Below, one piece after another: positions 1-64,000 of a stretch of 64,000 nt of DNA. Numbering within the stretch: position 1 is the first letter of the stretch; each line of letters begins with the position of its first letter. Under the pieces are notes generated by a model. It saw nothing but the letters and a program-made list of their open reading frames with translations. It was not told the DNA's origin and did not search any database. Source of the DNA: Solibacillus sp. FSL R7-0682 (GTDB taxonomy: Bacteria > Bacillota > Bacilli > Bacillales_A > Planococcaceae); the NCBI RefSeq assembly GCF_038005985.1, contig NZ_JBBOUI010000001.1:3492001-3556000 (forward strand), given 5' to 3'. The position numbers were made by a program, and so were the translations under genes.

Positions 1-159
1 ACGTATGCCTTAATTGAAGGGATGTCCGAACTTTTCATTGATAGCACAACATTTTGGCAATATTTCGTTGCATTTTTCCGTGTAGCGCTCATCATTTTTC
101 TATTCAATTTAGGGCTCACCTTAATGAAGCGCTTTTTTACCGGTGGAAAAACGACGTAA
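1..159 (+). CDS. C-terminal fragment of a membrane protein (5' end outside window)
   Basis: The frame is open from base 1 to a TAA at 157-159 and gives about 52 residues. They contain one clear hydrophobic segment (around FFRVALIIFLFNLGLTL) followed by a short basic tail ending in GGKTT, so this is the C-terminus of an integral membrane protein with its last helix near the end. A hairpin terminator follows at once. The family cannot be recognised from this piece, and no function is assigned. Confidence 0.55.
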   Translation, partial: TYALIEGMSELFIDSTTFWQYFVAFFRVALIIFLFNLGLTLMKRFFTGGKTT

Positions 160-160
160 A

Positions 161-196
161 AAAAAGAGAACACTCGATTATGAGTGCTCTCTTTTT
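161..196. terminator. Bidirectional intrinsic terminator
   Basis: An inverted repeat pairs AGAGAACACTC with GAGTGCTCTCT around a 6-nt loop, with an A-run on the left and a T-run on the right. It lies between the end of the left-edge gene (+) and the end of the prsA-like gene (-), so it can serve both convergent transcripts. Confidence 0.7.
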
Positions 197-201
197 GCTT
201 A

Positions 202-1015
202 TTATTCTTCTGTCCCACCAAATGCCCCTTTTAAATCTGAATCTTTAATTTGGACATTTTCTTCTTTCAATAGCCGAGCTTCTACTGTTGCCCAATCTGT
301 TTCAGCTGCTTTCTTCTCTTTTAATAAAGCCGTAATTTGTTCTTTTTGATCTTCTAAAGAAGCGTATTCCTCGACTTCTTTTTTATCAATCAGCTGAATA
401 ATGTAATAGCCATCATCAGATGACATCGTTAAAGGCTCCTGTCATTTCACCAACTGTAAACCAATCTAATTCTCCCCCATTTTCAGCGGAGGCTGCATCT
501 TGAGAATGTTCCTTTGCTAAAGCTGCAAAGTCTTCCCCTGCCTGAAGCTTGTCATAAAGTTCTTGCGCTTCTTGCTCTGTTTCCACTAAAATTTGACGAG
601 CACTCAGCTCATACTTCCCTTGTTCGTAATAGTTCGTAATTTCCTCGTCAGTAATTTCTACATCTTCCATCGCTTTTTGTTGTAAAATTTGGAAGCGAAT
701 ATTATCTTTAAATGTTTCTTCTGTCAGACCATTTTCCGCCAGTGCGGATTCAAATTCATCACCGTACATTGTTTGATAGTTGTCAAATTGCTCTTGTATT
801 TCGTCGTCAGCCGCTGCATAACGGGCAGATAAAATTTGATCAATGACAACCTGCTCTAATAAAGTCGTTCCTGCTAATCCTTTAATTTGCTCGTAAAAAT
901 CGCCTTGTGTAATGTTCCCGTATGCAGTTGTTGCAACAATATTATCTTTGTCATTATTACACGCCGCTAGCATTAATGAGGAAGCAAGTGTAACTGCTAC
1001 TACTGTTTTTTTCAT
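202..1015 (-). pseudogene. prsA: Broken PrsA-type foldase lipoprotein (parvulin peptidyl-prolyl isomerase)
   Basis: PrsA is a membrane-anchored extracellular foldase with a central parvulin domain. The start at 1015 has a good ribosome site, then a signal peptide with lipobox LAAC, an N-terminal chaperone region, and parvulin motifs RQILVETEQEA and NGGELDWFTVGEM. The frame hits a stop at 416-418 just after GAFNDVI. A second frame (to 202) carries the missing C-terminal part, DDGYYIIQL and KDSDLKGAF. Compared with PrsA proteins, about 14-17 residues of the parvulin core are absent at the junction, so this looks like a roughly 45-nt deletion that also shifts the frame. It is the last gene after DUF4956, 17 nt downstream. 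An intact prsA presumably exists elsewhere. Assembly error is possible but would have to remove dozens of bases. Confidence 0.8.
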
Positions 1016-1031
1016 TTTTTTCTCTCCTAAT

Positions 1032-1736
1032 TTATGCGGTAAAGTTGCCGTCATAGCTTAGCATGACGGCCGAGCTTACACCGATAATCTTTGATAAGGA
1101 AGATACGAATGCTGCGTCATCTCCTTTTAAGCGCACTTCGTAGGTTGCTTCCATTTCAGTATCTGCCATAACAGATTTTGATTTTAATAAATAGCGTTTT
1201 GATGCTACCTTTAGTAATTTTTCTATTTCTGCATTTGTTTCTTCTTGTTCGAATTTCACAACGACTAAATATGGGTTTTCGATCACAATTTTATTTTGGA
1301 ATACAATAATTACCAATCCGATAATAACTGATCCGATTGCCGCTAATGGAATGAATCCAGCACCACATAAAATACCAACAACTACTGACCAGAATAAGAA
1401 AATTAAATCCATTGGATCTTTAATCGGTGTACGGAAACGAACGATTGATAACGCACCAACCATACCTAGTGATAATAGTACGTTTTGGCTAATCCCCATA
1501 ATAACTAGTGCTGTTGCAAGGGACATAATCATTAATGAAATGTTGAAAGAATGAGAGTAGACAACTCCGTTAAACGTCTTTTTGTATACGAAGTAAATAA
1601 AGACACCGAGTAAAAATGCACTCGCTAAACCGATTAATGCATCGATTAAAGAAAACGTTGCTGTTTTTTCTAAAAAACTTGATTTAAAAATGTCATCAAA
1701 GGTTGTGACATTCGTTGCTGCTAAAAGCGTAAACAT
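1032..1736 (-). CDS. DUF4956 family membrane protein
   Basis: This 234-residue protein has at least four hydrophobic helices in its first 150 residues and the conserved cytoplasmic-loop motif LGMVGALSIVRFRTPIKD, the hallmark of DUF4956. A soluble C-terminal domain of about 85 residues follows. The start is preceded by AGGAGG nine bases upstream. DUF4956 proteins are commonly encoded beside VTC-domain proteins and CotH kinases, as here; the biochemical role is not established. A membrane component of a polyphosphate- or surface-related system is the most natural inference. The gene is third in a tight - strand operon (26 nt after the VTC gene) and is followed by the broken prsA. Confidence 0.88.
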   Translation of the reverse strand: MFTLLAATNVTTFDDIFKSSFLEKTATFSLIDALIGLASAFLLGVFIYFVYKKTFNGVVYSHSFNISLMIMSLATALVIMGISQNVLLSLGMVGALSIVRFRTPIKDPMDLIFLFWSVVVGILCGAGFIPLAAIGSVIIGLVIIVFQNKIVIENPYLVVVKFEQEETNAEIEKLLKVASKRYLLKSKSVMADTEMEATYEVRLKGDDAAFVSSLSKIIGVSSAVMLSYDGNFTA

Positions 1737-1762
1737 AGTGTAGTTCCTCCTAAAATTTAAAA

Positions 1763-2464
1763 TTAGCCATACATGCGGCTTAGTTGGTATTTTGAATAAG
1801 CTTCATGGCGTGTATGGATGCCTTGAAGTAGCATTTTAATTACAGTTGGTAAGTACTCGTCATATTTCACTTCTAAAATGACTTCATTTGGCTCCAGTAC
1901 ATCAACCATTGGTAATTTTTTATTGAACATATCGGTATTACGAAGACTCGTTTGGACTTTACAATCAAAAGTAATGCGGACGTTTCCATGGGCATATAAA
2001 TACGCCTCCCGCTCATAGTCAACTACGGTCATCGGCTTTAATTGATATAGCTTAATGTCTTTGTGTAAATCACGTATTAATGATCGCTTATCGTCTTTCA
2101 TCCAATCAAAATCATAATGACGCATGCGTTCAAATTCTCTTTTTGTTAATGCACATTTAGATTTAAATGTTTGATTGTTGCGCTTTGATTTACGTTCTAA
2201 ATGAATGACGTCATCGCTTTTGTTGTAAATACGGACACGGTATTTGTCGCGATTTAAAAAGCCTTCTTTTTTCTCGTTCATTACTTTGTTGTCAACATTG
2301 TCAAAGTAGCAAGAACGAATTAAATAGCGTCCGTTCATCTTAGCATGCGGGTCAAGCTGCATGATGTGACGTAGCTTCATGCGAAGAACTTGATAATCGA
2401 CATAAGTAATACCGAATTTCATTTCGCTACGCCCATTTGGATTGTACGACGTTTGCTTTGGCAT
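1763..2464 (-). CDS. VTC-domain polyphosphate polymerase-like protein
   Basis: The 233-residue product matches the VTC (vacuolar transporter chaperone) tunnel domain of the CYTH/triphosphate-tunnel superfamily, which in yeast Vtc4 polymerises polyphosphate from ATP. Visible signs are basic and acidic residues in alternating strands: the N-terminal RSEMKFGITYVDY, YRVRIYNKSD, LERKSKRNNQTFK, TVVDYEREAY, VRITFDCKV and ILEVKYDEYLP near the C-terminus. No SPX domain or membrane segment is present, so it is a soluble single-domain form. It starts 6 nt after the cotH stop, indicating translational coupling. Substrate and product are inferred only. Confidence 0.85.
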   Translation of the reverse strand: MPKQTSYNPNGRSEMKFGITYVDYQVLRMKLRHIMQLDPHAKMNGRYLIRSCYFDNVDNKVMNEKKEGFLNRDKYRVRIYNKSDDVIHLERKSKRNNQTFKSKCALTKREFERMRHYDFDWMKDDKRSLIRDLHKDIKLYQLKPMTVVDYEREAYLYAHGNVRITFDCKVQTSLRNTDMFNKKLPMVDVLEPNEVILEVKYDEYLPTVIKMLLQGIHTRHEAYSKYQLSRMYG

Positions 2465-2469
2465 CTACC

Positions 2470-4398
2470 TCACCCCTTTTTGTATTTTCTTTTGCTCAGA
2501 AACACGATGAATAGTATGGCTAGTAGGATAATAACAACTGACGCACCAAGTAGAATGGCTGTTTGTGTTGGATTGGTTTCATTTACTTGTTGTACATTCA
2601 TCTCTCCAGGTTGTCCCCCACCTGGCATTTGTGGTGGACCTCCTGCTCCTTGTTCACCGTTTCTTTCTGGCATGTTTTCAAAGTTTGGCATTTCCCCATT
2701 CATTTGCGGGGGACCGTCTACACCTTGCTCTCCGTTCATTTCTGGCATATTTTCGAAGTTTGGCATTTCTCCATTCATCTCTTGTCCGCCGTTCCCGCCA
2801 AAGCTTGGCATACCACTACTTCCTGCACCAGATACGCCTTCAATTTCACCAGCAAGTTGTTTTAATATTGATTCGCTTCGCTGTTTCGCAAACTCTGCTA
2901 AGCTCTCCTCACCACTAACGCCTGCTAAAAACTGCTCAGTCGTACCGAATTTTGATGGATCCTCTTCCACGGCTTGTGCTAATAAATCGCCGAGCTTAGT
3001 TGTAATGGCCTGTACATTTTCTTCCGTTAAAATTTCTGTTGCGATTTGCTCTAAATACGCATCATAAATTGCGCGTGCCTGTTCATCTTCTAATATTATT
3101 TTTAATAACGGGCGGGCATCAATTGTTGTTCCGGATACCGGTTCTATAATGCTGAAATTTATGTTAGAATCCGTCATCATATTTTGACCCATCATTAATC
3201 CGCCACCGCCACCACGTTGGCCGTTCATCCCGCGTCCGTTATTTTGCTGTTCGTTTTGCTCACCTTGAGCTTCAGCTTTTTGCTGTTCATTCGCTTGATC
3301 TTGCTGCTGTCGATTTGGTTGTTGCATTTGATTCGTCTTTTGTTGATTGGCATCTGGTGGAGCTAGTTGTTGTGCATTTTGATTTCCTTCTTCGCCAATT
3401 CCTTTCTCTCCATTACTTTGAGCTGCCTCGTTGGCATCAGCATTTTGGTCTGGGCCTCCGCCACCACCTGAGAAACCACCGAAGGACATATTGTAATCCC
3501 ATGGAATAACAGAAAAAATACCGTCCTCATTTTCATATAAGTAATAATTATGCTTAAACGACCCTTGATAACTATCCATATTAACGAGTGCTGTATTTAA
3601 CGCAAAATAAGCAGCAATTTTTTCGATGTCGAGGGACGATGTATCCCCTTCGCTTATTTCCTTCATCATCGTAATGATATCCGAATTATTTTCCGCTGTT
3701 TTTTTGTTCATTTTTACTTCACTAAATATACCGTCGTAATTATTTACATCGTCGGATACATAGGCAAGGTCGCTACCATTCCCTTCTGGCTTGAAAATAA
3801 ATCCTTCTGTGGAGCCATAATTTGTTTTGGCAAATGCTTCGCCAACTTCTTCAACTGCTAACATTAATGCGTAATATTGTCCATTGACCATTACCTTCAC
3901 ATAGGAATGTGCTGGTGTTGCAATGCCAAGCTGCTCCATTAATTCATAAGATACGAATTCCTTCATTTGCGTTGTATCTGAGAAGTTATTGTTTAAATTG
4001 ATTTTTTCTAACCCGTAATACGTTTGGTTCGTATCATATTGTGCAAAATCTAGCTTCAAGCTGTAACGCTCTGAATCACTGTTCGCTACACTTGTTAACG
4101 ATGAATTTCCTTTCGCTCGAACGCCAACATTATCATAAGTTGAACCATTTACTGTGACAGATGCTTCTACATATTCCTCGGCGGTTGGGTTTTCTAAAAT
4201 TTTGTTCCAATTATTTTCACTTACCGTAATGTCAACTATCCCAATTTCATCTTCTATAAATAATTGCGCTTTATAGTCATAGCCGGCTGTCGATTTTTCA
4301 ACGTTCAAAGCATTCATGCCATAAACTGCAGCTATGATTAAAATCAATATGATTAGGATTGGTATGACGAGCGATTTCGTGCGTACGTTCAAAGTCAT
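2470..4398 (-). CDS. CotH-kinase family membrane-anchored protein
   Basis: CotH-family proteins are atypical secreted or surface kinases; Bacillus CotH phosphorylates spore-coat proteins. The 642-residue product has an N-terminal hydrophobic anchor (residues 9-28), the nucleotide-loop motif VRAKGNSSL, INLNNNFSD, EVGEAF, GFIFKPEGNGSD and the catalytic motif VIPWDYNMSFGG. After that motif comes a Gln/Asn/Gly/Met-rich low-complexity stretch of roughly 90 residues. Near the C-terminus is a 24-residue tandem repeat (GEMPNFENMPE...), and a final transmembrane helix ends in KRKYKKG. The ATG sits almost against AAGGAGG, so the in-frame TTG at 4392 may be the real start. It is the first gene of the cotH-VTC-DUF4956 operon, downstream of a two-component system. 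Substrate unknown. Confidence 0.85.
   Translation of the reverse strand: MTLNVRTKSLVIPILIILILIIAAVYGMNALNVEKSTAGYDYKAQLFIEDEIGIVDITVSENNWNKILENPTAEEYVEASVTVNGSTYDNVGVRAKGNSSLTSVANSDSERYSLKLDFAQYDTNQTYYGLEKINLNNNFSDTTQMKEFVSYELMEQLGIATPAHSYVKVMVNGQYYALMLAVEEVGEAFAKTNYGSTEGFIFKPEGNGSDLAYVSDDVNNYDGIFSEVKMNKKTAENNSDIITMMKEISEGDTSSLDIEKIAAYFALNTALVNMDSYQGSFKHNYYLYENEDGIFSVIPWDYNMSFGGFSGGGGGPDQNADANEAAQSNGEKGIGEEGNQNAQQLAPPDANQQKTNQMQQPNRQQQDQANEQQKAEAQGEQNEQQNNGRGMNGQRGGGGGLMMGQNMMTDSNINFSIIEPVSGTTIDARPLLKIILEDEQARAIYDAYLEQIATEILTEENVQAITTKLGDLLAQAVEEDPSKFGTTEQFLAGVSGEESLAEFAKQRSESILKQLAGEIEGVSGAGSSGMPSFGGNGGQEMNGEMPNFENMPEMNGEQGVDGPPQMNGEMPNFENMPERNGEQGAGGPPQMPGGGQPGEMNVQQVNETNPTQTAILLGASVVIILLAILFIVFLSKRKYKKG
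2629..2772. repeat. 72-bp tandem repeat inside the cotH-like gene
   Basis: Two adjacent, slightly diverged 72-bp units encode the repeated peptide around GEMPNFENMPE and NGEQG..GPPQM. They lie in the Gly/Met/Pro-rich linker before the C-terminal membrane helix and could vary in copy number by slippage. Confidence 0.7.
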
Positions 4399-4448
4399 TC
4401 CTCCTTACAACGCATACTTTACGTTAGAAAAATGAAATGAAAATGAAA

Positions 4449-4481
4449 AAACACAGTGAAAATAAAAATTTCACTGTGTTT
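4449..4481 (-). terminator. Intrinsic terminator after the sensor kinase gene
   Basis: A perfect 13-bp stem (AAACACAGTGAAA / TTTCACTGTGTTT) with a 7-nt loop. Read on the - strand it is followed by a T-rich stretch. It separates the two-component operon from the cotH operon, so cotH needs its own promoter or read-through. Confidence 0.85.
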
Positions 4482-4486
4482 TATAT

Positions 4487-5728
4487 TTAATGTGTAATTG
4501 GGAGCTCAATTGTAAAGGTCGTACCTTTGCCTAGTTCACTGTTTACAGTAATTTGCCCATTATGTAGGTGTAAAATTACTTTAGCAATTGACAAACCAAG
4601 ACCAGTTCCCGATTTGTTACGGATTTTATCCGCTCTGTAAAATCTTTCAAAAATATAAGGTAAATCGTCTTCCGCAATTCCAATCCCTGTATCTGCTACT
4701 TCAATTTTGATAAATGATCCTTCTTTTTTTGCATAAACTGAAATCGTACCTTCACTCGTATAGGTCACTGCGTTTTTCAATAAAATATAGAGCAGTTCCT
4801 CGATTAAAATCTTATCGGCTTCAATCGTTAATTCCTCCGCTACATCCAATCTAAACGATAAATGAGGTACGGTTTTAGCAAAGCGCCGTGTTCGCTGAAT
4901 TAATAAGTTCGAGATATCTACAGGTGTGATATTTAATTCAATTTGATTTTGATCAGAACGTGTTAAATAAAGTAAGCTCGAGAGCATTTCATTCATATAG
5001 TTCGCTTCGTTTTTCATATCGTCCATCGTATCACGCGGATAATCGTTTCCGTTTTGCTGCATTTGTTCTTCGAATAATTCAAGTGAGCTATACAAAACAG
5101 CGAGCGGCGTTCGTAATTCATGGGAGGCATTCGCCACAAATTGACGTTGTTGTTCGTAGGATGTTTGAATTGGCTGCATGGATTTTTTCGCTAAAAAGTA
5201 ACTTAGTACCGCGATGCCAATACTCGAGATAATTAATAACGCAATGAGTAGTAGTAATACATTATCAAGCAGTTCCTCATATGTCGTTACATTTTGGCCG
5301 ACTGCAATATAACCAAGTGTTTCACCATGAATCCGAATTGCCTGCGTCATGACAAGCAATGTTTCCCCTTCATAGTCGTAGCGCTCAAATTGCTTCGTCT
5401 CTACGGGTTGTAAGTTTTTTTGTAGCTCCTTATTAAACCCCTCATGCAATTCTTCGCCATATAAAATTTCTAAATCCTTTGAAATGACATAGAAGAAACT
5501 CACTTTGTCTACTTCTAATTCAAAACGATTGGGCGGCTTTGGTGGCCCGTTGTATACATTGAAAAACTTATCGGTATTATTCGCTGCATAGCTTTCAACC
5601 ATATTTTGCTGAACTTGATTTAGAATCTGGGCGAACGAAAAATAAAATACTGTTAAAAATAAAACAAGAAAGATGAAATAACTAATCGCATTCATCCATG
5701 TGAGTCGCATTTTGATTTTTTTAAACAT
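4487..5728 (-). CDS. Membrane sensor histidine kinase
   Basis: This 413-residue kinase has transmembrane helices at about 12-35 and 154-180 around a ~115-residue extracellular sensor region. The dimerisation/phosphoacceptor helix has ASHELRTPL with the phosphorylated His near residue 203. The ATPase domain shows an N box ([14 protein letters not shown]), G1 (VADTGIGI), an F box ([10 protein letters not shown]) and G2 ([11 protein letters not shown]). It has no obvious HAMP domain beyond a short linker. Its start codon overlaps the stop of the regulator gene by one base (TAATG), so the two are translationally coupled. The signal is unknown; the neighbouring cotH operon is the obvious candidate target. 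Confidence 0.93.
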
Positions 5729-6399
5729 TATGCTTCCCTCAATTTATAGCCCATTCCGCGCATACTTTGAATATAAGAAGGCTCATCTTCCATGTCAATT
5801 TTTTTACGTACTAATCGTACAAGGGCTGCTAGCGTATTCGTATTAGCATTATCATCAATCGACCAAATGTAGTCAATGAGCTGTTCATGGGTTAGCACTT
5901 GTCCTTTATTTTCAATTAAATATTCCAGCAGTAAAAATTCATTTTTCGTTAAGCTCACTTCAAAATTATCGATGTAGACCGTACGCTTATTTTTATTTAA
6001 TTTTAGTGCTCCAACTGTAATTTCTTCCTCGACAATTTTATTTTTCCGTCGTAAAAGGGCGCGAACTCTTGCACGGAGCTCCTCCATTTTAAATGGCTTC
6101 ACCATGTAATCGTCTGCGCCATTGTCTAAGCCTTCAATAATATTTTCTGTCGTATCCTTTGCTGTTAGCATTAAAATTCCGCCATCAAAACCTGTTGATC
6201 GTGCATACTGACAAACTTCAATCCCAAGAACACCGGGCATCATCCAATCAAGCACTAGCAAATCGTATTCATAATAGTCGATTAAATCCTTCGCTTCACT
6301 GCCATCAAACACCGAATCGACTGAATAAAGATCGACATTCAATATTTTGGTGATGTTCTCACATAGCTTTTTATCATCATCCGCTACTAAAATGCGCAT
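5728..6399 (-). CDS. OmpR/PhoB-family response regulator
   Basis: The 223-residue protein has an N-terminal receiver domain with the acidic pocket D7-D9, the phosphorylation site D51 (LVLDWMMPG) and the conserved lysine K101 (MVKPF). The C-terminal winged-helix domain (about 125-223) shows [12 protein letters not shown] and the recognition-helix region ending [12 protein letters not shown]. It is the first gene of a coupled two-gene operon with the kinase. The cognate DNA sites are not evident by eye. Confidence 0.94.
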
Positions 6400-6507
6400 A
6401 ATTTACACCTTCTTATGTTCAAATAAACTCGCCCTTATTTTTACATAATTTTGCCTGATTGAACAATAAGAAGATTTTTCTTTTAATGATTTACACCTTG
6501 AAAGAAG

Positions 6508-8124
6508 TTAAATTTGTAGCTGTGGATAGATTTCATTAATGTTTTCACGTAGCTTCGCCTTTAAAAACTTCCCTACCGATGTCTTTGGAATTTCTTCTAA
6601 AAAGATGATGTCATCTGGCAGCCACCATTTGGCAAATTGGCTCGCTAAAAACTCCATAAGCTCCTCTTTCGTTACGTCTATCCCTTCCTTTAGGACAACA
6701 CAAGCAAGTGGTCTTTCCTGCCATTTAACGTGTGGGATTGCAATAACTGCCGCTTCAAATACAGCATCGTGTGACATTAACGCATTTTCCAAGTCGACTG
6801 ATGAAATCCATTCACCACCTGATTTAATTAAATCCTTTGTACGATCCGTAATTTTAATGAAGCCTTCTTTTGAACGGACCGCAATGTCCCCGGTATAAAG
6901 CCAACCATCTTTAAAAGCTTCCGCGGTACGTTCATCTTTATAATATTCCGATGCAATCCATGGACCTCGTAGGCGTAGCTCCCCCATTGTTTCATTGTCC
7001 CATGGTACTTCCCCATACTCGTTAACAATGCTTGATTCAATACCAGGTACCGTCAAACCTTGCATCGCGCGTGTTTCTAACTTTTGGTCTAATGGTAAAT
7101 CATCCATTGATGACAAATCCCGTGATAAGGAAACAATTGGAGAAGTTTCCGTCATACCATACACAACTACATAGTTGACTCCGAGCTCTTCATATTTTTT
7201 TATTAAACCTTTTGGTGATGCCGATCCTCCACAGAAAATAGCTTGTAATGTGGATAAATCACGTGGCTTTTTCTCCATTTCCTTTGTCGCACCTAACCAA
7301 ATTGTTGGTACACCAGCTGTTTTTGTAACACCGTATTGCTCAATGAAATCTAAAATTAAGCTCGGTGTAAATTGTGGTCCAATTAACACTTGTGTTGCGC
7401 CAACATTGACTGCAGCAAAGGGCATGCCCCATGCATTGACATGGAACATTGGCACAATCGGCAGAATTACATCGCGCTCTGAAATGCCCATTGTATCAAC
7501 CATTGAAAGGCTCATGCTATGAAGCACTAAAGCACGGTGCGTATATACTACACCCTTTGGATTTCCAGTCGTTGCACTCGTATAGCACATACTCGCTGGG
7601 GCATTTTCATCTAAATCCTCTGGGAATGAGAATGTTTCATCTGCTTCCGCTAAAAGTGCTTCATAAGAAAGAGCATTTCGTAATGTCGTGTTCGGTAATT
7701 CCCCATCTGCCATAATAATAAAATGTTCAATGCTCGTTAATTGATCTTGCACTTCTTCCATTAATGGTACTAAATCTTCATCAATTAAAATCATCTTATC
7801 TTCTGCGTGATTTATAATATAAGCGATATGCTCTGGTGATAGTCTAATATTTACCATATGCAACACAGCACCTGAGCAAGGTACTGCAAAATAGGCCTCT
7901 AAATGACGATGCTGATTCCAAGCAAAGGATGCGATTTTATCTCCTGGCTGCATACCTAATTTTGTTAAAGCATGGGCAAGCTTTCGTGTTCGCTTCCCCC
8001 ATTCCCCGTAAGTAAGGCGGTGTACTGTTGTCTCACTCGTACGTGAAATGATTTCCTTATGCGCATAATACGTTTCTGCACGCTTTAACATATCAATTAA
8101 AAGTAACGGTGTTTGCATCATCAT
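6508..8124 (-). CDS. Fatty-acid/medium-chain acyl-CoA ligase (AMP-forming)
   Basis: This 538-residue ANL-superfamily enzyme would activate a carboxylic acid to acyl-AMP and then acyl-CoA. Diagnostic motifs are the P-loop-like CYTSATTGNPKGVVYTH, VVYGMTETSP, WLYTGDIAV, the hinge ITDRTKDLIKSGGEWIS and the catalytic lysine region PKTSVGKFLK near the C-terminus. Length and motif spacing match the family called long-chain fatty-acid-CoA ligase in bacilli. It is monocistronic, with a GGGGG ribosome site 8 bases before ATG-ATG-ATG. Acyl chain length cannot be told from sequence. Confidence 0.9.
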   Translation of the reverse strand: MMMQTPLLLIDMLKRAETYYAHKEIISRTSETTVHRLTYGEWGKRTRKLAHALTKLGMQPGDKIASFAWNQHRHLEAYFAVPCSGAVLHMVNIRLSPEHIAYIINHAEDKMILIDEDLVPLMEEVQDQLTSIEHFIIMADGELPNTTLRNALSYEALLAEADETFSFPEDLDENAPASMCYTSATTGNPKGVVYTHRALVLHSMSLSMVDTMGISERDVILPIVPMFHVNAWGMPFAAVNVGATQVLIGPQFTPSLILDFIEQYGVTKTAGVPTIWLGATKEMEKKPRDLSTLQAIFCGGSASPKGLIKKYEELGVNYVVVYGMTETSPIVSLSRDLSSMDDLPLDQKLETRAMQGLTVPGIESSIVNEYGEVPWDNETMGELRLRGPWIASEYYKDERTAEAFKDGWLYTGDIAVRSKEGFIKITDRTKDLIKSGGEWISSVDLENALMSHDAVFEAAVIAIPHVKWQERPLACVVLKEGIDVTKEELMEFLASQFAKWWLPDDIIFLEEIPKTSVGKFLKAKLRENINEIYPQLQI

Positions 8125-8324
8125 ACTGAATTCCCCCTTGTAATTAGAACGCTTTTGATTTTCATATTTGCCATATTCCCCTAAAAAAAGCGTTTCTCAT
8201 TTTCTCCCATACTATCATTTTAATATTATATACTTAATATTGTAAATATTCAGTTTTTAAAACGTATTTTTGCTCATTTATTAATGTAATGATTTCTTAT
8301 TTTTCCCTCAATAAATTATAGTAA

Positions 8325-8367
8325 TTAAAAAAATAGCGAGCAAAACTAGAACCGTTTTGTTCGCTAT
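8325..8367 (-). terminator. Intrinsic terminator of tdh
   Basis: The stem ATAGCGAGCAAAAC / GTTTTGTTCGCTAT (14 bp, one G-T pair) has a 7-nt loop and is followed on the - strand by TTTTTTAATT. It lies 10 bases beyond the tdh stop. Confidence 0.88.
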
Positions 8368-8376
8368 CTTAATATA

Positions 8377-9327
8377 CTATACGAGTTTCTTTTCTAATCG
8401 GATTTTCAATTTGTCTAGCATATCCGTTGTCATTTTTTCTAAATCATAGCTTGCTTTAAAGCCCCACTCTTCCATTGCTGCTGAAGAATCGATAGCATTT
8501 GGCCAGCTGTTGGCAATTGCTTGGCGAACCGGATCTACGTTGTAATCCATCGTAAAGGTTGGAATATGCTTTTGAATTTCTGCTGCGATTTGAGATGGCT
8601 CAAAGCTCATTGCTGAAATGTTGAAGGCATTACGGTGCACTAATTTGTCCGGATTTGCCTCCATTAAATCAACAATTGCTTGTAAGGCATCTGGCATATA
8701 CATCATATCCATATACGTACCTTCTGCAATATACGATGTGTAGCGACCTTCTTCAATTGCTTTATAATAAATATCTACTGCATAATCCGTCGTACCACCA
8801 CCAGGAGGCGTTACATACGAAATTAAGCCTGGGAAACGCACGCCGCGTGTATCAACGCCAAAGCGTGTGTAATAGTAATCACATAATAATTCACCGGCTA
8901 CTTTATTTACCCCATACATTGTTGTTGGGCGTTGTAGCGTATCTTGAGGCGTATTGTCCTTTGGTGTTGAAGGACCAAAAGCACCGATTGAGCTCGGTGT
9001 AAAAAACTGCATGTTTAATTCACGCGCCACTTCTAGTGCGTTCATTAAACCACCCATATTTAAATTCCAGGCAAACACTGGATTTTTTTCTGCTGTTGCT
9101 GATAGTAATGCGGCCATGTGAATCATTGTGTCCGCGCCAAATTCATGTGCTAATGCATGCATACGCTTGCCATCTGTCACATCTAATACTTCAAACGGTC
9201 CTACATGTTGATCAATTTTACGAATATCTGTTGCCAACACATTGTCCACGCCATACGTTTGACGTAATTTTTCTACTAATTCCGAACCAATCTGACCTAA
9301 AGCACCGGTCACCATAATTTTTTCCAC
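8377..9327 (-). CDS. tdh: L-threonine 3-dehydrogenase, short-chain/epimerase type
   Basis: The protein is an extended short-chain dehydrogenase with the NAD-binding GALGQIG near its N-terminus and the catalytic YxxxK (MYGVNK). VRFPGLIS and [14 protein letters not shown] are typical of epimerase-like threonine dehydrogenases, which oxidise threonine to 2-amino-3-ketobutyrate. The GTG start at 9327 is chosen because GAGGGGG lies just upstream and the next residues ([10 protein letters not shown]) begin the Rossmann strand; the longer frame to 9360 has no ribosome site. The partner enzyme Kbl is 5 kb away at 14290-15480 rather than adjacent. A general NAD-dependent sugar epimerase is the less likely alternative. 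Confidence 0.85.
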
Positions 9328-9634
9328 ACTAATACCCCCTCTATCAATCGAAAGATACATTTTTGTGCTTTTTTTGCACTGAGCGATGTCCTTTCCGATG
9401 TCGATAAAAAGTTACACCTTCTAATCGACCGAAACAAATGTCCTCTGTAAAAACACAGATAAAACCTACAAAGCATTCATTTAAAAAGCTTTTGACGTCG
9501 TTTATTATATGGTGTTCTTTTATAAAATACAATATTTTATAAATATTCTTTTTCAGTGATACATTTGTACGCGTGAAATATTCGAATAGCGGTATTTTTC
9601 TTACAATTGGTATTTTTTAGATGTTATAAGTCCA
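9328..9634. other. Intergenic region upstream of tdh
   Basis: This 307-bp AT-rich stretch contains the tdh ribosome site and presumably its promoter. An AT palindrome, AATATTTATAAAATATT on the - strand at about 9534-9550, could be an operator. The open frame at 9344-9532 (-) overlaps the tdh start region and has no ribosome site, so it is not called as a gene. Confidence 0.4.
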
Positions 9635-9958
9635 TTATTCTCCTTCAATTGACGTCTCGCAAATCATATCCAAGGAAAATTTTTGTCCGTTTTCAAGCTG
9701 AATGGATTGATCATATGGATTCATTTTTTGAATAATACCCGATACATTATAAATAGATGTTTGTTCCCAAACTTTCAACTGAATCATACAACGTTCTTTA
9801 TAAGAACGCTGCAAATGGACATTCATCTGCTCAAGCTGGGCTTCATCTAATTGCGGCTTCTCGACAAAACGATCCTCTCCCTGCCATTCCCTTAACAGTT
9901 GCACATGCTCAGGTAGCATCATTGCCGTCCATTTAATTGTTCCTCGGTCTCTATTCAT
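9635..9958 (-). CDS. YolD-like family protein
   Basis: This small protein (about 107 residues) has the YolD-like signature: an N-terminal RDRGTIKWTAMMLPEHV, a middle helix-rich part and a C-terminal small beta domain (GIIQKMNPYDQSIQLENG). The family is almost always paired with Y-family polymerases of the UvrX type, as here, where it begins 12 bp after that gene's stop. The ATG at 9958 is chosen over the GTG at 9967 because AAGGAG lies eight bases before it. Its molecular role is not known; an accessory function in SOS mutagenesis is inferred from context. Confidence 0.85.
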   Translation of the reverse strand: MNRDRGTIKWTAMMLPEHVQLLREWQGEDRFVEKPQLDEAQLEQMNVHLQRSYKERCMIQLKVWEQTSIYNVSGIIQKMNPYDQSIQLENGQKFSLDMICETSIEGE

Positions 9959-9970
9959 CCTATTCACTCC

Positions 9971-11224
9971 TTACTGTTTATGTCCACCTAATAATGTCGC
10001 TCGGCTAATGGCTGTGCCTGCATCCGTGTAGGAAACCGCACGTAGTAACGAGGTTGAGCCAAAACGTTTACGTAAATGATCCATCGTTTCCCCCAGCTTT
10101 CGATTACGCCATCTTGTTTCATCAAAAAAACTTAATTGCATTGAGTACTCACTTTCAATATTACTTAATGTCACTGTTAGCTTGCGAGCAGGGCGTTCAG
10201 CATAAAATTCATCTAACAGTTCTGTGCAGACTTTATAAATTTTAAGGGTGTCGTTAGTCGGCTCATCAATTGTACGTGAGCGGTGAAAACCTCCCCCAAA
10301 GGCATCCTTACTATAACTAAGGCCAAGTGAAATCGTACGCCCAATTTTCTTCGCTTCACGGGCACGTCTTGCTACATCCTCACACATTTCTAAGAGCACG
10401 ACTAAAATTTCCTGTCGACTTCTATAATCACGCATCAGCATTTGCCCTTTGCCAAAGCTAATTTGCCCCTGCAAAATGGGTGCACCAATTGTTGAATAAT
10501 CAACGCCCCATGCATGATAGTAAAGCTGGTTTCCCATTACGCCGAAACGTTGCTCTAATAGCTTAAGATCGGTATGTGCCAAATCATAGACGCTATAAAT
10601 CCCCATATGATGGAGTGTTTTTTCCGTGCGGCGTCCAATCCCCCACATATCTGATAATGGCGACAGTGGCCAAAGCTTTGTCGGAACATCCTCGTACGTC
10701 CATTTCGCAAATCCTGTCTTTTTCGCTTCGATATCAAGGGCCAGTTTTGCCATGAGCATATTGGGTCCGAAGCCTACTGCGCTTGGAATTTCAAATTGCC
10801 GGTAAATACAATCTTGGATATAGGCAGCGGTTTGCTCAGGTGAACCCCATAGTTTTTCAGTACCTGTTAAATCAATAAAACTTTCATCGACGCTATACAC
10901 ATGGATTGCCTCTTTTGGCACAAATTCATTTAGCAGTCGTGTAATTTCCATCGACATGCGTACGAATAGTGACATACGTGGTTCAAACAGGCGAATATCA
11001 GGATGCGGTGGAATTTCGTAAAGCCGCGATCCTGTTCGAATATTAAAGCGCTTTTTCATCGGTGGGGATGCGGCGAGTACGACACTTCCCTTTTGCTGAA
11101 AATTACCGACAATCGCAATTGGCACCTCCATCACATTTAAATTCTCAACAGAGGCAATACAGCTTGCATAAAAGCTCCTCATATCAATACAAATCATTGA
11201 ACGTTGGGGCGCTTTTTCATACAT
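9971..11224 (-). CDS. Y-family DNA polymerase, UvrX/YqjW type
   Basis: Y-family polymerases perform translesion synthesis. The 417-residue protein shows the first catalytic aspartate in ICIDMRSFYASC (D14), the second acidic pair in YSVDESFIDL, the helix-hairpin-helix region DMWGIGRRTEKTL, and a little-finger domain. The C-terminus lacks an obvious beta-clamp motif except the short QLSFFDE. The start at 11224 has GGGAGA eight bases upstream; the longer frame to 11353 has no site. A LexA box overlaps its promoter, so it is almost certainly SOS-induced, together with the yolD-like gene. It could equally be named a UV-damage repair protein (uvrX-like). Confidence 0.9.
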   Translation of the reverse strand: MYEKAPQRSMICIDMRSFYASCIASVENLNVMEVPIAIVGNFQQKGSVVLAASPPMKKRFNIRTGSRLYEIPPHPDIRLFEPRMSLFVRMSMEITRLLNEFVPKEAIHVYSVDESFIDLTGTEKLWGSPEQTAAYIQDCIYRQFEIPSAVGFGPNMLMAKLALDIEAKKTGFAKWTYEDVPTKLWPLSPLSDMWGIGRRTEKTLHHMGIYSVYDLAHTDLKLLEQRFGVMGNQLYYHAWGVDYSTIGAPILQGQISFGKGQMLMRDYRSRQEILVVLLEMCEDVARRAREAKKIGRTISLGLSYSKDAFGGGFHRSRTIDEPTNDTLKIYKVCTELLDEFYAERPARKLTVTLSNIESEYSMQLSFFDETRWRNRKLGETMDHLRKRFGSTSLLRAVSYTDAGTAISRATLLGGHKQ

Positions 11225-11249
11225 TCTTGGCATCTCCCTTTTAATTAAT

Positions 11250-11263
11250 CGAACATTTGTTCT
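11250..11263 (-). promoter_or_regulatory. LexA (SOS) operator
   Basis: CGAACATTTGTTCT matches the Gram-positive LexA box (CGAAC-N4-GTTCG type) with a near-perfect palindrome. It lies immediately downstream of the -10 of the uvrX-like promoter and about 26 bases before the start codon, where LexA binding would block transcription. It is also 130 bp upstream of the divergent lipoprotein gene. Confidence 0.85.
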
Positions 11264-11264
11264 T

Positions 11265-11293
11265 ATTTTAAAATGAGACATGTGAGACCGCAA
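11265..11293 (-). promoter_or_regulatory. Sigma-A promoter of the uvrX-yolD operon
   Basis: On the - strand TTGCGG (-35) and TAAAAT (-10) are separated by 17 bases, directly abutting the LexA box on the downstream side. The match is good for a housekeeping promoter; the start point is not determined. Confidence 0.6.
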
Positions 11294-11392
11294 GTGGAAA
11301 GTGATGGGAATAGAATGGATTAGCAAGAAATAAAGTGGTAATTTAAGGGGCATTTAAAAATTCAGTGTTAAATTGGTAAATGGAGGGATTTT

Positions 11393-11944
11393 ATGAGGGG
11401 AATCTTACTGTTTCTTGTTCTATGTTTAACGTTAATGGCGTGCTCTAATGAAAAAGAAGTGACTGGCGATATTTTATCGAATGTAGCGGAATTTAACTTT
11501 CAGCAATCCTTTGATTTAAAAGATGAAAAAACAATTAGTATGTTTGTAGAAGTTTATGAGTATGGAAAATTTAAGGACAATAAATATTTATCTTTTAGCA
11601 ATAACTATAATGGCAAGGGTGCCATTCAATTTTCTCTCTTTAGGCAAAACTTTACACCGGAATTATTTTTAATAGGCGCCATTCAAGATAAAAAAAACAT
11701 CCTTTCAGAAAAACGATTTCTCGATAGTCCGAAATTGGGATTAATATTTAAGGCAGCGAAAAATAAGGTCATTACTCAAACGGGCGAATATCGTCTCGGA
11801 ATGTATGGTTCTGTACCCGAGGTGGATGCCACTACCTATATTACCCCATTACATTTAACGGTTGAAAAGAGAAACGATTTTATTGAGGCCTATGAAAAAT
11901 TCCCGATTATTTATGTCGTTGTTGTTGCTGTGCGTGATATTTAA
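11393..11944 (+). CDS. Putative lipoprotein of unknown function
   Basis: This 183-residue protein begins with a classic lipoprotein signal: MRG, a Leu-rich stretch, then lipobox LMAC with Cys at about residue 17. It would be diacylated and held on the outer face of the membrane. The rest is a mixed, beta-rich sequence without a recognisable family. GGAGGG lies six bases before the ATG. The gene stands alone, divergent from the SOS operon and ended by a strong hairpin. No function is assigned. Confidence 0.75.
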   Translation: MRGILLFLVLCLTLMACSNEKEVTGDILSNVAEFNFQQSFDLKDEKTISMFVEVYEYGKFKDNKYLSFSNNYNGKGAIQFSLFRQNFTPELFLIGAIQDKKNILSEKRFLDSPKLGLIFKAAKNKVITQTGEYRLGMYGSVPEVDATTYITPLHLTVEKRNDFIEAYEKFPIIYVVVVAVRDI

Positions 11945-11964
11945 TTTAGCCTATCTAATACAAC

Positions 11965-12005
11965 AAATGGTAGGCAATCATCTTGATTCTGCCTACCATT
12001 TTTAA
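11965..12005 (+). terminator. Intrinsic terminator of the lipoprotein gene
   Basis: A perfect 12-bp stem (AAATGGTAGGCA / TGCCTACCATTT) with a 13-nt loop runs straight into a T-run. It lies between two convergent genes and may act weakly on the opposite strand as well. Confidence 0.88.
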
Positions 12006-12009
12006 CGCT

Positions 12010-12801
12010 TTAATCTTTTACTACTGTTGCATATAAATTTGGACGACGGTCTTCGTATACTGGGATGCGACCTCGAACTTCATCGACATTTGAAAAGTCA
12101 ACATCGATAATCGCTAATTCTTCATCCTCTGCACCAGTCCAAAGCACCTCACCCCACGGTCCAATAATCATAGATTGGCCGTTGAAGTTTTCGACTTTAC
12201 GCGCAATACGGTTTACGGCAACAACAAAGCATTGGTTTTCAATCGCACGTGCCTGTAATAATGTTTTCCAGTGATCGATGCGAGGTGTTGGCCATTGCGC
12301 TGGAATGAATAACACTTTTGCACCATCTAACGCATGCGAGCGAAGCCATTCTGGGAAGCGAATATCATAGCAAATAACGCCCCCTGCTTCTAGATCATCT
12401 AACGTAAAACGATTCATTGTATCGCCTGATTCCAAATAGAGATGTTCATCCATTAAGCGGAATAAGTGAACTTTACTATATTCACCAACGAGCTCTCCGT
12501 CTCGATTATACGTATACATCGTATTGTAAAACTTGTCGTCACGCTTAACAGATACTGAGCCACCAACGATATGAACTGCCAATTCTTGTGCTAATGCGCT
12601 TAAGAACGCTTTCGTACGTTCACCATTTACATCTGCTAGCTCTTCTAATTTTTCCAATGCATAGCCCGTATTCCACATTTCCGGTAGTACAACAATTTCT
12701 GCGCCACCTGCTACTGCCTCACGAATAAATTTTTCTGCACGCGCGTAGTTTTCATCTACTTTGCCAAAGCCTACATTTAATTGAATACAACCGATTTTCA
12801 T
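12010..12801 (-). CDS. mtnU: Nitrilase-superfamily amidase, MtnU-like (omega-amidase)
   Basis: The 263-residue enzyme carries the nitrilase triad: Glu41 (VVLPEMWNTGY), Lys110 (EYSKVHLF) and Cys144 (GVICYDIRFPEW). Enzymes of this subgroup hydrolyse 2-oxoglutaramate or similar omega-amides. The head-to-head neighbour is the MtnE-like aminotransferase (202 bp away), which uses glutamine and would generate exactly that product, so the MtnU assignment rests on context plus sequence. Other carbon-nitrogen hydrolases remain possible. It has the full family length. Confidence 0.82.
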   Translation of the reverse strand: MKIGCIQLNVGFGKVDENYARAEKFIREAVAGGAEIVVLPEMWNTGYALEKLEELADVNGERTKAFLSALAQELAVHIVGGSVSVKRDDKFYNTMYTYNRDGELVGEYSKVHLFRLMDEHLYLESGDTMNRFTLDDLEAGGVICYDIRFPEWLRSHALDGAKVLFIPAQWPTPRIDHWKTLLQARAIENQCFVVAVNRIARKVENFNGQSMIIGPWGEVLWTGAEDEELAIIDVDFSNVDEVRGRIPVYEDRRPNLYATVVKD

Positions 12802-13003
12802 TCAATGACACCGCCTTTACATTTTTCCACTCTATTTTCCTATATTATGTCTTCTTATTCTATTATTTTTGTCTAACTTGTCATTCATCGTTATTATTCT
12901 AACATTTTCTAATCCATTACGCCTTAAGTTATCATAATTTTCACTTTACTTAAACCTACAAAAGGAATAAGATTAATTTCATATTATAAAGAAGGTGAAC
13001 AAC

Positions 13004-14194
13004 ATGGAATTTTCAAAAAAACTACAGCAGCTACCGCCACAATTTTTTGCAGCACTTGTGAATAAAGTGAACGCAGCACTTGCGCAAGGACGTGATGTCA
13101 TTAATTTAGGACAAGGTAACCCGGACCAGCCCACTCCCAATCATATTGTCGAAGCACTACAGCAAGCCGCTATCAATCCCCAAACACATAAATATTCGCC
13201 TTTTCGTGGCATCACAGAGCTCCGTCAAGCAGCAGCGGATTTTTATAAGCGGGAATACGATGTCGATATTGATCCAAACACAGAAGTGGCTATCCTTGGT
13301 GGGACAAAGGTTGGCTTAGTGGAGCTTCCTCTTGCCGTACTGAATCCAGGTGACTATATGCTATTACCTGATCCGGGTTATCCAGATTATTTATCAGGTG
13401 CTGCATTGGCCGATGTAAAGTTTGATACGATGCCGCTTGTTGCAGAAAAAGGATTTTTACCGGACTATAATGCACTCGCTCCAGAAGTAATTGAGCGTGC
13501 GAAACTGATGTATTTAAACTACCCAAATAACCCGACTGGTGGTACTGCAACGTTGGAATTTTTTGAGCAAACGGTTCAATTTGCTAAAGACAATAATATC
13601 GCAGTTGCCCATGATTTCGCTTATGGTGCAATCGGCTTTGATGGTAAGCGTCCAGTGAGCTTCTTACAGGCAACGGGGGCAAAGGATATTGGGATCGAAT
13701 TTTATACACTGTCCAAATCTTACAACATGGCAGGCTGGCGCATCGGCTTTGCGGTAGGTAATGCAAAGATGGTTGAAGCGATTAATCTCATCCAAGATCA
13801 CCTATTTTGTAGTCAGTTCCCTGCTGTTCAACATGCCGCTGCCGCTGCATTAAATGAAGAACAAACTTGTGTGGAGGAATTGCGAGCACGCTATGAACGT
13901 CGTCGCAATGTACTCGTCACAGAGGCTCATAAAATTGGCTGGAATATTGAAGCACCAAAGGGCTCGTTTTTTGCGTGGTTAAGAGTTCCCGACGGCTATA
14001 CGAGCGAGCAGTTTGCGGATCTTTTACTAGAGAAAGCCGATATTGCCGTAGCAGCAGGAAATGGCTTTGGTGAATATGGGGAAGGCTATATTCGCGTCGG
14101 CTTATTAGTGGAAGAAGAACGCTTACGCGAGGCGATGCAGCGCGTGAAAAATTTAAGCATATTTGTAACGACCTCTGCGCCATCAATAAAATAA
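13004..14194 (+). CDS. mtnE: PLP-dependent aminotransferase, MtnE-like
   Basis: This class I/II aminotransferase of 396 residues has NPDQPTP, YLNYPNNPTGGT, the pyridoxal lysine K238 (YTLSKSYNMAGWRIGF) and the C-terminal phosphate-binding arginine region EGYIRVGLL. It resembles B. subtilis MtnE, which transaminates 2-keto-4-methylthiobutyrate to methionine in methionine salvage. The ATG at 13004 is chosen over the upstream GTG because AGAAGG lies eight bases before it. It is divergent from mtnU. The remaining mtn genes (mtnW, X, B, D) are not in this window. Confidence 0.82.
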   Translation: MEFSKKLQQLPPQFFAALVNKVNAALAQGRDVINLGQGNPDQPTPNHIVEALQQAAINPQTHKYSPFRGITELRQAAADFYKREYDVDIDPNTEVAILGGTKVGLVELPLAVLNPGDYMLLPDPGYPDYLSGAALADVKFDTMPLVAEKGFLPDYNALAPEVIERAKLMYLNYPNNPTGGTATLEFFEQTVQFAKDNNIAVAHDFAYGAIGFDGKRPVSFLQATGAKDIGIEFYTLSKSYNMAGWRIGFAVGNAKMVEAINLIQDHLFCSQFPAVQHAAAAALNEEQTCVEELRARYERRRNVLVTEAHKIGWNIEAPKGSFFAWLRVPDGYTSEQFADLLLEKADIAVAAGNGFGEYGEGYIRVGLLVEEERLREAMQRVKNLSIFVTTSAPSIK

Positions 14195-14249
14195 AGGCAA
14201 TTTTCTCTTTTTGTGGGAATTTCAAATTTACGTTAAAGTAGATAAAAAT

Positions 14250-14286
14250 AGGCACATCGCAATCTAAAGATTCGATGTGCCTTTTA
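14250..14286. terminator. Bidirectional terminator between mtnE and kbl
   Basis: The stem AGGCACATCG / CGATGTGCCT is extended by an inner AATC/GATT pairing, with an A-rich flank on the left and a T-run on the right. It serves both convergent genes. Confidence 0.85.
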
Positions 14287-14289
14287 TCA

Positions 14290-15480
14290 TTATTGAATTA
14301 CGCCTAATTCGCGCCCAACTTTTTCATAAATCGCCAATGCGTCATCAAGCATTTCCTTTGTATGTGCCGCTGTTGGCATATTGCGCACACGACCTGTTCC
14401 CTTTGGTACAGTTGGGAAGACAATTGCTTTTGCATAGACCCCCTCTTCGATTAAACGTTTAGAGAAAGTTTGCGTCAGCTTCTCATCACCAATAATACAT
14501 GGCGTAATTGGTGTTTCGGACTCACCAATATTAAAGCCAAGTTTCGCTAGACCTTCTTTTAAGTAACGGCCGTTTTCCCATAATTGATCATGTAATTCTG
14601 TTGATTCCATAATTATTTCAACCGCGCGTGTAATCGCAGCAACATCACCTGGTGGTAACGCTGTCGAGAATAGGAATGGACGAGATCGAACCTTTAACCA
14701 ATCGATTAAATTCTTCTTACCCGCTACATAACCACCGACAACACCAATGGCTTTTGATAATGTACCAATTTGGAAGTCAATTTCGTTTTGTAGGCCAAAG
14801 TGCTTCACTGTCCCTGCACCTTTACCTGTTACACCAGAACCGTGGGCATCATCTACATACGTAATTAAATCGAATTCCTTTGCGATTTCTACAATTTCAG
14901 GGAGCTTTGCGATATCCCCATCCATCGAGAAAACACCATCTGTTATGACCATCACTTTATTATATAGTCCAGATTCCTTTGCTTCCTTTGCTTTTGCACG
15001 TAAATCCTCCATATCCGCATGCGCGAAAGGAATAATTTTTGCCTTTGATAAACGGCATCCGTCAATGATAGATGCATGATTTAATGCATCCGATAAAATC
15101 GCGTCATTTTTATCCATCACGGCTGAAATTGCCGCCATATTACAATTGAAGCCAGATTGATAGCTGATTGCAGCTTCTGTACCTTTAAATTTCGCTAATG
15201 TTTGCTCTAATTTTACGTGTAAATCTAGTGTTCCGTTAATCGTACGAACAGCACCTGCACCGACTCCGTAAGTTTCGATTGTTTTTTGTGCTATTTGCTT
15301 TAGCTCCTCATTCGTTGCTAAGCCTAAATAGTTGTTTGAAGACAAATTCACAAGTTGCTTGCCTCCAACTTGAATGATTGGACCATTTGCGCCTTCTACT
15401 GGATCAATTTCGTTGTACAAACCTTGCGCGCGTAATGCATCTAAGTTTTCATTTAAAAAGGTATTTAATACGTTTGACAT
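14290..15480 (-). CDS. kbl: Glycine C-acetyltransferase (2-amino-3-ketobutyrate CoA ligase)
   Basis: The 396-residue protein belongs to the alpha-oxoamine synthase family. It shows [45 protein letters not shown] and the PLP-binding lysine K243 ([17 protein letters not shown]). Kbl splits 2-amino-3-ketobutyrate with CoA into glycine and acetyl-CoA, the second step of threonine breakdown after Tdh. It is separated from tdh by about 5 kb with terminators between. A related BioF activity is possible, but the sequence follows Kbl more closely and no biotin genes are near. Confidence 0.88.
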
Positions 15481-15557
15481 GCTCGTTCATCCTTTCAATT
15501 TCAAGGTTAGCCCCATTGTAGCATACAATTTCGTAGGCAAAAAAATTTTCCAAACGC

Positions 15558-16175
15558 TTATGTAAGAGGTTCACCAATAATTTGTTCCAATTTCCCTTTA
15601 AAATAAAATAGAGACGGCTGGATCACATAGCCTGTTCCAAGTGCTAAAAGGATTGTTCCTAAGCCAACAGGGCCTCCAAGTATCCACCCAGTGATACCGG
15701 CAACCACTTCCATCACCATACGACCTGTTTTTACAGAATAACCTTTGCTGGCAATAATCATCATTACCGTATCCCGGGGACCAGCGCCCAAACTTGCTGC
15801 AATATAAAGTCCACAACCAATACTCATCACAAAAAATCCAGCGATGAAATAAGCAATCTCCCAGAAAAAGATTGTTGCATTTGGTAATAGCCAGTTGAAA
15901 ATATCAATAAATGTTCCAATTAATAGCATATTTAGCCACGTTGCAAGCTTCGGCCAACGCTTCAAATAAATCGATGTGACACAAATAATAAAGAGGCCCA
16001 TTAAAATCGACCATGTACCAATCGTTAATCCAAATTGCTTAAATAAGCCTATATGAAGTACATCCCAAGGGCTCGTCCCAACGATATTCCCTTTAATCGT
16101 CATTGTAACCCCAAGAGACATTACGATGAGCCCGGCAAAAAAACTTCCCCATTGCCATTTAAATTTTTTTGACAC
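15558..16175 (-). CDS. YczE/YyaS/YitT-family membrane protein
   Basis: About 205 residues with five to six hydrophobic helices. The paired motifs GTSPWDVLHIG and GAGPRDTVMMII are the internal duplication typical of YczE-type proteins. The GTG start at 16175 is preceded by GAAGGA at proper spacing; the longer reading frame runs into the ybaK-like gene and lacks a site. The gene follows that gene by 19 bp and is probably cotranscribed. B. subtilis YczE affects lipopeptide production, but no specific role can be inferred here. Confidence 0.82.
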   Translation of the reverse strand: MSKKFKWQWGSFFAGLIVMSLGVTMTIKGNIVGTSPWDVLHIGLFKQFGLTIGTWSILMGLFIICVTSIYLKRWPKLATWLNMLLIGTFIDIFNWLLPNATIFFWEIAYFIAGFFVMSIGCGLYIAASLGAGPRDTVMMIIASKGYSVKTGRMVMEVVAGITGWILGGPVGLGTILLALGTGYVIQPSLFYFKGKLEQIIGEPLT

Positions 16176-16194
16176 GACAATCCTTCTTTCTTCA

Positions 16195-16677
16195 TTACAC
16201 AATCGATACAAATTGTGCATTTGCTGCTTTTGCTAAATCTTTCGGTGAGAGCTTCATTTGCAAACCGATTTTGCCTGCGCTCACAATCATATAATCGAGC
16301 GCTTCGGCTGCTGCTTCAATCAATGTTGGAAACGGCTTTTTAATGCCAATAGGCGAACAACCACCGCGCACATAACCCGTCAATCCTAGTAATTCTTTTA
16401 CCGGAATCATTTCAACCTTTTTTTCACCAACAGCCTTTGCTGCTGCCTTCAAGTTAAGCTCCGCTGCAACAGGAATAACAAATACAAAAAACTTCCCTTT
16501 GCCAGCTGTTGCAACTAACGTTTTATACACATACTCGACAGGCTGACCAATTTTGTTGGCGACGGTAACCCCATCTACTGCAGCACCTTCCTCCGTTGTA
16601 TATTCAAATACATCGTGGGCAATTTTTTGTTGTTCAATAAAGCGGATGGCATTTGTTTTCGCTTGCTTCTTCGCCAA
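16195..16677 (-). CDS. ybaK: Cys-tRNA(Pro)/Cys-tRNA(Cys) deacylase, YbaK/EbsC family
   Basis: The protein has the single YbaK/ProX editing domain: [51 protein letters not shown], and the conserved [17 protein letters not shown]. Such proteins hydrolyse mischarged Cys-tRNA(Pro). The TTG at 16677 is preferred over the ATG at 16692 because GGGAG sits eight bases before it, while nothing precedes the ATG, and homologues begin at MAKKK. Length (about 160 residues) is normal for the family. Confidence 0.88.
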
Positions 16678-16781
16678 AACGTTCACTCCCATTTCTATCA
16701 GCTTTGTAATCAGTATAGCAAAAATGTCATTTCTGAAAAGTGTCGTTTACTCCCTATCGAACAATAAATTAACTCCATATA

Positions 16782-16821
16782 AAAAGTTGTTAAATTGCAT
16801 TTAAACAATTTAACAACTTTT
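16782..16821 (-). terminator. Intrinsic terminator of the first chemoreceptor gene
   Basis: A perfect 16-bp stem (AAAAGTTGTTAAATTG / CAATTTAACAACTTTT) with an 8-nt loop, T-rich on the - strand exit side. Confidence 0.8.
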
Positions 16822-16857
16822 AGTGTTTCTCTTTAAATATTGGTTATGCGAACAAGC

Positions 16858-18564
16858 CTATTCGACCTTGAACTTTTGTAATTCTAATTGAAGTTCATTA
16901 GCATTGTCAGTCAAACTAAGTGCAACTGCATTAATTTGTTCCATTGTGGCAGTTTGCTCCTTCATTGAAGAAGCGATAAGCTCTGTACTTTCAGCTGCAT
17001 TAGCTGATGATTTTGAATGATCTATTACAATAGCAGAGACTTCTTGAGTACTTGCTGAAAGTTGTTCTGAAGTTGCAGATATTTCTTGAATTTGTGTTGA
17101 CATATGCTCCACTGCCTGAGTAATTGAGTAGAAGGAATCCCCTGCTTCACCAATGATTTTTACCCCATCTGTTACAGAAATTAATGAATCTGCAACTGCT
17201 CGCTCAACATTCACTGTATCCTGTTTGATTTCCATTGTTAATTCAACGATAGAATTTGCTGACATTTTCGATTGCTGAGCTAATTTACTTACTTCATCTG
17301 CTACAACCGCAAAGCCTTTGCCGTGCTCTCCAGCTCTTGCTGCTTCAATAGCTGCATTTAACGATAGTAAGTTTGTTTGATCCGTGATCTCTGTGATGAC
17401 CTTCGTAATACTTTCAATTTCTTCCGATTGCTTCGATAGTTTTACCACAAGTTCGTTTAATGACTTTGTTGATTCGTTAATAAATTGCATTTGGCTGCGC
17501 GCTTGATCAATAATATCCCCTCCATGTTTAGCCGAGTTACTTGTATCAATTGCACTGGAATGCAATACTTGGGATGCTTCTGCAATCCGTTGTACACCTA
17601 TTGCAGTTTCTTCCATTGCTTGAGCACTTTCTAGTGAGGATTGAACAGAGTTTTTAGAATGTTGAGCAGTCGTAGAAGCACGATCTGATACTTCTTCACT
17701 TGTAGCCGTTAATTCTTCTGTACTTGCAGATAACTGCTCTGCGGACTCATTAAGCTGTTTGGAATTTTCCTTCACCTTAAAAACTAAATCCTTCAAATTG
17801 TGCTTCATAATATTAATTGAAGTCGATAATTTTTCAATTTCATCTTTAGATTTGTAGTTTAAATCTTCCCCCGTTAAATCACCGTCTGCGATTAAATTAA
17901 CTGCGTCCGTTAATTGTACTAATGGTTTTGACACTGTTTTTCGCATAAACAATAATGAAGTAATAGAAATAATAATGCTAATGAGAAGAACAACAATTGC
18001 TACAGTTCTCGCTATGAGAAGAATAATCGAAATTTCGCGATCAGTTTTCTCTAGACGCTCATTCAAGTAATTCATTACTTCATTTGTTAAATTGAAAAAT
18101 GCTGTGTTCGCCTCATCCAATTCGTTATTCACCATTGCAACAGCTTGATCTGTATTACCTTGTCGATAGCTTTGTAACATTTGCCCTGCAATCACACTGT
18201 AATTTTCATTCTGTTGCTTTAGCTCTGTCACAATTGCTTTTAATTCTTTATCTTTGGAGTGATTTTCCAATTCACTTATCTTCTCGACAATATGATTTTG
18301 GTAATACATATACTTGTCTTCATTTTCTGGATTATTAGTCATTAATAAACTACGAGCATACATGCCTTGCATAGCGACACCAAGCCCAATTTGATCAATA
18401 ATTTTCACCTGTTCAACTTTACTGTTTAGCGCATCGTCTACCCGTTTATCAATATCTCTAAAACTTAGAAATGTACTAATGATAAATGCACACAAAATAA
18501 AAACTATTAACAAGAGCGTAATGCCAATTCTTGTTCCTACACTTTTACTTTTAACAAAACCCAT
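16858..18564 (-). CDS. Methyl-accepting chemotaxis protein with 4-helix-bundle-type sensor
   Basis: The 568-residue chemoreceptor has transmembrane helices at about 13-34 and 179-205 around an extracellular, all-helical sensor region (4HB_MCP type). A HAMP linker (about 207-260) and a long cytoplasmic coiled coil follow, with the conserved signalling tip [20 protein letters not shown]. It would bind CheA/CheW at the tip and control flagellar motion. No CheR-docking pentapeptide is present at the C-terminus. The ATG has GGAG six bases upstream. No ligand can be inferred, and no other chemotaxis gene is close. Confidence 0.92.
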
Positions 18565-18817
18565 TTTAACTCCTACCTTTTCCCTAAATAAAGGGATTCA
18601 TAATTACCTACTAAAAATACACTATATTTTCCAACAAAACAATAAATTATCTCATTATTTGTAATTAATAGGTTATAAAGTATTGTCATTTTTCAGACAT
18701 TAAGGTTCATTTATACCTTTAATTCCATCTTTTTTCTAATACTTTTTACCTAATTTAATTTATAGAGAAAAAGACCAATTACCGATTAAGGTAACTGGCC
18801 TTACTTAGACATTTTTT
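18565..18817. other. Intergenic region with a terminator
   Basis: An AT-rich spacer upstream of the chemoreceptor gene. It contains a hairpin at about 18770-18802 (AAGACCAATTACC / GGTAACTGGCCTT, two G-U pairs on the - strand) followed on the - strand by TTTTTCTC, the terminator of the gene starting at 19531. The chemoreceptor promoter should lie in the left half but is not obvious. Confidence 0.55.
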
Positions 18818-19531
18818 TTACGCACTAATAGATAATGTTGGTTCAAAAATTGAGCGGTAGCCATTGTTAACCATTGAAATATGGGAACTGTATTTTTCTG
18901 TTGCCATATTAAACGTACGCTGGGATAAACGTTTCTCAAGCTCTTGACCAAATATAGTTTGCTCCTCTGGGTTACGAACGAAATCTTTTTGGAAGCGCTC
19001 TGGCACCTCAAACATGAAATTGGCTTCTGCAAAAGGCGCAATTTCTTCATTATTTTCTTCAATCTGGTCACCAGTAAGTTCCGAACGAACTTGCTGAATT
19101 TGCGCTGAAGCACTAGCAGCTACACGTAAATCCTGCGTGGAAGGTTGCGCGGGCGCTAATGCTGCTTGGCGTAATTTTTCTAATAGCTCTATCGTCTGTT
19201 CTGGCTCATCACTAATCTTTCGTATTTGCATGGACAGTTCATTACTGTTCATATTGTTTTCACTTTTATTTTCGGGTCGCTCTAACTGTTGCTCATTTAC
19301 CTCAACTAAAAATTGCTGTGACTCTTTACGGGCAGCTGTATCTGCCTCATGTAAATCCTTTTCCATCTTACCAGAAAGTAAATTTTCAAGTGCTTGAAGC
19401 ATTGGATTTTTAGTAGGGTCTGCATATTTCGCATTTTTCTTGTAGGCTTCCCCAACCTCCTTACGCTGCAACGCACGTTTCTTATATTCAAATTCTGGAT
19501 TAGCACGATGTAATAAGCTAGAAATTTTCAT
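18818..19531 (-). CDS. Conserved-looking hypothetical soluble protein
   Basis: About 237 residues, very rich in Gln, Glu and Lys and mostly helical by appearance, with no signal peptide or membrane segment. The ATG at 19531 is chosen because GAGGTGAG lies just upstream and the product then begins MKISSLLHRANPEFEYKKRA; the longer frame to 19624 has no site. A terminator follows. The family is not recognised. The Gln-rich middle followed by a more ordered C-terminus (NFMFEVPERFQKDF) suggests a scaffold or structural protein, but no function is assigned. Confidence 0.7.
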   Translation of the reverse strand: MKISSLLHRANPEFEYKKRALQRKEVGEAYKKNAKYADPTKNPMLQALENLLSGKMEKDLHEADTAARKESQQFLVEVNEQQLERPENKSENNMNSNELSMQIRKISDEPEQTIELLEKLRQAALAPAQPSTQDLRVAASASAQIQQVRSELTGDQIEENNEEIAPFAEANFMFEVPERFQKDFVRNPEEQTIFGQELEKRLSQRTFNMATEKYSSHISMVNNGYRSIFEPTLSISA

Positions 19532-19751
19532 TCTTCTCACCTCACAATATAGTAATATAACGTATACCTTTATATTTAATATATTATCGGTGAATTCCTC
19601 CTTGTTTTCACTTTTTGTACACATTCAATTCCTTTTACCCGATTAATCCCTAGGGGTAAATAGTCAAAATTAATCTCACACTTCATTTAAGCTAGTAAAT
19701 ATTATCTATCGAATTATAAAGGGATGCACTAGATGAGCAAGTAGGTAGGTA

Positions 19752-19802
19752 TAAAAAAATACACCCCTGTCAGACTTCTAAATTAACAAGGGTGTGTGTT
19801 TT
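19752..19802 (-). terminator. Intrinsic terminator of the gene at 19832-21271
   Basis: The stem pairs AATACACCCCT with AAGGGTGTGTGTT around a ~19-nt loop, with an A-run on the left (T-run on the - strand). Confidence 0.7.
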
Positions 19803-19831
19803 AGTAAAAGTTCATTACCTGATCTAAAATT

Positions 19832-21271
19832 CTATGCATTCCTTTCATAAAAGTTCATAATCGCCTGCGCTCCGATATTCTCCGGATTTTCTTCAAAGAT
19901 TCGCTTCGCTTCCTCAAACCATTGTGTCTGTTGACTAATTTCCTGAATGTTTGTCTCTACAGCTTGCTTTTCATGAGGCTTCCAATTTTCATCGAAGCGT
20001 TCTTCCCAAATATCGTCCGATTCATTAACGTATTCAAAAATTTGAGTTAACACGTAAAAATGATGGATTGTTTGACAGTGCGTTTTTGCATGCTTCGTAT
20101 AACGCATTAACACTTGACCAGCATATTCATAATCATCCATTTGACGGTATTCCCCTTCGTATAATAGAGCCATAAGTAGCTTACTTACCCCATCAAATAT
20201 TGAATCAGTAATTGTATCTTCATGTAGTTCAATGTCTAACTTCCCTTTTTCCGCACACATTAATGGTGCATGGCTTCCTGGAACCATGTCTTCCACACCG
20301 TCCGTTAAAAACCATAAACGAATCTCTTCTGTGTCAGCTTCTAAAAAGTTAAGAGCCTCTACCTTACCCCAATCAGTTACTCTTTTAGCAATCGACCAAA
20401 TAGCATTATTGGCATTACGGCTACCATTTGATAAGGCAAATAATGCAACCCCAGTAAATTCCTCATGTAATGCGATTATTTTCAGCCGCTCTTTTATATT
20501 TTCACAGTCCGTCGTTCCAAGCACAAGGAGGGCAAATTTCACGACTTCTCGGTGTGCAGCATGTTCAAGTAACCAAAGTGCTTCCTTTTGCACACGCGCT
20601 TCATCTTTCTCTGCTTCTGAAAATAACACTAAAAATTCATGGAAATAGCTAATAACTTTTTCGTCATTAATTTTTTCATACGTTACTTTACGGTTTTCGT
20701 CTGTTGGGTTTTCAACTTGCTGTAAAAAATTTTTAATTAGCTTTTTTGTATACATTGGCAACACAGATTCATTTACAAGTTGATCTGCCAACCCTGGTGC
20801 AAGTCTCGGATGATTTTCATCATATAAAAACGCATCATCTGGTAATTCTTTGTTCAAGAGCTTGCCATGCTCAGCAAATTGGTTCTCTAAGTAGGGCACA
20901 ATAAAATCTTTATTTTTCCACGGGAAAAATTGAAAACTTTGCACGTCTGATAATAATTTTTGTCCGTCCACTTTGACCGTTAAGTTTAACTTTACAAAGC
21001 CACCAATTTTCACATGTACTTTATGTTTCTTACCGTTTTTACCCGTAAACGTTCCTGATAACGTAGAATAAGGTACAATATGCGACCAAATGGATTTCCG
21101 CGTATTTTGCGCGATGATTTCACCGTCTACTTTCACCGTTTCTTCCATCATTTTATTTGAAATTTCAATTGTATGCCCTTCAAAATCAAGCAACCATTGC
21201 TTCTCCACTTCTTTTGCTACATCATTCGTTGCGTTACGCATTTCTCGTTTTAATTCTTCTTTGAAACCCAT
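19832..21271 (-). CDS. Hypothetical protein with HEAT-like helical middle
   Basis: The 479-residue soluble protein divides into an N-terminal beta-rich part (about 25-120, with TIEISNKMMEE, FTGKNGKKHKVHV, VKLNLTVKVDGQ) and a long helical region with repeat-like paired helices (about 150-460). No catalytic motif or membrane segment is visible. The ATG is 12 bases from GGAGA, slightly far. It is monocistronic with its own terminator. The N-terminal half resembles a small beta domain binding a ligand or peptide, but the family is not recognised. Confidence 0.7.
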   Translation of the reverse strand: MGFKEELKREMRNATNDVAKEVEKQWLLDFEGHTIEISNKMMEETVKVDGEIIAQNTRKSIWSHIVPYSTLSGTFTGKNGKKHKVHVKIGGFVKLNLTVKVDGQKLLSDVQSFQFFPWKNKDFIVPYLENQFAEHGKLLNKELPDDAFLYDENHPRLAPGLADQLVNESVLPMYTKKLIKNFLQQVENPTDENRKVTYEKINDEKVISYFHEFLVLFSEAEKDEARVQKEALWLLEHAAHREVVKFALLVLGTTDCENIKERLKIIALHEEFTGVALFALSNGSRNANNAIWSIAKRVTDWGKVEALNFLEADTEEIRLWFLTDGVEDMVPGSHAPLMCAEKGKLDIELHEDTITDSIFDGVSKLLMALLYEGEYRQMDDYEYAGQVLMRYTKHAKTHCQTIHHFYVLTQIFEYVNESDDIWEERFDENWKPHEKQAVETNIQEISQQTQWFEEAKRIFEENPENIGAQAIMNFYERNA

Positions 21272-21618
21272 TTCTATTTCACGTCTCCTTCACCTTTTCG
21301 AACGTTCTACTGTAGCCATATTCATTGGCAACACTATATTTATGTCGAATTTATATATTTAACAATCTTAATTTTTCTACGTTTATACAACATTTCTTAT
21401 TCTTATAAAAAGAGTTTTTTATTACCAAATGTTAATTTTATATCATCTTCGAGAAAAGATATAGCCTCCAAATCATGTAACATTAACTTCTACAATTCCC
21501 CTAAGTTAAAGATTCGAATTGAATAACCGAAATTTAATGTATAGCCTTTATCGTCAAATAAGTTTTCTAAACTACAAATAGTATAATATATGCACATAAT
21601 TAAAGGAGTACAGCTTAA
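21272..21618. other. Divergent intergenic region, no gene seen
   Basis: 347 bp of AT-rich sequence between the divergent hypothetical gene and the diguanylate cyclase. It should hold both promoters; no convincing operator, hairpin or small ORF with a ribosome site was seen. Confidence 0.5.
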
Positions 21619-22833
21619 GTGAAAATTACTTTTAAAACAGTCTTTTCAACTATTACTTATATTTTTATCCTTTTTGGATGCTATTTTTTAATTACGAAAA
21701 ACCCATCATTCTCACCGCCAGTTATACTTGTCATTATGTATTCTTCATATGTTATTTTTGGGTTAGGAATGATATTAAGTATTCGATTTAACCAAGGACG
21801 GGTTTTCCTAATACTTTTACTGCTTACCCTGTCTCAATTGTTCTTAAATTATCATTCACAATTATCAATAGATCGTACAACTTATTCTCAATTCCTTTAT
21901 CCTCTAATGTGCTTTCTTATCCCTATTAATATCGTTATTATCTCGCACTTAAAGGAAAGAGGCTTATTCTCTTTATGGGGAAAAATACGTATCTCTCTTA
22001 TACTGATCGAACTTTTTGTTCTATACATAATTGCAAAATCTAATAATACGTCCATACAAAAGGTAGTGAATTATACATTCATGAATCTGCCTTTAGATAA
22101 AACGGTTATGAATCAAACAGCTTTGTTACTATTTTTTTTAACACTGCTCTTTTTTATAATAAAAGCCTATATGAAAAAAAGTGTCTTTGAAATTCGTTTA
22201 GTTGGTGTTATTATTTCTGTTTTCACAGCTCTCTTTTTCATTAATGATAAATTATCATTTTCTATATTTCTAAGTGCCGCTGGTTTAATATTAATTATCA
22301 GTATTATTGAAGACTCCTATTCTATGGCATATCTTGATGAACTTACAGGAATCCCTTCACGCCGCGCCCTTAGGGAGAACTTGATGAAATTAGGAAATAA
22401 ATATGTCATTGCAATGATTGATATTGATTTTTTCAAAAAGTTCAATGACAAATACGGGCATGATGTTGGAGATGATGTTTTAAAATTGGTAGCCTCTAAT
22501 CTAGTTCAGGTCACAGGTGGTGGGAAAGCCTTTCGCTATGGTGGGGAAGAATTCACAATTCTGTTTCCAGGTAAATCTATAAATGACGTAATACCACATT
22601 TGGAAAACTTACGTGAACAAGTATCTAAGACCGGATACACTAGAAAACCATCGAAAACACATAACTCGAAATCGAAATCAAAGCCCGAAAATCCAAGCCA
22701 ATTATTTGTTACGATAAGCATTGGCGTATGTGAAAAAACCAGTAAATATAAAGATCATAACGAGGTAATAAAAGGAGCTGACAAGGCCCTGTACAGAGCT
22801 AAGAAAAAAGGGCGAAACTGTGTAAGTAAATAA
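21619..22833 (+). CDS. Membrane-bound GGDEF diguanylate cyclase
   Basis: The 404-residue protein has an N-terminal block of about six to seven transmembrane helices (residues 5-235) and a C-terminal GGDEF domain with IDIDFFKKFNDKYGHDVGDD, the active-site signature FRYGGEEFTILF and the end motif ADKALYRAKKKGRN. It should make cyclic di-GMP from two GTP. No RxxD inhibitory site precedes GGEEF. A Lys/Ser-rich insertion (KPSKTHNSKSKSKPENPS) interrupts the domain after the active site. The start is GTG behind AAAGGAG. No EAL domain or c-di-GMP effector is adjacent. Confidence 0.92.
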   Translation: MKITFKTVFSTITYIFILFGCYFLITKNPSFSPPVILVIMYSSYVIFGLGMILSIRFNQGRVFLILLLLTLSQLFLNYHSQLSIDRTTYSQFLYPLMCFLIPINIVIISHLKERGLFSLWGKIRISLILIELFVLYIIAKSNNTSIQKVVNYTFMNLPLDKTVMNQTALLLFFLTLLFFIIKAYMKKSVFEIRLVGVIISVFTALFFINDKLSFSIFLSAAGLILIISIIEDSYSMAYLDELTGIPSRRALRENLMKLGNKYVIAMIDIDFFKKFNDKYGHDVGDDVLKLVASNLVQVTGGGKAFRYGGEEFTILFPGKSINDVIPHLENLREQVSKTGYTRKPSKTHNSKSKSKPENPSQLFVTISIGVCEKTSKYKDHNEVIKGADKALYRAKKKGRNCVSK

Positions 22834-22854
22834 TAGCTGATTAACGTTTGTTTT

Positions 22855-22887
22855 TCTCAAAAAAGGCTTCTGCAATTAGCAGAAGCC
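22855..22887 (-). terminator. Intrinsic terminator on the - strand
   Basis: The stem GGCTTCTGC / GCAGAAGCC with loop AATTA has no T-run on the + side but is followed on the - strand by TTTTTTGAGAAAAA. It therefore belongs to the decayed - strand gene at 22902-23406, not to the cyclase gene. Confidence 0.75.
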
Positions 22888-22901
22888 ACCCGCTAGTGAC
22901 T

Positions 22902-23406
22902 TCATACAAAGCATGGGTGCTTAATAATTTCATCATCTTTCAATAGGTCAATACCTAAATCCCGTAGGCCCTCTTTATACTTTAATAAGTAAATAACATT
23001 CGATAAGTTAACATCATAAAAGAATATACAACACGTTTATTCTATCTTAAATTTAACCGGATTACTGACGGGATTGACCTGCAAATTCCATTTAAATTCT
23101 CTCCTTACAAACTCATAGACCAGTGAACGTTTCCATCCAAAAATTCATGATTCAACCATAACCTTTTCATATTGAATGTCTTTAGCCATCTTTAAGGCAA
23201 TATGATGCATATCCGCTTTCCATTCACCTACATCGTATGTATGATGTCCCTCATATAAAAGTAGTTGAGTTTTGCCCGTTTGCTCCTCTGTCCGACACTC
23301 TTCACCTCAAACTACTTCACATTTTAGTTTTCTATCTTCAGCGATTTAAGTAAACCCTATCCGACTTAAATTGTTTTCGAATCTCTGCTATACCTTTGTT
23401 ATTCAT
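22902..23406 (-). pseudogene. Decayed DUF4317-family gene
   Basis: No intact gene lies here, but the - strand preserves coding remains. From a good AGAGGAGATGA ribosome site, ATG at 23406 opens MNNKGIAEIRKQF, which stops at 23338. A shifted frame then carries GKTQLLLYEGHHTYDVGEWK and DIQYEKVMVE to a stop at 23145. The same frame continues with SLVYEFVRREFKWNLQVNP to a stop at 23037 and on to a stop at 22902. The order and spacing of these pieces match the N-terminal half of DUF4317 proteins, with internal deletions. A terminator still follows. The last ~45 codons are not recognisable as that family. Confidence 0.6.
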
Positions 23407-23440
23407 CTCCTCTTGGATCGTTATGCACCTCTAAGTGTTT

Positions 23441-23470
23441 TGTATATTTTAATTTTAAATTGCTAATAAT
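23441..23470 (+). promoter_or_regulatory. Possible sporulation (sigma-G-like) promoter of the ger operon
   Basis: TGTATA and TAATAAT are 17 bases apart, about 60 bp before the germination operon. They loosely resemble the sigma-G consensus (TGMATW, CATAMTA). ger operons are normally sigma-G dependent; the match here is weak. Confidence 0.3.
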
Positions 23471-23532
23471 GTGTATGAAAATGGAATTTTAAGTACGACT
23501 AATGTTTTTCTCAATAAAAAGGTGGGATGTAC

Positions 23533-25014
23533 TTGTTTTGGAAAAAAAAACAACTCGGAAATAAGCCTGTTGCTCAATCAATAGCTGAATCAGAATTATC
23601 AATAGAATCTCTGAAAAAAAGTCTCGTTCAAATGGATGATGCAGAATTTGTGGAAATTAATATTTCCGATATTCGAAAAATTCATCTTGTTTACATTCGA
23701 ACTCTCATCGATCAAGAAAAATTAAATGAAAGTATTATAAAGCCTTTAACTAATTGCTCCAACCCGTCTACGTCTATTCAAGATTGCATTGTGAATTCCT
23801 CAATTATTCCCATTACTATTTTTATAGAGGCTAAAAAACAGTTGTTTTCAGGGTCCATTTTGTTATTTGATTCTTCGACAAATCTTTGGTTAGCTGTTCC
23901 ATTAAAAAATTCTATTGGACGTGCAATCGAAACTTCCGAAACAGAAACCATCCTGTTCGGAGCAAAAGACAGCTTTAGTGAACAAGTAGAACAAAATATT
24001 ACGCTTATTCGAAGACGACTCCCCATACATGAACTGAAAGCAGAGAAGTTTACTGTCGGTTCAATGAGTGAAACAAATATTGTTCTAATGTACATAGAGG
24101 GGCTGACTAATCCAGATTTTGTTTCAATAGTCAAAGAGAAGATTTCTGAAATTAATTTTGATCTCTTCTTTGACTCCTCCCAAGTTGCGGCATTCCTGGA
24201 GGAGCATCAAAACAGTATTTTCCCTCAGTTTCAGCAAACTGACCGGCCAGATGTAGTTGCTTATTCTCTGGGATTAGGAAAGATCACCCTTCTGGTAGAC
24301 AATACACCCTTTGCTCTTGTTGCACCCATTACTTTTTTCCATTTGTTCCAATCGCCGGAGGACTATATTAACCGATGGGTAGTTGCCAGTTTTTTGCGCA
24401 TCCTTCGATATGTCAGTTTTATACTGTCGGTTACATTGATTCCTTTCTATGTAGCATTGACAACTCATCACTATCAAATGATTCCTACACAAACACTTCT
24501 GGTCTTAGTCGACTCAAGGAGCAAGCTTCCTTTCACTCCTTTTTGGGAAGCACTTATCATGTTAATATTTATTGAAATTATAAAAGAAGCAAGTTTAAGG
24601 ATGCCTACAAAAACAGGTCAAACACTTGGGGTTATTGGTGGCATTGTGATTGGTCAAGCAGCTGTTGATGCTGGATTCGCTAGCAAAGTATTAATTGTCA
24701 TGGTTGGGATCTCGACGATAGCTTCCTTTCTTATTCCCAACTACCTTATGACAAAAGCAAATTCATTAATGCAATTGATGCTTCTTGTTTTTTCTTCTTT
24801 ACTTGGGATAATCGGGATTGCACTAGGAATAACTGCTATTTTAGCCCATCTTAATAGCTTATCTTCAATCAAACAACCTTATTTTTCACCCGTTTCTCCT
24901 TTCTTTAGAAAAGATTGGATTGATTTATTCATTCGAGGGCCATTAGTCAAAATGTTGGAGCGACCAGAGCATCTTAAACCTCTAAAACAGAAGAGATATA
25001 AAAGTAGGAGATGA
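23533..25014 (+). CDS. Spore germination receptor A subunit (GerA family)
   Basis: GerAA-type subunits form the germinant receptor channel in the spore inner membrane with B and C subunits. The ~493-residue product has a large hydrophilic N-terminal domain (to about 290), then about five transmembrane helices with the conserved FLRILRYVSFILSVTLIPFY, PFTPFWEALIMLIFIEIIKE and LRMPTKTGQTLGVIGGIVIG, and a basic tail. The TTG at 23533 is seven bases after GGTGG and is preferred over the ATG at 23527, which abuts it. It is the first gene of a compact A-B-C operon. The germinant cannot be told. Confidence 0.92.
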   Translation: MFWKKKQLGNKPVAQSIAESELSIESLKKSLVQMDDAEFVEINISDIRKIHLVYIRTLIDQEKLNESIIKPLTNCSNPSTSIQDCIVNSSIIPITIFIEAKKQLFSGSILLFDSSTNLWLAVPLKNSIGRAIETSETETILFGAKDSFSEQVEQNITLIRRRLPIHELKAEKFTVGSMSETNIVLMYIEGLTNPDFVSIVKEKISEINFDLFFDSSQVAAFLEEHQNSIFPQFQQTDRPDVVAYSLGLGKITLLVDNTPFALVAPITFFHLFQSPEDYINRWVVASFLRILRYVSFILSVTLIPFYVALTTHHYQMIPTQTLLVLVDSRSKLPFTPFWEALIMLIFIEIIKEASLRMPTKTGQTLGVIGGIVIGQAAVDAGFASKVLIVMVGISTIASFLIPNYLMTKANSLMQLMLLVFSSLLGIIGIALGITAILAHLNSLSSIKQPYFSPVSPFFRKDWIDLFIRGPLVKMLERPEHLKPLKQKRYKSRR

Positions 25015-25018
25015 CTTA

Positions 25019-26149
25019 ATGGAAATTCATCAATTATTTAAAAAGAATGAAACCTATAATGGGCTCTATACCGTGTTGTTGGTAAATCGCCTCCAAATGC
25101 TATATTTTTTTCTGATTATGCCAAATATCTTGATCTATCCATATATGATTTGGGTGCTTATAGCTGTCGGAATATTATCCCAACTAAACCTTCTTCTTTT
25201 ATCGAAGTGGCTTTTAACACATTTATCTAGCAATGGATATAATGGATTTGTCCAATTGTTTGGAAAAAAATTAGTACGATTTCTATCTTTTATCGGGTTG
25301 TTCTTTATTCTACTTAAACTTTCCGTCATAACGTTAGGTTTCAGCGAAATTGTTCAAACATTTATTCTTCCATCAACAGATACAAATTTTCTTGTCTTTT
25401 TTATTTTGTTGTTCTGTTTTTATGTGGCAAGTAAGGGCGTTGAACATACCATTCGGTTTGTGTTGATTTCTTTTTTCTGTACATTTTGGATGATCACATT
25501 TTTCATTTTTTTCTTCTTTCCTCCAATAGCTCAACTCAGTGATTTGTATCCCCTTATTCCAATAGAGTGGAAAGTAGAAAATTGGAAAGCTTTTTTTTTA
25601 ATTTTGTCTTCCTATTCTGGTCCGGAATTTCTGGTATTTTTAGGACCATGGCTTAAAACCAACAATAAAACCTTTCGCTATTTGTCTTACGGTAACGCTC
25701 TCACCGTTGCAGAGTATGTATTCCTATTTATAGCATCTCTACTTTATTTCGGTTCCAATTATTTAAGTAAAAGTCAATATCCAATTATTAATATGGCCCG
25801 TTATTTTCAAAATCCTGTGTTTGAACGAATTGATATGATCATGCTTTCCTTTGAATTAATTAACCTAGTTTTTGCAGTTTCTCTATTTCTACTATTATTT
25901 TATGGAGCATTTAAAATTTCATTTGCTAAAACGAGCAAGTCGTCCAGCGGAAAAGGATTATTATTCAGTGTATTCCTTATTTTTATCGGAATGGTTCTTT
26001 TGAATCAATTACTTTGGAAGTCTTGGGAGAAGCAGAACTTTTTACTTAATCTTCAAATTATAGCTGGAAGCATAACCTATTTTCTTGTTCCACTTGTTAT
26101 TGTTTTAGTAATGAAAAAAAAGGGGGTTAAAAAACATGATTCTACATAA
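25019..26149 (+). CDS. Spore germination receptor B subunit (GerAB-type permease)
   Basis: The 376-residue protein has about ten transmembrane helices and the endospore-germination permease pattern of the APC superfamily. Visible features include an N-terminal helix pair, SLFFILLKLSV-like helix 3, ASKGVEHTIRF, and PIEWKVENWKAFFLILSSYSG before helix 6. B subunits bind the germinant amino acid or nucleoside. It starts 4 nt after the A gene and overlaps the C gene by 14 nt, which fits obligate co-translation. Length is normal. Confidence 0.92.
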   Translation: MEIHQLFKKNETYNGLYTVLLVNRLQMLYFFLIMPNILIYPYMIWVLIAVGILSQLNLLLLSKWLLTHLSSNGYNGFVQLFGKKLVRFLSFIGLFFILLKLSVITLGFSEIVQTFILPSTDTNFLVFFILLFCFYVASKGVEHTIRFVLISFFCTFWMITFFIFFFFPPIAQLSDLYPLIPIEWKVENWKAFFLILSSYSGPEFLVFLGPWLKTNNKTFRYLSYGNALTVAEYVFLFIASLLYFGSNYLSKSQYPIINMARYFQNPVFERIDMIMLSFELINLVFAVSLFLLLFYGAFKISFAKTSKSSSGKGLLFSVFLIFIGMVLLNQLLWKSWEKQNFLLNLQIIAGSITYFLVPLVIVLVMKKKGVKKHDST

Positions 26150-27230
26150 AAAGATATGTAAAAGATTGATACTCCTTTTAATGACTTTTTGGTTATCTGG
26201 TTGTTCCCCTTTTACCGAAAATAACCTTATTGAAGAAATTTCTCCCATTACCTTTTTGTCAATTAGTAAGGGGGATAAAGGGAAATTAAAAGTTAGTACT
26301 ATTATGCCTCCTTTAAGTAAAGAAAATAAAAATGTTATGTCGCAAGAAGTCAGCTTATTAAAGGAGGGAGTACAGAAGTACAACTTTAACTTCTACCAAG
26401 AAATTAAAACCGGACAAATGCGGATGTTAATAATTAGTGATGAACTTGCAAAAGAAGGGATTATGTCCATTATAAATGTAATATTGACTGATCCAGATAT
26501 CTCTTTGAGAATTTATTTAGTTATCGTAAAAGGAAATTTTGAAGAATACTTGGAAAGTCAATTAGAAAAAGATGAAAACTTCGATTACTCGTTTTACCGT
26601 ATGCTGAAGCATTATGAAGAAAAAAACCAAGGAGAATTAACTGTCGTTAATCTTCATCAATTTAAGCAGTTGCTCTATTCTCCTTATTCAGACCCCTTCT
26701 TGCCTGTATTCAAAATACATGAGGACGGGGTCAACTATGAAGGTACAGCCTTGTTTCAAGATGACAAGCTAGTTGAAGTTATTTCATCTTTAGATGATCG
26801 TATCTTCCAACTAGTAAATAACGATCACTACTTAGACATATTACCTATCCCAGAATTTGAAGTTGTACTTGGTCATGTTAGATCTAAGGTAATAGTAGAT
26901 ATCGATAGCAGCTATTCTACAATAATCTATACAGTGAATATAGATACTAGGATTGAGGAATACCGAGGAGAGAAGCAATTATTTGATCCAAAGGAGTTAG
27001 AATATATGAAAAAAGATATCGAAACCTACCTTGAAAAACAAACACATGAACTATTTAAAAAGATACAAGAATTGAAAGTTGATCCATTCCAGCTTGGTGT
27101 ACAAACAAAAAGACCATTCTCAAAACCAATGGAAGAAAAAAAATGGTTTGAATTGTTCGAAAAGATGGACATTAAAATAAAATACAATATTAATATCGAT
27201 CCTTTGACGGATGCAAATTCAAAAAGTTAA
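26136..27230 (+). CDS. Spore germination receptor C subunit (Ger(x)C lipoprotein)
   Basis: The 364-residue lipoprotein has a signal peptide ending in lipobox LSGC (Cys about residue 23), then the Ger(x)C domains. Typical features are SLDDRIFQLVNND after a central linker, a beta-rich third domain with VIVDIDSSYSTIIYTVNIDTR, and the long amphipathic helix FDPKELEYMKKDIETYLEKQ. C subunits are diacylated and sit on the outer face of the inner membrane. It overlaps the B gene. It completes an intact receptor operon. Confidence 0.92.
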   Translation: MILHKKICKRLILLLMTFWLSGCSPFTENNLIEEISPITFLSISKGDKGKLKVSTIMPPLSKENKNVMSQEVSLLKEGVQKYNFNFYQEIKTGQMRMLIISDELAKEGIMSIINVILTDPDISLRIYLVIVKGNFEEYLESQLEKDENFDYSFYRMLKHYEEKNQGELTVVNLHQFKQLLYSPYSDPFLPVFKIHEDGVNYEGTALFQDDKLVEVISSLDDRIFQLVNNDHYLDILPIPEFEVVLGHVRSKVIVDIDSSYSTIIYTVNIDTRIEEYRGEKQLFDPKELEYMKKDIETYLEKQTHELFKKIQELKVDPFQLGVQTKRPFSKPMEEKKWFELFEKMDIKIKYNINIDPLTDANSKS

Positions 27231-27326
27231 AACCTTTCAAATAACCCATGACGTAAACAAAACTTACTAACATGAGTAGAAGTGAAGGAAAATTAACTTA
27301 CTGATTATGGCCATACAGACTATTGA

Positions 27327-27499
27327 ATGAATCCACTTGTAGCGAACCTACAAATGACTTCAATGCGTCGTCACAAAAACGAATTTGACAAAGGAAATAC
27401 CTAAATTGAAAAAAGATCAAATTCTTTTAAATCAACTCAATCGATGATGGCGCAAATAAATCAAATGAGCCAAGGGATTTTAAAAGTTTTAGGTTAATT
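27327..27499 (+). pseudogene. Possible decayed small gene at the end of the ger operon
   Basis: One + strand frame reads from ATG 27327 (MNPLVANLQMTSMRRHKNEF...) to a TAA and continues in the same frame through STQSMMAQINQMSQGILKVL to a second TAA at 27497-27499, directly before a strong terminator. A C-terminus seven bases before the operon terminator suggests a former fourth ger-operon gene. No ribosome site or family was recognised, so chance is possible. Confidence 0.3.
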
Positions 27500-27505
27500 A
27501 TATTC

Positions 27506-27548
27506 AATACAGCACCAATCCAATAAAGGACTGGTGCTGTATTGTTTT
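27506..27548 (+). terminator. Intrinsic terminator of the ger operon
   Basis: The stem AATACAGCACCAATCC / GGACTGGTGCTGTATT (16 bp, one mismatch) has a 6-nt loop and is followed by GTTTTTAG on the + strand. Confidence 0.85.
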
Positions 27549-27723
27549 TAGAGTAGCCCCACTTACTTATGAAATTGTTCACCATAACAAATTTAAATAC
27601 GGTCTCGGATATTAACCATTTGAATCGTAATTGCACTAAATGGATTAAAATCCGCCCAACCAATATAAGAATACATACACATAATATATAACAATAAGCA
27701 AAAGTAAATAGGAGGCTTATAGG
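27549..27723. other. Region upstream of hsp20
   Basis: AT-rich spacer holding the hsp20 ribosome site (AGGAGG) and presumably its promoter. No CIRCE inverted repeat is visible. A 29-codon - strand frame here has no ribosome site and was not called. Confidence 0.4.
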
Positions 27724-28170
27724 ATGTCGTTACTACCTGATGATTCATTTAAACAATTATCAAAAACAAATATCTTTGAGCAGATGTTTTCAGCTTTTCC
27801 TTTTGATTTAAGCTTTTTCGATAATATGCTTGGTAACTTTGATGGCGGGAATATAAATGTGTATGAAACAGCAACAGAAGTTATTGCAACTTGCGATATA
27901 CCTGGTTTAAAAAAAGAAGACGATATTCAGATTTATGTTGAACAGAATATGTTAAGTATTCGGGGTACCATCAATACAGCAACAGAAATAAAAGAAGAAA
28001 ATAGGGTTAGACAAGAACAATATGCGAGTAGCTTCCAACGTTCTATCTCCTTACCAAGTCCTGTTTCACGAGACGAAGTGAAGGCAACTTATAGTAATGG
28101 TGTCCTTAAAGTAAGAATGCAAAAAACGGCACAAAATAACGTACAAAATATTGACATAGATTTTTACTAA
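27724..28170 (+). CDS. Hsp20/alpha-crystallin small heat-shock protein
   Basis: The 148-residue protein has a variable N-terminus (about 1-45), an alpha-crystallin domain with ATCDIPGLKKEDDIQIYVEQN and QRSISLPSPVSRDEVKATYSNGVLKVRM, and a short C-terminal tail. The family motif A-x-x-x-n-G-v-L is present (ATYSNGVLKV). Small heat-shock proteins hold unfolding proteins in an ATP-independent way; in bacilli several are spore-associated. AGGAGG lies nine bases before the ATG. It is monocistronic. Confidence 0.92.
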   Translation: MSLLPDDSFKQLSKTNIFEQMFSAFPFDLSFFDNMLGNFDGGNINVYETATEVIATCDIPGLKKEDDIQIYVEQNMLSIRGTINTATEIKEENRVRQEQYASSFQRSISLPSPVSRDEVKATYSNGVLKVRMQKTAQNNVQNIDIDFY

Positions 28171-28213
28171 CCCCATAACTAGCATAATTATATATTGCAG
28201 CTCAATAAAGAGG

Positions 28214-28249
28214 GCTGTCTAGAAAGTGTTCGCTTTCTGGGCAGCTTTT
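28214..28249 (+). terminator. Intrinsic terminator of hsp20
   Basis: GCTGTCTAGAAAG pairs with CTTTCTGGGCAGC (13 positions, two imperfect) around a 5-nt loop, followed by TTTTT. Confidence 0.85.
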
Positions 28250-28415
28250 TAATACATATGAATATGCTCCTACTGTGGTCTAATCTGATCAAGATCCCTA
28301 TACCTCTCCCCTAATGTTTTACAAAATAGAGCAACAAAAAGAACTTGGCAAGAATTTTTTCGCTTCTCACCAAATTCATTTAGAAAACCCGTGGATTAAA
28401 TTGTAAACAGTAAAC

Positions 28416-30605
28416 TTAATCTTCTAATTTTAAACCCTTTAATAAATCCGCAAACGCATTATTAATTGGTTCAGCTTCTTTTTCCTGTTGCTTCATGTAT
28501 TTTTGGACACTACGCTTATCCACTTTACCGCCGCCTTCTTTTTTACGGCGGGCTTCAAACGCTGATAGCTTTTCACGGTAACCACATTTGCATACGAAAA
28601 TTTGACCATCGCCCTGGCCATGTAATTCTAATTTTTTCTTACATTGTGGGCAGCGTGCATTTGTGACACGTGATACATTTTTACGGTGACCACATTCACG
28701 ATCTTGGCAAACAAGCATCTTTCCTTTTTTACCGTTCACTTCTAACATTGGTTTACCACAATCAGGGCATGTTTTCGTGGAAATATTATCGTGCTTGAAT
28801 TTTTTATCGCTATTTTTAATATCCGCAACAATATCTTTCGTATGTTGTTTCATTTCGTTAATAAATGTATCTTTTTTCAATTTCCCTTTAGCAATTAGCT
28901 CTAGCTTTTGTTCCCATTGTGCGGTTGTTTCAGGTGATTTTAATTCTTTTGGAACTAAATCAAGTAATTGGCGACCCTTAGATGTAATATGAATATCCTT
29001 CCCACGTTTTTCAATTAGGAATGAATTGAATAACTTATCAATAATATCAGCACGTGTTGCAACGGTCCCTAATCCACCTGTCGATTTCAGTGTATCCGCA
29101 AGCTGCTTATTTTGGCTATTCATGTACTTTGTCGGATTTTCCATAGCTGATAAAAGCGTAGCCTCTGTAAAACGTGCTGGTGGCTTCGTTTGTCCGGAAG
29201 TTTGAGCAATTAAATTTACTTTTAGTACTTGACCTTTCTCAAGACGAGGTAATAATTGTTCCTTTACATCCTCCGTCGATTCTTCTTCATCAAAACGGTT
29301 TGAATACACTTCTTTCCATCCAGCTGAAAGTACTGTTTTTCCACGTGCAATAAATTTTTCATCGCCAATTTGTGCTTGCACTGTTAACTGCTCATATTCA
29401 TAAGCTGGGAAAAGCACTGCTAAAAATCGTTTTACAACTAAATCATAAACTTTACGTTCCTTATCGGTAAAATTTGCAAAGTTCACGTATTCCTCAGTTG
29501 GAATAATTGCGTGGTGATCTGATACTTTACTGTCATCTACAAACGATTTATTCGCTTTAATTGGTTTTGCAAGAACTTTGTTTGCTAAAGAACGATACTC
29601 TCCTACACCGCATGCCTTAATACGTTCCGGAAGTGTGCTAACGATGTCTGAAGATATAAATCGAGAATCTGTACGAGGATACGTAAGTACTTTATGTGAC
29701 TCATACAGTTTTTGCATAATATTTAACGTTTCTTTCGCTGAATATCCAAACATTTTGTTTGCATCCCGTTGCAATTCCGTTAAATCATATAATCCTGGGG
29801 AGAACGATTTTTTCGGCTTGCGTTCGATATCAATCACTTTTGCATCTTGCTTATCTAACAAATGAACTACAGCATCAATTTTTTCTTTATTAAAACTGCG
29901 TGAATTGCCATTTGCATCTTGCCATGTTAATTTTAAATCTTTTGTTTGTGCTTCAATCCCATAATATGTTTGAGCTTTGAAGTTTTTAATCTCATCTTCA
30001 CGAGCCGCTACCATTGCTACAACAGGCGTCTGAACTCGTCCTGTGTTTAATTGGGCATTATGCTTTGTTGATAACGCTCGACTCGAATTTAATCCTAAAT
30101 ACCAATCTGCTTCACTACGAGCAACTGCTGCATGATACAAGTTATCATAATTTTTGCCAGGTTTTAAGTTTGCAAAACCATCTTTAATTGCTTTATCTGT
30201 AACAGATGAAATCCATAAGCGTTTCATTGGTTTACTAACTTTTGCACGGTCAATAATCCAACGCGCCACTAACTCCCCTTCACGCCCAGCATCCGTTGCA
30301 ATAATAATCTCATTTACATCATTACGTGTAAGCTGAGATTTGACTGCATTATATTGCTTGCTTGTTTGCTTGATTGTTGTTAATTTCAGACGCTCTGGTA
30401 GCATCGGTAAATCTTCCAAATTCCATTTTTTATATTTTTCATCATAGCTTTCAGGATCAGCCAATGTTACTAAATGTCCTAGTGCCCACGTAACGATATA
30501 TTTGTCGCCTTCTAAAAAACCATTTCCTTTTTTATGACACTTCAGCACATTCGCGATATCGCGTGCTACTGAAGGTTTTTCTGCTAGTACTAAACTTTTA
30601 GCCAT
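28416..30605 (-). CDS. topB: DNA topoisomerase III (type IA)
   Basis: The 729-residue enzyme has an N-terminal TOPRIM domain (LVLAEKPSVARDIA, then ATDAGREGELVARW with acidic metal-binding residues), the catalytic tyrosine in VLTYPRTDSRF, and two C-terminal zinc-ribbon-like modules (CPDCGKPML...CQDRECGH and CPQCKKKLEL...CKCG). It relaxes and decatenates DNA single strands. The ATG at 30605 has AAAGGATG upstream; the longer frame to 30716 is not supported. The closing sequence (ADLLKGLKLED) is intact. Confidence 0.95.
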   Translation of the reverse strand: MAKSLVLAEKPSVARDIANVLKCHKKGNGFLEGDKYIVTWALGHLVTLADPESYDEKYKKWNLEDLPMLPERLKLTTIKQTSKQYNAVKSQLTRNDVNEIIIATDAGREGELVARWIIDRAKVSKPMKRLWISSVTDKAIKDGFANLKPGKNYDNLYHAAVARSEADWYLGLNSSRALSTKHNAQLNTGRVQTPVVAMVAAREDEIKNFKAQTYYGIEAQTKDLKLTWQDANGNSRSFNKEKIDAVVHLLDKQDAKVIDIERKPKKSFSPGLYDLTELQRDANKMFGYSAKETLNIMQKLYESHKVLTYPRTDSRFISSDIVSTLPERIKACGVGEYRSLANKVLAKPIKANKSFVDDSKVSDHHAIIPTEEYVNFANFTDKERKVYDLVVKRFLAVLFPAYEYEQLTVQAQIGDEKFIARGKTVLSAGWKEVYSNRFDEEESTEDVKEQLLPRLEKGQVLKVNLIAQTSGQTKPPARFTEATLLSAMENPTKYMNSQNKQLADTLKSTGGLGTVATRADIIDKLFNSFLIEKRGKDIHITSKGRQLLDLVPKELKSPETTAQWEQKLELIAKGKLKKDTFINEMKQHTKDIVADIKNSDKKFKHDNISTKTCPDCGKPMLEVNGKKGKMLVCQDRECGHRKNVSRVTNARCPQCKKKLELHGQGDGQIFVCKCGYREKLSAFEARRKKEGGGKVDKRSVQKYMKQQEKEAEPINNAFADLLKGLKLED

Positions 30606-30769
30606 ATTAAACATCCTTTCGTACTTCCTTGTGTTAAATATAGCATAGAGTATAACTTTTAAAAATTTCTGTATCTGCGCATATAAAAACGAAACTTCAT
30701 CCATCATGCTAATCACTTACAATATCTTTTCACGTATCGTAACTCGATTTTTTTGTAAGAAGCAAAAGA

Positions 30770-30806
30770 AAATCCCCCCAGCACATACTACTGGGGGAAT
30801 TTTTTA
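30770..30806. terminator. Bidirectional terminator by the second chemoreceptor
   Basis: Inverted repeat TCCCCCCAG / CTGGGGGAA with a 9-nt loop, A-run on the left and T-run on the right. It ends the chemoreceptor transcript on the - strand. Confidence 0.85.
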
Positions 30807-32486
30807 TAGTTTGAAATGGTTTACTTCATATTGTAATTTTTCAGCAAGATCAGAAAGCGATTGGGCATTGCTTGAGATTTCTTCTGTTGCCGCTAATTGC
30901 TCTTCTGTAGCTGCACTCGTATCACTTGCTGTGTCAGCTGTTTGTGCTGCTAACTGTTGCACGTGCTGAACACTTTCGATGACAGAGCCAGTCATCGCTT
31001 GAATTTCTTCAACTGCTGCAGAAACAGACTCTACGCGGTAAACAACCTCTCCAATACCTGATTCGATATTTCGGAAGACATGTAAAGATTCGGATGTTTT
31101 CTCCATCCCTTCATCTACCTTTGTACCACCAGCGACAATCGTTTTTGTTGCATCACTAGAAGTTTGTTGAATTTGTTCAACCATGCTGCCAATTTCAGTA
31201 GCTGAGTTTTTCGATTGCTCCGCTAATTTACGTACTTCCTCCGCTACCACGGCGAAGCCTTTTCCGTGCTCTCCAGCACGTGCTGCTTCTATCGCTGCAT
31301 TTAAGGCAAGTAAGTTCGTTTGATCAGCGATATCTGTAATTAATGACGTAATATTTTGGATGCTATTTGAATGCTGCTCCATTGTATGCATCATTGCAGT
31401 CGTATCTTTAAACGTTTCATGGATTGTCTCCATTTGATTTACAACATTTTTAATTGATGTTGCCCCTTGATCAATTAGTACTTTTACGTCGTTTGTTGCA
31501 TGTAGCATTTGCTCATTGTCACCAGATATTTGATCAATACTTGTGCGCAATTCATTCATTGAATCAATGGATGTATTCATGAAATGAGACTGCTCCGTAC
31601 TCGTATGTAATTGGTTTTCTGCAGACTTTGCAACCATTTGTGATGATGCTAAGCTTTGCTCTGAGCTTGCAGAAAGCTCTTGTGCATTTGCTGCAACCTG
31701 CATTGAAGAATCACTTACACTTGATACAATACCACGTAAATCTTCGAGCATTGTATTGAAGCTATTTGCCATCTTACCAATTTCATCTCTATTTTTAATG
31801 TTAAGTGGCTCCATTGATAAGTTCCCTTGTGCAATTTCTTCAAGTGCATCCGTCATTTGACCAACTGGCTTTGAAATATTGCGGCTTAATACATATGAAA
31901 TCACAATTGCTAATAAAATTGAAACGATTGTAATAATTATCATTAAAGTAACCATAGTTAGCTGGTATGCATCAATATCATTACGTGTATTTGCAATGTT
32001 TTGTTCTTGAACTTCTATAAGCTTAGAAAGGATATCTAAAATTTCACTATTTAATTTCATCGACGTTAATTGTGCAGTCGATAAATCACGGTTGCTTTCT
32101 TTTAATTCGATAATAAGGTTATTTGATTCGAATAATAATAACGATTTCTCTTTTAACTGATCTAATAACTGAAGTGATGCTTCATCTTTACTTAGTTCAA
32201 TTAAACCTTTTGCTGCAACAGTTCCATTTTCAATCTCTTCTTGGATTCCCTGTTTCGAAGTACTTTTATTAAAGGCGACAAACTCTAATAATCGTGTGGC
32301 TAAATCTTTTTGAGCTACCTCTAAATCACGTGCATAGCTAATACGCTGAACATCACGCTCAATTATTTCATTATATTGGTCTTTAACTTTTTCTAATGCT
32401 ACTGAAGCAACAGTATTAACAACCATAATAAGTACAATTGTCACCGAAAAAGCAAGCCATAATTTCTTTGAAATGGAAAATTTCAA
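30804..32486 (-). CDS. Methyl-accepting chemotaxis protein
   Basis: The 560-residue chemoreceptor has transmembrane helices at about 8-29 and 176-199 with a helical sensor region of about 145 residues between. A HAMP domain ([20 protein letters not shown]) and the signalling tip [20 protein letters not shown] follow. The start is TTG behind GAGGAGG. It is a second, diverged receptor in this window: it shares the cytoplasmic tip but not the sensor region with the one at 16858-18564. Ligand unknown. Confidence 0.92.
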
Positions 32487-32829
32487 CTATATTCCTCCTC
32501 AATTTAATATTAAAATACTAATCCAATATAAATTATATACATTTTTTGGGCAATAAGTCATCACAATTTTATTAAATATTTTAAATCTTTTTATTCATTA
32601 TTACGAAAAAGAAAATAATTTTCAGATAATTGATAATACATGATGATAATTACGCGCTTTTTAGTTTTGAAAGTTGCTTAAAATTTTCAAAAAAAAGTGT
32701 TACAGGTTTAAACATTAAGAATAGTGGTATACTAACAATATGACACTTTATTTGGATTGTTATTTTTAGTAACGTTCCTTCATTTGTACGAAAAATCAAA
32801 AATTTTCTCGTATTTCCCACAAATTTTAC
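32487..32829. other. Intergenic region upstream of the csp leader
   Basis: AT-rich spacer. It contains a possible extra promoter-like pair (TTTAAA...TATACT near 32708-32735, 15-base spacing). No gene with a ribosome site was seen. Confidence 0.4.
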
Positions 32830-32858
32830 TAGACAGTTGGATAAAGTTGTTATACAAT
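32830..32858 (+). promoter_or_regulatory. Sigma-A promoter of the csp gene
   Basis: TAGACA (-35) and TACAAT (-10) are separated by exactly 17 bases. Transcription would start near 32865 and give a 5' leader of about 137 nt before the csp start codon, long leaders being typical of cold-shock genes. Confidence 0.6.
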
Positions 32859-32867
32859 AAGAATAAT

Positions 32868-32975
32868 TAAATTGCTTAAGCAGGTTGACGATCAATTCAC
32901 ATATTAAAAAAGTGAACGTGTACGCTCGCTTTTTTAATGTGTGAATTTTTTTTATACATTTAGCAATTCAATTAA
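32868..32975 (+). promoter_or_regulatory. Structured csp leader with terminator-like hairpin
   Basis: Within the predicted leader, ATTCACATATTAAAAAA pairs with TTTTTTAATGTGTGAAT (nearly perfect 17 bp, about 32895-32947) and is followed by TTTTTTT. That is the form of an intrinsic terminator, yet no + strand gene precedes it. An outer pairing (AATTAAATTGCT with AGCAATTCAATT, one mismatch) encloses it. The arrangement suggests a temperature-responsive leader or attenuator, or a short RNA ending here. Confidence 0.5.
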
Positions 32976-33001
32976 TTATAATTTTTTGGAGGTTTTCTCT
33001 C

Positions 33002-33202
33002 ATGCAACAAGGTACAGTAAAATGGTTTAACTCAGAAAAAGGTTTCGGTTTCATCGAAGTTGAAGGCGGTAACGATGTATTCGTACACTTCTCAGCTATC
33101 CAAGGTGAAGGTTTCAAATCTTTAGACGAAGGTCAAAAAGTTGAATTCGACGTAGAAGAAGGCAACCGTGGACCACAAGCTACTAACGTAGTAAAACTTT
33201 AA
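33002..33202 (+). CDS. Cold-shock protein, CspA family
   Basis: The 66-residue single cold-shock domain has RNP1 KGFGFIEV (residues 13-20) and RNP2 VFVHFSAI (26-33). It binds single-stranded RNA/DNA as an RNA chaperone. The ATG follows TTTTTTGGAGG. Codon use is strongly biased (GGT, AAA, TTC, GTA), as expected for a highly expressed gene. It is almost identical in pattern to CspB/CspD of bacilli. Confidence 0.96.
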
Positions 33203-33233
33203 TTTTAACGAATTAAGTCATATAGTTAGTCGC

Positions 33234-33268
33234 AAAAGAACCACTCTCAAATAGAGAGTGGTTCTTTT
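33234..33268 (+). terminator. Intrinsic terminator of csp
   Basis: A perfect 15-bp stem, AAAAGAACCACTCTC / GAGAGTGGTTCTTTT, with a 5-nt loop. Confidence 0.9.
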
Positions 33269-33450
33269 ATATGGTGTAACAGTTATGGATTTGAACAACT
33301 TACTGTATTAATAATAAGAAAATACAAGAATGAACTAATGTTAATAAGCTAATTAAACATGCTTCAGTAAATGAGGCTGCTTAGCTCGATTATTATTCCA
33401 ACAAAACCGGTACAGCACCTTCTATAGACATTAATTCACTACATATAAAA
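33269..33450. other. Intergenic region, nothing supported
   Basis: 182 bp between two terminators. Only short frames without ribosome sites are present. Confidence 0.4.
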
Positions 33451-33487
33451 AATAGACAAAGTCTTCTTTCGACTTTGTCTATTTTTG
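33451..33487 (-). terminator. Terminator of the aminotransferase gene (bidirectional form)
   Basis: The stem AATAGACAAAGTC / GACTTTGTCTATT (13 bp) has a 7-nt loop, A-run on the left and T-run on the right. Confidence 0.88.
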
Positions 33488-33528
33488 TGGGTGACAATTT
33501 AAATAAAATTAAACATTCACCAAAGTTG

Positions 33529-34695
33529 TTATAAAATTTCTCCTAAACGCTTAATACCTTCTTCAATAACTTCTGGTGTCGCATTCGTGTAATTTAAGCG
33601 CATTGTGTTAACTTCGGTTTTATTTGTGTAAAATGGATTACCTGGAACAAATGCAACTTTTTGTTCCATCGCTTCATGGAATTTTTCAAGAGCATTTGCG
33701 CCGTCCTCCATTGTCACCCAAATAAACATCCCGCCTTCAGGCTTTGTATACTTTACATGTGGTGGGAAGTATTTTTCCATTGCAGCTAACATCGCATTGG
33801 ATTGTTCTTTATATAATGCAATAATTTTTTCAACGTGCTTATCGTAATCATTATTCGCTAAATAATCATATAAAACATACTGAGCAAAAATATTTGTGTG
33901 TAAATCTGATGCTTGCTTCGCTGTTTCAATATGACCAAGTAATTCATGATTTTTCGTTAAAATATAGCCTAAACGCATACCTGGTGTTACCGTTTTTGAG
34001 AACGAACCAAGCACTACGCTGTTTTTCATTTTACCTGCAGCAATATATGGTAAGTGCTCACCTGTAAAGCGTAATTCGCCATAAGGATCATCCTCGATGA
34101 AAATGATATCCTCATCCTTAATGGCTTCATACACCTCTTCACGGCGTTCTTTTGTATAAGTTAATCCCGTTGGATTTTGAAAGTTCGGCACAGTATAAAC
34201 CATTTTTACATTTGGCTGCTTTACCGCTTGCTTTAATTCGTCAACGTTTATTCCCTCTGTTTCAAGTGTAACTCCGTGGAAAGTTGGTTCACGTAATGTG
34301 AACGCTTGAATCGCTCCAAGATAACCCGGCTCTTCAATTACAATGCCGTCCCCTTTATTAATAAGTACTTTTGAAATTAGTTCTAATGCTTGTTGAGAAC
34401 CAGTTGTAATAAATACATCTTCTGGCTTGAAATCAAGACCTGGTTGTTTTGTATTATATTTTTCTGCAATATATTGACGTAATGGTAAATAGCCTTGCGT
34501 CGTTGAATATTGAAATAATTTTGCACCACTTTCATCAATTGCATGAGTGACAGATGCTTTTAATGCGTCAATTGGAAATGAAATTGGGTTTGGTAAGCCC
34601 CCAGCGAATGAAATGACGTCCTCTGCATCCGTTACTTTTAAAATATTGCGGATAAATGATGACGGTGTGTTTAAAATGCTATCAGAGTATTGCAT
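33529..34695 (-). CDS. PLP-dependent aminotransferase, 2-aminoadipate/LysN-like fold type I
   Basis: The 388-residue enzyme has ISFAGGLPNPISFP, FQYSTTQGYLPLRQYI, ITTGSQQALEL, VPNFQNPTGLTY, IEDDPYGELRF and the PLP lysine K234 in GSFSKTVTPGMRLGY. This is the pattern of LysN/MocR-catalytic-domain aminotransferases acting on aromatic, branched or 2-aminoadipate substrates. No N-terminal helix-turn-helix is present, so it is an enzyme rather than a MocR regulator. The ATG at 34695 follows GGGAAGAG; the longer frame is not supported. The exact substrate is unknown. Confidence 0.88.
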   Translation of the reverse strand: MQYSDSILNTPSSFIRNILKVTDAEDVISFAGGLPNPISFPIDALKASVTHAIDESGAKLFQYSTTQGYLPLRQYIAEKYNTKQPGLDFKPEDVFITTGSQQALELISKVLINKGDGIVIEEPGYLGAIQAFTLREPTFHGVTLETEGINVDELKQAVKQPNVKMVYTVPNFQNPTGLTYTKERREEVYEAIKDEDIIFIEDDPYGELRFTGEHLPYIAAGKMKNSVVLGSFSKTVTPGMRLGYILTKNHELLGHIETAKQASDLHTNIFAQYVLYDYLANNDYDKHVEKIIALYKEQSNAMLAAMEKYFPPHVKYTKPEGGMFIWVTMEDGANALEKFHEAMEQKVAFVPGNPFYTNKTEVNTMRLNYTNATPEVIEEGIKRLGEIL

Positions 34696-34846
34696 AGTTA
34701 ATTCTCTTCCCTTATTTTTAATTTTCAAAATTTTATCACTTTTTAGTCTACTATACAATAGCGATGTTACATTTAAGTAGATATATGCGAATTGCAAGTA
34801 GATTTATGACATGAATGCGTGAGGTAATTTTTTTCTCTCCATTAAA

Positions 34847-34880
34847 AATCACTCTCCTGATTAGCATCAAAAGAGTGATT
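34847..34880 (-). terminator. Intrinsic terminator of uppP
   Basis: The stem AATCACTCT / AGAGTGATT (9 bp) has a 16-nt loop and is followed on the - strand by a T-rich run. Confidence 0.75.
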
Positions 34881-34889
34881 CTTTACCAC

Positions 34890-35705
34890 TTAGAAGAAAA
34901 TTAAAAGTAAAATTCCGACTAAGAAACAATAGTATGTGAAGTAGTGTAACTTCCCATTTTTCATAATTCCCATGAACCATCGCATAGCAAAGTATGTCAT
35001 AAATAACGTTGCAAAGAATGTCACCGCATATGGTAAGGCTAAGTCCATTTTGTTTGGTTCGTCTAAGAAATCAGTAATTCCTAATACGACACCACCAAGG
35101 CTAACCGGAATATATAGCATGAATGAGAAACGTAATGCCGTTTCCTGATTCATGCCAACAGCGATCGCCGAAATAATTGTAGCACCTGAACGGCTAATTC
35201 CTGGTGTTAACGCAACCGCTTGCCCAAGACCTACTAAAAAAGCATCTTTCGCTGTTAAATCACCGTCTCGCTTCGTTCCTCGCATATTACGAATTAACCA
35301 TAAAGCAATACCCGTTACAAATAACATGAGCGCAATTGTCGTCATACTTACACTCTCTGCAATCACATCACTTAATAAAACCCCTAAAATCCCTGCTGGA
35401 ATCGAACCGATAATAACATATAGTGCAAAGTTAAAATCCGCACGATAACGTCTGTTTCGGGTTTTAATAAACATTAAAAAACCTGTAATTAAACGAATAA
35501 TGTCCTCACGATAAATAAACATAATTGCGATTAATGACGCAGTATTTGTTAAAATAGCGAACGTAAAACCTTGCTCGCCCATCCCTAAAATTTCGCTGGC
35601 GATCATAACGTGCCCACTAGACGAAACAGGGATTGGTTCCGTAAAGCCTTGCACAAGGCCAATGATGAGATGCTTTAAAATTAAAATCAAATCAAAGTTT
35701 TCCAT
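34890..35705 (-). CDS. uppP: Undecaprenyl-diphosphatase UppP/BacA
   Basis: The 271-residue, about eight-helix membrane enzyme recycles undecaprenyl-PP to undecaprenyl-P for peptidoglycan synthesis and gives bacitracin tolerance. Conserved motifs are LVQGFTEPIPVSSSGH (catalytic Glu/Ser/His region) and ALTPGISRSGATI. The ribosome site is GGAGATAG. It is monocistronic. Confidence 0.95.
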   Translation of the reverse strand: MENFDLILILKHLIIGLVQGFTEPIPVSSSGHVMIASEILGMGEQGFTFAILTNTASLIAIMFIYREDIIRLITGFLMFIKTRNRRYRADFNFALYVIIGSIPAGILGVLLSDVIAESVSMTTIALMLFVTGIALWLIRNMRGTKRDGDLTAKDAFLVGLGQAVALTPGISRSGATIISAIAVGMNQETALRFSFMLYIPVSLGGVVLGITDFLDEPNKMDLALPYAVTFFATLFMTYFAMRWFMGIMKNGKLHYFTYYCFLVGILLLIFF

Positions 35706-35754
35706 TACTATCTCCTACAATTTAAATTATGTTTTATATGACGTCATAACGCCA

Positions 35755-37947
35755 TTAAATGTTCACTTCTTTACGATAATACTGTTCTTCAATGTGCGCA
35801 AGAGCTTTTGGAAGGGCTCCACCTGATAGTAGAAATAATTTTCGCGTCGCACGAGAAGCAATTGTATACAGAAGATACGCATCCATTTCTTCATGATAAA
35901 CATGGGCATCTGCATCCGCTAATACAACCGTCGTAAACTCGAAGCCTTTCGCCATATAACCCGGCATGATTAAAATCCCTTTCATATACACCTTTTGTTC
36001 TTCTGTTACGAGCTGAATTTCCGGAATGTGTGGCTTTAATTCTTGATAAAGCTGCTTACATGCCTGTTTATTTTTACATAAAATCACAAAGCTATCTTGT
36101 GGCTCGAAGTGTTGGGTTACAAGCTGTTCGATTGTTGTTAGTAGCTTATTTGTTTGAATAACTTGCGGTTTCTCCCCTGCTACGCCAAGGGATAAGGTCG
36201 TTGTGTTATGCAAAATCGCACTCATAAAATCAGTAATTTCATTTGTAGAACGGTAGGATTTATTTAATTCCACTACTTTAAAGTGCTTTGATAAAGGGCC
36301 GGCAAGAGAATCCTTCATTTGTGGATGCACCATTTGATTGCGATCCCCAAGCAATGTGTAGTGCGCTTTTGGGTGCATTGCTTTAATCGTTAATAGCTGT
36401 AAATACGAGTAATCTTGAATTTCATCAATGACTATATGTTTAATTGTATTGTTTGTATATAACCCCTTCACAACAGCTTGTAAATACATCATCGGTGCTA
36501 AGTCTTCGTAAAATAATATGCGTTTCTTCAAGCTTTCCGCAGTTTTAGCTTGAAGTTGTTGGGTAAATAAATTGTCATTTCCATACGTTAAGGAATGCAC
36601 ATACATTTTATTTAAATTCACGAAGCCAAGTTGTTCAATTGTTGTCTCCATTTTGCCGTACTTCTTTTGTAATTCCATATGGGCTTGCTGCTCGAGCTCT
36701 TTGTCGGTTCCAATATAGGCATTTACTGCGCGCAGTTCCTTCATGCGCTTTGTAAGCTCTTTACTTTTACGTGTTTGTATATTCGAGAGTAGTAAAGTGC
36801 GCATTTTTTTCAAACGAAAATCGATATCGAGGCCACCAAATTTTTCATAAAAGAGCTGGGATAGTTTTTTCGCTGAAACGATAAGCTCATCGCCCATTTT
36901 TAAATTATAAAACGGCATGCCAGCTGTTTTTGTGTCTTCAATATAATTTATTAATTGTTTAACGTAACTATGCGAACCCTTATAAGCATAATGCTCACGT
37001 GCTTCGTTATCTGCATTTTGCAAACGTTCAATATTCTCATAATTCGTCTCACATTGGTAGCGTGTTAATTTTAAATCCTTAAGTAGTCGATAATACGTCG
37101 TATGTTGTACATTCTCTTCACCAAGCTCTGGTAAGACATTTGAAATATAGTCATTAAATAAATCCGACGGTGAAATAAGTAAAATACTACGTGCATTCAT
37201 TGTTTGACGATATTCATATAGTAGAAACGCAATTCGCTGCATCGCCACGGATGTTTTCCCACTACCTGGGGGACCAAGGACGATTAAATTATCCTTATTC
37301 GATGAACGAATGACGATGTTTTGATCGCTTTGAATCGTCGCAACAATAGACTTCATTTTCTCTTTAGCCGTATCAGCGAGAAGCCCCTGGAGCACCTCAT
37401 CACCAACATAAATATCCGCATCAAACAACTGCAATAGCTCGTCGTATTTCACTTTATATTGACGCCTACCTTCAATCATCACATCGATAAATTCGCCATC
37501 TGGTATTTGATAATGAGATGGACCGACTTTATTTTCATAAAATAGACTCGAAATAGGTGCCCGCCAGTCAAAAATTAATACATCATCAGTTGTTGGCTCG
37601 CGAAATGTAGAAAGTCCAATATATAAGTGTTCAGACTCCCCTTGCTCATTTTGTATTGAAATGCGACCGAAGTATGGACTTTTATACAAAATTTTTGTTT
37701 TTGCTAATTGTTCACTGACATTTAAATATTCACGCTCACGTAGCTGCATCGTTTGAAGCATTTGGGAAAACTGAATCGCATTCTCTCCTGACACATCATT
37801 AAATTCTGAAGATACTTGCGTTCGCTCTTCAACAATTTCCCCTTTTTGTTTCTTTAATTGAATAGTAAGTGCTTCAACCTGCCTATTTAATAACCCGTTA
37901 ATTTCCTTTAAATGAGCTTGCTCCTGTTGCCAAATCGTTTGTTCCAT
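35755..37947 (-). CDS. helD: RNA polymerase recycling helicase-like protein HelD
   Basis: HelD is a UvrD-like ATPase that pulls stalled RNA polymerase off DNA. The ~730-residue protein starts with the antiparallel coiled-coil arm (about 1-75), then FDWRAPISSLFY, Walker A VLGPPGSGKTSVAMQRIAF, the DEXX motif IVIDEIQDYSYLQL, LLGDRNQMVHPQ, and late helicase motifs (KGFEFTTVVLADADAH, LYTIASRATRKLFLL). MEQ at 37947 is chosen as start because GGAGG lies upstream (12 bases, slightly long) and homologues begin near it. Confidence 0.92.
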   Translation of the reverse strand: MEQTIWQQEQAHLKEINGLLNRQVEALTIQLKKQKGEIVEERTQVSSEFNDVSGENAIQFSQMLQTMQLREREYLNVSEQLAKTKILYKSPYFGRISIQNEQGESEHLYIGLSTFREPTTDDVLIFDWRAPISSLFYENKVGPSHYQIPDGEFIDVMIEGRRQYKVKYDELLQLFDADIYVGDEVLQGLLADTAKEKMKSIVATIQSDQNIVIRSSNKDNLIVLGPPGSGKTSVAMQRIAFLLYEYRQTMNARSILLISPSDLFNDYISNVLPELGEENVQHTTYYRLLKDLKLTRYQCETNYENIERLQNADNEAREHYAYKGSHSYVKQLINYIEDTKTAGMPFYNLKMGDELIVSAKKLSQLFYEKFGGLDIDFRLKKMRTLLLSNIQTRKSKELTKRMKELRAVNAYIGTDKELEQQAHMELQKKYGKMETTIEQLGFVNLNKMYVHSLTYGNDNLFTQQLQAKTAESLKKRILFYEDLAPMMYLQAVVKGLYTNNTIKHIVIDEIQDYSYLQLLTIKAMHPKAHYTLLGDRNQMVHPQMKDSLAGPLSKHFKVVELNKSYRSTNEITDFMSAILHNTTTLSLGVAGEKPQVIQTNKLLTTIEQLVTQHFEPQDSFVILCKNKQACKQLYQELKPHIPEIQLVTEEQKVYMKGILIMPGYMAKGFEFTTVVLADADAHVYHEEMDAYLLYTIASRATRKLFLLSGGALPKALAHIEEQYYRKEVNI

Positions 37948-38565
37948 CTTCTGAGTCCGCCTCCAACTATGCATAGACATCTTTCTTTGCGTGAAAAAAT
38001 ATATGTTCATGTCCCTACTTTTATTTTTTAGGTAAGCTAGTCATAAGATTTATAAGGACATCACTCACCTCAATCACAAAAGGGATATCCTTTTTTTACA
38101 TAAAAACTCATTTATTACCTATTATCAAATTTCACGTAAAAATTAATGCTACATCAAAATGATATAGGATTCAATATTTGTTCTCTCTTCAGACTTTTTT
38201 ATGCAAATAAATTTAAGGGATTGCGTTTTTGCACATAAAATAATGTATTCCCTACTTCCCAAAATATTAAGCGAGAAATTACCTGAGTTTCGTCACATTT
38301 TGTCTTAATTTTGAGCTACCATTCTAATACCCGATTTATGCAAAAAGCTACAATCTTCCTTAAAAACATATACAGTTCGAACAAGCTATAAATATGTAAT
38401 TATCTTATATTTCGTAAAAACCCCCATTGGAACAATATGGTTCAAACGAGCATTATTTTATTTTAACATAGTATTTTGTAACAATTTCGCTACATTTTAT
38501 TAACACAAACTCTACATTCACAAGTTATGATGTGGAGGAAATATATTAGTCAAAAGGAGTCGGTT
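37948..38565. other. Long AT-rich intergenic region with repeated TTATG(TG)CAAA elements
   Basis: No gene is supported. Three related elements occur: TTATGCAAA at 38199, TTATGTGCAAAAACGC on the - strand at 38238-38223, and TTATGCAAAAAGC at 38336. They could be regulatory sites for the divergent helD or the downstream gene. A small terminator-like hairpin (AAAGGGATATCCTTTTTTT) lies near 38080. Confidence 0.4.
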
Positions 38566-39612
38566 ATTATAAAAAAAGTTATCTTTTTTGAAGTACAAGG
38601 GGGAAGCGATAAAGGGCCAGATGGATATCGCCCCGACACAATGCCAATGGTCGAGGCATTAAAGGAGTGCGCACAAGATGCCGAGGTTATTTTCTTTGAA
38701 ATCGAAAAGCGTGAACAAATTTTTAATTATGTAAAAGACCATGCCGTAGCGTATGTTTCTCGTATTAATCCTGGGAACTTAAAACACGAGGCGGAATATT
38801 TTGATATGTTACGAGAGTTATGTGTAGAAGGGATTATTGGGATGCCTCATCCAGACGCGATGATTAGTTACGGCGCAAAGGATGCATTAGTCAAATTACG
38901 TCATACGTCACTTGTTCCAGAAGATACGTATGCTTACTATACAATTAATCAATTCAAATCGACGTTCCCTAAGTCATTAGCTAAGGGGGAACGAGTATTA
39001 AAGCAAAATAGAGGTTCAACTGGGGAAGGCATTTGGCGCGTACAATTAGTCGAAAAGCTTGCTGATGGGGTAACAGAAGTACCGCTAGATGCACAAATTA
39101 AGTGTACGGAAGCAAAAGATAATCACGTCGAGTACCATCGTTTAGATAGCTTTATGACATTTTGCGAGCAATACATCGTTGGGACAAATGGAATGCTCGT
39201 TGATATGACCTTCCTACCGCGCATCAAAGAAGGTGAAATTCGTTTATTCATGTTGCGTGATAAAGCGATTAATGTAGTTCATAAAAAGCCTGCAGAAGGT
39301 GCGGATGCATTTAGCGCGACATTATTTTCTGGTGCACAGTATCGGTATGACAAGCCTGAGGAATGGGGGGCACTGGTCCAGAGCTTCTTAGGGCAGCTAC
39401 ATGAAATAACAACACTACTTGGGGGCTATGATTTACCGCTAATTTGGACAGCCGACTTCATTTTAGATACAGATGACTTTGGCAATGATACGTATATATT
39501 AGGCGAAATAAATTGCTCTTGTGTAGGCTTTACTTCAGAGCTTGAGTTAGCGCATAATGTAGCACAAGAAATTATTGATTGTTTACATGAAAAAGCTACT
39601 GTTTTAGGGTAA
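38566..39612 (+). CDS. Cj0069-family protein (ATP-grasp-like), start uncertain
   Basis: The protein begins with a beta strand KKVIFFEVQGG. ISYGAKDALVKLRHTSLVPEDT, KGERVLKQNRGSTGEGIWRV, EIRLFMLRDKAINVVHKKP and WTADFILDTDDFGNDTYILGEINCSC follow the ATP-grasp order of lid, nucleotide lysine and metal ligands. It matches the family known as Cj0069. The substrate is unknown; peptide-ligase-like activity is inferred. The only in-frame ATGs (38527 and 38530) lack a ribosome site, whereas AAAGGAG sits six bases before an ATT at 38566, so a rare ATT start is proposed. If wrong, the gene starts at 38527 with 13 more residues. Confidence 0.8.
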   Translation: MIKKVIFFEVQGGSDKGPDGYRPDTMPMVEALKECAQDAEVIFFEIEKREQIFNYVKDHAVAYVSRINPGNLKHEAEYFDMLRELCVEGIIGMPHPDAMISYGAKDALVKLRHTSLVPEDTYAYYTINQFKSTFPKSLAKGERVLKQNRGSTGEGIWRVQLVEKLADGVTEVPLDAQIKCTEAKDNHVEYHRLDSFMTFCEQYIVGTNGMLVDMTFLPRIKEGEIRLFMLRDKAINVVHKKPAEGADAFSATLFSGAQYRYDKPEEWGALVQSFLGQLHEITTLLGGYDLPLIWTADFILDTDDFGNDTYILGEINCSCVGFTSELELAHNVAQEIIDCLHEKATVLG

Positions 39613-39619
39613 AAAAATA

Positions 39620-39652
39620 GGTGCTATGTAAGTTAAACTCTTACATAGCACC
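39620..39652. terminator. Bidirectional terminator
   Basis: The stem GGTGCTATGTAAG / CTTACATAGCACC (13 bp) has a 7-nt loop between two convergent genes, with an A-run on the left flank. Confidence 0.85.
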
Positions 39653-39658
39653 CATTCA

Positions 39659-40213
39659 TTACTGGATATCAACAGCTTGCTTCGATAATGTTTTTGTCAT
39701 TTCACAATAATGCACGAATACACGAGCTAACTCGCGTAGGCGGTTGTGTACATCTTCGTCAATCAGACGATTTTCTTTATCAAAATGATCAGCATGTGTG
39801 TAGACATAGTTTGGTGTTACTAGGCATCGGAAGTAGTCTAAAATCGGACGTAATTGATTTTCTAATACTAAATGATGCTGGTACGTACCACCGTTACCAA
39901 CAATTGCAGCTGGCTTGTAGCGCAGTGCCTTTGGTGGTAGCATATCAAAGGCGTTTTTTAATACGCCTGGAATCGATGCTTGGAAAATTGGTGAAGCAAA
40001 AATGTAGCCATCTGCTTCCTCAAATTTTTGAATCATCATTTTCATATCATCATTTAACGGGCTACCGTCTAAAATTTGATGCTGTAGCTTTGAGAAATAC
40101 AAAATTTCTAGTTCTAGTTCAGGATTGAACGCTTCAATATATTTTTGAACCTGCTCTAATACGACGCCGGTTTTGCGACCAAAAATAGTACCATCGACAA
40201 GTAAGATTTTCAT
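39659..40213 (-). CDS. NADPH-dependent FMN reductase family protein
   Basis: The 184-residue flavodoxin-like protein shows the nucleotide loop MKILLVDGTIFGRKTG, the flavin-contacting ADGYIFASPIFQASIPGVLKNAFD and AAIVGNGGTYQHH. Such enzymes reduce FMN, quinones or azo compounds with NAD(P)H. GGAGG precedes the ATG. It stands alone. The substrate is not predictable. Confidence 0.88.
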   Translation of the reverse strand: MKILLVDGTIFGRKTGVVLEQVQKYIEAFNPELELEILYFSKLQHQILDGSPLNDDMKMMIQKFEEADGYIFASPIFQASIPGVLKNAFDMLPPKALRYKPAAIVGNGGTYQHHLVLENQLRPILDYFRCLVTPNYVYTHADHFDKENRLIDEDVHNRLRELARVFVHYCEMTKTLSKQAVDIQ

Positions 40214-40437
40214 GTATGTTCCTCCAAAAAACGAATTTCTTATCCTATTGTAGCAGATGCTTCGGAGTCAGTGACAGGTAGTTACTTCAAATTCGTAAAG
40301 TTCAGTCTTTCGACGGAAATTATTATGGTGGAATAAAGTAAAATTGTAATCAGTAGGAGTTACTCTGTACAAGAAAAGCTAATGCATCGTAGTCCATGTA
40401 AGGTTTCACGTTGACCATTGCACTTCTTTTTATCATC

Positions 40438-41247
40438 TTATTTTTCTACACGATCAACCGTTTTAATTTTGCTTCGATCAAATACTACCTCTTCATCCAC
40501 GGGTGGAAGCTCGTCTTTTTCTAATTTTCCCCAATTAAAGGACAGCTCTTCATTCGTCGCTACTTCGCCAGTTGCCATTACAGGTAATTGCATTGCTAAA
40601 AGTTCATCCGATTGATAAATCGCAACCTTTTCCTTTTTACCGTATAACGCAATGCTCATCATCGCTATAGCAATTTGCTCCGCTGGAATCGAACGAATTT
40701 TTTTCATTGGTCCAACTAGTAATGGATTCATTATTGCTAAAACTTTCGCCCCTACTGTTTCCCCTAAACGAAATTCCTTACGCTCACCTACAATAAGTGA
40801 AGGTCGCACAATCGATAGTTGTGGAAAATCGATTTTAATGAGCTCTGATTCAAGTTTTCCCTTTACACGACTATAATATGCAAATGCCTTTTCGTCGGCT
40901 CCCATTGCAGAAATGACGATAAAGTGTCCAATTCCTCGATTTTTGGCAAGTGCTGCAATTGTCATCGGATACTCAAAATCGACTTTTTCAAATGTTGGTC
41001 GAGAGCCAGCTTTTTTTATTGTCGTGCCTAAGCAGCAATACACTTCATGGGCAAATTCAATATCTTGTTCAGCAATTTCATCAAATTCACGCAATGTCAC
41101 GACTAATTTTTTGTGGGTAAAATCAAGTGGTCTACGTGAAATTACATTCACCGCCACGTATTGTTCACTTTCGCACAATAATTTAACGAGCGCCGAGCCA
41201 ACTAATCCTGTTGCGCCAACAACTAATGCAGAACGCATTCCTGTCAT
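40438..41247 (-). CDS. NAD(P)-binding Rossmann-fold protein (NmrA/YbjT-like short-chain reductase)
   Basis: The ~270-residue protein opens with the dinucleotide-binding ALVVGATGLVGSALV and continues with the SDR-like EVYCCLGTTIKKAGS, FIVISAMGADEKAFAYYSRVKGKLE (the YxxxK-like pair in the position of the SDR catalytic residues) and LSIVRPSLIVGERKEFR. It matches the atypical SDR group related to TIP30/HTATIP2-like and YbjT proteins. A C-terminal acidic extension (DELPPVDEEVVFDR) is unusual. MTG at 41247 is chosen by ribosome-site spacing. Substrate unknown. Confidence 0.85.
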   Translation of the reverse strand: MTGMRSALVVGATGLVGSALVKLLCESEQYVAVNVISRRPLDFTHKKLVVTLREFDEIAEQDIEFAHEVYCCLGTTIKKAGSRPTFEKVDFEYPMTIAALAKNRGIGHFIVISAMGADEKAFAYYSRVKGKLESELIKIDFPQLSIVRPSLIVGERKEFRLGETVGAKVLAIMNPLLVGPMKKIRSIPAEQIAIAMMSIALYGKKEKVAIYQSDELLAMQLPVMATGEVATNEELSFNWGKLEKDELPPVDEEVVFDRSKIKTVDRVEK

Positions 41248-41402
41248 ACACATCACTCTTTCATCTTAGGTATCTTCTATATTTATTACGCTTCAGCTAA
41301 CCTACTTCCGGAATTAGCTTCCCATATCAATACTTACTATCTATACATACTTTCGGTCTTTTTACCATATTTTATAGGGATAGTGGAAAGGAAGGGATTG
41401 TA

Positions 41403-42437
41403 TTGCAAAAAAAGAAAATTATATGGATCGTCGAGCATTGTGATATTAAAGGGAGTTACATTTTTGAGCGAGCCGTAACTTTGGCCAAGCTTTTGCAGGA
41501 GGAAAGCGTGTTTATCTTTGTGCGAACAGATAATGCACGCATTATAAGCGAATTAGCCAAAACGGGTTTAAATATAATTCTTTTCGATAAATTTGAAGAG
41601 GTTAAAAAGAAAGTTCGGGAAATGCAGCCAGATTTAATCGTCCATGATGGTAAAGATACATTGCTTGAACATATAGAACTTATTCGTCCATTCTGCCCAA
41701 CCATTGTTCATTTTGACGACTTTGGAATGGGCGCTAAGCTTGTCGATTGTCATCTTATTTCATTATTTGCAGAGTCATACGAACAACCATTTGTCCAAGA
41801 GCTTGCTGGAAGCTATGCATTTGCCGTACCACCAAACCTAGAAAAAGTCGCAAAACAAATCCTCGAAACACCAGATTGTTCAATAAAAGACACACTACCT
41901 CATATCGTTGTTGCCTTTGAAGATGGGGATGCCAATAATTTAACATACAGGACACTGCGCCATTTAACACAGTTGCAAATTCCACTTAAAATCTCGGTTG
42001 CAATTGATGATGACTATCAGCACGATGTAGATAGTTTACAACTGATGGCATTAAGTAGACGCAATACTGAAATTGTTCGCCGTCCAGAAGCCCTACTACA
42101 CCTTATGCCGCAAGCTGATTTAATCATTTGCAATGGAAACTATACACCTTATAAAATTGCTGCAGCTGGCATTCCTTGCATTACAACAGCTCAACATGAA
42201 AATGAATTAAATTATGCCTTCTCACGGGAGGATAATGGTTTTATCAATATCGGTCTCGGCCGCAAAATGAAGCAGTCAATTCTTCAAAATGCTGTGATGG
42301 AGCTATTACTACACGAGCAACGCCGTGAACGTGCAGTTAGAAAGCAGCGCTCGCTCGAAATTATTACGAACAATGAAATTTTACAAACATTACTTTTAGA
42401 TTTAGCTTATTCTCGTCATAATATTGCACACATATAG
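41403..42437 (+). CDS. PseG/SpsG-like glycosyltransferase-fold protein
   Basis: The 344-residue GT-B-like protein has two Rossmann halves: an N-terminal half with IIWIVEHCDIKGSYIFERAV and PDLIVHDGKD, and a C-terminal half with ICNGNYTPYKIAAAGIPCIT. The closest pattern is PseG/SpsG, the hydrolase that removes UDP from UDP-diacetamido sugars in pseudaminic-acid synthesis, or the related spore-coat protein SpsG. No other pse or sps gene is nearby. The start is TTG behind GGAAGGG. Function is therefore only a family-level guess. Confidence 0.65.
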   Translation: MQKKKIIWIVEHCDIKGSYIFERAVTLAKLLQEESVFIFVRTDNARIISELAKTGLNIILFDKFEEVKKKVREMQPDLIVHDGKDTLLEHIELIRPFCPTIVHFDDFGMGAKLVDCHLISLFAESYEQPFVQELAGSYAFAVPPNLEKVAKQILETPDCSIKDTLPHIVVAFEDGDANNLTYRTLRHLTQLQIPLKISVAIDDDYQHDVDSLQLMALSRRNTEIVRRPEALLHLMPQADLIICNGNYTPYKIAAAGIPCITTAQHENELNYAFSREDNGFINIGLGRKMKQSILQNAVMELLLHEQRRERAVRKQRSLEIITNNEILQTLLLDLAYSRHNIAHI

Positions 42438-42505
42438 TGAAAAAAATTCGTGCGATGTGATACAATATGAAAAGATTAATTTTCGTAATCAAAGGAGCTA
42501 TCATC

Positions 42506-42691
42506 ATGCTAACAAAGGACCAGCTTCAACAACAAATCGCCGAATTAAAGATGGACTACATTAATCTACAAGGTGATATGGAAAAGCTAGAATCACTAGG
42601 CCATGCAGACTCAGTAAAACAAGCACTTACACGTCTTGAAAATATGGAAGCAAGGCTTGCAGAACTAAACAAACAGCTCGCAGCACTATAA
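42506..42691 (+). CDS. SE1832-family small protein
   Basis: A 61-residue, all-helical, heptad-patterned protein (MLTKDQLQQQIAELKMDY...RLENMEARLAELNKQ). The ATG at 42506 follows AAAGGAG; an upstream ATG at 42467 lacks a site. It looks like a short coiled-coil dimer of the SE1832 family, conserved in Bacillota but without known function. It lies between the PseG-like gene and the ABC-F gene on the same strand. Confidence 0.8.
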   Translation: MLTKDQLQQQIAELKMDYINLQGDMEKLESLGHADSVKQALTRLENMEARLAELNKQLAAL

Positions 42692-42746
42692 CGCTCGCGA
42701 GTTTTTTTATGAGATAAAACAAACATAAATTTTCGGAGGAATATAT

Positions 42747-44327
42747 ATGGCAATTTTAACAGTTGAAAATTTAGGTCATTCATTTGGTGACCGTACGTTA
42801 TTTAAAGACGTATCATTTCGCTTAGTAGAAGGCGATCACATCGGTTTAGTTGGCGCAAATGGCGTTGGTAAATCAACACTGATGGGAATTTTAACAGGAC
42901 AAGTAATTCATGATCAAGGTAAAGTTGAATGGCTTCCTGGCACGCACTACGGCTATCTAGACCAGCACACCGTATTAACAGCTGGGCGTACAATGCGTGA
43001 TGCTCTGCGTGATGCGTTTTTACCACTATATAAAAAAGAAGAGCGCTTAAATGAAATTTCGGTACAGCTAGGGGAGCCAGATGCAGATTACGATACCCTT
43101 TTAGAAGAAATGTCTGAAATTCAAGACGCTCTTGATGCGGGTGATTTCTATAGTTTAGATATGAAAATTGATGAGATAGCACGTGGTCTAGGTCTAGATG
43201 CAATCGGTCTTGAGCGTGATGTAGCTGCCCTTTCTGGTGGTCAACGTACGAAAGTATTACTAGCTAAGCTTTTATTAGAAAAACCAAAAGTATTATTACT
43301 AGATGAGCCGACGAACTATTTAGACGAAGAGCATGTAACTTGGCTTAAAAGCTATTTAAAAAACTATCCACACGCATTCCTATTAATTTCTCATGATACG
43401 GAATTTATGAATGACGTAGTTGATGTTATTTTACATTTAGAATTCACGAAAATGACACGCTACACAGCAACTTATGAGAAATTCATCGAGCTAGCGGAAA
43501 TTAATAAGCGCCAACATATTGAAGCATACGAAAAGCAGCAGGAATTCATTAAGAAGCAAGAAGATTTCATTGCCAAAAACAAAGCGCGTTATTCAACAAC
43601 TGGGCGTGCGAAATCACGTGCGAAACAGCTTGACCGTTTAGAGCGTATTGATCGCCCGGAAACTGCCGTGAAACCAGAGTTTAGTTTTAAAGAAGCACGT
43701 ACACCAGGTCGCTACGTAGTAGAGGCAGAAAACTTAGTCATTGGTTATGACAAAGAAAAACCGTTATTACCCCCACTAACTTTCCAAATTGAGCGCGGTG
43801 AAAAAATCGCACTTGTCGGAATGAACGGTGTCGGTAAATCAACGCTTCTGAAAACAATGCTAGGTAAAATCCAACCACTTGATGGAAAAGTAATTTTAGG
43901 TGACTATTTAGAACCTTCATACTTCGAGCAGGAAGTAAAGGCAGATAAAATTACACCGATTGATGATGTGTGGAATGCCTTCCCTTCTATGGAGCAAGCG
44001 CAAGTTCGTGCAGCATTAGCACGTGCTGGTTTAAAAACAGATCATATTACCCGCCCTCTTAACTCCCTTTCCGGAGGTGAGCAGGCAAAAGTACGCCTAT
44101 GTAAATTAATGATGGACCAGACAAACTGGTTAATCTTTGACGAGCCGACAAACCATTTAGATATCGATGCAAAAGAAGAATTAAAACGCGCAATGAAGGA
44201 TTTCAAGGGTACAATCGTTCTAGTATCCCACGAGCCTGAATTTTATGACGGATTAGTGACGAAAGTTTGGAACGTACAAGACTGGTTTACGACACGTGAA
44301 ACGAAGGAATTAGAAGAATTTAAGTAA
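42747..44327 (+). CDS. ABC-F family ATPase (ribosome-associated type)
   Basis: The 526-residue soluble protein has two ABC ATPase domains: Walker A GANGVGKST and GMNGVGKST, signatures LSGGQRTKV and LSGGEQAKV, Walker B LLLDEPTNYLDEEH and LIFDEPTNHLDID. They are joined by a linker with basic coiled-coil residues (KNKARYSTTGRAKSRAKQ). ABC-F proteins of this layout bind the ribosomal E site and affect translation, some giving antibiotic protection. It most resembles the housekeeping YkpA/YbiT type. GGAGGA precedes the ATG, and a terminator follows. Confidence 0.92.
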   Translation: MAILTVENLGHSFGDRTLFKDVSFRLVEGDHIGLVGANGVGKSTLMGILTGQVIHDQGKVEWLPGTHYGYLDQHTVLTAGRTMRDALRDAFLPLYKKEERLNEISVQLGEPDADYDTLLEEMSEIQDALDAGDFYSLDMKIDEIARGLGLDAIGLERDVAALSGGQRTKVLLAKLLLEKPKVLLLDEPTNYLDEEHVTWLKSYLKNYPHAFLLISHDTEFMNDVVDVILHLEFTKMTRYTATYEKFIELAEINKRQHIEAYEKQQEFIKKQEDFIAKNKARYSTTGRAKSRAKQLDRLERIDRPETAVKPEFSFKEARTPGRYVVEAENLVIGYDKEKPLLPPLTFQIERGEKIALVGMNGVGKSTLLKTMLGKIQPLDGKVILGDYLEPSYFEQEVKADKITPIDDVWNAFPSMEQAQVRAALARAGLKTDHITRPLNSLSGGEQAKVRLCKLMMDQTNWLIFDEPTNHLDIDAKEELKRAMKDFKGTIVLVSHEPEFYDGLVTKVWNVQDWFTTRETKELEEFK

Positions 44328-44335
44328 GTTATAGT

Positions 44336-44368
44336 AAAGCTACGCAATTTTTTTTGCGTGGCTTTTTT
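44336..44368 (+). terminator. Intrinsic terminator of the ABC-F gene
   Basis: The stem AAAGCTACGC / GCGTGGCTTT has a loop of T's and is followed by TTTTTT. Confidence 0.85.
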
Positions 44369-44537
44369 ATATGAATTTAATAGTGAAAACTAGACAAAAT
44401 CTGCTTTCTGACTCGTAATTTACAAAATTGTAATATTAATAATCGAAACTTTTTTATTTGAAATACGTATAATTTATTAGAATAGTGGGTATACAAAATA
44501 GTGGAAAACAAATTACAAAAAGATATTGCATTATAAG
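44369..44537. other. Spacer upstream of the spx-like operon
   Basis: AT-rich; promoter-like TTGAAA near 44459 with an AATAGT about 17 bases later. No gene. Confidence 0.35.
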
Positions 44538-44587
44538 TAGCTTAGTTGTAAGATATATTTATAAACAATTGTCTTACAACTAAGCTA
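44538..44587. promoter_or_regulatory. Perfect 16-bp inverted repeat before the spx-like/marR operon
   Basis: TAGCTTAGTTGTAAGA and TCTTACAACTAAGCTA are exact inverted copies separated by 18 bp, ending 36 bases before the spx-like ATG. There is no T-run, so it is not a terminator. The length and proximity suggest an operator for the MarR repressor of the same operon, or a leader RNA hairpin. Confidence 0.7.
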
Positions 44588-44623
44588 TCACCAAATGATT
44601 ATGGGAAAGCGAGGAAAAATAAT

Positions 44624-45025
44624 ATGACAGTAACAATTTATACACAATCAAGCTGTTCCTCATCACGAAAAGCATTAAGATGGTTAAACGAAAACAACAT
44701 TGCTTATACGGAAAAAAGAACAACTTCTCAACCTTTAACATTAGCAGAATTTAAACATATTTTAAGTATGACGGAAGATGGTACAGACGAGATCATCGCA
44801 ACAAACTCAAATGACTTTAAAAATTTACAGGTTGATATCGATCAGTTATCAATCCAGGAACTATACAACTTAATTCAGCAGCATCCTCGTATGTTACGTA
44901 GCCCGATTTTGCTTGATGAAAAGCGTATCCAAATTGGCTACAACGAAATGGACATTCGACGCTTCATTCCACGTAAAGTACGTGCATTTGAATTGAATGC
45001 TTTACAAAGGCTTGCCGTTGAATAG
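44624..45025 (+). CDS. Spx/ArsC-family regulator with CxxS instead of CxxC
   Basis: Spx binds the RNA polymerase alpha C-terminal domain and reprograms transcription under disulfide stress. The 133-residue protein keeps the Spx pattern MTEDGTDEII (the alpha-CTD contact glycine), LRSPILLDEKRIQIGYNE and RRFIPRKVR. The redox switch CxxC is changed to C11-S-S-S14 (SSCSSSRKAL), so it cannot form the usual intramolecular disulfide. It is probably an Spx paralogue (Spx/MgsR-like) of altered redox sensing. It is the first gene of an operon with a MarR regulator 25 bp downstream, behind the inverted repeat. Confidence 0.88.
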   Translation: MTVTIYTQSSCSSSRKALRWLNENNIAYTEKRTTSQPLTLAEFKHILSMTEDGTDEIIATNSNDFKNLQVDIDQLSIQELYNLIQQHPRMLRSPILLDEKRIQIGYNEMDIRRFIPRKVRAFELNALQRLAVE

Positions 45026-45050
45026 TGAATACTTTTGGAGTTGACAATTT

Positions 45051-45476
45051 ATGAACGAGCTTAAACGCGAGCAACTAACAGCACTTTTTGAAACCTTTGC
45101 TTCTTTAGAACGCAAAATGGCCAATGAATGGAATAGTCACAATGAGCTAGGCTTTTCAAAATCACATATTTTAATTTTAGCCTATCTTTATTCAGAAGGA
45201 CCAAAAAGACCTTCTGCTATCGCTGAAAAGTTGAAAGTTACAACAGGTGGCGTTACCGTTTTAACTACAAAGCTTGCGAAGGCCGGCTTAATTGAAAAAA
45301 CTCAAAACGAAACCGATCGCCGCGCTTCACAAATTCATATTACTGAAGCAGGTATCGAGTTATTAGATCGTTCACGCCAGCAGGTTGAAAACTTATTCGA
45401 CCATCTGTTCGGGATGTTAACTGAAGATGAAATTCAAACGTTACAATACATTTTTGATAAATGCATGAAATTGTAA
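45051..45476 (+). CDS. MarR-family transcriptional regulator
   Basis: The 141-residue winged-helix protein shows helix-turn-helix SAIAEKLKVTTGGVTVLTTKLAKAG and the wing ETDRRASQIHITEAG. MarR proteins bind palindromic operators and are released by phenolics, antibiotics or oxidants. It is the second gene of the spx-like operon; autoregulation through the upstream 16-bp inverted repeat is inferred. A perfect terminator follows. Confidence 0.92.
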   Translation: MNELKREQLTALFETFASLERKMANEWNSHNELGFSKSHILILAYLYSEGPKRPSAIAEKLKVTTGGVTVLTTKLAKAGLIEKTQNETDRRASQIHITEAGIELLDRSRQQVENLFDHLFGMLTEDEIQTLQYIFDKCMKL

Positions 45477-45481
45477 AACCC

Positions 45482-45513
45482 TCGCTAGCTAATAAGGCTA
45501 GCGATTTTTTTTT
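45482..45513 (+). terminator. Intrinsic terminator of the spx-like/marR operon
   Basis: The stem TCGCTAGC / GCTAGCGA with a 7-nt loop is followed by nine T's. Confidence 0.9.
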
Positions 45514-45740
45514 GAGTTGAATCCCCATTTTACAGCGTGGAAGGTAGTATTGTGTTATGGAGGATAAGACATGTGTATGTGCAGGCTGTGCGCTGTGGGA
45601 GCCTTTGGTGGCGTTTTAGGGAGAAGATAGTGTTGTATAGAGAATGTGAGCTGATGGCCCGGCGTAAGGGGCATGTCAGGTACTGTGGATAGATGCTAGC
45701 AACGAGTTGCTCTGGGAGCAGAGCCAATAAGCCCTTTTAC
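45514..45740. other. G-rich, C-poor unassigned stretch
   Basis: Between 45541 and 45660 the + strand has about 45 G but only about 12 C, unlike the flanking sequence. An open frame runs from GTG 45537 to TAG 45692 (52 codons, rich in Arg, Cys and Trp) without a convincing ribosome site. A small hairpin (GCAACGAGTTGC, then a G-rich stem) lies near 45697-45725. It could be an unrecognised structured RNA or a relic. Confidence 0.35.
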
Positions 45741-45809
45741 TACTGTACCATCTTCTAACTATCCCTCTTTAATCACCCCCCTCAAAATCAAATTCCTCAA
45801 ACGAAAAAC

Positions 45810-45836
45810 GCCATTCTCATCGAATGACGTTTCTTA
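45810..45836 (-). terminator. Intrinsic terminator of the sigma-factor gene
   Basis: The stem AACGCCATTC / GAATGACGTT (one mismatch) has an A-run on the left (T-run on the - strand). Confidence 0.7.
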
Positions 45837-45865
45837 AACTCCATTATTGTTTCAATGGTCATTTT

Positions 45866-46414
45866 TTATGCTGGTAATAGTGTATCTGCTACGCCGGCAT
45901 CAGATAATAGAATTTCTTTTAAGCGTGCTTTGGCGCGGAATAGACGGGATTTAACTGTTCCGATGGATACTTTCATTAGCTCTGAAATTTCTGCCAATGA
46001 AAATTGATCCACGTAGAAGTACCATAGTGTTTTTTGATAAATGCCCTCTAGTTGGCTCATTTTTTCTTGGACAATTTTTGTGATTTCCGTTTTTTCAATC
46101 ATTTCTTCTGGTGAAATATCATTGTTGGGAACCAAATCTAAAATCGGTACGTCTAATTGTTCAGGTTGATTCATCATATATTTGCTACGGCGCACATTTT
46201 TGCGATAGCGGTCGCGGAATGTGTTCATCGTAATTGTTGTTAGCCATGCTTTCACGTGGTCTACTTCAGCGACGTTTGCTTCATAGCGCACGACCTTTAC
46301 CCAAACTTCTTGCATTAAATCTTCTGCTTCACCTTGGTTGCGTGTTAATTTTAAGCATAAGTGATAAATGTAGCGATTGTATTCATCATAAATAGTTGTT
46401 AATAACTCGTTCAT
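45866..46414 (-). CDS. ECF-type RNA polymerase sigma factor
   Basis: The ~182-residue sigma-70 family protein has only regions 2 and 4: region 2 with YDEYNRYIYHLCLKL, GEAEDLMQEVWVKVV and the promoter-melting AWLTTITMNTFRDRYRKN, and region 4 with TLWYFYVDQFSLAEISELMK and VSIGTVKSRLFRAKARLKE. It resembles the SigW/SigV group. The ATG at 46414 follows GGAGG. No anti-sigma or zinc-binding-repressor gene is adjacent in this window, so regulation is unknown. Confidence 0.92.
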   Translation of the reverse strand: MNELLTTIYDEYNRYIYHLCLKLTRNQGEAEDLMQEVWVKVVRYEANVAEVDHVKAWLTTITMNTFRDRYRKNVRRSKYMMNQPEQLDVPILDLVPNNDISPEEMIEKTEITKIVQEKMSQLEGIYQKTLWYFYVDQFSLAEISELMKVSIGTVKSRLFRAKARLKEILLSDAGVADTLLPA

Positions 46415-46468
46415 TATACTTCCTCCGATAACGTTGAATTTGAATTGCGAAAGAATGGTTGCCGCCAA

Positions 46469-46672
46469 ACATTTCGCTTTTATATAAAGTCAATGTATGT
46501 TTAAATTCATGAAGTTTTGTACTTCTTGACTCTATTTTGCCAAATTCAATGCTTACACTCTATCGGATTGGCTTTCAATTACCTTACAATGCTGTAAGTT
46601 TGGGAGTAATTGTTTGTATTTTAAAAGGCGTCGCTACTCTATATAGCGCGCATTTTTCCATCAATTCCCACC
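46469..46672. other. Upstream region of the ECF sigma gene
   Basis: AT-rich spacer. It contains TTGACT on the - strand near 46493, but no clear autoregulatory ECF promoter. No gene. Confidence 0.3.
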
Positions 46673-48199
46673 TTACACCACTTCCAGTAAATAGCCAATC
46701 AACCTATTCACCTTTTGGAAGTCTTTTTCAAAGTTCGGCTGGATTGTGCTAATTTGTGCAAGGCTTCGTTCTTTTAAATAGCCACTTGCTCCGTGCAATA
46801 AATAGCCGTTTAATTCACATGCTTCTACTATTTCTGCGATTTTTTTATGCTGGATTGTCGCAATCATAGGATATGTCTCCCCTACTAACATTTCTTTTAA
46901 TGCGGAATGCCTTACAAGCTCCATTCTTTTTTGTAATAAAGTAAATCGCTCTGGATATGCAGTGAGTGCATTATTTACCGCTTGAACAAATGTATGCGGC
47001 AATGTATAAGGGATTTGTTTGTCATAGTAATGCGACAAATTCATATACATCGGTGCCTGACTCTCAGTTGGTGCTTCCTGCCAAAAAACAAAGGAAAGGC
47101 CAGCTACAGTGCCAAGTGCTTTGCCACTAACAGCCGTTGCATAGTGTAAACCCGCCATTGAAAATGGTAGCGCCCCAAATGAGCTAATGCAATCCGCGCA
47201 TACTTTTACGTTATATTTCTCTCCTAATAAAACGATTGCCTCTAATGGATTCAACGTACTGTTTGATGTTTCACCATGTACGAATACGATGTAGTGATAA
47301 TTGCCTTCCTTTAACTTTTGCTCAATTTCGTCCGCTCGGAATACATGCCCGAAGCCAAAATTTAACGTATCAAATTGAAGTCCCCATTGCTGTGCTTGCT
47401 TAATTAAACGAGCACCAAATTCGCCATTGCATAATAGTAATCCCGGCTCTGTCTTAAATTCACTTTTCAGCTGACCGAGCATTGCATCATTAGCAAGCGT
47501 ACCTGTACCAACAAGTGGAGTGATTCCATTCGCACCAGCGAGCTGACATAGCTGATCTTTCATCCATGTAAGATCCTGCTGAAATTTTTCTGAGCGGTGG
47601 GATAGCGTCGAGTGCAGGAACGGCGTTTCGATAGACACTGGTCCTGGATAGAAAATATTATTTTGCTCACGTAATCTTTCACGAAATACGTGACTTGCCT
47701 CACGCGTTAGCACCATTGGTAAATAAAGTGCCTCTTTCGTGCCAACTGGTGGTGCAAATTGTTTAAAGCCCATTTGGGTATACATTTTTTCTTCTCGTAC
47801 AGTACCTGAAATAACGCAGGCAGTATACCCCTTGTCATAAAAATGGCGGTAAATTGCGGTCGCCAATTTAGAAAAAACTCGACCGTTACGATGCTCCTTT
47901 TTCACTGCGAGGAGACGAAGCTCACATAAAGATTCACATAGCCTTGCATCAAGATGCTGCTCCACCTCCCCTATTTTTTGATCAATGGAAAATGGGCGGT
48001 GGTCACGAAATGCAACCATCCCAACAAGTTCTGTATTTTTATAAACAACGAGATATACATTTTCTGCGTGAAATTTATCAATTAATCGTCTAGTCGTATT
48101 TTCTCCATGCTGTGGAATTTCCTCAACGAATGTTTCATAATTTAGCTGGGCAATTTGATCAAACTCTTTTTCTGTCGTAGCGATTTTACTCCAGTACAT
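46673..48199 (-). CDS. Fusion protein: GNAT-like acyltransferase + class V aminotransferase
   Basis: The 508-residue protein joins two enzymes. Residues 1-165 look like a GNAT/N-acyl-amino-acid-synthase-type acyltransferase (RLLAVKKEHRNGRVFSKLAT binds acyl donor; GYTACVISGTVREEKMYTQMGF). Residues 180-508 are a fold-type I, class V aminotransferase with PGPVSIETPFLHS, PLVGTGTLANDAML, FVHGETSNSTLNPLEAI and the PLP lysine K360 in ATAVSGKALGTVAG, closest to AGXT/PhnW-like transaminases. The gene overlaps the plsY paralogue by 14 nt, so the pair acts together. A role in making an amino- or N-acyl-modified lipid is an inference. Confidence 0.85.
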   Translation of the reverse strand: MYWSKIATTEKEFDQIAQLNYETFVEEIPQHGENTTRRLIDKFHAENVYLVVYKNTELVGMVAFRDHRPFSIDQKIGEVEQHLDARLCESLCELRLLAVKKEHRNGRVFSKLATAIYRHFYDKGYTACVISGTVREEKMYTQMGFKQFAPPVGTKEALYLPMVLTREASHVFRERLREQNNIFYPGPVSIETPFLHSTLSHRSEKFQQDLTWMKDQLCQLAGANGITPLVGTGTLANDAMLGQLKSEFKTEPGLLLCNGEFGARLIKQAQQWGLQFDTLNFGFGHVFRADEIEQKLKEGNYHYIVFVHGETSNSTLNPLEAIVLLGEKYNVKVCADCISSFGALPFSMAGLHYATAVSGKALGTVAGLSFVFWQEAPTESQAPMYMNLSHYYDKQIPYTLPHTFVQAVNNALTAYPERFTLLQKRMELVRHSALKEMLVGETYPMIATIQHKKIAEIVEACELNGYLLHGASGYLKERSLAQISTIQPNFEKDFQKVNRLIGYLLEVV

Positions 48200-48740
48200 T
48201 TGGCTTCACTCTTTCTACTATACTTTTTCGTTGTTTCCATAAAACGATAGCAAGCGCAATGTTTACAATAAGCCCTGCTTCAAGCTTCACGCTAATGATG
48301 ATTCCATAAAGAATAAATCCAACAACCATGCTTAATGTCGCACTTTTCGTTAGAAGCATGCTTAGTAAAAAAATAGCTAAAAATAATAGGAAGTAAAGCG
48401 GTGAAGAGGCAACCATTGCTCCTACCATTGTCGCTACTCCTTTACCACCGATTCCTTTGTTCCAAAACGGATAGACATGCCCTAAAATTACGGCAACGAC
48501 CGCAAGCGCTATCGTCTGCTCAGGTAACTCAAACATTCGGCCTAAAATGACTATGAGTAAACCCTTTAAGCCATCTAAAACGGCAACAAGCACAAACGCC
48601 CATTTACCAAGAGTACGCCCTGCATTGCGTGCACCGAGATTGCCGCTATTTGTGTTTTGCAAATTTACTCCCTTTATTTTTGAAACCATTGCGGCAGCCA
48701 ACAGCGTACCCAGTAAATAACTTAAAAAAATAAAGAGCAT
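48186..48740 (-). CDS. plsY: PlsY-like glycerol-3-phosphate acyltransferase paralogue
   Basis: The 184-residue, about five-helix membrane enzyme of the PlsY family transfers an acyl group from acyl-phosphate to glycerol-3-phosphate. Conserved loops are SGNLGARNAGR, LDGLKGLL and GHVYPFWNKGIGGKGVATM. The usual GATN is GARN here, a small change in the first motif. The start is behind AAAGGAG. It is the first gene of an overlapping pair with the GNAT-aminotransferase fusion, an unusual partner for plsY. Because the housekeeping plsY is normally elsewhere, a specialised role is likely. Confidence 0.85.
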   Translation of the reverse strand: MLFIFLSYLLGTLLAAAMVSKIKGVNLQNTNSGNLGARNAGRTLGKWAFVLVAVLDGLKGLLIVILGRMFELPEQTIALAVVAVILGHVYPFWNKGIGGKGVATMVGAMVASSPLYFLLFLAIFLLSMLLTKSATLSMVVGFILYGIIISVKLEAGLIVNIALAIVLWKQRKSIVERVKPNVLE

Positions 48741-48938
48741 TGCTTCCGCTCCTTTGCTTTCGCTTTTTATAACATAATCGTAGCGTATTTTTTAGTAGAA
48801 ATCATTTAAAATTGAAAAATTTCAATAGTTTGTTAGATTACTTGAGCTTCCTGTTTGAAGCTTATGTAGCAAATATTTTACGTATGTGGATGCAATCCGT
48901 TATGCTCGAAGAATCAAATAGAAATTTTGAGGTATATA

Positions 48939-49499
48939 ATGGAGCAATTTTTTCTTCAATGGATGAATGAAGAGTCAATTTTGGTTGGAATGATTCAGCT
49001 TTTAGTAATGGTGATTGTATCGATGATCCCACTTGCGCCGATTCCAGTAATCGCCCTTTTTATTGCGTCAACACAAGGCCTTATCGTTGGATTTATTATT
49101 AATATGGGCGGTACGTTAGTAGGCTCGTTCCTTTTATATTTGCTAAGTAAAAATTTATTAAAGAGGATGGCGCAAAAAATGGTAACGCGTTATAAAGGTT
49201 TTCATGCATTTTTGGATTTAATTCAATCTAATGGCTTTTTGGCTGTTTTAATCGGGCGACTTGTTCCGGTCCTCCCTTCCGCCGGGGTTAGCCTCATTTC
49301 AGGGGTTTCAGGGGTAAAGCTAAGCTCGTTCTTATTAGCTACATTACTTGGAAAATTCCCAACCATTTTAGCCTTTTCATTTGCAGGGACTGGATTTACA
49401 TCCGGCAACTTAAATACACTCATTCTTGTTACCCTATATTTTCTCGTACTCATGCTCATCGCGAGAAAGGTGAAAAATAAATGGACTTCCAATGTATAA
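48939..49499 (+). CDS. TVP38/TMEM64 (VTT domain) family membrane protein
   Basis: The ~186-residue protein has about five to six helices and the VTT pattern PLAPIPVIALFIASTQG, GFLAVLIGRLVPVLPSAGVSLISG and a C-terminal GKFPTILAFSFAGT. The family includes DedA-like proteins, some acting in lipid or undecaprenyl-phosphate trafficking. The ATG at 48939 follows GAGGT. The gene is divergent from plsY by about 200 bp. Function is not established. Confidence 0.85.
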   Translation: MEQFFLQWMNEESILVGMIQLLVMVIVSMIPLAPIPVIALFIASTQGLIVGFIINMGGTLVGSFLLYLLSKNLLKRMAQKMVTRYKGFHAFLDLIQSNGFLAVLIGRLVPVLPSAGVSLISGVSGVKLSSFLLATLLGKFPTILAFSFAGTGFTSGNLNTLILVTLYFLVLMLIARKVKNKWTSNV

Positions 49500-49620
49500 T
49501 GGTCTTTTTAATGCACGGTCTACTATTTTTTTCAGCATTATTTCTGTTAAAAAAGGGTAATATTATACTTTCAACGAATTTATAAAAGATTAAACTGATT
49601 AAATTTTATGGAGGAACAAC

Positions 49621-50376
49621 TTGAACTTAAGTAATCCATTTTCAAAGGGTAATACAGCAGAGATATACATAGTTGATGCTAAAATTGTAAAACTATTTAA
49701 GGAATATTTACCCCGTACAGAATCTTTATACGAAGCAAAGAAACAACATTTTGCTTATTCCAACGGGCTAGATGTTCCGAAAATACATGACATTACAGAG
49801 GTTAATGGTAGACAGGCAATCGTCATGGAGTATATAGAGGGGCAGCCAATAGGTGAACTACTATTAAATGATCCACAATTAGTAGAGCATTATTTTACTA
49901 TTTGTGTTAATGCCCAAATAAATATGCATAATACTATTGTTGAGTCGGGTTCCCTTGAGCTAATGACCCAAAAATTAAAGCGCCAAATTAACTTGGTTGA
50001 AATTTTAAGTGAACAGCAAAAGCATGTATTATTAAAAAGATTAAATACAATCACATTTGAGCCACGGCTATGTCACGGTGATTTTCATCCTTTCAACTTA
50101 TTAATGAATAAAGATAAAGTGACAATTATTGATTGGGTTGATGCGAGTGCAGGCGATATTCGTGCAGATGTCTATCGATCCTATTTGTTGATTTCCCAGT
50201 TATCCCTTGATTTTGCTGAGTTGTATTTAAACATCTATTGCCAAATTGCTAAGCTTTCACGAGAGGAAGTGCTTCAGTGGGCACCTATTATTGCTGGAGC
50301 AAGACTAGCAGAAAATGTACCTTCAGAAAACAAAGATCTCTTATTAGAAATTGTAAATAAATCTATTAACGAATGA
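49621..50376 (+). CDS. Aminoglycoside phosphotransferase-fold small kinase
   Basis: The 251-residue protein has the APH/choline-kinase fold: the nucleotide strand region FSKGNTAEIYIVDAKIVKLF, hinge VMEYIEGQPIGEL, the catalytic Brenner motif LCHGDFHPFNLLM and metal-binding IIDWVDASAGDIR. Typical substrates are small molecules such as choline, ethanolamine, homoserine or fructosamines rather than drugs. The start is TTG behind ATGGAGG. The substrate cannot be told. Confidence 0.85.
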   Translation: MNLSNPFSKGNTAEIYIVDAKIVKLFKEYLPRTESLYEAKKQHFAYSNGLDVPKIHDITEVNGRQAIVMEYIEGQPIGELLLNDPQLVEHYFTICVNAQINMHNTIVESGSLELMTQKLKRQINLVEILSEQQKHVLLKRLNTITFEPRLCHGDFHPFNLLMNKDKVTIIDWVDASAGDIRADVYRSYLLISQLSLDFAELYLNIYCQIAKLSREEVLQWAPIIAGARLAENVPSENKDLLLEIVNKSINE

Positions 50377-50566
50377 GGTTAAAAGTATACTTCCCACATC
50401 ATTTGAAATTGCAAGGAATTGTTAGTGTTGAAATGAAAAAGACAAGTAAGAATATGCTATACTATTTCCAATACCGAAATAAAGTGAACCATCCTCAATG
50501 AATTTTTATTTATTGGATGTTACACTTCACCATCGGATTATACGGGATAAAAGGAGGCTCTTTTTT

Positions 50567-51952
50567 ATGAGTCATTTAGAAAAAATAGATGCTTATTTTA
50601 CGGAACATCGTGAGCGTCATTTAGCAGAGTTAAACGAATTTTTACGTATTCCAAGTATTTCTGCTTTATCTGAGCATAAGGCGGATATGCAAACAGCTGC
50701 GAACTGGTTAGCAGATCATTTAAGATCATTAAACATTGAAAATGTTGCGGTAGAAACTACGGCTGGTCATCCAGTTGTGTATGGTGAATGGCTACATGCT
50801 GAGGGTAAACCGACAATTCTTTTCTACGGGCACTACGATGTACAACCTGTAGATCCTCTAAACTTATGGGAAACACCTCCTTTTGAGCCTGCGATCCGTG
50901 ACAATAAATTATTTGCACGTGGTTCGTCAGACGATAAAGGACAAGTGTTCATGCACTTAAAAATGATTGAGGCGTTATTTGCAACAGAGGGTACTTTACC
51001 TGTAAATGTAAAATTCATTTATGAAGGTGAAGAGGAAATCGGTAGCCCTTCTCTTCCTCAATATACAGAGGACAACAAAGAAAAATTAGCAGCGGACTTA
51101 ATCGTTATTTCAGATACAGGTCTATATGCAAAAGGGAAACCAGCAGTATGCTACGGCTTACGCGGTTTAACAGGCGTACAAATTGATGTGCGTGGTGCAA
51201 AGGGTGACCTTCACTCTGGTTTATATGGCGGTGGAGTTCAAAATGCGATTCATGCATTAACAAACATTTTAGCGTCATTCCGTGATGAACACGGGACAAT
51301 TCAAGTAGAGGGCTTCTATGATAATGTTCGTCCATTATCGGAAGAAGAGCGTCAAGCATATCGTGACTTAAACTTTGATGAAGAAGCATTGAAGGAAGAG
51401 GTTGGCGTGAAAGAGCTATTTGGTGAAGCTGGTTACTCTTACTTAGAGCAAACATGGGCACGCCCTACATTAGAAATCAATGGCGTATTTGGTGGCTTCT
51501 CTGGTGAAGGCATTAAAACAGTACTACCTGCCGAAGCAGGTGCAAAAATTACATGCCGTCTCGTACCAGATCAAGATCCTGAAGAGATCGTAGCCTTATT
51601 AAAAGCACATATTGAAAAGCATAAGCCTATTGGCGTTGAAGTGTCCATTTCCGAGTTCGACAAAGGGAAGCCTTATTTAACTCCATTCGATCATCCGGTT
51701 ATTCAAGCGGCAGGTCGCTCGTATGAAAAGGTGTATAAAGTGCCAACTGCATATACGCGTGGTGGTGGCTCGATTCCAATAGTAGCAGCCTTTGACGAAA
51801 TTTTAGGCTTACCGGTCGTGCTAATGGGCTTCGGTCTTTCAAGTGAAAACTTCCATGCACCAAACGAGCACTTCCACCTAGAAAACTTCGACCAAGGCCT
51901 TCGCGTACTTGGTGATTACATGTTTGAAGTAGCACAAATTAAATTAGTATAA
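50567..51952 (+). CDS. M20 family dipeptidase
   Basis: The 461-residue metallopeptidase of the M20 family has di-zinc ligands in FYGHYDVQPV (H89, D91), the central bridging RGSSDDKGQVF, the catalytic YEGEEEIGSPS, VISDTG, and the C-terminal NEHFHLENF. An inserted dimerisation domain lies at about 190-310. It would cleave dipeptides; B. subtilis-like PepV and YtjP are relatives. The ATG at 50567 follows AAAGGAGG; the upstream frame to 50498 is not used. Confidence 0.92.
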   Translation: MSHLEKIDAYFTEHRERHLAELNEFLRIPSISALSEHKADMQTAANWLADHLRSLNIENVAVETTAGHPVVYGEWLHAEGKPTILFYGHYDVQPVDPLNLWETPPFEPAIRDNKLFARGSSDDKGQVFMHLKMIEALFATEGTLPVNVKFIYEGEEEIGSPSLPQYTEDNKEKLAADLIVISDTGLYAKGKPAVCYGLRGLTGVQIDVRGAKGDLHSGLYGGGVQNAIHALTNILASFRDEHGTIQVEGFYDNVRPLSEEERQAYRDLNFDEEALKEEVGVKELFGEAGYSYLEQTWARPTLEINGVFGGFSGEGIKTVLPAEAGAKITCRLVPDQDPEEIVALLKAHIEKHKPIGVEVSISEFDKGKPYLTPFDHPVIQAAGRSYEKVYKVPTAYTRGGGSIPIVAAFDEILGLPVVLMGFGLSSENFHAPNEHFHLENFDQGLRVLGDYMFEVAQIKLV

Positions 51953-52345
51953 TTTCCAAATAACAAAAAACTCCGATGCCCACTAATGCATCGGAGTTTT
52001 TTACGTTCTTCGTATTGGACCATATAAAAATAGGGGGTTTTATATGTTGTCGAGTCACATACGAAATGTTTTGAGTAACATCTACATATCAAAAAAGTGT
52101 GAAATTATTCATGCGAGCAAGATGCTACGCTTGATAACTTTATATTAGCACCGTGCCCTATACAAAAAAATAGAACATCCCCAATTGTCATAGGATGCTC
52201 ACAACTTTCGTTCACAATTTCACAACTTTTTCTCGAAAAGACAGAATATTTCTATTTTATTAGAATATCTTTTAGAAGTACTAAATTACTGCATACAAAA
52301 AGCTGTACAGAAAATGAACAACTATTCATGCTGTACAGCTATTCT
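51953..52345. other. Intergenic region with two terminators and a possible small ORF
   Basis: A terminator at 51967-52004 (stem AAAACTCCGATGC / GCATCGGAGTTTT) ends the dipeptidase gene. A second hairpin (AGCTGTACAG / CTGTACAGCT, 52301-52340) with T's on the - strand ends the ctaB gene. Between them a 34-codon frame (52044-52148, +) has GGGGG six bases before its ATG but no recognisable product; it is reported only as a possibility. Confidence 0.45.
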
Positions 52346-53242
52346 TTAAAGCGCATTTAAAATCATACCGACTGATGCATAAATGATGACCGTCCCAAAT
52401 ATTGCCATCATATGGAAAAGTGAGTAAGCAAACATTTTGTTAGCCCATTTTTTCTCTTCCTTTTGCTTCGAAGCCATAATACTCATGCATAGCCAAATAA
52501 TGCCTAAAATCAGCGACACAATTGTTAATCCTAAGCTTAACGGTAAAAATAAGAAGCTCGATAAAATTAATAATACTAAATAAATATTCGATTGGATGTA
52601 CGTACGCTTTTCCCCTTTTGCTACTGGAAGCATCGGGATATTTGCTGCAGCATAATCCTCTTTTTTACGAATGGCAATCGCATAAAAATGCGGCATTTGC
52701 CAAATAACCATGATTAAAAACAGTGCCCATGCGGCTGGATGCCAAATATCTGGTGCAACAGCTGCCCAGCCAATTAACGGTGGCATCGCGCCAGAAATAC
52801 TCCCAACCTCTGTGTTCCAAATGGTGCGGCGCTTCGTCCACATTGTGTAAGGAACAACATAGAAAAATACGCCTAAAAAGCCAAGTAAAGCAGCAAGTGG
52901 TGATGCTAAGTATAACAGTATACAGCCCAGAACTAATAATAACGTAGCTACTACCAACACTTGCTTCGCCGACAATTCCCCAGTTACTGTCGGACGAGAT
53001 TTCGTACGTGGCATAATTTGATCGATATCGCGGTCGTAAACGTTATTGTAAGCACCCGCTGCAGCTATGACAGCCGCAGAACCAAGAATCGAATAAATGA
53101 TGGCTGGAATATATTCAACAAAATTTAGTTCATATGTGTAAAGTGCGAGCATAAGTGCTGCGATCATTGGAATTAAGTTTGACTTAATAATGCCGGTTTT
53201 CACAGCCTGCGCCCACAACTGTCTATTTGATTGCGTTTGCAT
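52346..53242 (-). CDS. ctaB: Heme O synthase (protoheme IX farnesyltransferase)
   Basis: The 298-residue UbiA-family prenyltransferase has about nine helices, the aspartate-rich motifs NNVYDRDIDQIMPRTKSRP and a second region YTMWTKRRTIWNTEVGSISG, plus GAMPPLIGW. It attaches farnesyl to heme B to give heme O, the precursor of heme A of cytochrome oxidase. The gene stands alone here; ctaA and the oxidase genes are not in this window. A UbiA relative with another substrate is less likely because the TEVGSISGAMPP motif is typical. Confidence 0.9.
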   Translation of the reverse strand: MQTQSNRQLWAQAVKTGIIKSNLIPMIAALMLALYTYELNFVEYIPAIIYSILGSAAVIAAAGAYNNVYDRDIDQIMPRTKSRPTVTGELSAKQVLVVATLLLVLGCILLYLASPLAALLGFLGVFFYVVPYTMWTKRRTIWNTEVGSISGAMPPLIGWAAVAPDIWHPAAWALFLIMVIWQMPHFYAIAIRKKEDYAAANIPMLPVAKGEKRTYIQSNIYLVLLILSSFLFLPLSLGLTIVSLILGIIWLCMSIMASKQKEEKKWANKMFAYSLFHMMAIFGTVIIYASVGMILNAL

Positions 53243-53416
53243 GTTCCCTCTATCCTACTTCCTCAATTAGTCACTTTCTCTAGTATAACCTAAACTACTG
53301 CGATTGGGTTAGTATACAAGCTTTTTTTCTAATATTTTCATGTCGTTCCCCGTTCAATACTCGAATGAAAATGTGGATATTTCTACATTGTTCTACAGGT
53401 CAAAATTTTGACACAA

Positions 53417-54433
53417 TTAAACTATTTTCTTTTGGTAATACCACTTAATAAGTGGAAGTATACAAAGGAAAATAAAGAGCAAACGAAATAACTGAAAAAC
53501 GGTTACGACCGAAATATCTGCCTTCACAGCTGCCGCTAATAAGCCCATCTGATCTAGACCACCTGGTGCAGTACTTAAAAAGCTCGTCGCAAAGCTTAAG
53601 TCAAGATAATGAGCGATTAATAGACTCGTGCCATAAGTAAGCGCAATCATCGTAATCGTACTAAGTAGACCAGCGCCTAACACTTTAAGTGGTAAGCGTA
53701 GTGTTTCAGGCTTCAATAAAAGTCCAATGTAGGCACCAATTAATATTTGCGCAACATGGAGCACGTCACTTGGCATTTCCGGTGTTTCAATAGAAAAGAG
53801 CTTTAACAAAATGACGACAATGATTGGTGTTAAAAAGTGTGCGACAGGAAGCTTTATTTTCCTTCCAATCGGTACAAGTGCTGCAGCGAGTAAAATTAGT
53901 GCGACCACTTGCCACGATTCAGCTGTAATAGGGATTGAACTCCCACTTACGACATGCCCTGATACGAGAAATGGAATGAGTAACACAACTCCAAGCACAC
54001 GCACAATATGAAAATATGTAACTGCCGTTAAATTGACATCCCCCTCTTCCTCAGCAAATAATACGAGCTGGGATAACCCTCCTGGTACATTTGCAGCGAC
54101 TGATGTTTTGAAAGTCAGACCTGTCATGCGTGATACACCCCATGCGATACCTAAGCAAAAACCAAAAAGCACGAGATTGACAATGACCATGAACAATAAG
54201 AGCGATTGAAAATTTTGAAACAGCCCTAAATCAAACTGCTGTCCGATGGCGACACCGACGATTACAAGCCCAATGTTGCGTAAAATCGCTGGCCAGCGTA
54301 GGTGCGCACGGTCTTTAATGAAAAATTGCGCAATAAGCACGGAAAAAATCGGACCAATGAGCCACGGTATTGGTAAGGATAGCGCGGAAAAAATAAGTGC
54401 CCCAATAAGTGCAATAATAAATACGAGTAACAT
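53417..54433 (-). CDS. AbrB-duplication family membrane protein
   Basis: The 338-residue protein has about ten helices in two repeats, each with a Pro/Gly-rich core (SVAANVPGGLSQLVLFAEEEG and FLSTAPGGLDQMGLLAAAVKAD). This is the membrane 'AbrB duplication' family, often mislabelled ammonia monooxygenase, and distinct from the DNA-binding AbrB regulator. A transporter role is likely, substrate unknown. The ATG is behind GAGGGG. Monocistronic. Confidence 0.85.
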   Translation of the reverse strand: MLLVFIIALIGALIFSALSLPIPWLIGPIFSVLIAQFFIKDRAHLRWPAILRNIGLVIVGVAIGQQFDLGLFQNFQSLLLFMVIVNLVLFGFCLGIAWGVSRMTGLTFKTSVAANVPGGLSQLVLFAEEEGDVNLTAVTYFHIVRVLGVVLLIPFLVSGHVVSGSSIPITAESWQVVALILLAAALVPIGRKIKLPVAHFLTPIIVVILLKLFSIETPEMPSDVLHVAQILIGAYIGLLLKPETLRLPLKVLGAGLLSTITMIALTYGTSLLIAHYLDLSFATSFLSTAPGGLDQMGLLAAAVKADISVVTVFQLFRLLFIFLCILPLIKWYYQKKIV

Positions 54434-54624
54434 GTGAATCCCAATCCCCTCGATTTTTTATGTTTAAATTTATTGTAGCGAAATTTATTTAGGAATGCGA
54501 AGAGTTTTAAGCTTCAAGCACTTATTAATTGCACGTGGGTGGTAATTTTACTTTATTGATTTCATTTTTCATCATAAGTATTGGCTCAAGCTTTATTAGG
54601 CTATAAGATATTTTTCATTTTTCC

Positions 54625-54660
54625 ATACAAAAAGAGCGAACTTCAAGTAAGTACGCCCCT
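54625..54660 (-). terminator. Intrinsic terminator of the AhpD-like/cyclase operon
   Basis: The imperfect stem AGCGAACTT / AAGTACGCC, with an A-run on the left, reads as a T-run on the - strand just after the AhpD-like gene stop. Confidence 0.6.
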
Positions 54661-54669
54661 TCCTTTCTA

Positions 54670-55260
54670 TTATCGATTATGATCGTAATGCCCTTTATTA
54701 GCTATAGCACCGATTGTACTTACCCAGCGATTTGTATAGTTGAAGAATCCGACTATAAAAGCAGCCTCTAGCACTTCATGATCGTTAAAGCCTGCCTCAC
54801 GTAATAAATCAACTTCCTTTGTCGTCAATTCGTTTGGATAGCGTGTTGCACGGTAAGCGTAATCACATAAGGCACGTTGTTTTTCTGTCAGTTTAGCCGA
54901 GCGATAATTGTACGTCAGCTGATCCACCCAGCTTGGATCTTTTGAAATGCCACGTAGTACATCACTATGGGTCGTTAAGCAATAGCTACAGTTATTCGTC
55001 GACGAAACGACAAGTCCTATCATCTCTTTATCCGCCAAGCTTAAATAATTTGTTTCCTCATTGAACAGCGAATGCTTGAAATCTAAAAAGCCTTTAAATT
55101 GTTTGGCGTTCAGTGGTAAAACTTTGAATAAATTATTAATGAAACCATTTGCCTGTTGCTGAGCATCGGTATATTGATCAAATTCTTCCTGAATCTCTGC
55201 TGGAATATCTTCTTCCCGTGGCGTTTGTAAATGCGACAGCTGTTCCGTGTAACGTGTCAT
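54670..55260 (-). CDS. Peroxidase-related (AhpD-like, carboxymuconolactone decarboxylase fold) protein
   Basis: The 196-residue all-helical protein has the AhpD-type catalytic CxxC with downstream histidine: SSTNNCSYCLTTHSDVLRG (C91, C94, H98). AhpD-like proteins act as alkylhydroperoxide reductase partners or peroxidases. It starts 4 nt after the cyclase gene and is clearly cotranscribed with it. This pairing of a cyclase-family hydrolase and a peroxidase-type protein suggests an oxidative catabolic step, but no substrate is known. Confidence 0.88.
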   Translation of the reverse strand: MTRYTEQLSHLQTPREEDIPAEIQEEFDQYTDAQQQANGFINNLFKVLPLNAKQFKGFLDFKHSLFNEETNYLSLADKEMIGLVVSSTNNCSYCLTTHSDVLRGISKDPSWVDQLTYNYRSAKLTEKQRALCDYAYRATRYPNELTTKEVDLLREAGFNDHEVLEAAFIVGFFNYTNRWVSTIGAIANKGHYDHNR

Positions 55261-55264
55261 TTGC

Positions 55265-56035
55265 CTATCTCCCCCCTACCGGAACAATTGCAAAGCAGCG
55301 CGCTGGAAAACCTGATGCATTTTTTGCTTTTGGGAAAGTTGCAAAAAGAATTGCACCTACTGGTGGTACTTGGTCAAGGTTTGCCATGACTTCTATTTGG
55401 AACTTATCTTGTTGTAACACATAGTCTTCCCCTGCGAAGCCAATTTCCTGCTGCAATATTGGTGGGTCCGTATCAAATGGCTCGTGGCCAACAGCCCCCA
55501 CATTACGTACTTCAAATAAAAATACAAGTGCATCAATAGACCATCCTGGATAACGGGAAATACCATTTTCATCTTTATTCAGCATTGCCTCTTGATTTGG
55601 CCAACGTTTTGACCAATCACTACGCATCGCAACAAAAGCACCCTCTGGAATTTGCCCATATGTTGCTTCGAATAATTCTATGTCCTCCACTTTTAGGGCA
55701 TAATCATGATTTTCTACTACTTTTTCATGCACATCAATCACCACTAATGGATAGGCAAACTCTTTTACCGCAATATCCTCTACTAGACGTCCGTGCGGCA
55801 CAAAATGCCCTGGTGCATCAACATGCGTGCCATATTGACCTGGAAACTCATAATGATTGACCTTCATTGGCGCTTGATCAAAATCGAAAAGGACCGTATT
55901 TTTTAACGACTCAAATCCTGGCCAGCGTGGCGTGTCCTCCCCAAAGCTATGCGTTAAATCCACCCACTTATACTTTGGTGACTTCAGTTCTTCTAATTGA
56001 TGCCATAACGATAAATCAATTGTTGAATTCTCCAT
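55265..56035 (-). CDS. Cyclase-family metal-dependent hydrolase (kynurenine-formamidase-like)
   Basis: The 256-residue protein belongs to the Cyclase/KynB fold: WVDLTHSFGEDTPRWPG, the metal-binding GQYGTHVDAPGHF (H71, D73, H77), VAMRSDWSKRW and a C-terminal FPKAKNASGFPARCFAIVPVGG. Members hydrolyse N-formylkynurenine, isatin or related lactams/amides. It is the first gene of a two-gene operon with the AhpD-like protein. Its insertion around residues 150-200 makes it longer than KynB (about 210). Substrate not known. Confidence 0.85.
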   Translation of the reverse strand: MENSTIDLSLWHQLEELKSPKYKWVDLTHSFGEDTPRWPGFESLKNTVLFDFDQAPMKVNHYEFPGQYGTHVDAPGHFVPHGRLVEDIAVKEFAYPLVVIDVHEKVVENHDYALKVEDIELFEATYGQIPEGAFVAMRSDWSKRWPNQEAMLNKDENGISRYPGWSIDALVFLFEVRNVGAVGHEPFDTDPPILQQEIGFAGEDYVLQQDKFQIEVMANLDQVPPVGAILFATFPKAKNASGFPARCFAIVPVGGR

Positions 56036-56159
56036 ATCTCCACCCCTTAATTTCTGAATTAACAGAAATTATAAATTATTTTACCTTATTATACAAATCT
56101 ATTTGGTTGGTTTTATTGCTACCAGCGCGAATAATTAAACTTGTAAAAAAATAAAACAA

Positions 56160-56450
56160 TCAATTGTTAGTACGGAATCGTATCACTATAGTCGTCAACA
56201 TCGCTATAATCAAAACAATTGCACTATTTACTATTAAATACTTCCCTAGTTGCGTGCCATAAAACATGGCAAAAGGATCCCGAACAATAAATACGGCTAA
56301 TGCGCCACCAATTGCACAAAATACTATTGCTAGTAAAAATATTGAAAGAGCCGCATAATATAAATTTTTGTTTTTCTTATAGATTATGAACCCAATAATA
56401 TTGGCCATAAGGATAAACAAGCCGGTAAGTATTAAGAATAAATCAGTCAT
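56160..56450 (-). CDS. Small three-helix membrane protein
   Basis: The 96-residue product starts at ATG 56450 behind AGAGGAAG (the ORF to 56522 lacks a site) and has three hydrophobic helices (about 3-22, 30-50, 68-90) ending in a basic RFRTNN tail. The family is not recognised. It stands alone. Confidence 0.7.
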   Translation of the reverse strand: MTDLFLILTGLFILMANIIGFIIYKKNKNLYYAALSIFLLAIVFCAIGGALAVFIVRDPFAMFYGTQLGKYLIVNSAIVLIIAMLTTIVIRFRTNN

Positions 56451-56522
56451 TTTACTTCCTCTTTTCAAACTTATTAAAGTTTTTATCTTAATAATAGTTT
56501 TAAAATCCAAATTACTGCCCAT

Positions 56523-56795
56523 AGCTCTCTCTAATAATTTATATGCTGAAACAATTACTTACACGACTGTTTGGATGAAATTTAAAATTGCTATGTTGTG
56601 TTTGTGCAAATAGCAGCTGCAATTATCCTTCAATATATAGTTTCATAGAAATTAGGTGAAACCATATAAGAAATTTTTAGTATAATTATTTTAAGTATTT
56701 CTTACCAAATTTCTGAAATGTAATTTATTAGTTTTTATCATTACTCCCATTTACAGCTATAATTAATACAATATTTTAGATTGGAATGATGAAAA
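56523..56795. other. Spacer upstream of the Nudix gene
   Basis: AT-rich and without a supported gene. It should contain the promoter for the Nudix-helicase operon; no convincing -35/-10 pair was picked. Confidence 0.35.
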
Positions 56796-57182
56796 TTGAA
56801 GAAGCAAGTACACGTAGTTGGCGCAATCATTGAAAACGAGGTAGGCGACATTTATTGTGCACTTCGTAGTCCGCAAATGTCTTTGCCTAACTATTGGGAA
56901 TTTCCAGGTGGGAAGATCGAGCATGGTGAAACTCCACAGCAGGCATTATATAGAGAAATATTAGAGGAATTTGCTTGTGAAATATTAGTTGGTGAAAAAG
57001 TAGAAGATACGACTTATGATTACGGGAATTTTATTGTTCGTCTAGAAACTTACATGTCTATTATTAAAAGCGGGGCACCTATTGCTTTAGAACATGCCGA
57101 AGCAAAATGGGTAAAACGTGAATTATTACATACGTTAAATTTTGCACCTGCAGATATTCCAGCAGTAAAAAAAATAATGTAA
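56796..57182 (+). CDS. Nudix hydrolase (MutT-like)
   Basis: The 128-residue protein has the Nudix box GGKIEHGETPQQALYREIL followed by EE, with the catalytic glutamates (E54, E57, E58); the usual Gly after EE is Ala. An N-terminal VVGAIIENEVGDIYCALRS starts the fold. It may hydrolyse oxidised or modified nucleoside triphosphates. The TTG start has a weak ribosome site. It is the first gene of an operon with the helicase 24 nt downstream, which suggests a defence-related rather than purely sanitising role. Confidence 0.85.
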   Translation: MKKQVHVVGAIIENEVGDIYCALRSPQMSLPNYWEFPGGKIEHGETPQQALYREILEEFACEILVGEKVEDTTYDYGNFIVRLETYMSIIKSGAPIALEHAEAKWVKRELLHTLNFAPADIPAVKKIM

Positions 57183-57206
57183 CAATTTATTTAAGGTGGG
57201 AAATTA

Positions 57207-60083
57207 ATGGAGCAGTTAATTCAGAAACTAGAAAACTCCTTACATAAGGGATTTATCGATCAACATAAAGCCGTTTCCTCTCATTTCAAGCCCAAATTAT
57301 TATCAAATAAAGCTCACGAGAATGTCTTAACAACATTACTTCAAGAGCTAAAAACATGTAAAACATTCACCTTCTCTGTCGCTTTTATAACTGAGGGTGG
57401 CCTCGCTACCTTAAAAACAATGCTTTATGATCTTCAGAAAAAAGGAATAAGCGGACGAATTTTGACTTCGACTTTCTTGAATTTTAATCAGCCGAAAATG
57501 TTTAAAGAACTACTTAAAATAACGAATGTAGAAGTTCGAATTACTGATATTAAAGGGTTCCATTCAAAGGGTTATATTTTTGAACACGAAGATTATTATT
57601 CATTAATTGTGGGAAGCTCAAATTTAACGGATAGTGCATTAAAAGCAAATTTCGAATGGAATGTTTATTTAAATTCCCTTGAAAACGGTGAAGTGATACA
57701 ACACTTTAAAAACCAATTCGATCAAGCTTGGGATACTGCGACCTTATTAAATCCGGACTGGATTAGGCAATATAAAATCCAATATGAAGCAAGTATACAG
57801 CAACCATCAAAAGTTGCTGCTCCTCCTTTATATATGACAAATCCCCTAAAGGAGAGCTTACTGATTCAGCCTAATAAAATGCAATCGACTGCGTTGGAAC
57901 AGATTGCATTATTACGACAATCTGGTGCCAAAAAAGGGCTAATTGTTTCGGCAACAGGAACAGGAAAGACTTATTTATCTGCCTTTGATGTACGAAATGC
58001 CGCACCAAAACGTATGTTATTCATTGTACATCGTGAGCAAATCTTAAAAAAAGCGATGGCTGATTATCGAAAAATTTTATTAGGTAACGAAAAAGATTAT
58101 GGAATTTTATCTGGCACTTCAAAGAATATGGAAGCACGCTATTTATTTGCTACTATACAAACGATCTCGAGTGATAAATACTTAACGTACTTTAATAAGG
58201 ACCATTTTGATTATGTACTAATTGATGAGGTTCATAGAGCAGGTGCCGAGTCCTATTTAAAGATCATTAATTATTTTGAACCGCATTTTTTATTAGGTAT
58301 GACAGCCACACCTGAACGTACTGATAATTTCAATATTTACGAGCTATTTGATTATAATATTGCCTATGAAATTCGTTTGCAGGAAGCACTAGCAGAAGAT
58401 ATGCTTTGTCCCTTTCATTATTTCGGTGTAACCGATTATGTGTTAGATGGAGAGCTCATCAATGAAACTTCAGACTTACAGAAACTAATTGTTAAAGAAC
58501 GGATAGATCATATCATTGATAAAATTTCATACTATGGCTTTTCTGGAAAACTAGTTAAAGGGTTAATGTTCTGTAGCTCTAAGACTGAGGCACGGGAACT
58601 ATCCAACATTTTAAATACTCGAGGTTTTAAAACATGCGCTTTAACTGGTGAAGATCCACAGGATCTACGTGAATCAGCTATTGAAAAGCTCCGTACCGGA
58701 GAATTGGATTATATTTTAACTGTTGATATTTTTAACGAGGGTATAGATATTCCATTTTTAAATCAAATTGTCATGTTACGTCAAACCCAATCAAGCATTA
58801 TATTTATTCAGCAGCTTGGCCGTGGTTTACGGAAACATGATGATAAAGAATATGTTACAATCATTGATTTCATCGGAAACTACAAAAATAACTATTTGAT
58901 CCCAATCGCTCTTTCTGGTGATAAAACAATGAATAAAGATAATGTTCGACGTAATACGGTAAACACCAATTATATTCAAGGCGTTTCAACAATTAACTTT
59001 GAAGAGGTTGCCAAAAAGCAAATTTTTGAGGCAATTAAAAATACAAAGTTATCTACTTTTAAAACATTAAAAGAAAGCTATTTTGAAGTAAAGAATCGAA
59101 TCGGGAGAATCCCCTTTTTAAAAGATTTTATTCAGCAACATTCTCTTGATCCAGAAGTAATAATCAGCTATAAAGATACTCCTACTTATTATCACTTTTT
59201 AATAAAAGTTGGAGAAGACATTGCCCCATTAACTGACTATGAAAAAGCAATACTTTCTCTCATCGGAAAAGATTTTTTATCAGGAAAACGAATTCATGAG
59301 CTATTACTATTGGAGTTAATTTTAAAAAATGATTCCATTTTTGAACAAGATTTCGTAAATCAATTACGAGAACTAAACGCTTATGTCGATGACGAGACGC
59401 TTCGTGGAATTGAAAATGTTTTTTCTTTAAACTTTTTCGTAGAGGTCGACCGCAAAAAGTTTGGTGGAAAGCCTCTAATTATAAAATCTAATAATAGCTA
59501 TACTTTCAATGATGAACTTCAAATATCACTACGAGATGAAAATTTTAAACAATATTTCGTAGATCTCTTAGAATGTGCCTTTATAAAAAATAAAAAGTAC
59601 AATAATGCGGATCCTTTCAAGCTATATGAAAAGTATTCTCGACGAGAAGTGTGCCGTATCCTAAATTGGGACAAGAATGAGGAAGGTACGTTGAATGGTG
59701 GAAGACCAAAAAACGGGGACTTTCCGATATTTGTAAACTATCATAAAGATGTTGACGGTACCTCAGAAACAAAATATATGGATGAATTTTTATCTTCAGA
59801 TACATTCAAATGGTGTTCTACAAAAAACCGGTATATGCATTCAAAAGAGATGCAAATTCTCATTAACTCTGTAGAAGAAGGTACTAATGTTTTATTATTT
59901 GTAAAAAAAGATAATGGAGAAGGAAAAGATTTTTATTATCTTGGATCAAGTGCAGTAAATCCCACTAGTGCCAAACCAGATAAGCTTTTAGATAAAGGTA
60001 AATACTATCCTGTTGTCACGATGGAAATGGTATTAGAACAACCAATTCAATCCGATATCTATCATTATTTAGTAGAAGAATAA
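57207..60083 (+). CDS. PLD-nuclease / superfamily 2 helicase / DUF3427 protein
   Basis: The 958-residue protein has a phospholipase-D-type nuclease domain at about 35-190 (HxK at H119/K121 in GFHSKGYIF, partner GSSNLTD). A superfamily 2 helicase follows: Walker A SATGTGKT at 248-256, DEVH at 340-343, MTATPER at 365-371, and the late motif QQLGRGLR. The C-terminal DUF3427-type region contains GRPKNGDFPIFVNYHKD and a WCSTKNRYM aromatic/basic patch. It would degrade or unwind nucleic acid in an ATP-driven way. Preceded by a Nudix gene and convergent with an EVE-HNH gene, it fits an antiphage or restriction role (inference). The ATG follows AAGGTGG. Confidence 0.88.
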   Translation: MEQLIQKLENSLHKGFIDQHKAVSSHFKPKLLSNKAHENVLTTLLQELKTCKTFTFSVAFITEGGLATLKTMLYDLQKKGISGRILTSTFLNFNQPKMFKELLKITNVEVRITDIKGFHSKGYIFEHEDYYSLIVGSSNLTDSALKANFEWNVYLNSLENGEVIQHFKNQFDQAWDTATLLNPDWIRQYKIQYEASIQQPSKVAAPPLYMTNPLKESLLIQPNKMQSTALEQIALLRQSGAKKGLIVSATGTGKTYLSAFDVRNAAPKRMLFIVHREQILKKAMADYRKILLGNEKDYGILSGTSKNMEARYLFATIQTISSDKYLTYFNKDHFDYVLIDEVHRAGAESYLKIINYFEPHFLLGMTATPERTDNFNIYELFDYNIAYEIRLQEALAEDMLCPFHYFGVTDYVLDGELINETSDLQKLIVKERIDHIIDKISYYGFSGKLVKGLMFCSSKTEARELSNILNTRGFKTCALTGEDPQDLRESAIEKLRTGELDYILTVDIFNEGIDIPFLNQIVMLRQTQSSIIFIQQLGRGLRKHDDKEYVTIIDFIGNYKNNYLIPIALSGDKTMNKDNVRRNTVNTNYIQGVSTINFEEVAKKQIFEAIKNTKLSTFKTLKESYFEVKNRIGRIPFLKDFIQQHSLDPEVIISYKDTPTYYHFLIKVGEDIAPLTDYEKAILSLIGKDFLSGKRIHELLLLELILKNDSIFEQDFVNQLRELNAYVDDETLRGIENVFSLNFFVEVDRKKFGGKPLIIKSNNSYTFNDELQISLRDENFKQYFVDLLECAFIKNKKYNNADPFKLYEKYSRREVCRILNWDKNEEGTLNGGRPKNGDFPIFVNYHKDVDGTSETKYMDEFLSSDTFKWCSTKNRYMHSKEMQILINSVEEGTNVLLFVKKDNGEGKDFYYLGSSAVNPTSAKPDKLLDKGKYYPVVTMEMVLEQPIQSDIYHYLVEE

Positions 60084-60089
60084 TCAAAT

Positions 60090-60128
60090 GAGCCACATTA
60101 AAAAGTAAACTCACTTTCACTGTGGCTC
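60090..60128. terminator. Hairpin between the convergent helicase and HNH genes
   Basis: The stem GAGCCACA / TGTGGCTC has a 23-nt loop. It is a probable shared terminator; the T-tracts are weak. Confidence 0.5.
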
Positions 60129-60135
60129 TCTCTAA

Positions 60136-61065
60136 TTAGTCCTGCTCTCGTTTATTTTTATTATCTTTAAAAATATTTCGCTTATGCCATTTAAAATACT
60201 TTTTATTTTCTTCTACACGACTAACGCGCATCTTATCATGAATACTAAATTTCACATAATCTATTGATTCAATTTCAGATGAAATATGAATTTTTCCTGT
60301 TCCATCAAATGTAATATAACCTTGGTCGTATAATACATCATGATTGCTACATAGCAAGATTCCGTTATATGGATCTAATCGTTCTTCATCTGTTGCATCC
60401 TTCCATGGCTTAGCATGGCTAGCTCTTAGCAAAGCTGGTAATTCAATACCACATAATGCACATTGATTGTTCCATAATGGAGCAAGTTGTTTTTTAAACT
60501 TTTGTTGTCCTTTACGAATTTTCACTTTTGCTTCGGCTTCTGTTTCGATGAGAACAGGTGCTAACGTGTTACGCTCCTTTTGAGCAATCATTCCAATTGC
60601 GAACTCTAGCTGCTCTTCATTTTCTTCGTAAATATTGTCATCACCAATAAGTTCTAATAATTTTAATGCGAGCATTTCATTACAAGGGTATAAATAGCCT
60701 TGGTTACCGTCTCCATTTTGCTGAAACGCAGAATATTTAATTGGCAGTAATGGCTGGATGCTTTCAAAGTGATTCTTAATATTTAAAGGTACTGATAGCT
60801 CTTCATACGCTGACTGAAACATATGGCCGATTTCTTCAGAACTAATTGCTGGATTTTCACCTTCATAGGCATCCTCCTGTGCAACACTAATTGCAATAAT
60901 GTCCCCTTTTACATAATGAAATAGGACATCCCCTTTCCTTACTTCATTCATACGTTCCCAAGAATGTGGTGTTTGCCCACTATTATCATAAATCGAACAC
61001 CAAACAATATTCGCCAACTTCGCTTCTTCATAGGTTTTTCCTTGCATTACAATAAAAAAATTCAT
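60136..61065 (-). CDS. EVE/PUA-like-HNH endonuclease (type IV restriction candidate)
   Basis: The 309-residue protein has an N-terminal PUA/EVE-like domain (to about 110; RKGDVLFHYVKGDIIAISVA, with aromatic residues that could read a modified base) and a C-terminal HNH nuclease with zinc cysteines C202 and C205 (CALCGIELPALLRASH), H217 and CSNHDVLYD around residue 242. EVE-HNH enzymes cleave DNA carrying modified cytosines. It is convergent with the Nudix-helicase operon. The start has GGGTG upstream. Specificity is unknown. Confidence 0.87.
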   Translation of the reverse strand: MNFFIVMQGKTYEEAKLANIVWCSIYDNSGQTPHSWERMNEVRKGDVLFHYVKGDIIAISVAQEDAYEGENPAISSEEIGHMFQSAYEELSVPLNIKNHFESIQPLLPIKYSAFQQNGDGNQGYLYPCNEMLALKLLELIGDDNIYEENEEQLEFAIGMIAQKERNTLAPVLIETEAEAKVKIRKGQQKFKKQLAPLWNNQCALCGIELPALLRASHAKPWKDATDEERLDPYNGILLCSNHDVLYDQGYITFDGTGKIHISSEIESIDYVKFSIHDKMRVSRVEENKKYFKWHKRNIFKDNKNKREQD

Positions 61066-61182
61066 AAGTACACCCTTATTTTCGTTGTTTTAGTTATTTT
61101 ATCATTTTTCTTGCAAGGGGTTGTACAGATTGGATTCTATTTCCGCATTAAATTTCGCCTCTCGAAAAACCCCCTCTTTGAA

Positions 61183-61191
61183 TGCTATAAT
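61183..61191 (+). promoter_or_regulatory. Extended -10 promoter of the ABC exporter
   Basis: TGCTATAAT is a perfect extended -10 element (TG-N-TATAAT). The -35 region is weak. Start of transcription would be near 61198, giving a ~115-nt leader. Confidence 0.6.
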
Positions 61192-61258
61192 ACAAAAGAT
61201 GACATTTGTAAAATTCTGACGTATATTAGCGTCGGAGTTTGTACTGGAGAAATTACGA

Positions 61259-61285
61259 ATGTTAGAGCAGCATCTTGCTATATGA
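61259..61285 (+). CDS. Candidate 8-codon leader ORF (MLEQHLAI)
   Basis: A short ORF with its own site GGAGA (spacing 9) lies wholly in the leader of the ABC exporter. Its first codons form one arm of the hairpin at 61260-61299, while the other arm ends just before the exporter ribosome site. This is the layout of translation-attenuated drug-resistance genes. Chance is possible because the ORF is very short. Confidence 0.4.
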   Translation: MLEQHLAI

Positions 61286-61299
61286 AATTCGCTCTAACA
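61260..61299 (+). promoter_or_regulatory. Leader hairpin upstream of the ABC exporter
   Basis: TGTTAGAGC pairs with GCTCTAACA (9 bp) around a 22-nt loop, ending 14 bases before the exporter ATG. A further hairpin, CTGAC/GTCGG-type at about 61216-61236, lies upstream. Together they look like a cis-regulatory leader. Confidence 0.55.
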
Positions 61300-61312
61300 G
61301 AAAGGACAAATT

Positions 61313-63016
61313 ATGCTAGCTAGATTTTTTACGTACTATAAGCCGCATAAGAGGCTCTTCATTATCGACTTTTCGAGTGCGGTATTTGTGGCTGTTTTAG
61401 AGCTTTTATTCCCGCTGGCTGTACAATGGTTTATTGACGACCTGCTGCCGACAAATGACTGGGAAATGATTACGAAAATCAGTGCCCTTCTATTATTAAC
61501 GTACATTTTAAGTACTGCGATGAACTTTATCGTCAACTATTTAGGGCATAAGCTCGGGGTCAATATTGAAACCGATATGCGTCAGCAATTATTCAACCAT
61601 GTACAGCGTCAGCCATATACGTTTTTCGATAATATGAAAACTGGGCATTTAATGAGTCGGATTACGAACGATTTATTTGATATTGGCGAGTTTGCACACC
61701 ATGGGCCTGAGGATTTATTTATTGCGATGATGACCTTTATCGGGGCATTTACGATTATGTTCAATATTAATGCGACATTAGCCACGATTATTTTAGTCTT
61801 TGTACCGTTTTTAATTGCGGTTATGTATTGGAGTAATAAACGCATGAAAAAGGGTTGGAGCGTGATGTATACAGAGATCGCTAATGTAAATGGTCGCGTT
61901 GAAGATAGCTTTTCTGGGATACGCGTTGTGAAATCTTTTACAAATGAGGAACATGAAAAGAAGCTTTTTAAGAAGCAAAACGCACTGTTCCGTAAGGCAA
62001 AAATTTATGCCTACAAAGTAATGGCGGGGACACATTCAAGTATTTATATTTTAACTCGCCTATTAACACTTCTTGTACTTGTTGTCGGTGCTTGGCTTTC
62101 TTTCAATGGCCAGCTTAGCTACGGAGAATTTGCGAGCTTTATTTTATTTACAAACGTACTCATTAAGCCAATTGATAAGATTAGTGCGTTACTTGAATTG
62201 TATCCAAAGGGAATGGCAGGTTTTAAGCGATTCTGCGATTTACTCGATCAGGAGCCAACGATTGTCGATCGCTCAAATGCAAAAGCAGTAGATCAATTAA
62301 ACGGAGACATTGCCTTCCATAATGTAAGCTTTAACTATTCGGATAGTAAACGAGTGTTGAACAATATTTCGTTCCACGTCCCTGCTGGGAAAACAGTCGC
62401 TTTCGTTGGACCATCTGGTTCAGGAAAGACAACTATTAGTTCATTGATACCCCGTTTCTATGATGTAACGGATGGTACAATTACAATCGATGGCAATGAC
62501 ATTCGAAATATTACCCAAGAATCATTGCGCAAGCAAATTGGTACCGTGCAGCAGGATGTGTTCCTATTTACAGGTACAGTTCGTGAAAACATTGCATACG
62601 GTAGGCTTGATGCGACCTTCGAGGAAATTGTTGAGGCAGCAAAACAGGCAAATTTACTGGAGTTTATTGAACAATTACCGAATGGCTTTGAAACAGAAAT
62701 CGGGGAACGAGGACTAAAATTATCGGGTGGTCAAAAGCAGCGTCTTGCGATCGCACGTATGTTCCTAAAAAATCCGCCAATTTTAATTTTAGACGAAGCA
62801 ACATCGGCACTTGATACGGCAACAGAACGCATTATTCAGCAGTCATTAAATGATTTAGCAAAAAATCGCACTACGCTTATTATCGCGCACCGCTTAGCAA
62901 CGATTCGGGATGCGGATTATATTTTCGTAGTCACTCCAAACGGAATCGAAGAGCAAGGTACGTATGAAGAGCTTCTTAAAAAGAACGGCATTTTTGCTGG
63001 CTTGCATCATGCGTAA
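61313..63016 (+). CDS. ABC exporter (fused membrane-ATPase half-transporter, YgaD-like)
   Basis: The 567-residue half-transporter has a six-helix exporter domain (residues 1-305) and an ATPase domain with Walker A VGPSGSGKTT, Q-loop QQDVFLFTG, signature LSGGQKQRLAIAR and Walker B ILILDEATSALD, followed by the H-loop IIAHRLATI. It would act as a homodimer exporting lipids, drugs or peptides. The regulated-looking leader suggests induction by a translation-affecting compound. The substrate is unknown. Confidence 0.92.
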   Translation: MLARFFTYYKPHKRLFIIDFSSAVFVAVLELLFPLAVQWFIDDLLPTNDWEMITKISALLLLTYILSTAMNFIVNYLGHKLGVNIETDMRQQLFNHVQRQPYTFFDNMKTGHLMSRITNDLFDIGEFAHHGPEDLFIAMMTFIGAFTIMFNINATLATIILVFVPFLIAVMYWSNKRMKKGWSVMYTEIANVNGRVEDSFSGIRVVKSFTNEEHEKKLFKKQNALFRKAKIYAYKVMAGTHSSIYILTRLLTLLVLVVGAWLSFNGQLSYGEFASFILFTNVLIKPIDKISALLELYPKGMAGFKRFCDLLDQEPTIVDRSNAKAVDQLNGDIAFHNVSFNYSDSKRVLNNISFHVPAGKTVAFVGPSGSGKTTISSLIPRFYDVTDGTITIDGNDIRNITQESLRKQIGTVQQDVFLFTGTVRENIAYGRLDATFEEIVEAAKQANLLEFIEQLPNGFETEIGERGLKLSGGQKQRLAIARMFLKNPPILILDEATSALDTATERIIQQSLNDLAKNRTTLIIAHRLATIRDADYIFVVTPNGIEEQGTYEELLKKNGIFAGLHHA

Positions 63017-63037
63017 GGTTCGGATGGAATACATTGT

Positions 63038-63069
63038 AGGATGGATGATTTTTTCATTCATCCTTTTTT
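63038..63069 (+). terminator. Intrinsic terminator of the ABC exporter
   Basis: AGGATGGATGA pairs with TCATTCATCCT (one G-U) around a T-rich loop, followed by TTTTTT. Confidence 0.82.
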
Positions 63070-63095
63070 AAAATTTTATAGAGGGAGGTTTTTAA

Positions 63096-64000
63096 ATGGC
63101 ACTTCCAATTATTGATTTACATTGTGATGCATTACTACGGATGTATGAGCACGGCTATGATTTTCGTCATGCCGATGAACTTGATGTCAATTTACCTAGA
63201 CTTAGGACAGGGCATGTGCGCGCGCAAGCGTTTGCTATTTTTGTTATGCCCAATTGGTCAGCAGAAAAGAAATTAAAATCTGCATTACATCAAGTGTATT
63301 ATTTCCAAAATCATGTTGTGAATAAATTAGAAAATGTTGTACATATAAAGGAATGGTCAGATTTTGACTACCTGCAACCAAACGAAATTGGTGTATTTTT
63401 AACGATTGAGGGCGTCGATTTTTTTGAAGGGGATATTAAGATGTGGCATCTTTTCAAGTCCTTTGGAGTGCTTGCCATCGGTCTTGCTTGGAATTTCCCG
63501 AATGAAGCAGCGGATGGCTTAGATAGTATGCTTCGACGAGGAGTAACAGCATTTGGTCGGGAAATTATTACACTCAATAATGCACATAAAATTTTAACCG
63601 ATGTTACCCATTTGAGCGAACATAGTTTTTGGCACTGTATGGAGTATGCCGATTATGTCATTGCAACCCATTCAAATGCAAAGGCAGTTTGCAACCATAA
63701 GCGAAATTTATCTGATGCGCAGATTCGAGCAATGATTACGAAAAATGCACCGATTCACATTGTCTACTTTCCCGAGTTTACGACTGGAACAAATGAAGCG
63801 AAGTTGTGCGATTTAATAAAGCATGTTGATCATATTTGTGCGCTTGGTGGAAAACATTTAATTGGAGTTGGCTCTGATTTTGACGGTATCAGCCATAAAA
63901 TTACCGGCTTGGAACATGCAGGACAACACCAACAATTGATCAATGAATTATTGAAACATTATAGTGTGGCGGATGTTCGCGGCTTTGCTTATGAAAATTT
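63096..64000 (+). CDS. M19-family (renal) membrane dipeptidase, C-terminus outside window
   Basis: The visible 301 residues show the M19 zinc dipeptidase pattern: IDLHCDALLRMYEHG with the metal ligands HxD near the N-terminus, IEGVDFFEGD, LTDVTHLSEHSFW, VIATHSNAKAV (His ligand region) and GVGSDFDGI (Asp ligand). It cleaves dipeptides, possibly D-containing. The ATG follows GGGAGG. The frame is open at the window end, so about 10-20 residues may be missing. Confidence 0.92.
   Translation, partial: MALPIIDLHCDALLRMYEHGYDFRHADELDVNLPRLRTGHVRAQAFAIFVMPNWSAEKKLKSALHQVYYFQNHVVNKLENVVHIKEWSDFDYLQPNEIGVFLTIEGVDFFEGDIKMWHLFKSFGVLAIGLAWNFPNEAADGLDSMLRRGVTAFGREIITLNNAHKILTDVTHLSEHSFWHCMEYADYVIATHSNAKAVCNHKRNLSDAQIRAMITKNAPIHIVYFPEFTTGTNEAKLCDLIKHVDHICALGGKHLIGVGSDFDGISHKITGLEHAGQHQQLINELLKHYSVADVRGFAYEN

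Follow-up and report, generated by a model that had tools for sequence, protein, structure and literature searches.

A Nudix hydrolase paired with a SauUSI-type restriction enzyme in Solibacillus: a possible guard against self-restriction, beside an independent EVE-HNH nuclease

Introduction

How does a restriction enzyme that attacks methylated DNA, and has no protective methyltransferase, avoid attacking its own host? The question is raised by three neighboring genes in the window, the 64,000-nucleotide stretch of Solibacillus sp. FSL R7-0682 DNA that we analyzed. A first-pass annotation described them as a MutT-like gene, a PLD/SF2/DUF3427 protein and a convergent EVE-HNH gene acting as one defense unit. 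The second protein resembles SauUSI, one of the chief obstacles to gene transfer and transformation in staphylococci. If the Nudix hydrolase encoded next to it keeps this type IV enzyme from harming its host, the pair would answer how such a system avoids self-attack.

Results

Re-reading the genes as open reading frames bore out their coordinates, strands and the 24-nt gap between the Nudix and helicase genes (Table 1). The Pfam domains also agreed with the earlier descriptions: NUDIX in the first product; PLDc_2, ResIII, Helicase_C and DUF3427 in the 958-aa protein; and HNH_2 in the product of the convergent gene. The helicase and EVE-HNH genes converge on a 52-nt gap, to which only a hairpin had been assigned. 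The stem stood (8-bp outer stem, predicted fold of -15.7 kcal/mol), but a scan for terminators marked none with the consensus T run in the gap. A promoter scan gave scores no better than those of shuffled sequence. The site is a variable defense hotspot in Solibacillus.

Table 1. Features of the locus, in window coordinates
Feature	Position	Strand	Evidence
Nudix hydrolase, PDC-S07 type, SauUSI partner	56796..57182	+	TTG start, 128 aa; NUDIX_4 E 9.8e-14; PDC-S07 E 2e-49, residues 1-128 of 128; Nudix box and D120 conserved
Predicted SauUSI-family type IV restriction enzyme (PLD nuclease, SF2 motor, coupler, SRA reader)	57207..60083	+	ATG start, 958 aa; mREase_IV E 6.6e-292; 7CLG E 2e-282, colinear; catalytic residues invariant
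Predicted SRA target-recognition domain of the SauUSI homologue, 'NGG' reader type, residues 808-956	59628..60074	+	7CLG alignment; reader types and exchange
Hairpin between convergent genes, terminator-like without consensus T run	60090..60128		Fold z -5.1; no call by terminator scan
Homologue of EVE-HNH modification-dependent endonucleases, resident in the hotspot independently of the pair	60136..61065	-	309 aa; 6YEX E 1.4e-39, residues 1-300; HNH_2; position independent of pair

Over its full length, the 958-aa protein is homologous to SauUSI (PDB 7CLG); judging from its sequence, it is a predicted ATP-dependent type IV restriction enzyme of the SauUSI type. Its PLD-SF2-DUF3427 architecture is that of SauUSI, for which a structure and biochemistry are available. 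The S. aureus enzyme reads modified cytosine with a C-terminal SRA domain, then translocates and shreds the DNA (PMC7913695). The HxK motif and downstream Asn of the PLD nuclease (H119, K121 and N139) are invariant in 168 alignment rows, and so are the Walker A, Walker B and motif VI arginine positions of the SF2 motor (K254, D340, E341, R539 and R542). The coupler and C-terminal SRA reader are also present (DUF3427, E 6.8e-81), colinear with 7CLG up to residue 956. Among the SRA pocket positions of SauUSI (M829, Y831, F841, I842, D858 and W868), which were themselves modeled in the source paper, F, D and W are kept and three are changed (M829 to N830, Y831 to G832, I842 to V843). An orthologue occurs in about 106 of 261 genomes of the family, so the Nudix-helicase pair is not universal and a housekeeping locus is ruled out. 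The defense role first proposed for the PLD-helicase agrees with its homology to a modification-dependent restriction enzyme and its place in a variable hotspot.

The Nudix gene adjoins SauUSI in at least 95 of the 106 family orthologues and a SauUSI-type gene in 63 of 80 GTDB loci, with pairs in Actinomycetota, Methanobrevibacter, Bacteroidetes and Spirochaetales. Its position relative to SauUSI varies (upstream, downstream or convergent). This adjacency is far beyond chance, and the pair, already suspected to be a unit, is real, widespread and conserved. For example, a Nudix gene ends directly before a SauUSI homologue in S. aureus NZ_CP077890.1, and a comparison covering 127 residues matched its product to 5X1X, a structure deposited as 'MutT'. 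Colocalization of the two genes was noted earlier in Streptococcus (PMC7641849) and holds for 23 of 23 cases in S. suis (PMC12813430). What is new here is the tightness of the association, together with a strain-to-strain swap of the SauUSI recognition end.

Nudix adjacency also appears to track the SRA reader, although the association is suggestive only. It was found for 79 of 100 SRA-bearing helicases versus 0 of 17 SRA-less relatives, and a smaller set gave 16 of 27 versus 0 of 14 (Fisher p 1.4e-4). These counts leave out loci L040-L050 (chosen for their adjacent Nudix), and a few relatives that score weakly for SRA switch class with the threshold. An independent-pairs test (1.6 for, 0 against) was not significant, there being few evolutionary events. 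The Nudix is not obligatory, because it is absent beside 21 of the 100 SRA-bearing loci and missing from most Lactobacillus-group genomes (seven of eight lack it altogether). In one genus (g8) it is an orphan at a conserved non-defense site. Orphan copies were not consistently beside other 5mC-dependent nucleases and mostly occupy a conserved metabolic site. Two have a C5-MTase gene in the vicinity, identified by Pfam in one case and by sequence cluster in the other; one lies near a DUF2357-PDDEXK_7 gene, and further copies lie near M28/TPR genes.

Discussion

The Nudix protein matches the PADLOC phage-defense candidate PDC-S07 over its full length (Table 1), and the papers that we found assign no function to PDC-S07 or 5X1X. 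It is neither a canonical MutT 8-oxo-dGTP diphosphatase (TIGR00586, 86.6 bits versus a cut-off of 97.9) nor a canonical NudG pyrimidine dNTP diphosphatase (NF007834 (PRK10546), 84.9 versus 156 bits). Its Asp120 lies opposite an Asp in the NudG alignment, where the MutT-type chain 4V14 has Asn, and is kept in 127 of 131 Nudix copies; these copies show next to no variation at the catalytic residues. NudG hydrolyzes 5-methyl-dCTP, and MutT does so weakly (PMC3744803, PMC5389931). We hypothesize that the Nudix works like NudG and claim no membership of that family.

On balance, it seems probable that the locus holds a SauUSI-type enzyme with its own Nudix partner clearing 5-methyl-dCTP, beside an independent EVE-HNH nuclease also aimed at modified cytosine. 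By homology to the S. aureus enzyme, the Solibacillus SauUSI would read modified cytosine through its C-terminal SRA, translocate and shred DNA. With no protective methyltransferase, the cell would be safe only while the target sites in its own DNA are free of 5mC. Salvage of methylated DNA could generate 5-methyl- and perhaps 5-hydroxymethyl-dCTP, which the Nudix would hydrolyze. The polymerase would thus write no restriction targets into the chromosome and SauUSI would spare self DNA, making nucleotide-pool hygiene a form of self-protection. The first-pass proposal that the Nudix removes or checks modified nucleotides is plausible; its substrate and the self-attack that it would prevent are ones that we infer.

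Some observations count against pool hygiene. The genome carries several C5-MTase genes of its own, and 5mC as such would therefore have to be tolerated outside the target context. The MutT and NudG scores both fall under their cut-offs, the Nudix is an orphan in g8, and about a fifth of the SRA-bearing loci have none adjacent. The orphan copies without SauUSI, together with the mutator MutT names of the best-scoring PDB matches and a TIGR00586 score close to its cut-off, would also suit a MutT-like cleaner of oxidized nucleotides (8-oxo-dGTP), linked to SauUSI via oxidative stress or repair synthesis after infection or DNA shredding. We consider this unlikely, as the C-terminal position holds Asp rather than Asn in nearly all copies and the Nudix was never found beside the SRA-less relatives sampled. 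Furthermore, the same genome has 26 other Nudix matches, and a general cleaner therefore needs no place beside SauUSI.

PADLOC's listing of the family as a phage-defense candidate and a review proposing nucleotide-pool monitoring in defense (PMC12707154) are consistent with an anti-phage effector that complements SauUSI by degrading phage-made modified dNTPs (e.g., 5hm-dCTP) or draining dCTP during infection. This is more doubtful still: a phage deprived of its modified dNTP would carry unmodified DNA that SauUSI does not detect, and we found no phage assay of PDC-S07 in the papers that we read. Tight adjacency in many orientations could also suit an antitoxin-like regulator or inhibitor of SauUSI with a secondary catalytic role, an improbable reading given the near-invariant catalytic residues, the many lactobacilli that hold SauUSI without the Nudix and the activity of purified SauUSI by itself (PMC7913695).

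Unexpectedly, the coupler-SRA reader module of SauUSI has been swapped between strains. Nucleotide identity is about 95% around the module versus about 56% inside ~900 nt, and reader type changes 8 times on the motor tree versus once on the reader tree. Roughly one in four close orthologues has the 'NGG' type. The two reader types may differ in sequence specificity; across one swap the Nudix is 96% identical, as expected if both see the same base. We tentatively entertain Nudix-SauUSI as a two-gene restriction system in which pool cleaning replaces the protective methyltransferase. The reader would be a cassette of at least two types (YGY and NGG) that recombination passes among strains and among genera, and lineages would change targets but retain their motor, their nuclease and the guarding Nudix. 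If true, self-protection would give PDC-S07 and 5X1X a function and account for the large number of genomes with the pair. Reader exchange in nature also means that SauUSI homology alone cannot give specificity, which bears on methylation-matching in strain engineering and on the prediction of phage restriction.

The convergent gene product is similar end to end to VcaM4I (PDB 6YEX) and ends in an HNH nuclease (HNH_2, E 1.3e-12; motifs SHAKPW and NGILLCSNHDxLYDxG). Its N-terminal EVE domain is predicted from the VcaM4I similarity, a Pfam search of the product having returned no EVE match. Four of the eight named residues of the base-flipping pocket (T11, W22, Q122 and Y124) are kept in the 6YEX alignment. 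This suggests a VcaM4I-like EVE-HNH protein of a nuclease family dependent on 5mC/5hmC, in line with the modification-dependent restriction first ascribed to it and with its hotspot location. It adjoins the Nudix-SauUSI pair in 16 of the 66 family genomes holding both (11 Solibacillus genomes and five of three other genera), lies apart in the other 50, adjoins it in 1 of 80 GTDB loci, and remains at its own site without the pair in genomes G150, G155 and G162. Although both nucleases come from modified-cytosine-sensing families, this recurrence rules out the trio as a general unit and leaves a single three-gene defense system the least credible reading; the EVE-HNH protein is more likely a second, mostly independent methyl-DNA nuclease.

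Comparison with known systems

The Solibacillus homologue shares with SauUSI (7CLG; PMC7913695) the order of PLD nuclease, SF2 motor, coupler and SRA reader, the residues of both catalytic centers and three pocket positions (F841, D858 and W868), but has the 'NGG' reader type exchanged between strains. ATP-dependent cleavage of S5mCNGS is a trait of the SauUSI family, to which sequence assigns the protein. The EVE-HNH protein has the length and architecture of VcaM4I (PMC7897488) and keeps the equivalents of T11, W22, Q128 and Y130, whereas E15 and P24 are replaced by Ala and Ser and W82 is not aligned. The S. aureus Nudix 5X1X, labeled only as a mutator MutT protein, belongs to the same family as PDC-S07, and its gene likewise lies directly upstream of a SauUSI homologue. 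NudG (Orf135) of E. coli (2RRK) is a related Nudix with the same Asp at the aligned C-terminal position, although the Solibacillus protein scores well below the NudG model cut-off. We know of no restriction-gene partner of NudG. Type I restriction systems have specificity domains that can be exchanged while motor and nuclease stay. The reader swap in SauUSI appears analogous, but takes place within the one polypeptide of a type IV enzyme that has no methyltransferase.

SauUSI homologue and its Nudix neighbor

Open reading frame (ORF) calls confirmed the three genes that the first-pass annotation had placed here within a genome of 4.06 Mb: a Nudix gene, a PLD-helicase-DUF3427 gene and a convergent EVE-HNH gene (see table). 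The 24-nt spacer upstream of the helicase gene contains a ribosome-binding-like sequence (AAGGTGG). The 52-nt spacer between the convergent genes folds into a strong hairpin (z -5.1), at which a terminator scan found no consensus T run. One further ORF, which overlaps the 5' end of EVE-HNH on the opposite strand, is most likely spurious.

Coordinates of the features (window positions, contigs C1 and C2 of the same genome, or a comparison locus, L226)
Feature	Position	Strand	Remark
Nudix gene	start 56796	+	TTG start, 128 aa
SauUSI homologue (helicase)	57207-60083	+	958 aa
Coupler-reader exchange	59150-60080		Nucleotide-level breakpoints
EVE-HNH gene	61065-60136	-	309 aa, convergent
Antisense ORF	60964-61323	+	119 aa, reaches ABC gene
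ABC-transporter gene	61313		
C5-cytosine methyltransferase gene	C1:739705-741975		
C5-cytosine methyltransferase gene	C1:1535746-1537065		
C5-cytosine methyltransferase gene	C2:9603-11764		
Nudix-Schlafen gene run	L226:5201-10907		

The locus is a variant of SauUSI type IV restriction. The helicase matches the PADLOC model of type IV methyl-directed restriction enzymes end to end (E 6.6e-292), and its residues 1-956 align to residues 1-952 of PDB 7CLG (E 2e-282). This structure is SauUSI, in which an N-terminal PLD nuclease is followed by an SF2 translocase, a coupler and, at the C terminus, an SRA reader; the enzyme targets S-5mC-N-G-S and shreds the DNA between sites (PMC7913695). The nuclease and motor residues were invariant in an alignment of 168 rows, some of them the same gene fetched twice. 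We also noted SauUSI-like sequences in two unannotated entries named as S. aureus phages (OR845003.1 and OR849961.1), which may be chromosomal carry-over.

The Nudix gene lies within 300 nt of SauUSI in at least 95 of the 106 orthologues tabulated from 261 family genomes; of the rest, ten could not be judged among the matches listed (nine are from genomes with a recorded Nudix match) and one is a SauUSI fragment with a more distant Nudix. A separate GTDB draw, overlapping the family set in few genomes, had the same spacing in 63 of 80 loci (52 upstream, 10 convergent and 1 downstream), including Cryobacterium, Microbacterium, Methanobrevibacter, a Bacteroidetes and a Spirochaetales bin. The conserved proximity and the changing orientation among phylum-level relatives (upstream, downstream or convergent) speak for a functional link between the two genes and against a single frozen operon. 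In S. aureus (NZ_CP077890.1), a Nudix gene whose product matches the 'Mutator mutT' structure 5X1X (127 residues compared) ends at 5354 and the SauUSI-like match starts at 5356. Six genomes without a visible adjacent Nudix carry one of about 50% identity elsewhere; in one of these (Alkalicoccus, L141) a contig end interrupts the locus. The pair is real and partly known. Its colocalization is not new, having appeared in a figure legend for Streptococcus (PMC7641849) and as a statistical association in S. suis (23/23; PMC12813430). Within the open-licence literature we found no paper giving it a function, a search too limited to prove absence.

Proposed role of the Nudix protein

The Nudix protein matches PADLOC family PDC-S07 (E 2e-49). 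Its scores fall under the curated cut-offs of both MutT and NudG, which places it near these enzymes without assigning it to either. It retains the Nudix-box residues, and its aspartate at position 120, which lines up with an Asp of NudG but with Asn in a MutT-type chain, recurs in 127 of the 131 SauUSI-linked copies. 5-Me-dCTP is hydrolyzed by E. coli NudG and, to a weak extent, by MutT (PMC3744803, PMC5389931). SauUSI works without a methyltransferase, and self DNA would be safe because 5mC is missing from the target context. Salvage of methylated DNA could yield 5-Me-dCTP, whose incorporation could create SauUSI targets; we infer that the Nudix protein may act on this nucleotide. Against this role, the Nudix is missing genome-wide in seven of eight Lactobacillus-group SauUSI loci, and one genus has an orphan PDC-S07-type Nudix at a conserved metabolic site (L207-L212 and L219; in L207 the checked neighbor encodes an FAD-binding/BBE oxidase). 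The Nudix accompanies SRA-bearing helicases in 79 of 100 loci and SRA-less relatives in 0 of 17, a contrast with few independent origins that is not significant once relatedness is considered.

Several other arrangements were observed. A subfamily of ~800-aa PLD-SF2 helicases (L094-L096, L099-L101 and L113-L118) has neither the SRA reader nor a Nudix neighbor. Two SauUSI-less genomes (G248 and G241) have a gene for a C5-cytosine methyltransferase at most ~1.4 kb away from the Nudix, called by Pfam scan in one locus (L217) and by shared sequence cluster in the other (L215). A Nudix also occurs in a run with an M28 peptidase, a TPR protein, a Schlafen-type helicase (PDC-S41) and an HNH mREase_IV-like gene, a possible separate defence cassette (L226). 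The window's own genome has several C5-cytosine methyltransferase genes despite its two 5mC-type nucleases.

Exchange of the SauUSI reader

Relative to the modelled pocket of SauUSI, the window protein has N830 for M829 and G832 for Y831. Two reader types can be told apart among close orthologues, with Tyr at 832 in 103 of 139 (YGY) and Gly in 36 (NGG, as here), some genes being counted twice; both types occur within Solibacillus and two other genera. Two genomes (G159 and G152) share 96% and 99% identity in the nuclease and motor and 50-51% in the coupler and reader, showing an unexpected swap. Similarly, the DNA of G163 and G159 is ~95% identical over the Nudix gene, SauUSI front, EVE-HNH gene and ABC gene, and ~56% identical over ~900 nt of coupler and reader. 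Reader type changes eight times on the motor tree versus once on the reader tree, and the reader data reject a single Solibacillus clade (AU p 7e-5, for a group set by genus and tested after the exchange was observed). Breakpoints of this exchange between strains were located at the nucleotide level (L063, L070 and L074). Across the swap the Nudix protein remains 96% identical, which suggests that the modified base may be common to both readers and its context different. Our literature search for domain swaps in modification-dependent enzymes found designed ones only (PMC12707154) and no natural ones.

EVE-HNH gene and defence hotspot

The first-pass annotation had proposed that all three genes form one defence unit, which the wider comparison did not support. 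SauUSI and EVE-HNH are adjacent in just 16 of the 66 family genomes carrying SauUSI and a full EVE-HNH gene (11 Solibacillus and 5 from three other genera) and lie apart in the others; in the GTDB draw they adjoin in 1 of 80 loci, also from Solibacillus. The Solibacillus EVE-HNH gene keeps its place near the ABC-transporter gene with or without the pair, sometimes with a cassette intervening, and the contents of the slot vary. Hence, the site is a defence hotspot in which EVE-HNH is the resident and Nudix-SauUSI a frequent neighbor. Differing cassettes occupy it across Solibacillus (L061-L075), among them a PbeA-like PLD helicase (L066; in G155 such a cassette fills the pair's slot), PDC-M43B-like genes (L061; in G150 such genes flank EVE-HNH on its opposite side) and a REase_II/PD-T4-1-like gene pair (L064).

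The EVE-HNH protein aligns along its length to VcaM4I (6YEX, E 1.4e-39), an EVE-HNH nuclease that flips 5mC and 5hmC (PMC7897488). Four named pocket residues of VcaM4I are kept in the window protein and the remaining named ones are unmatched. As both nucleases come from families that sense modified cytosine, EVE-HNH and SauUSI together would provide type IV restriction in two layers.
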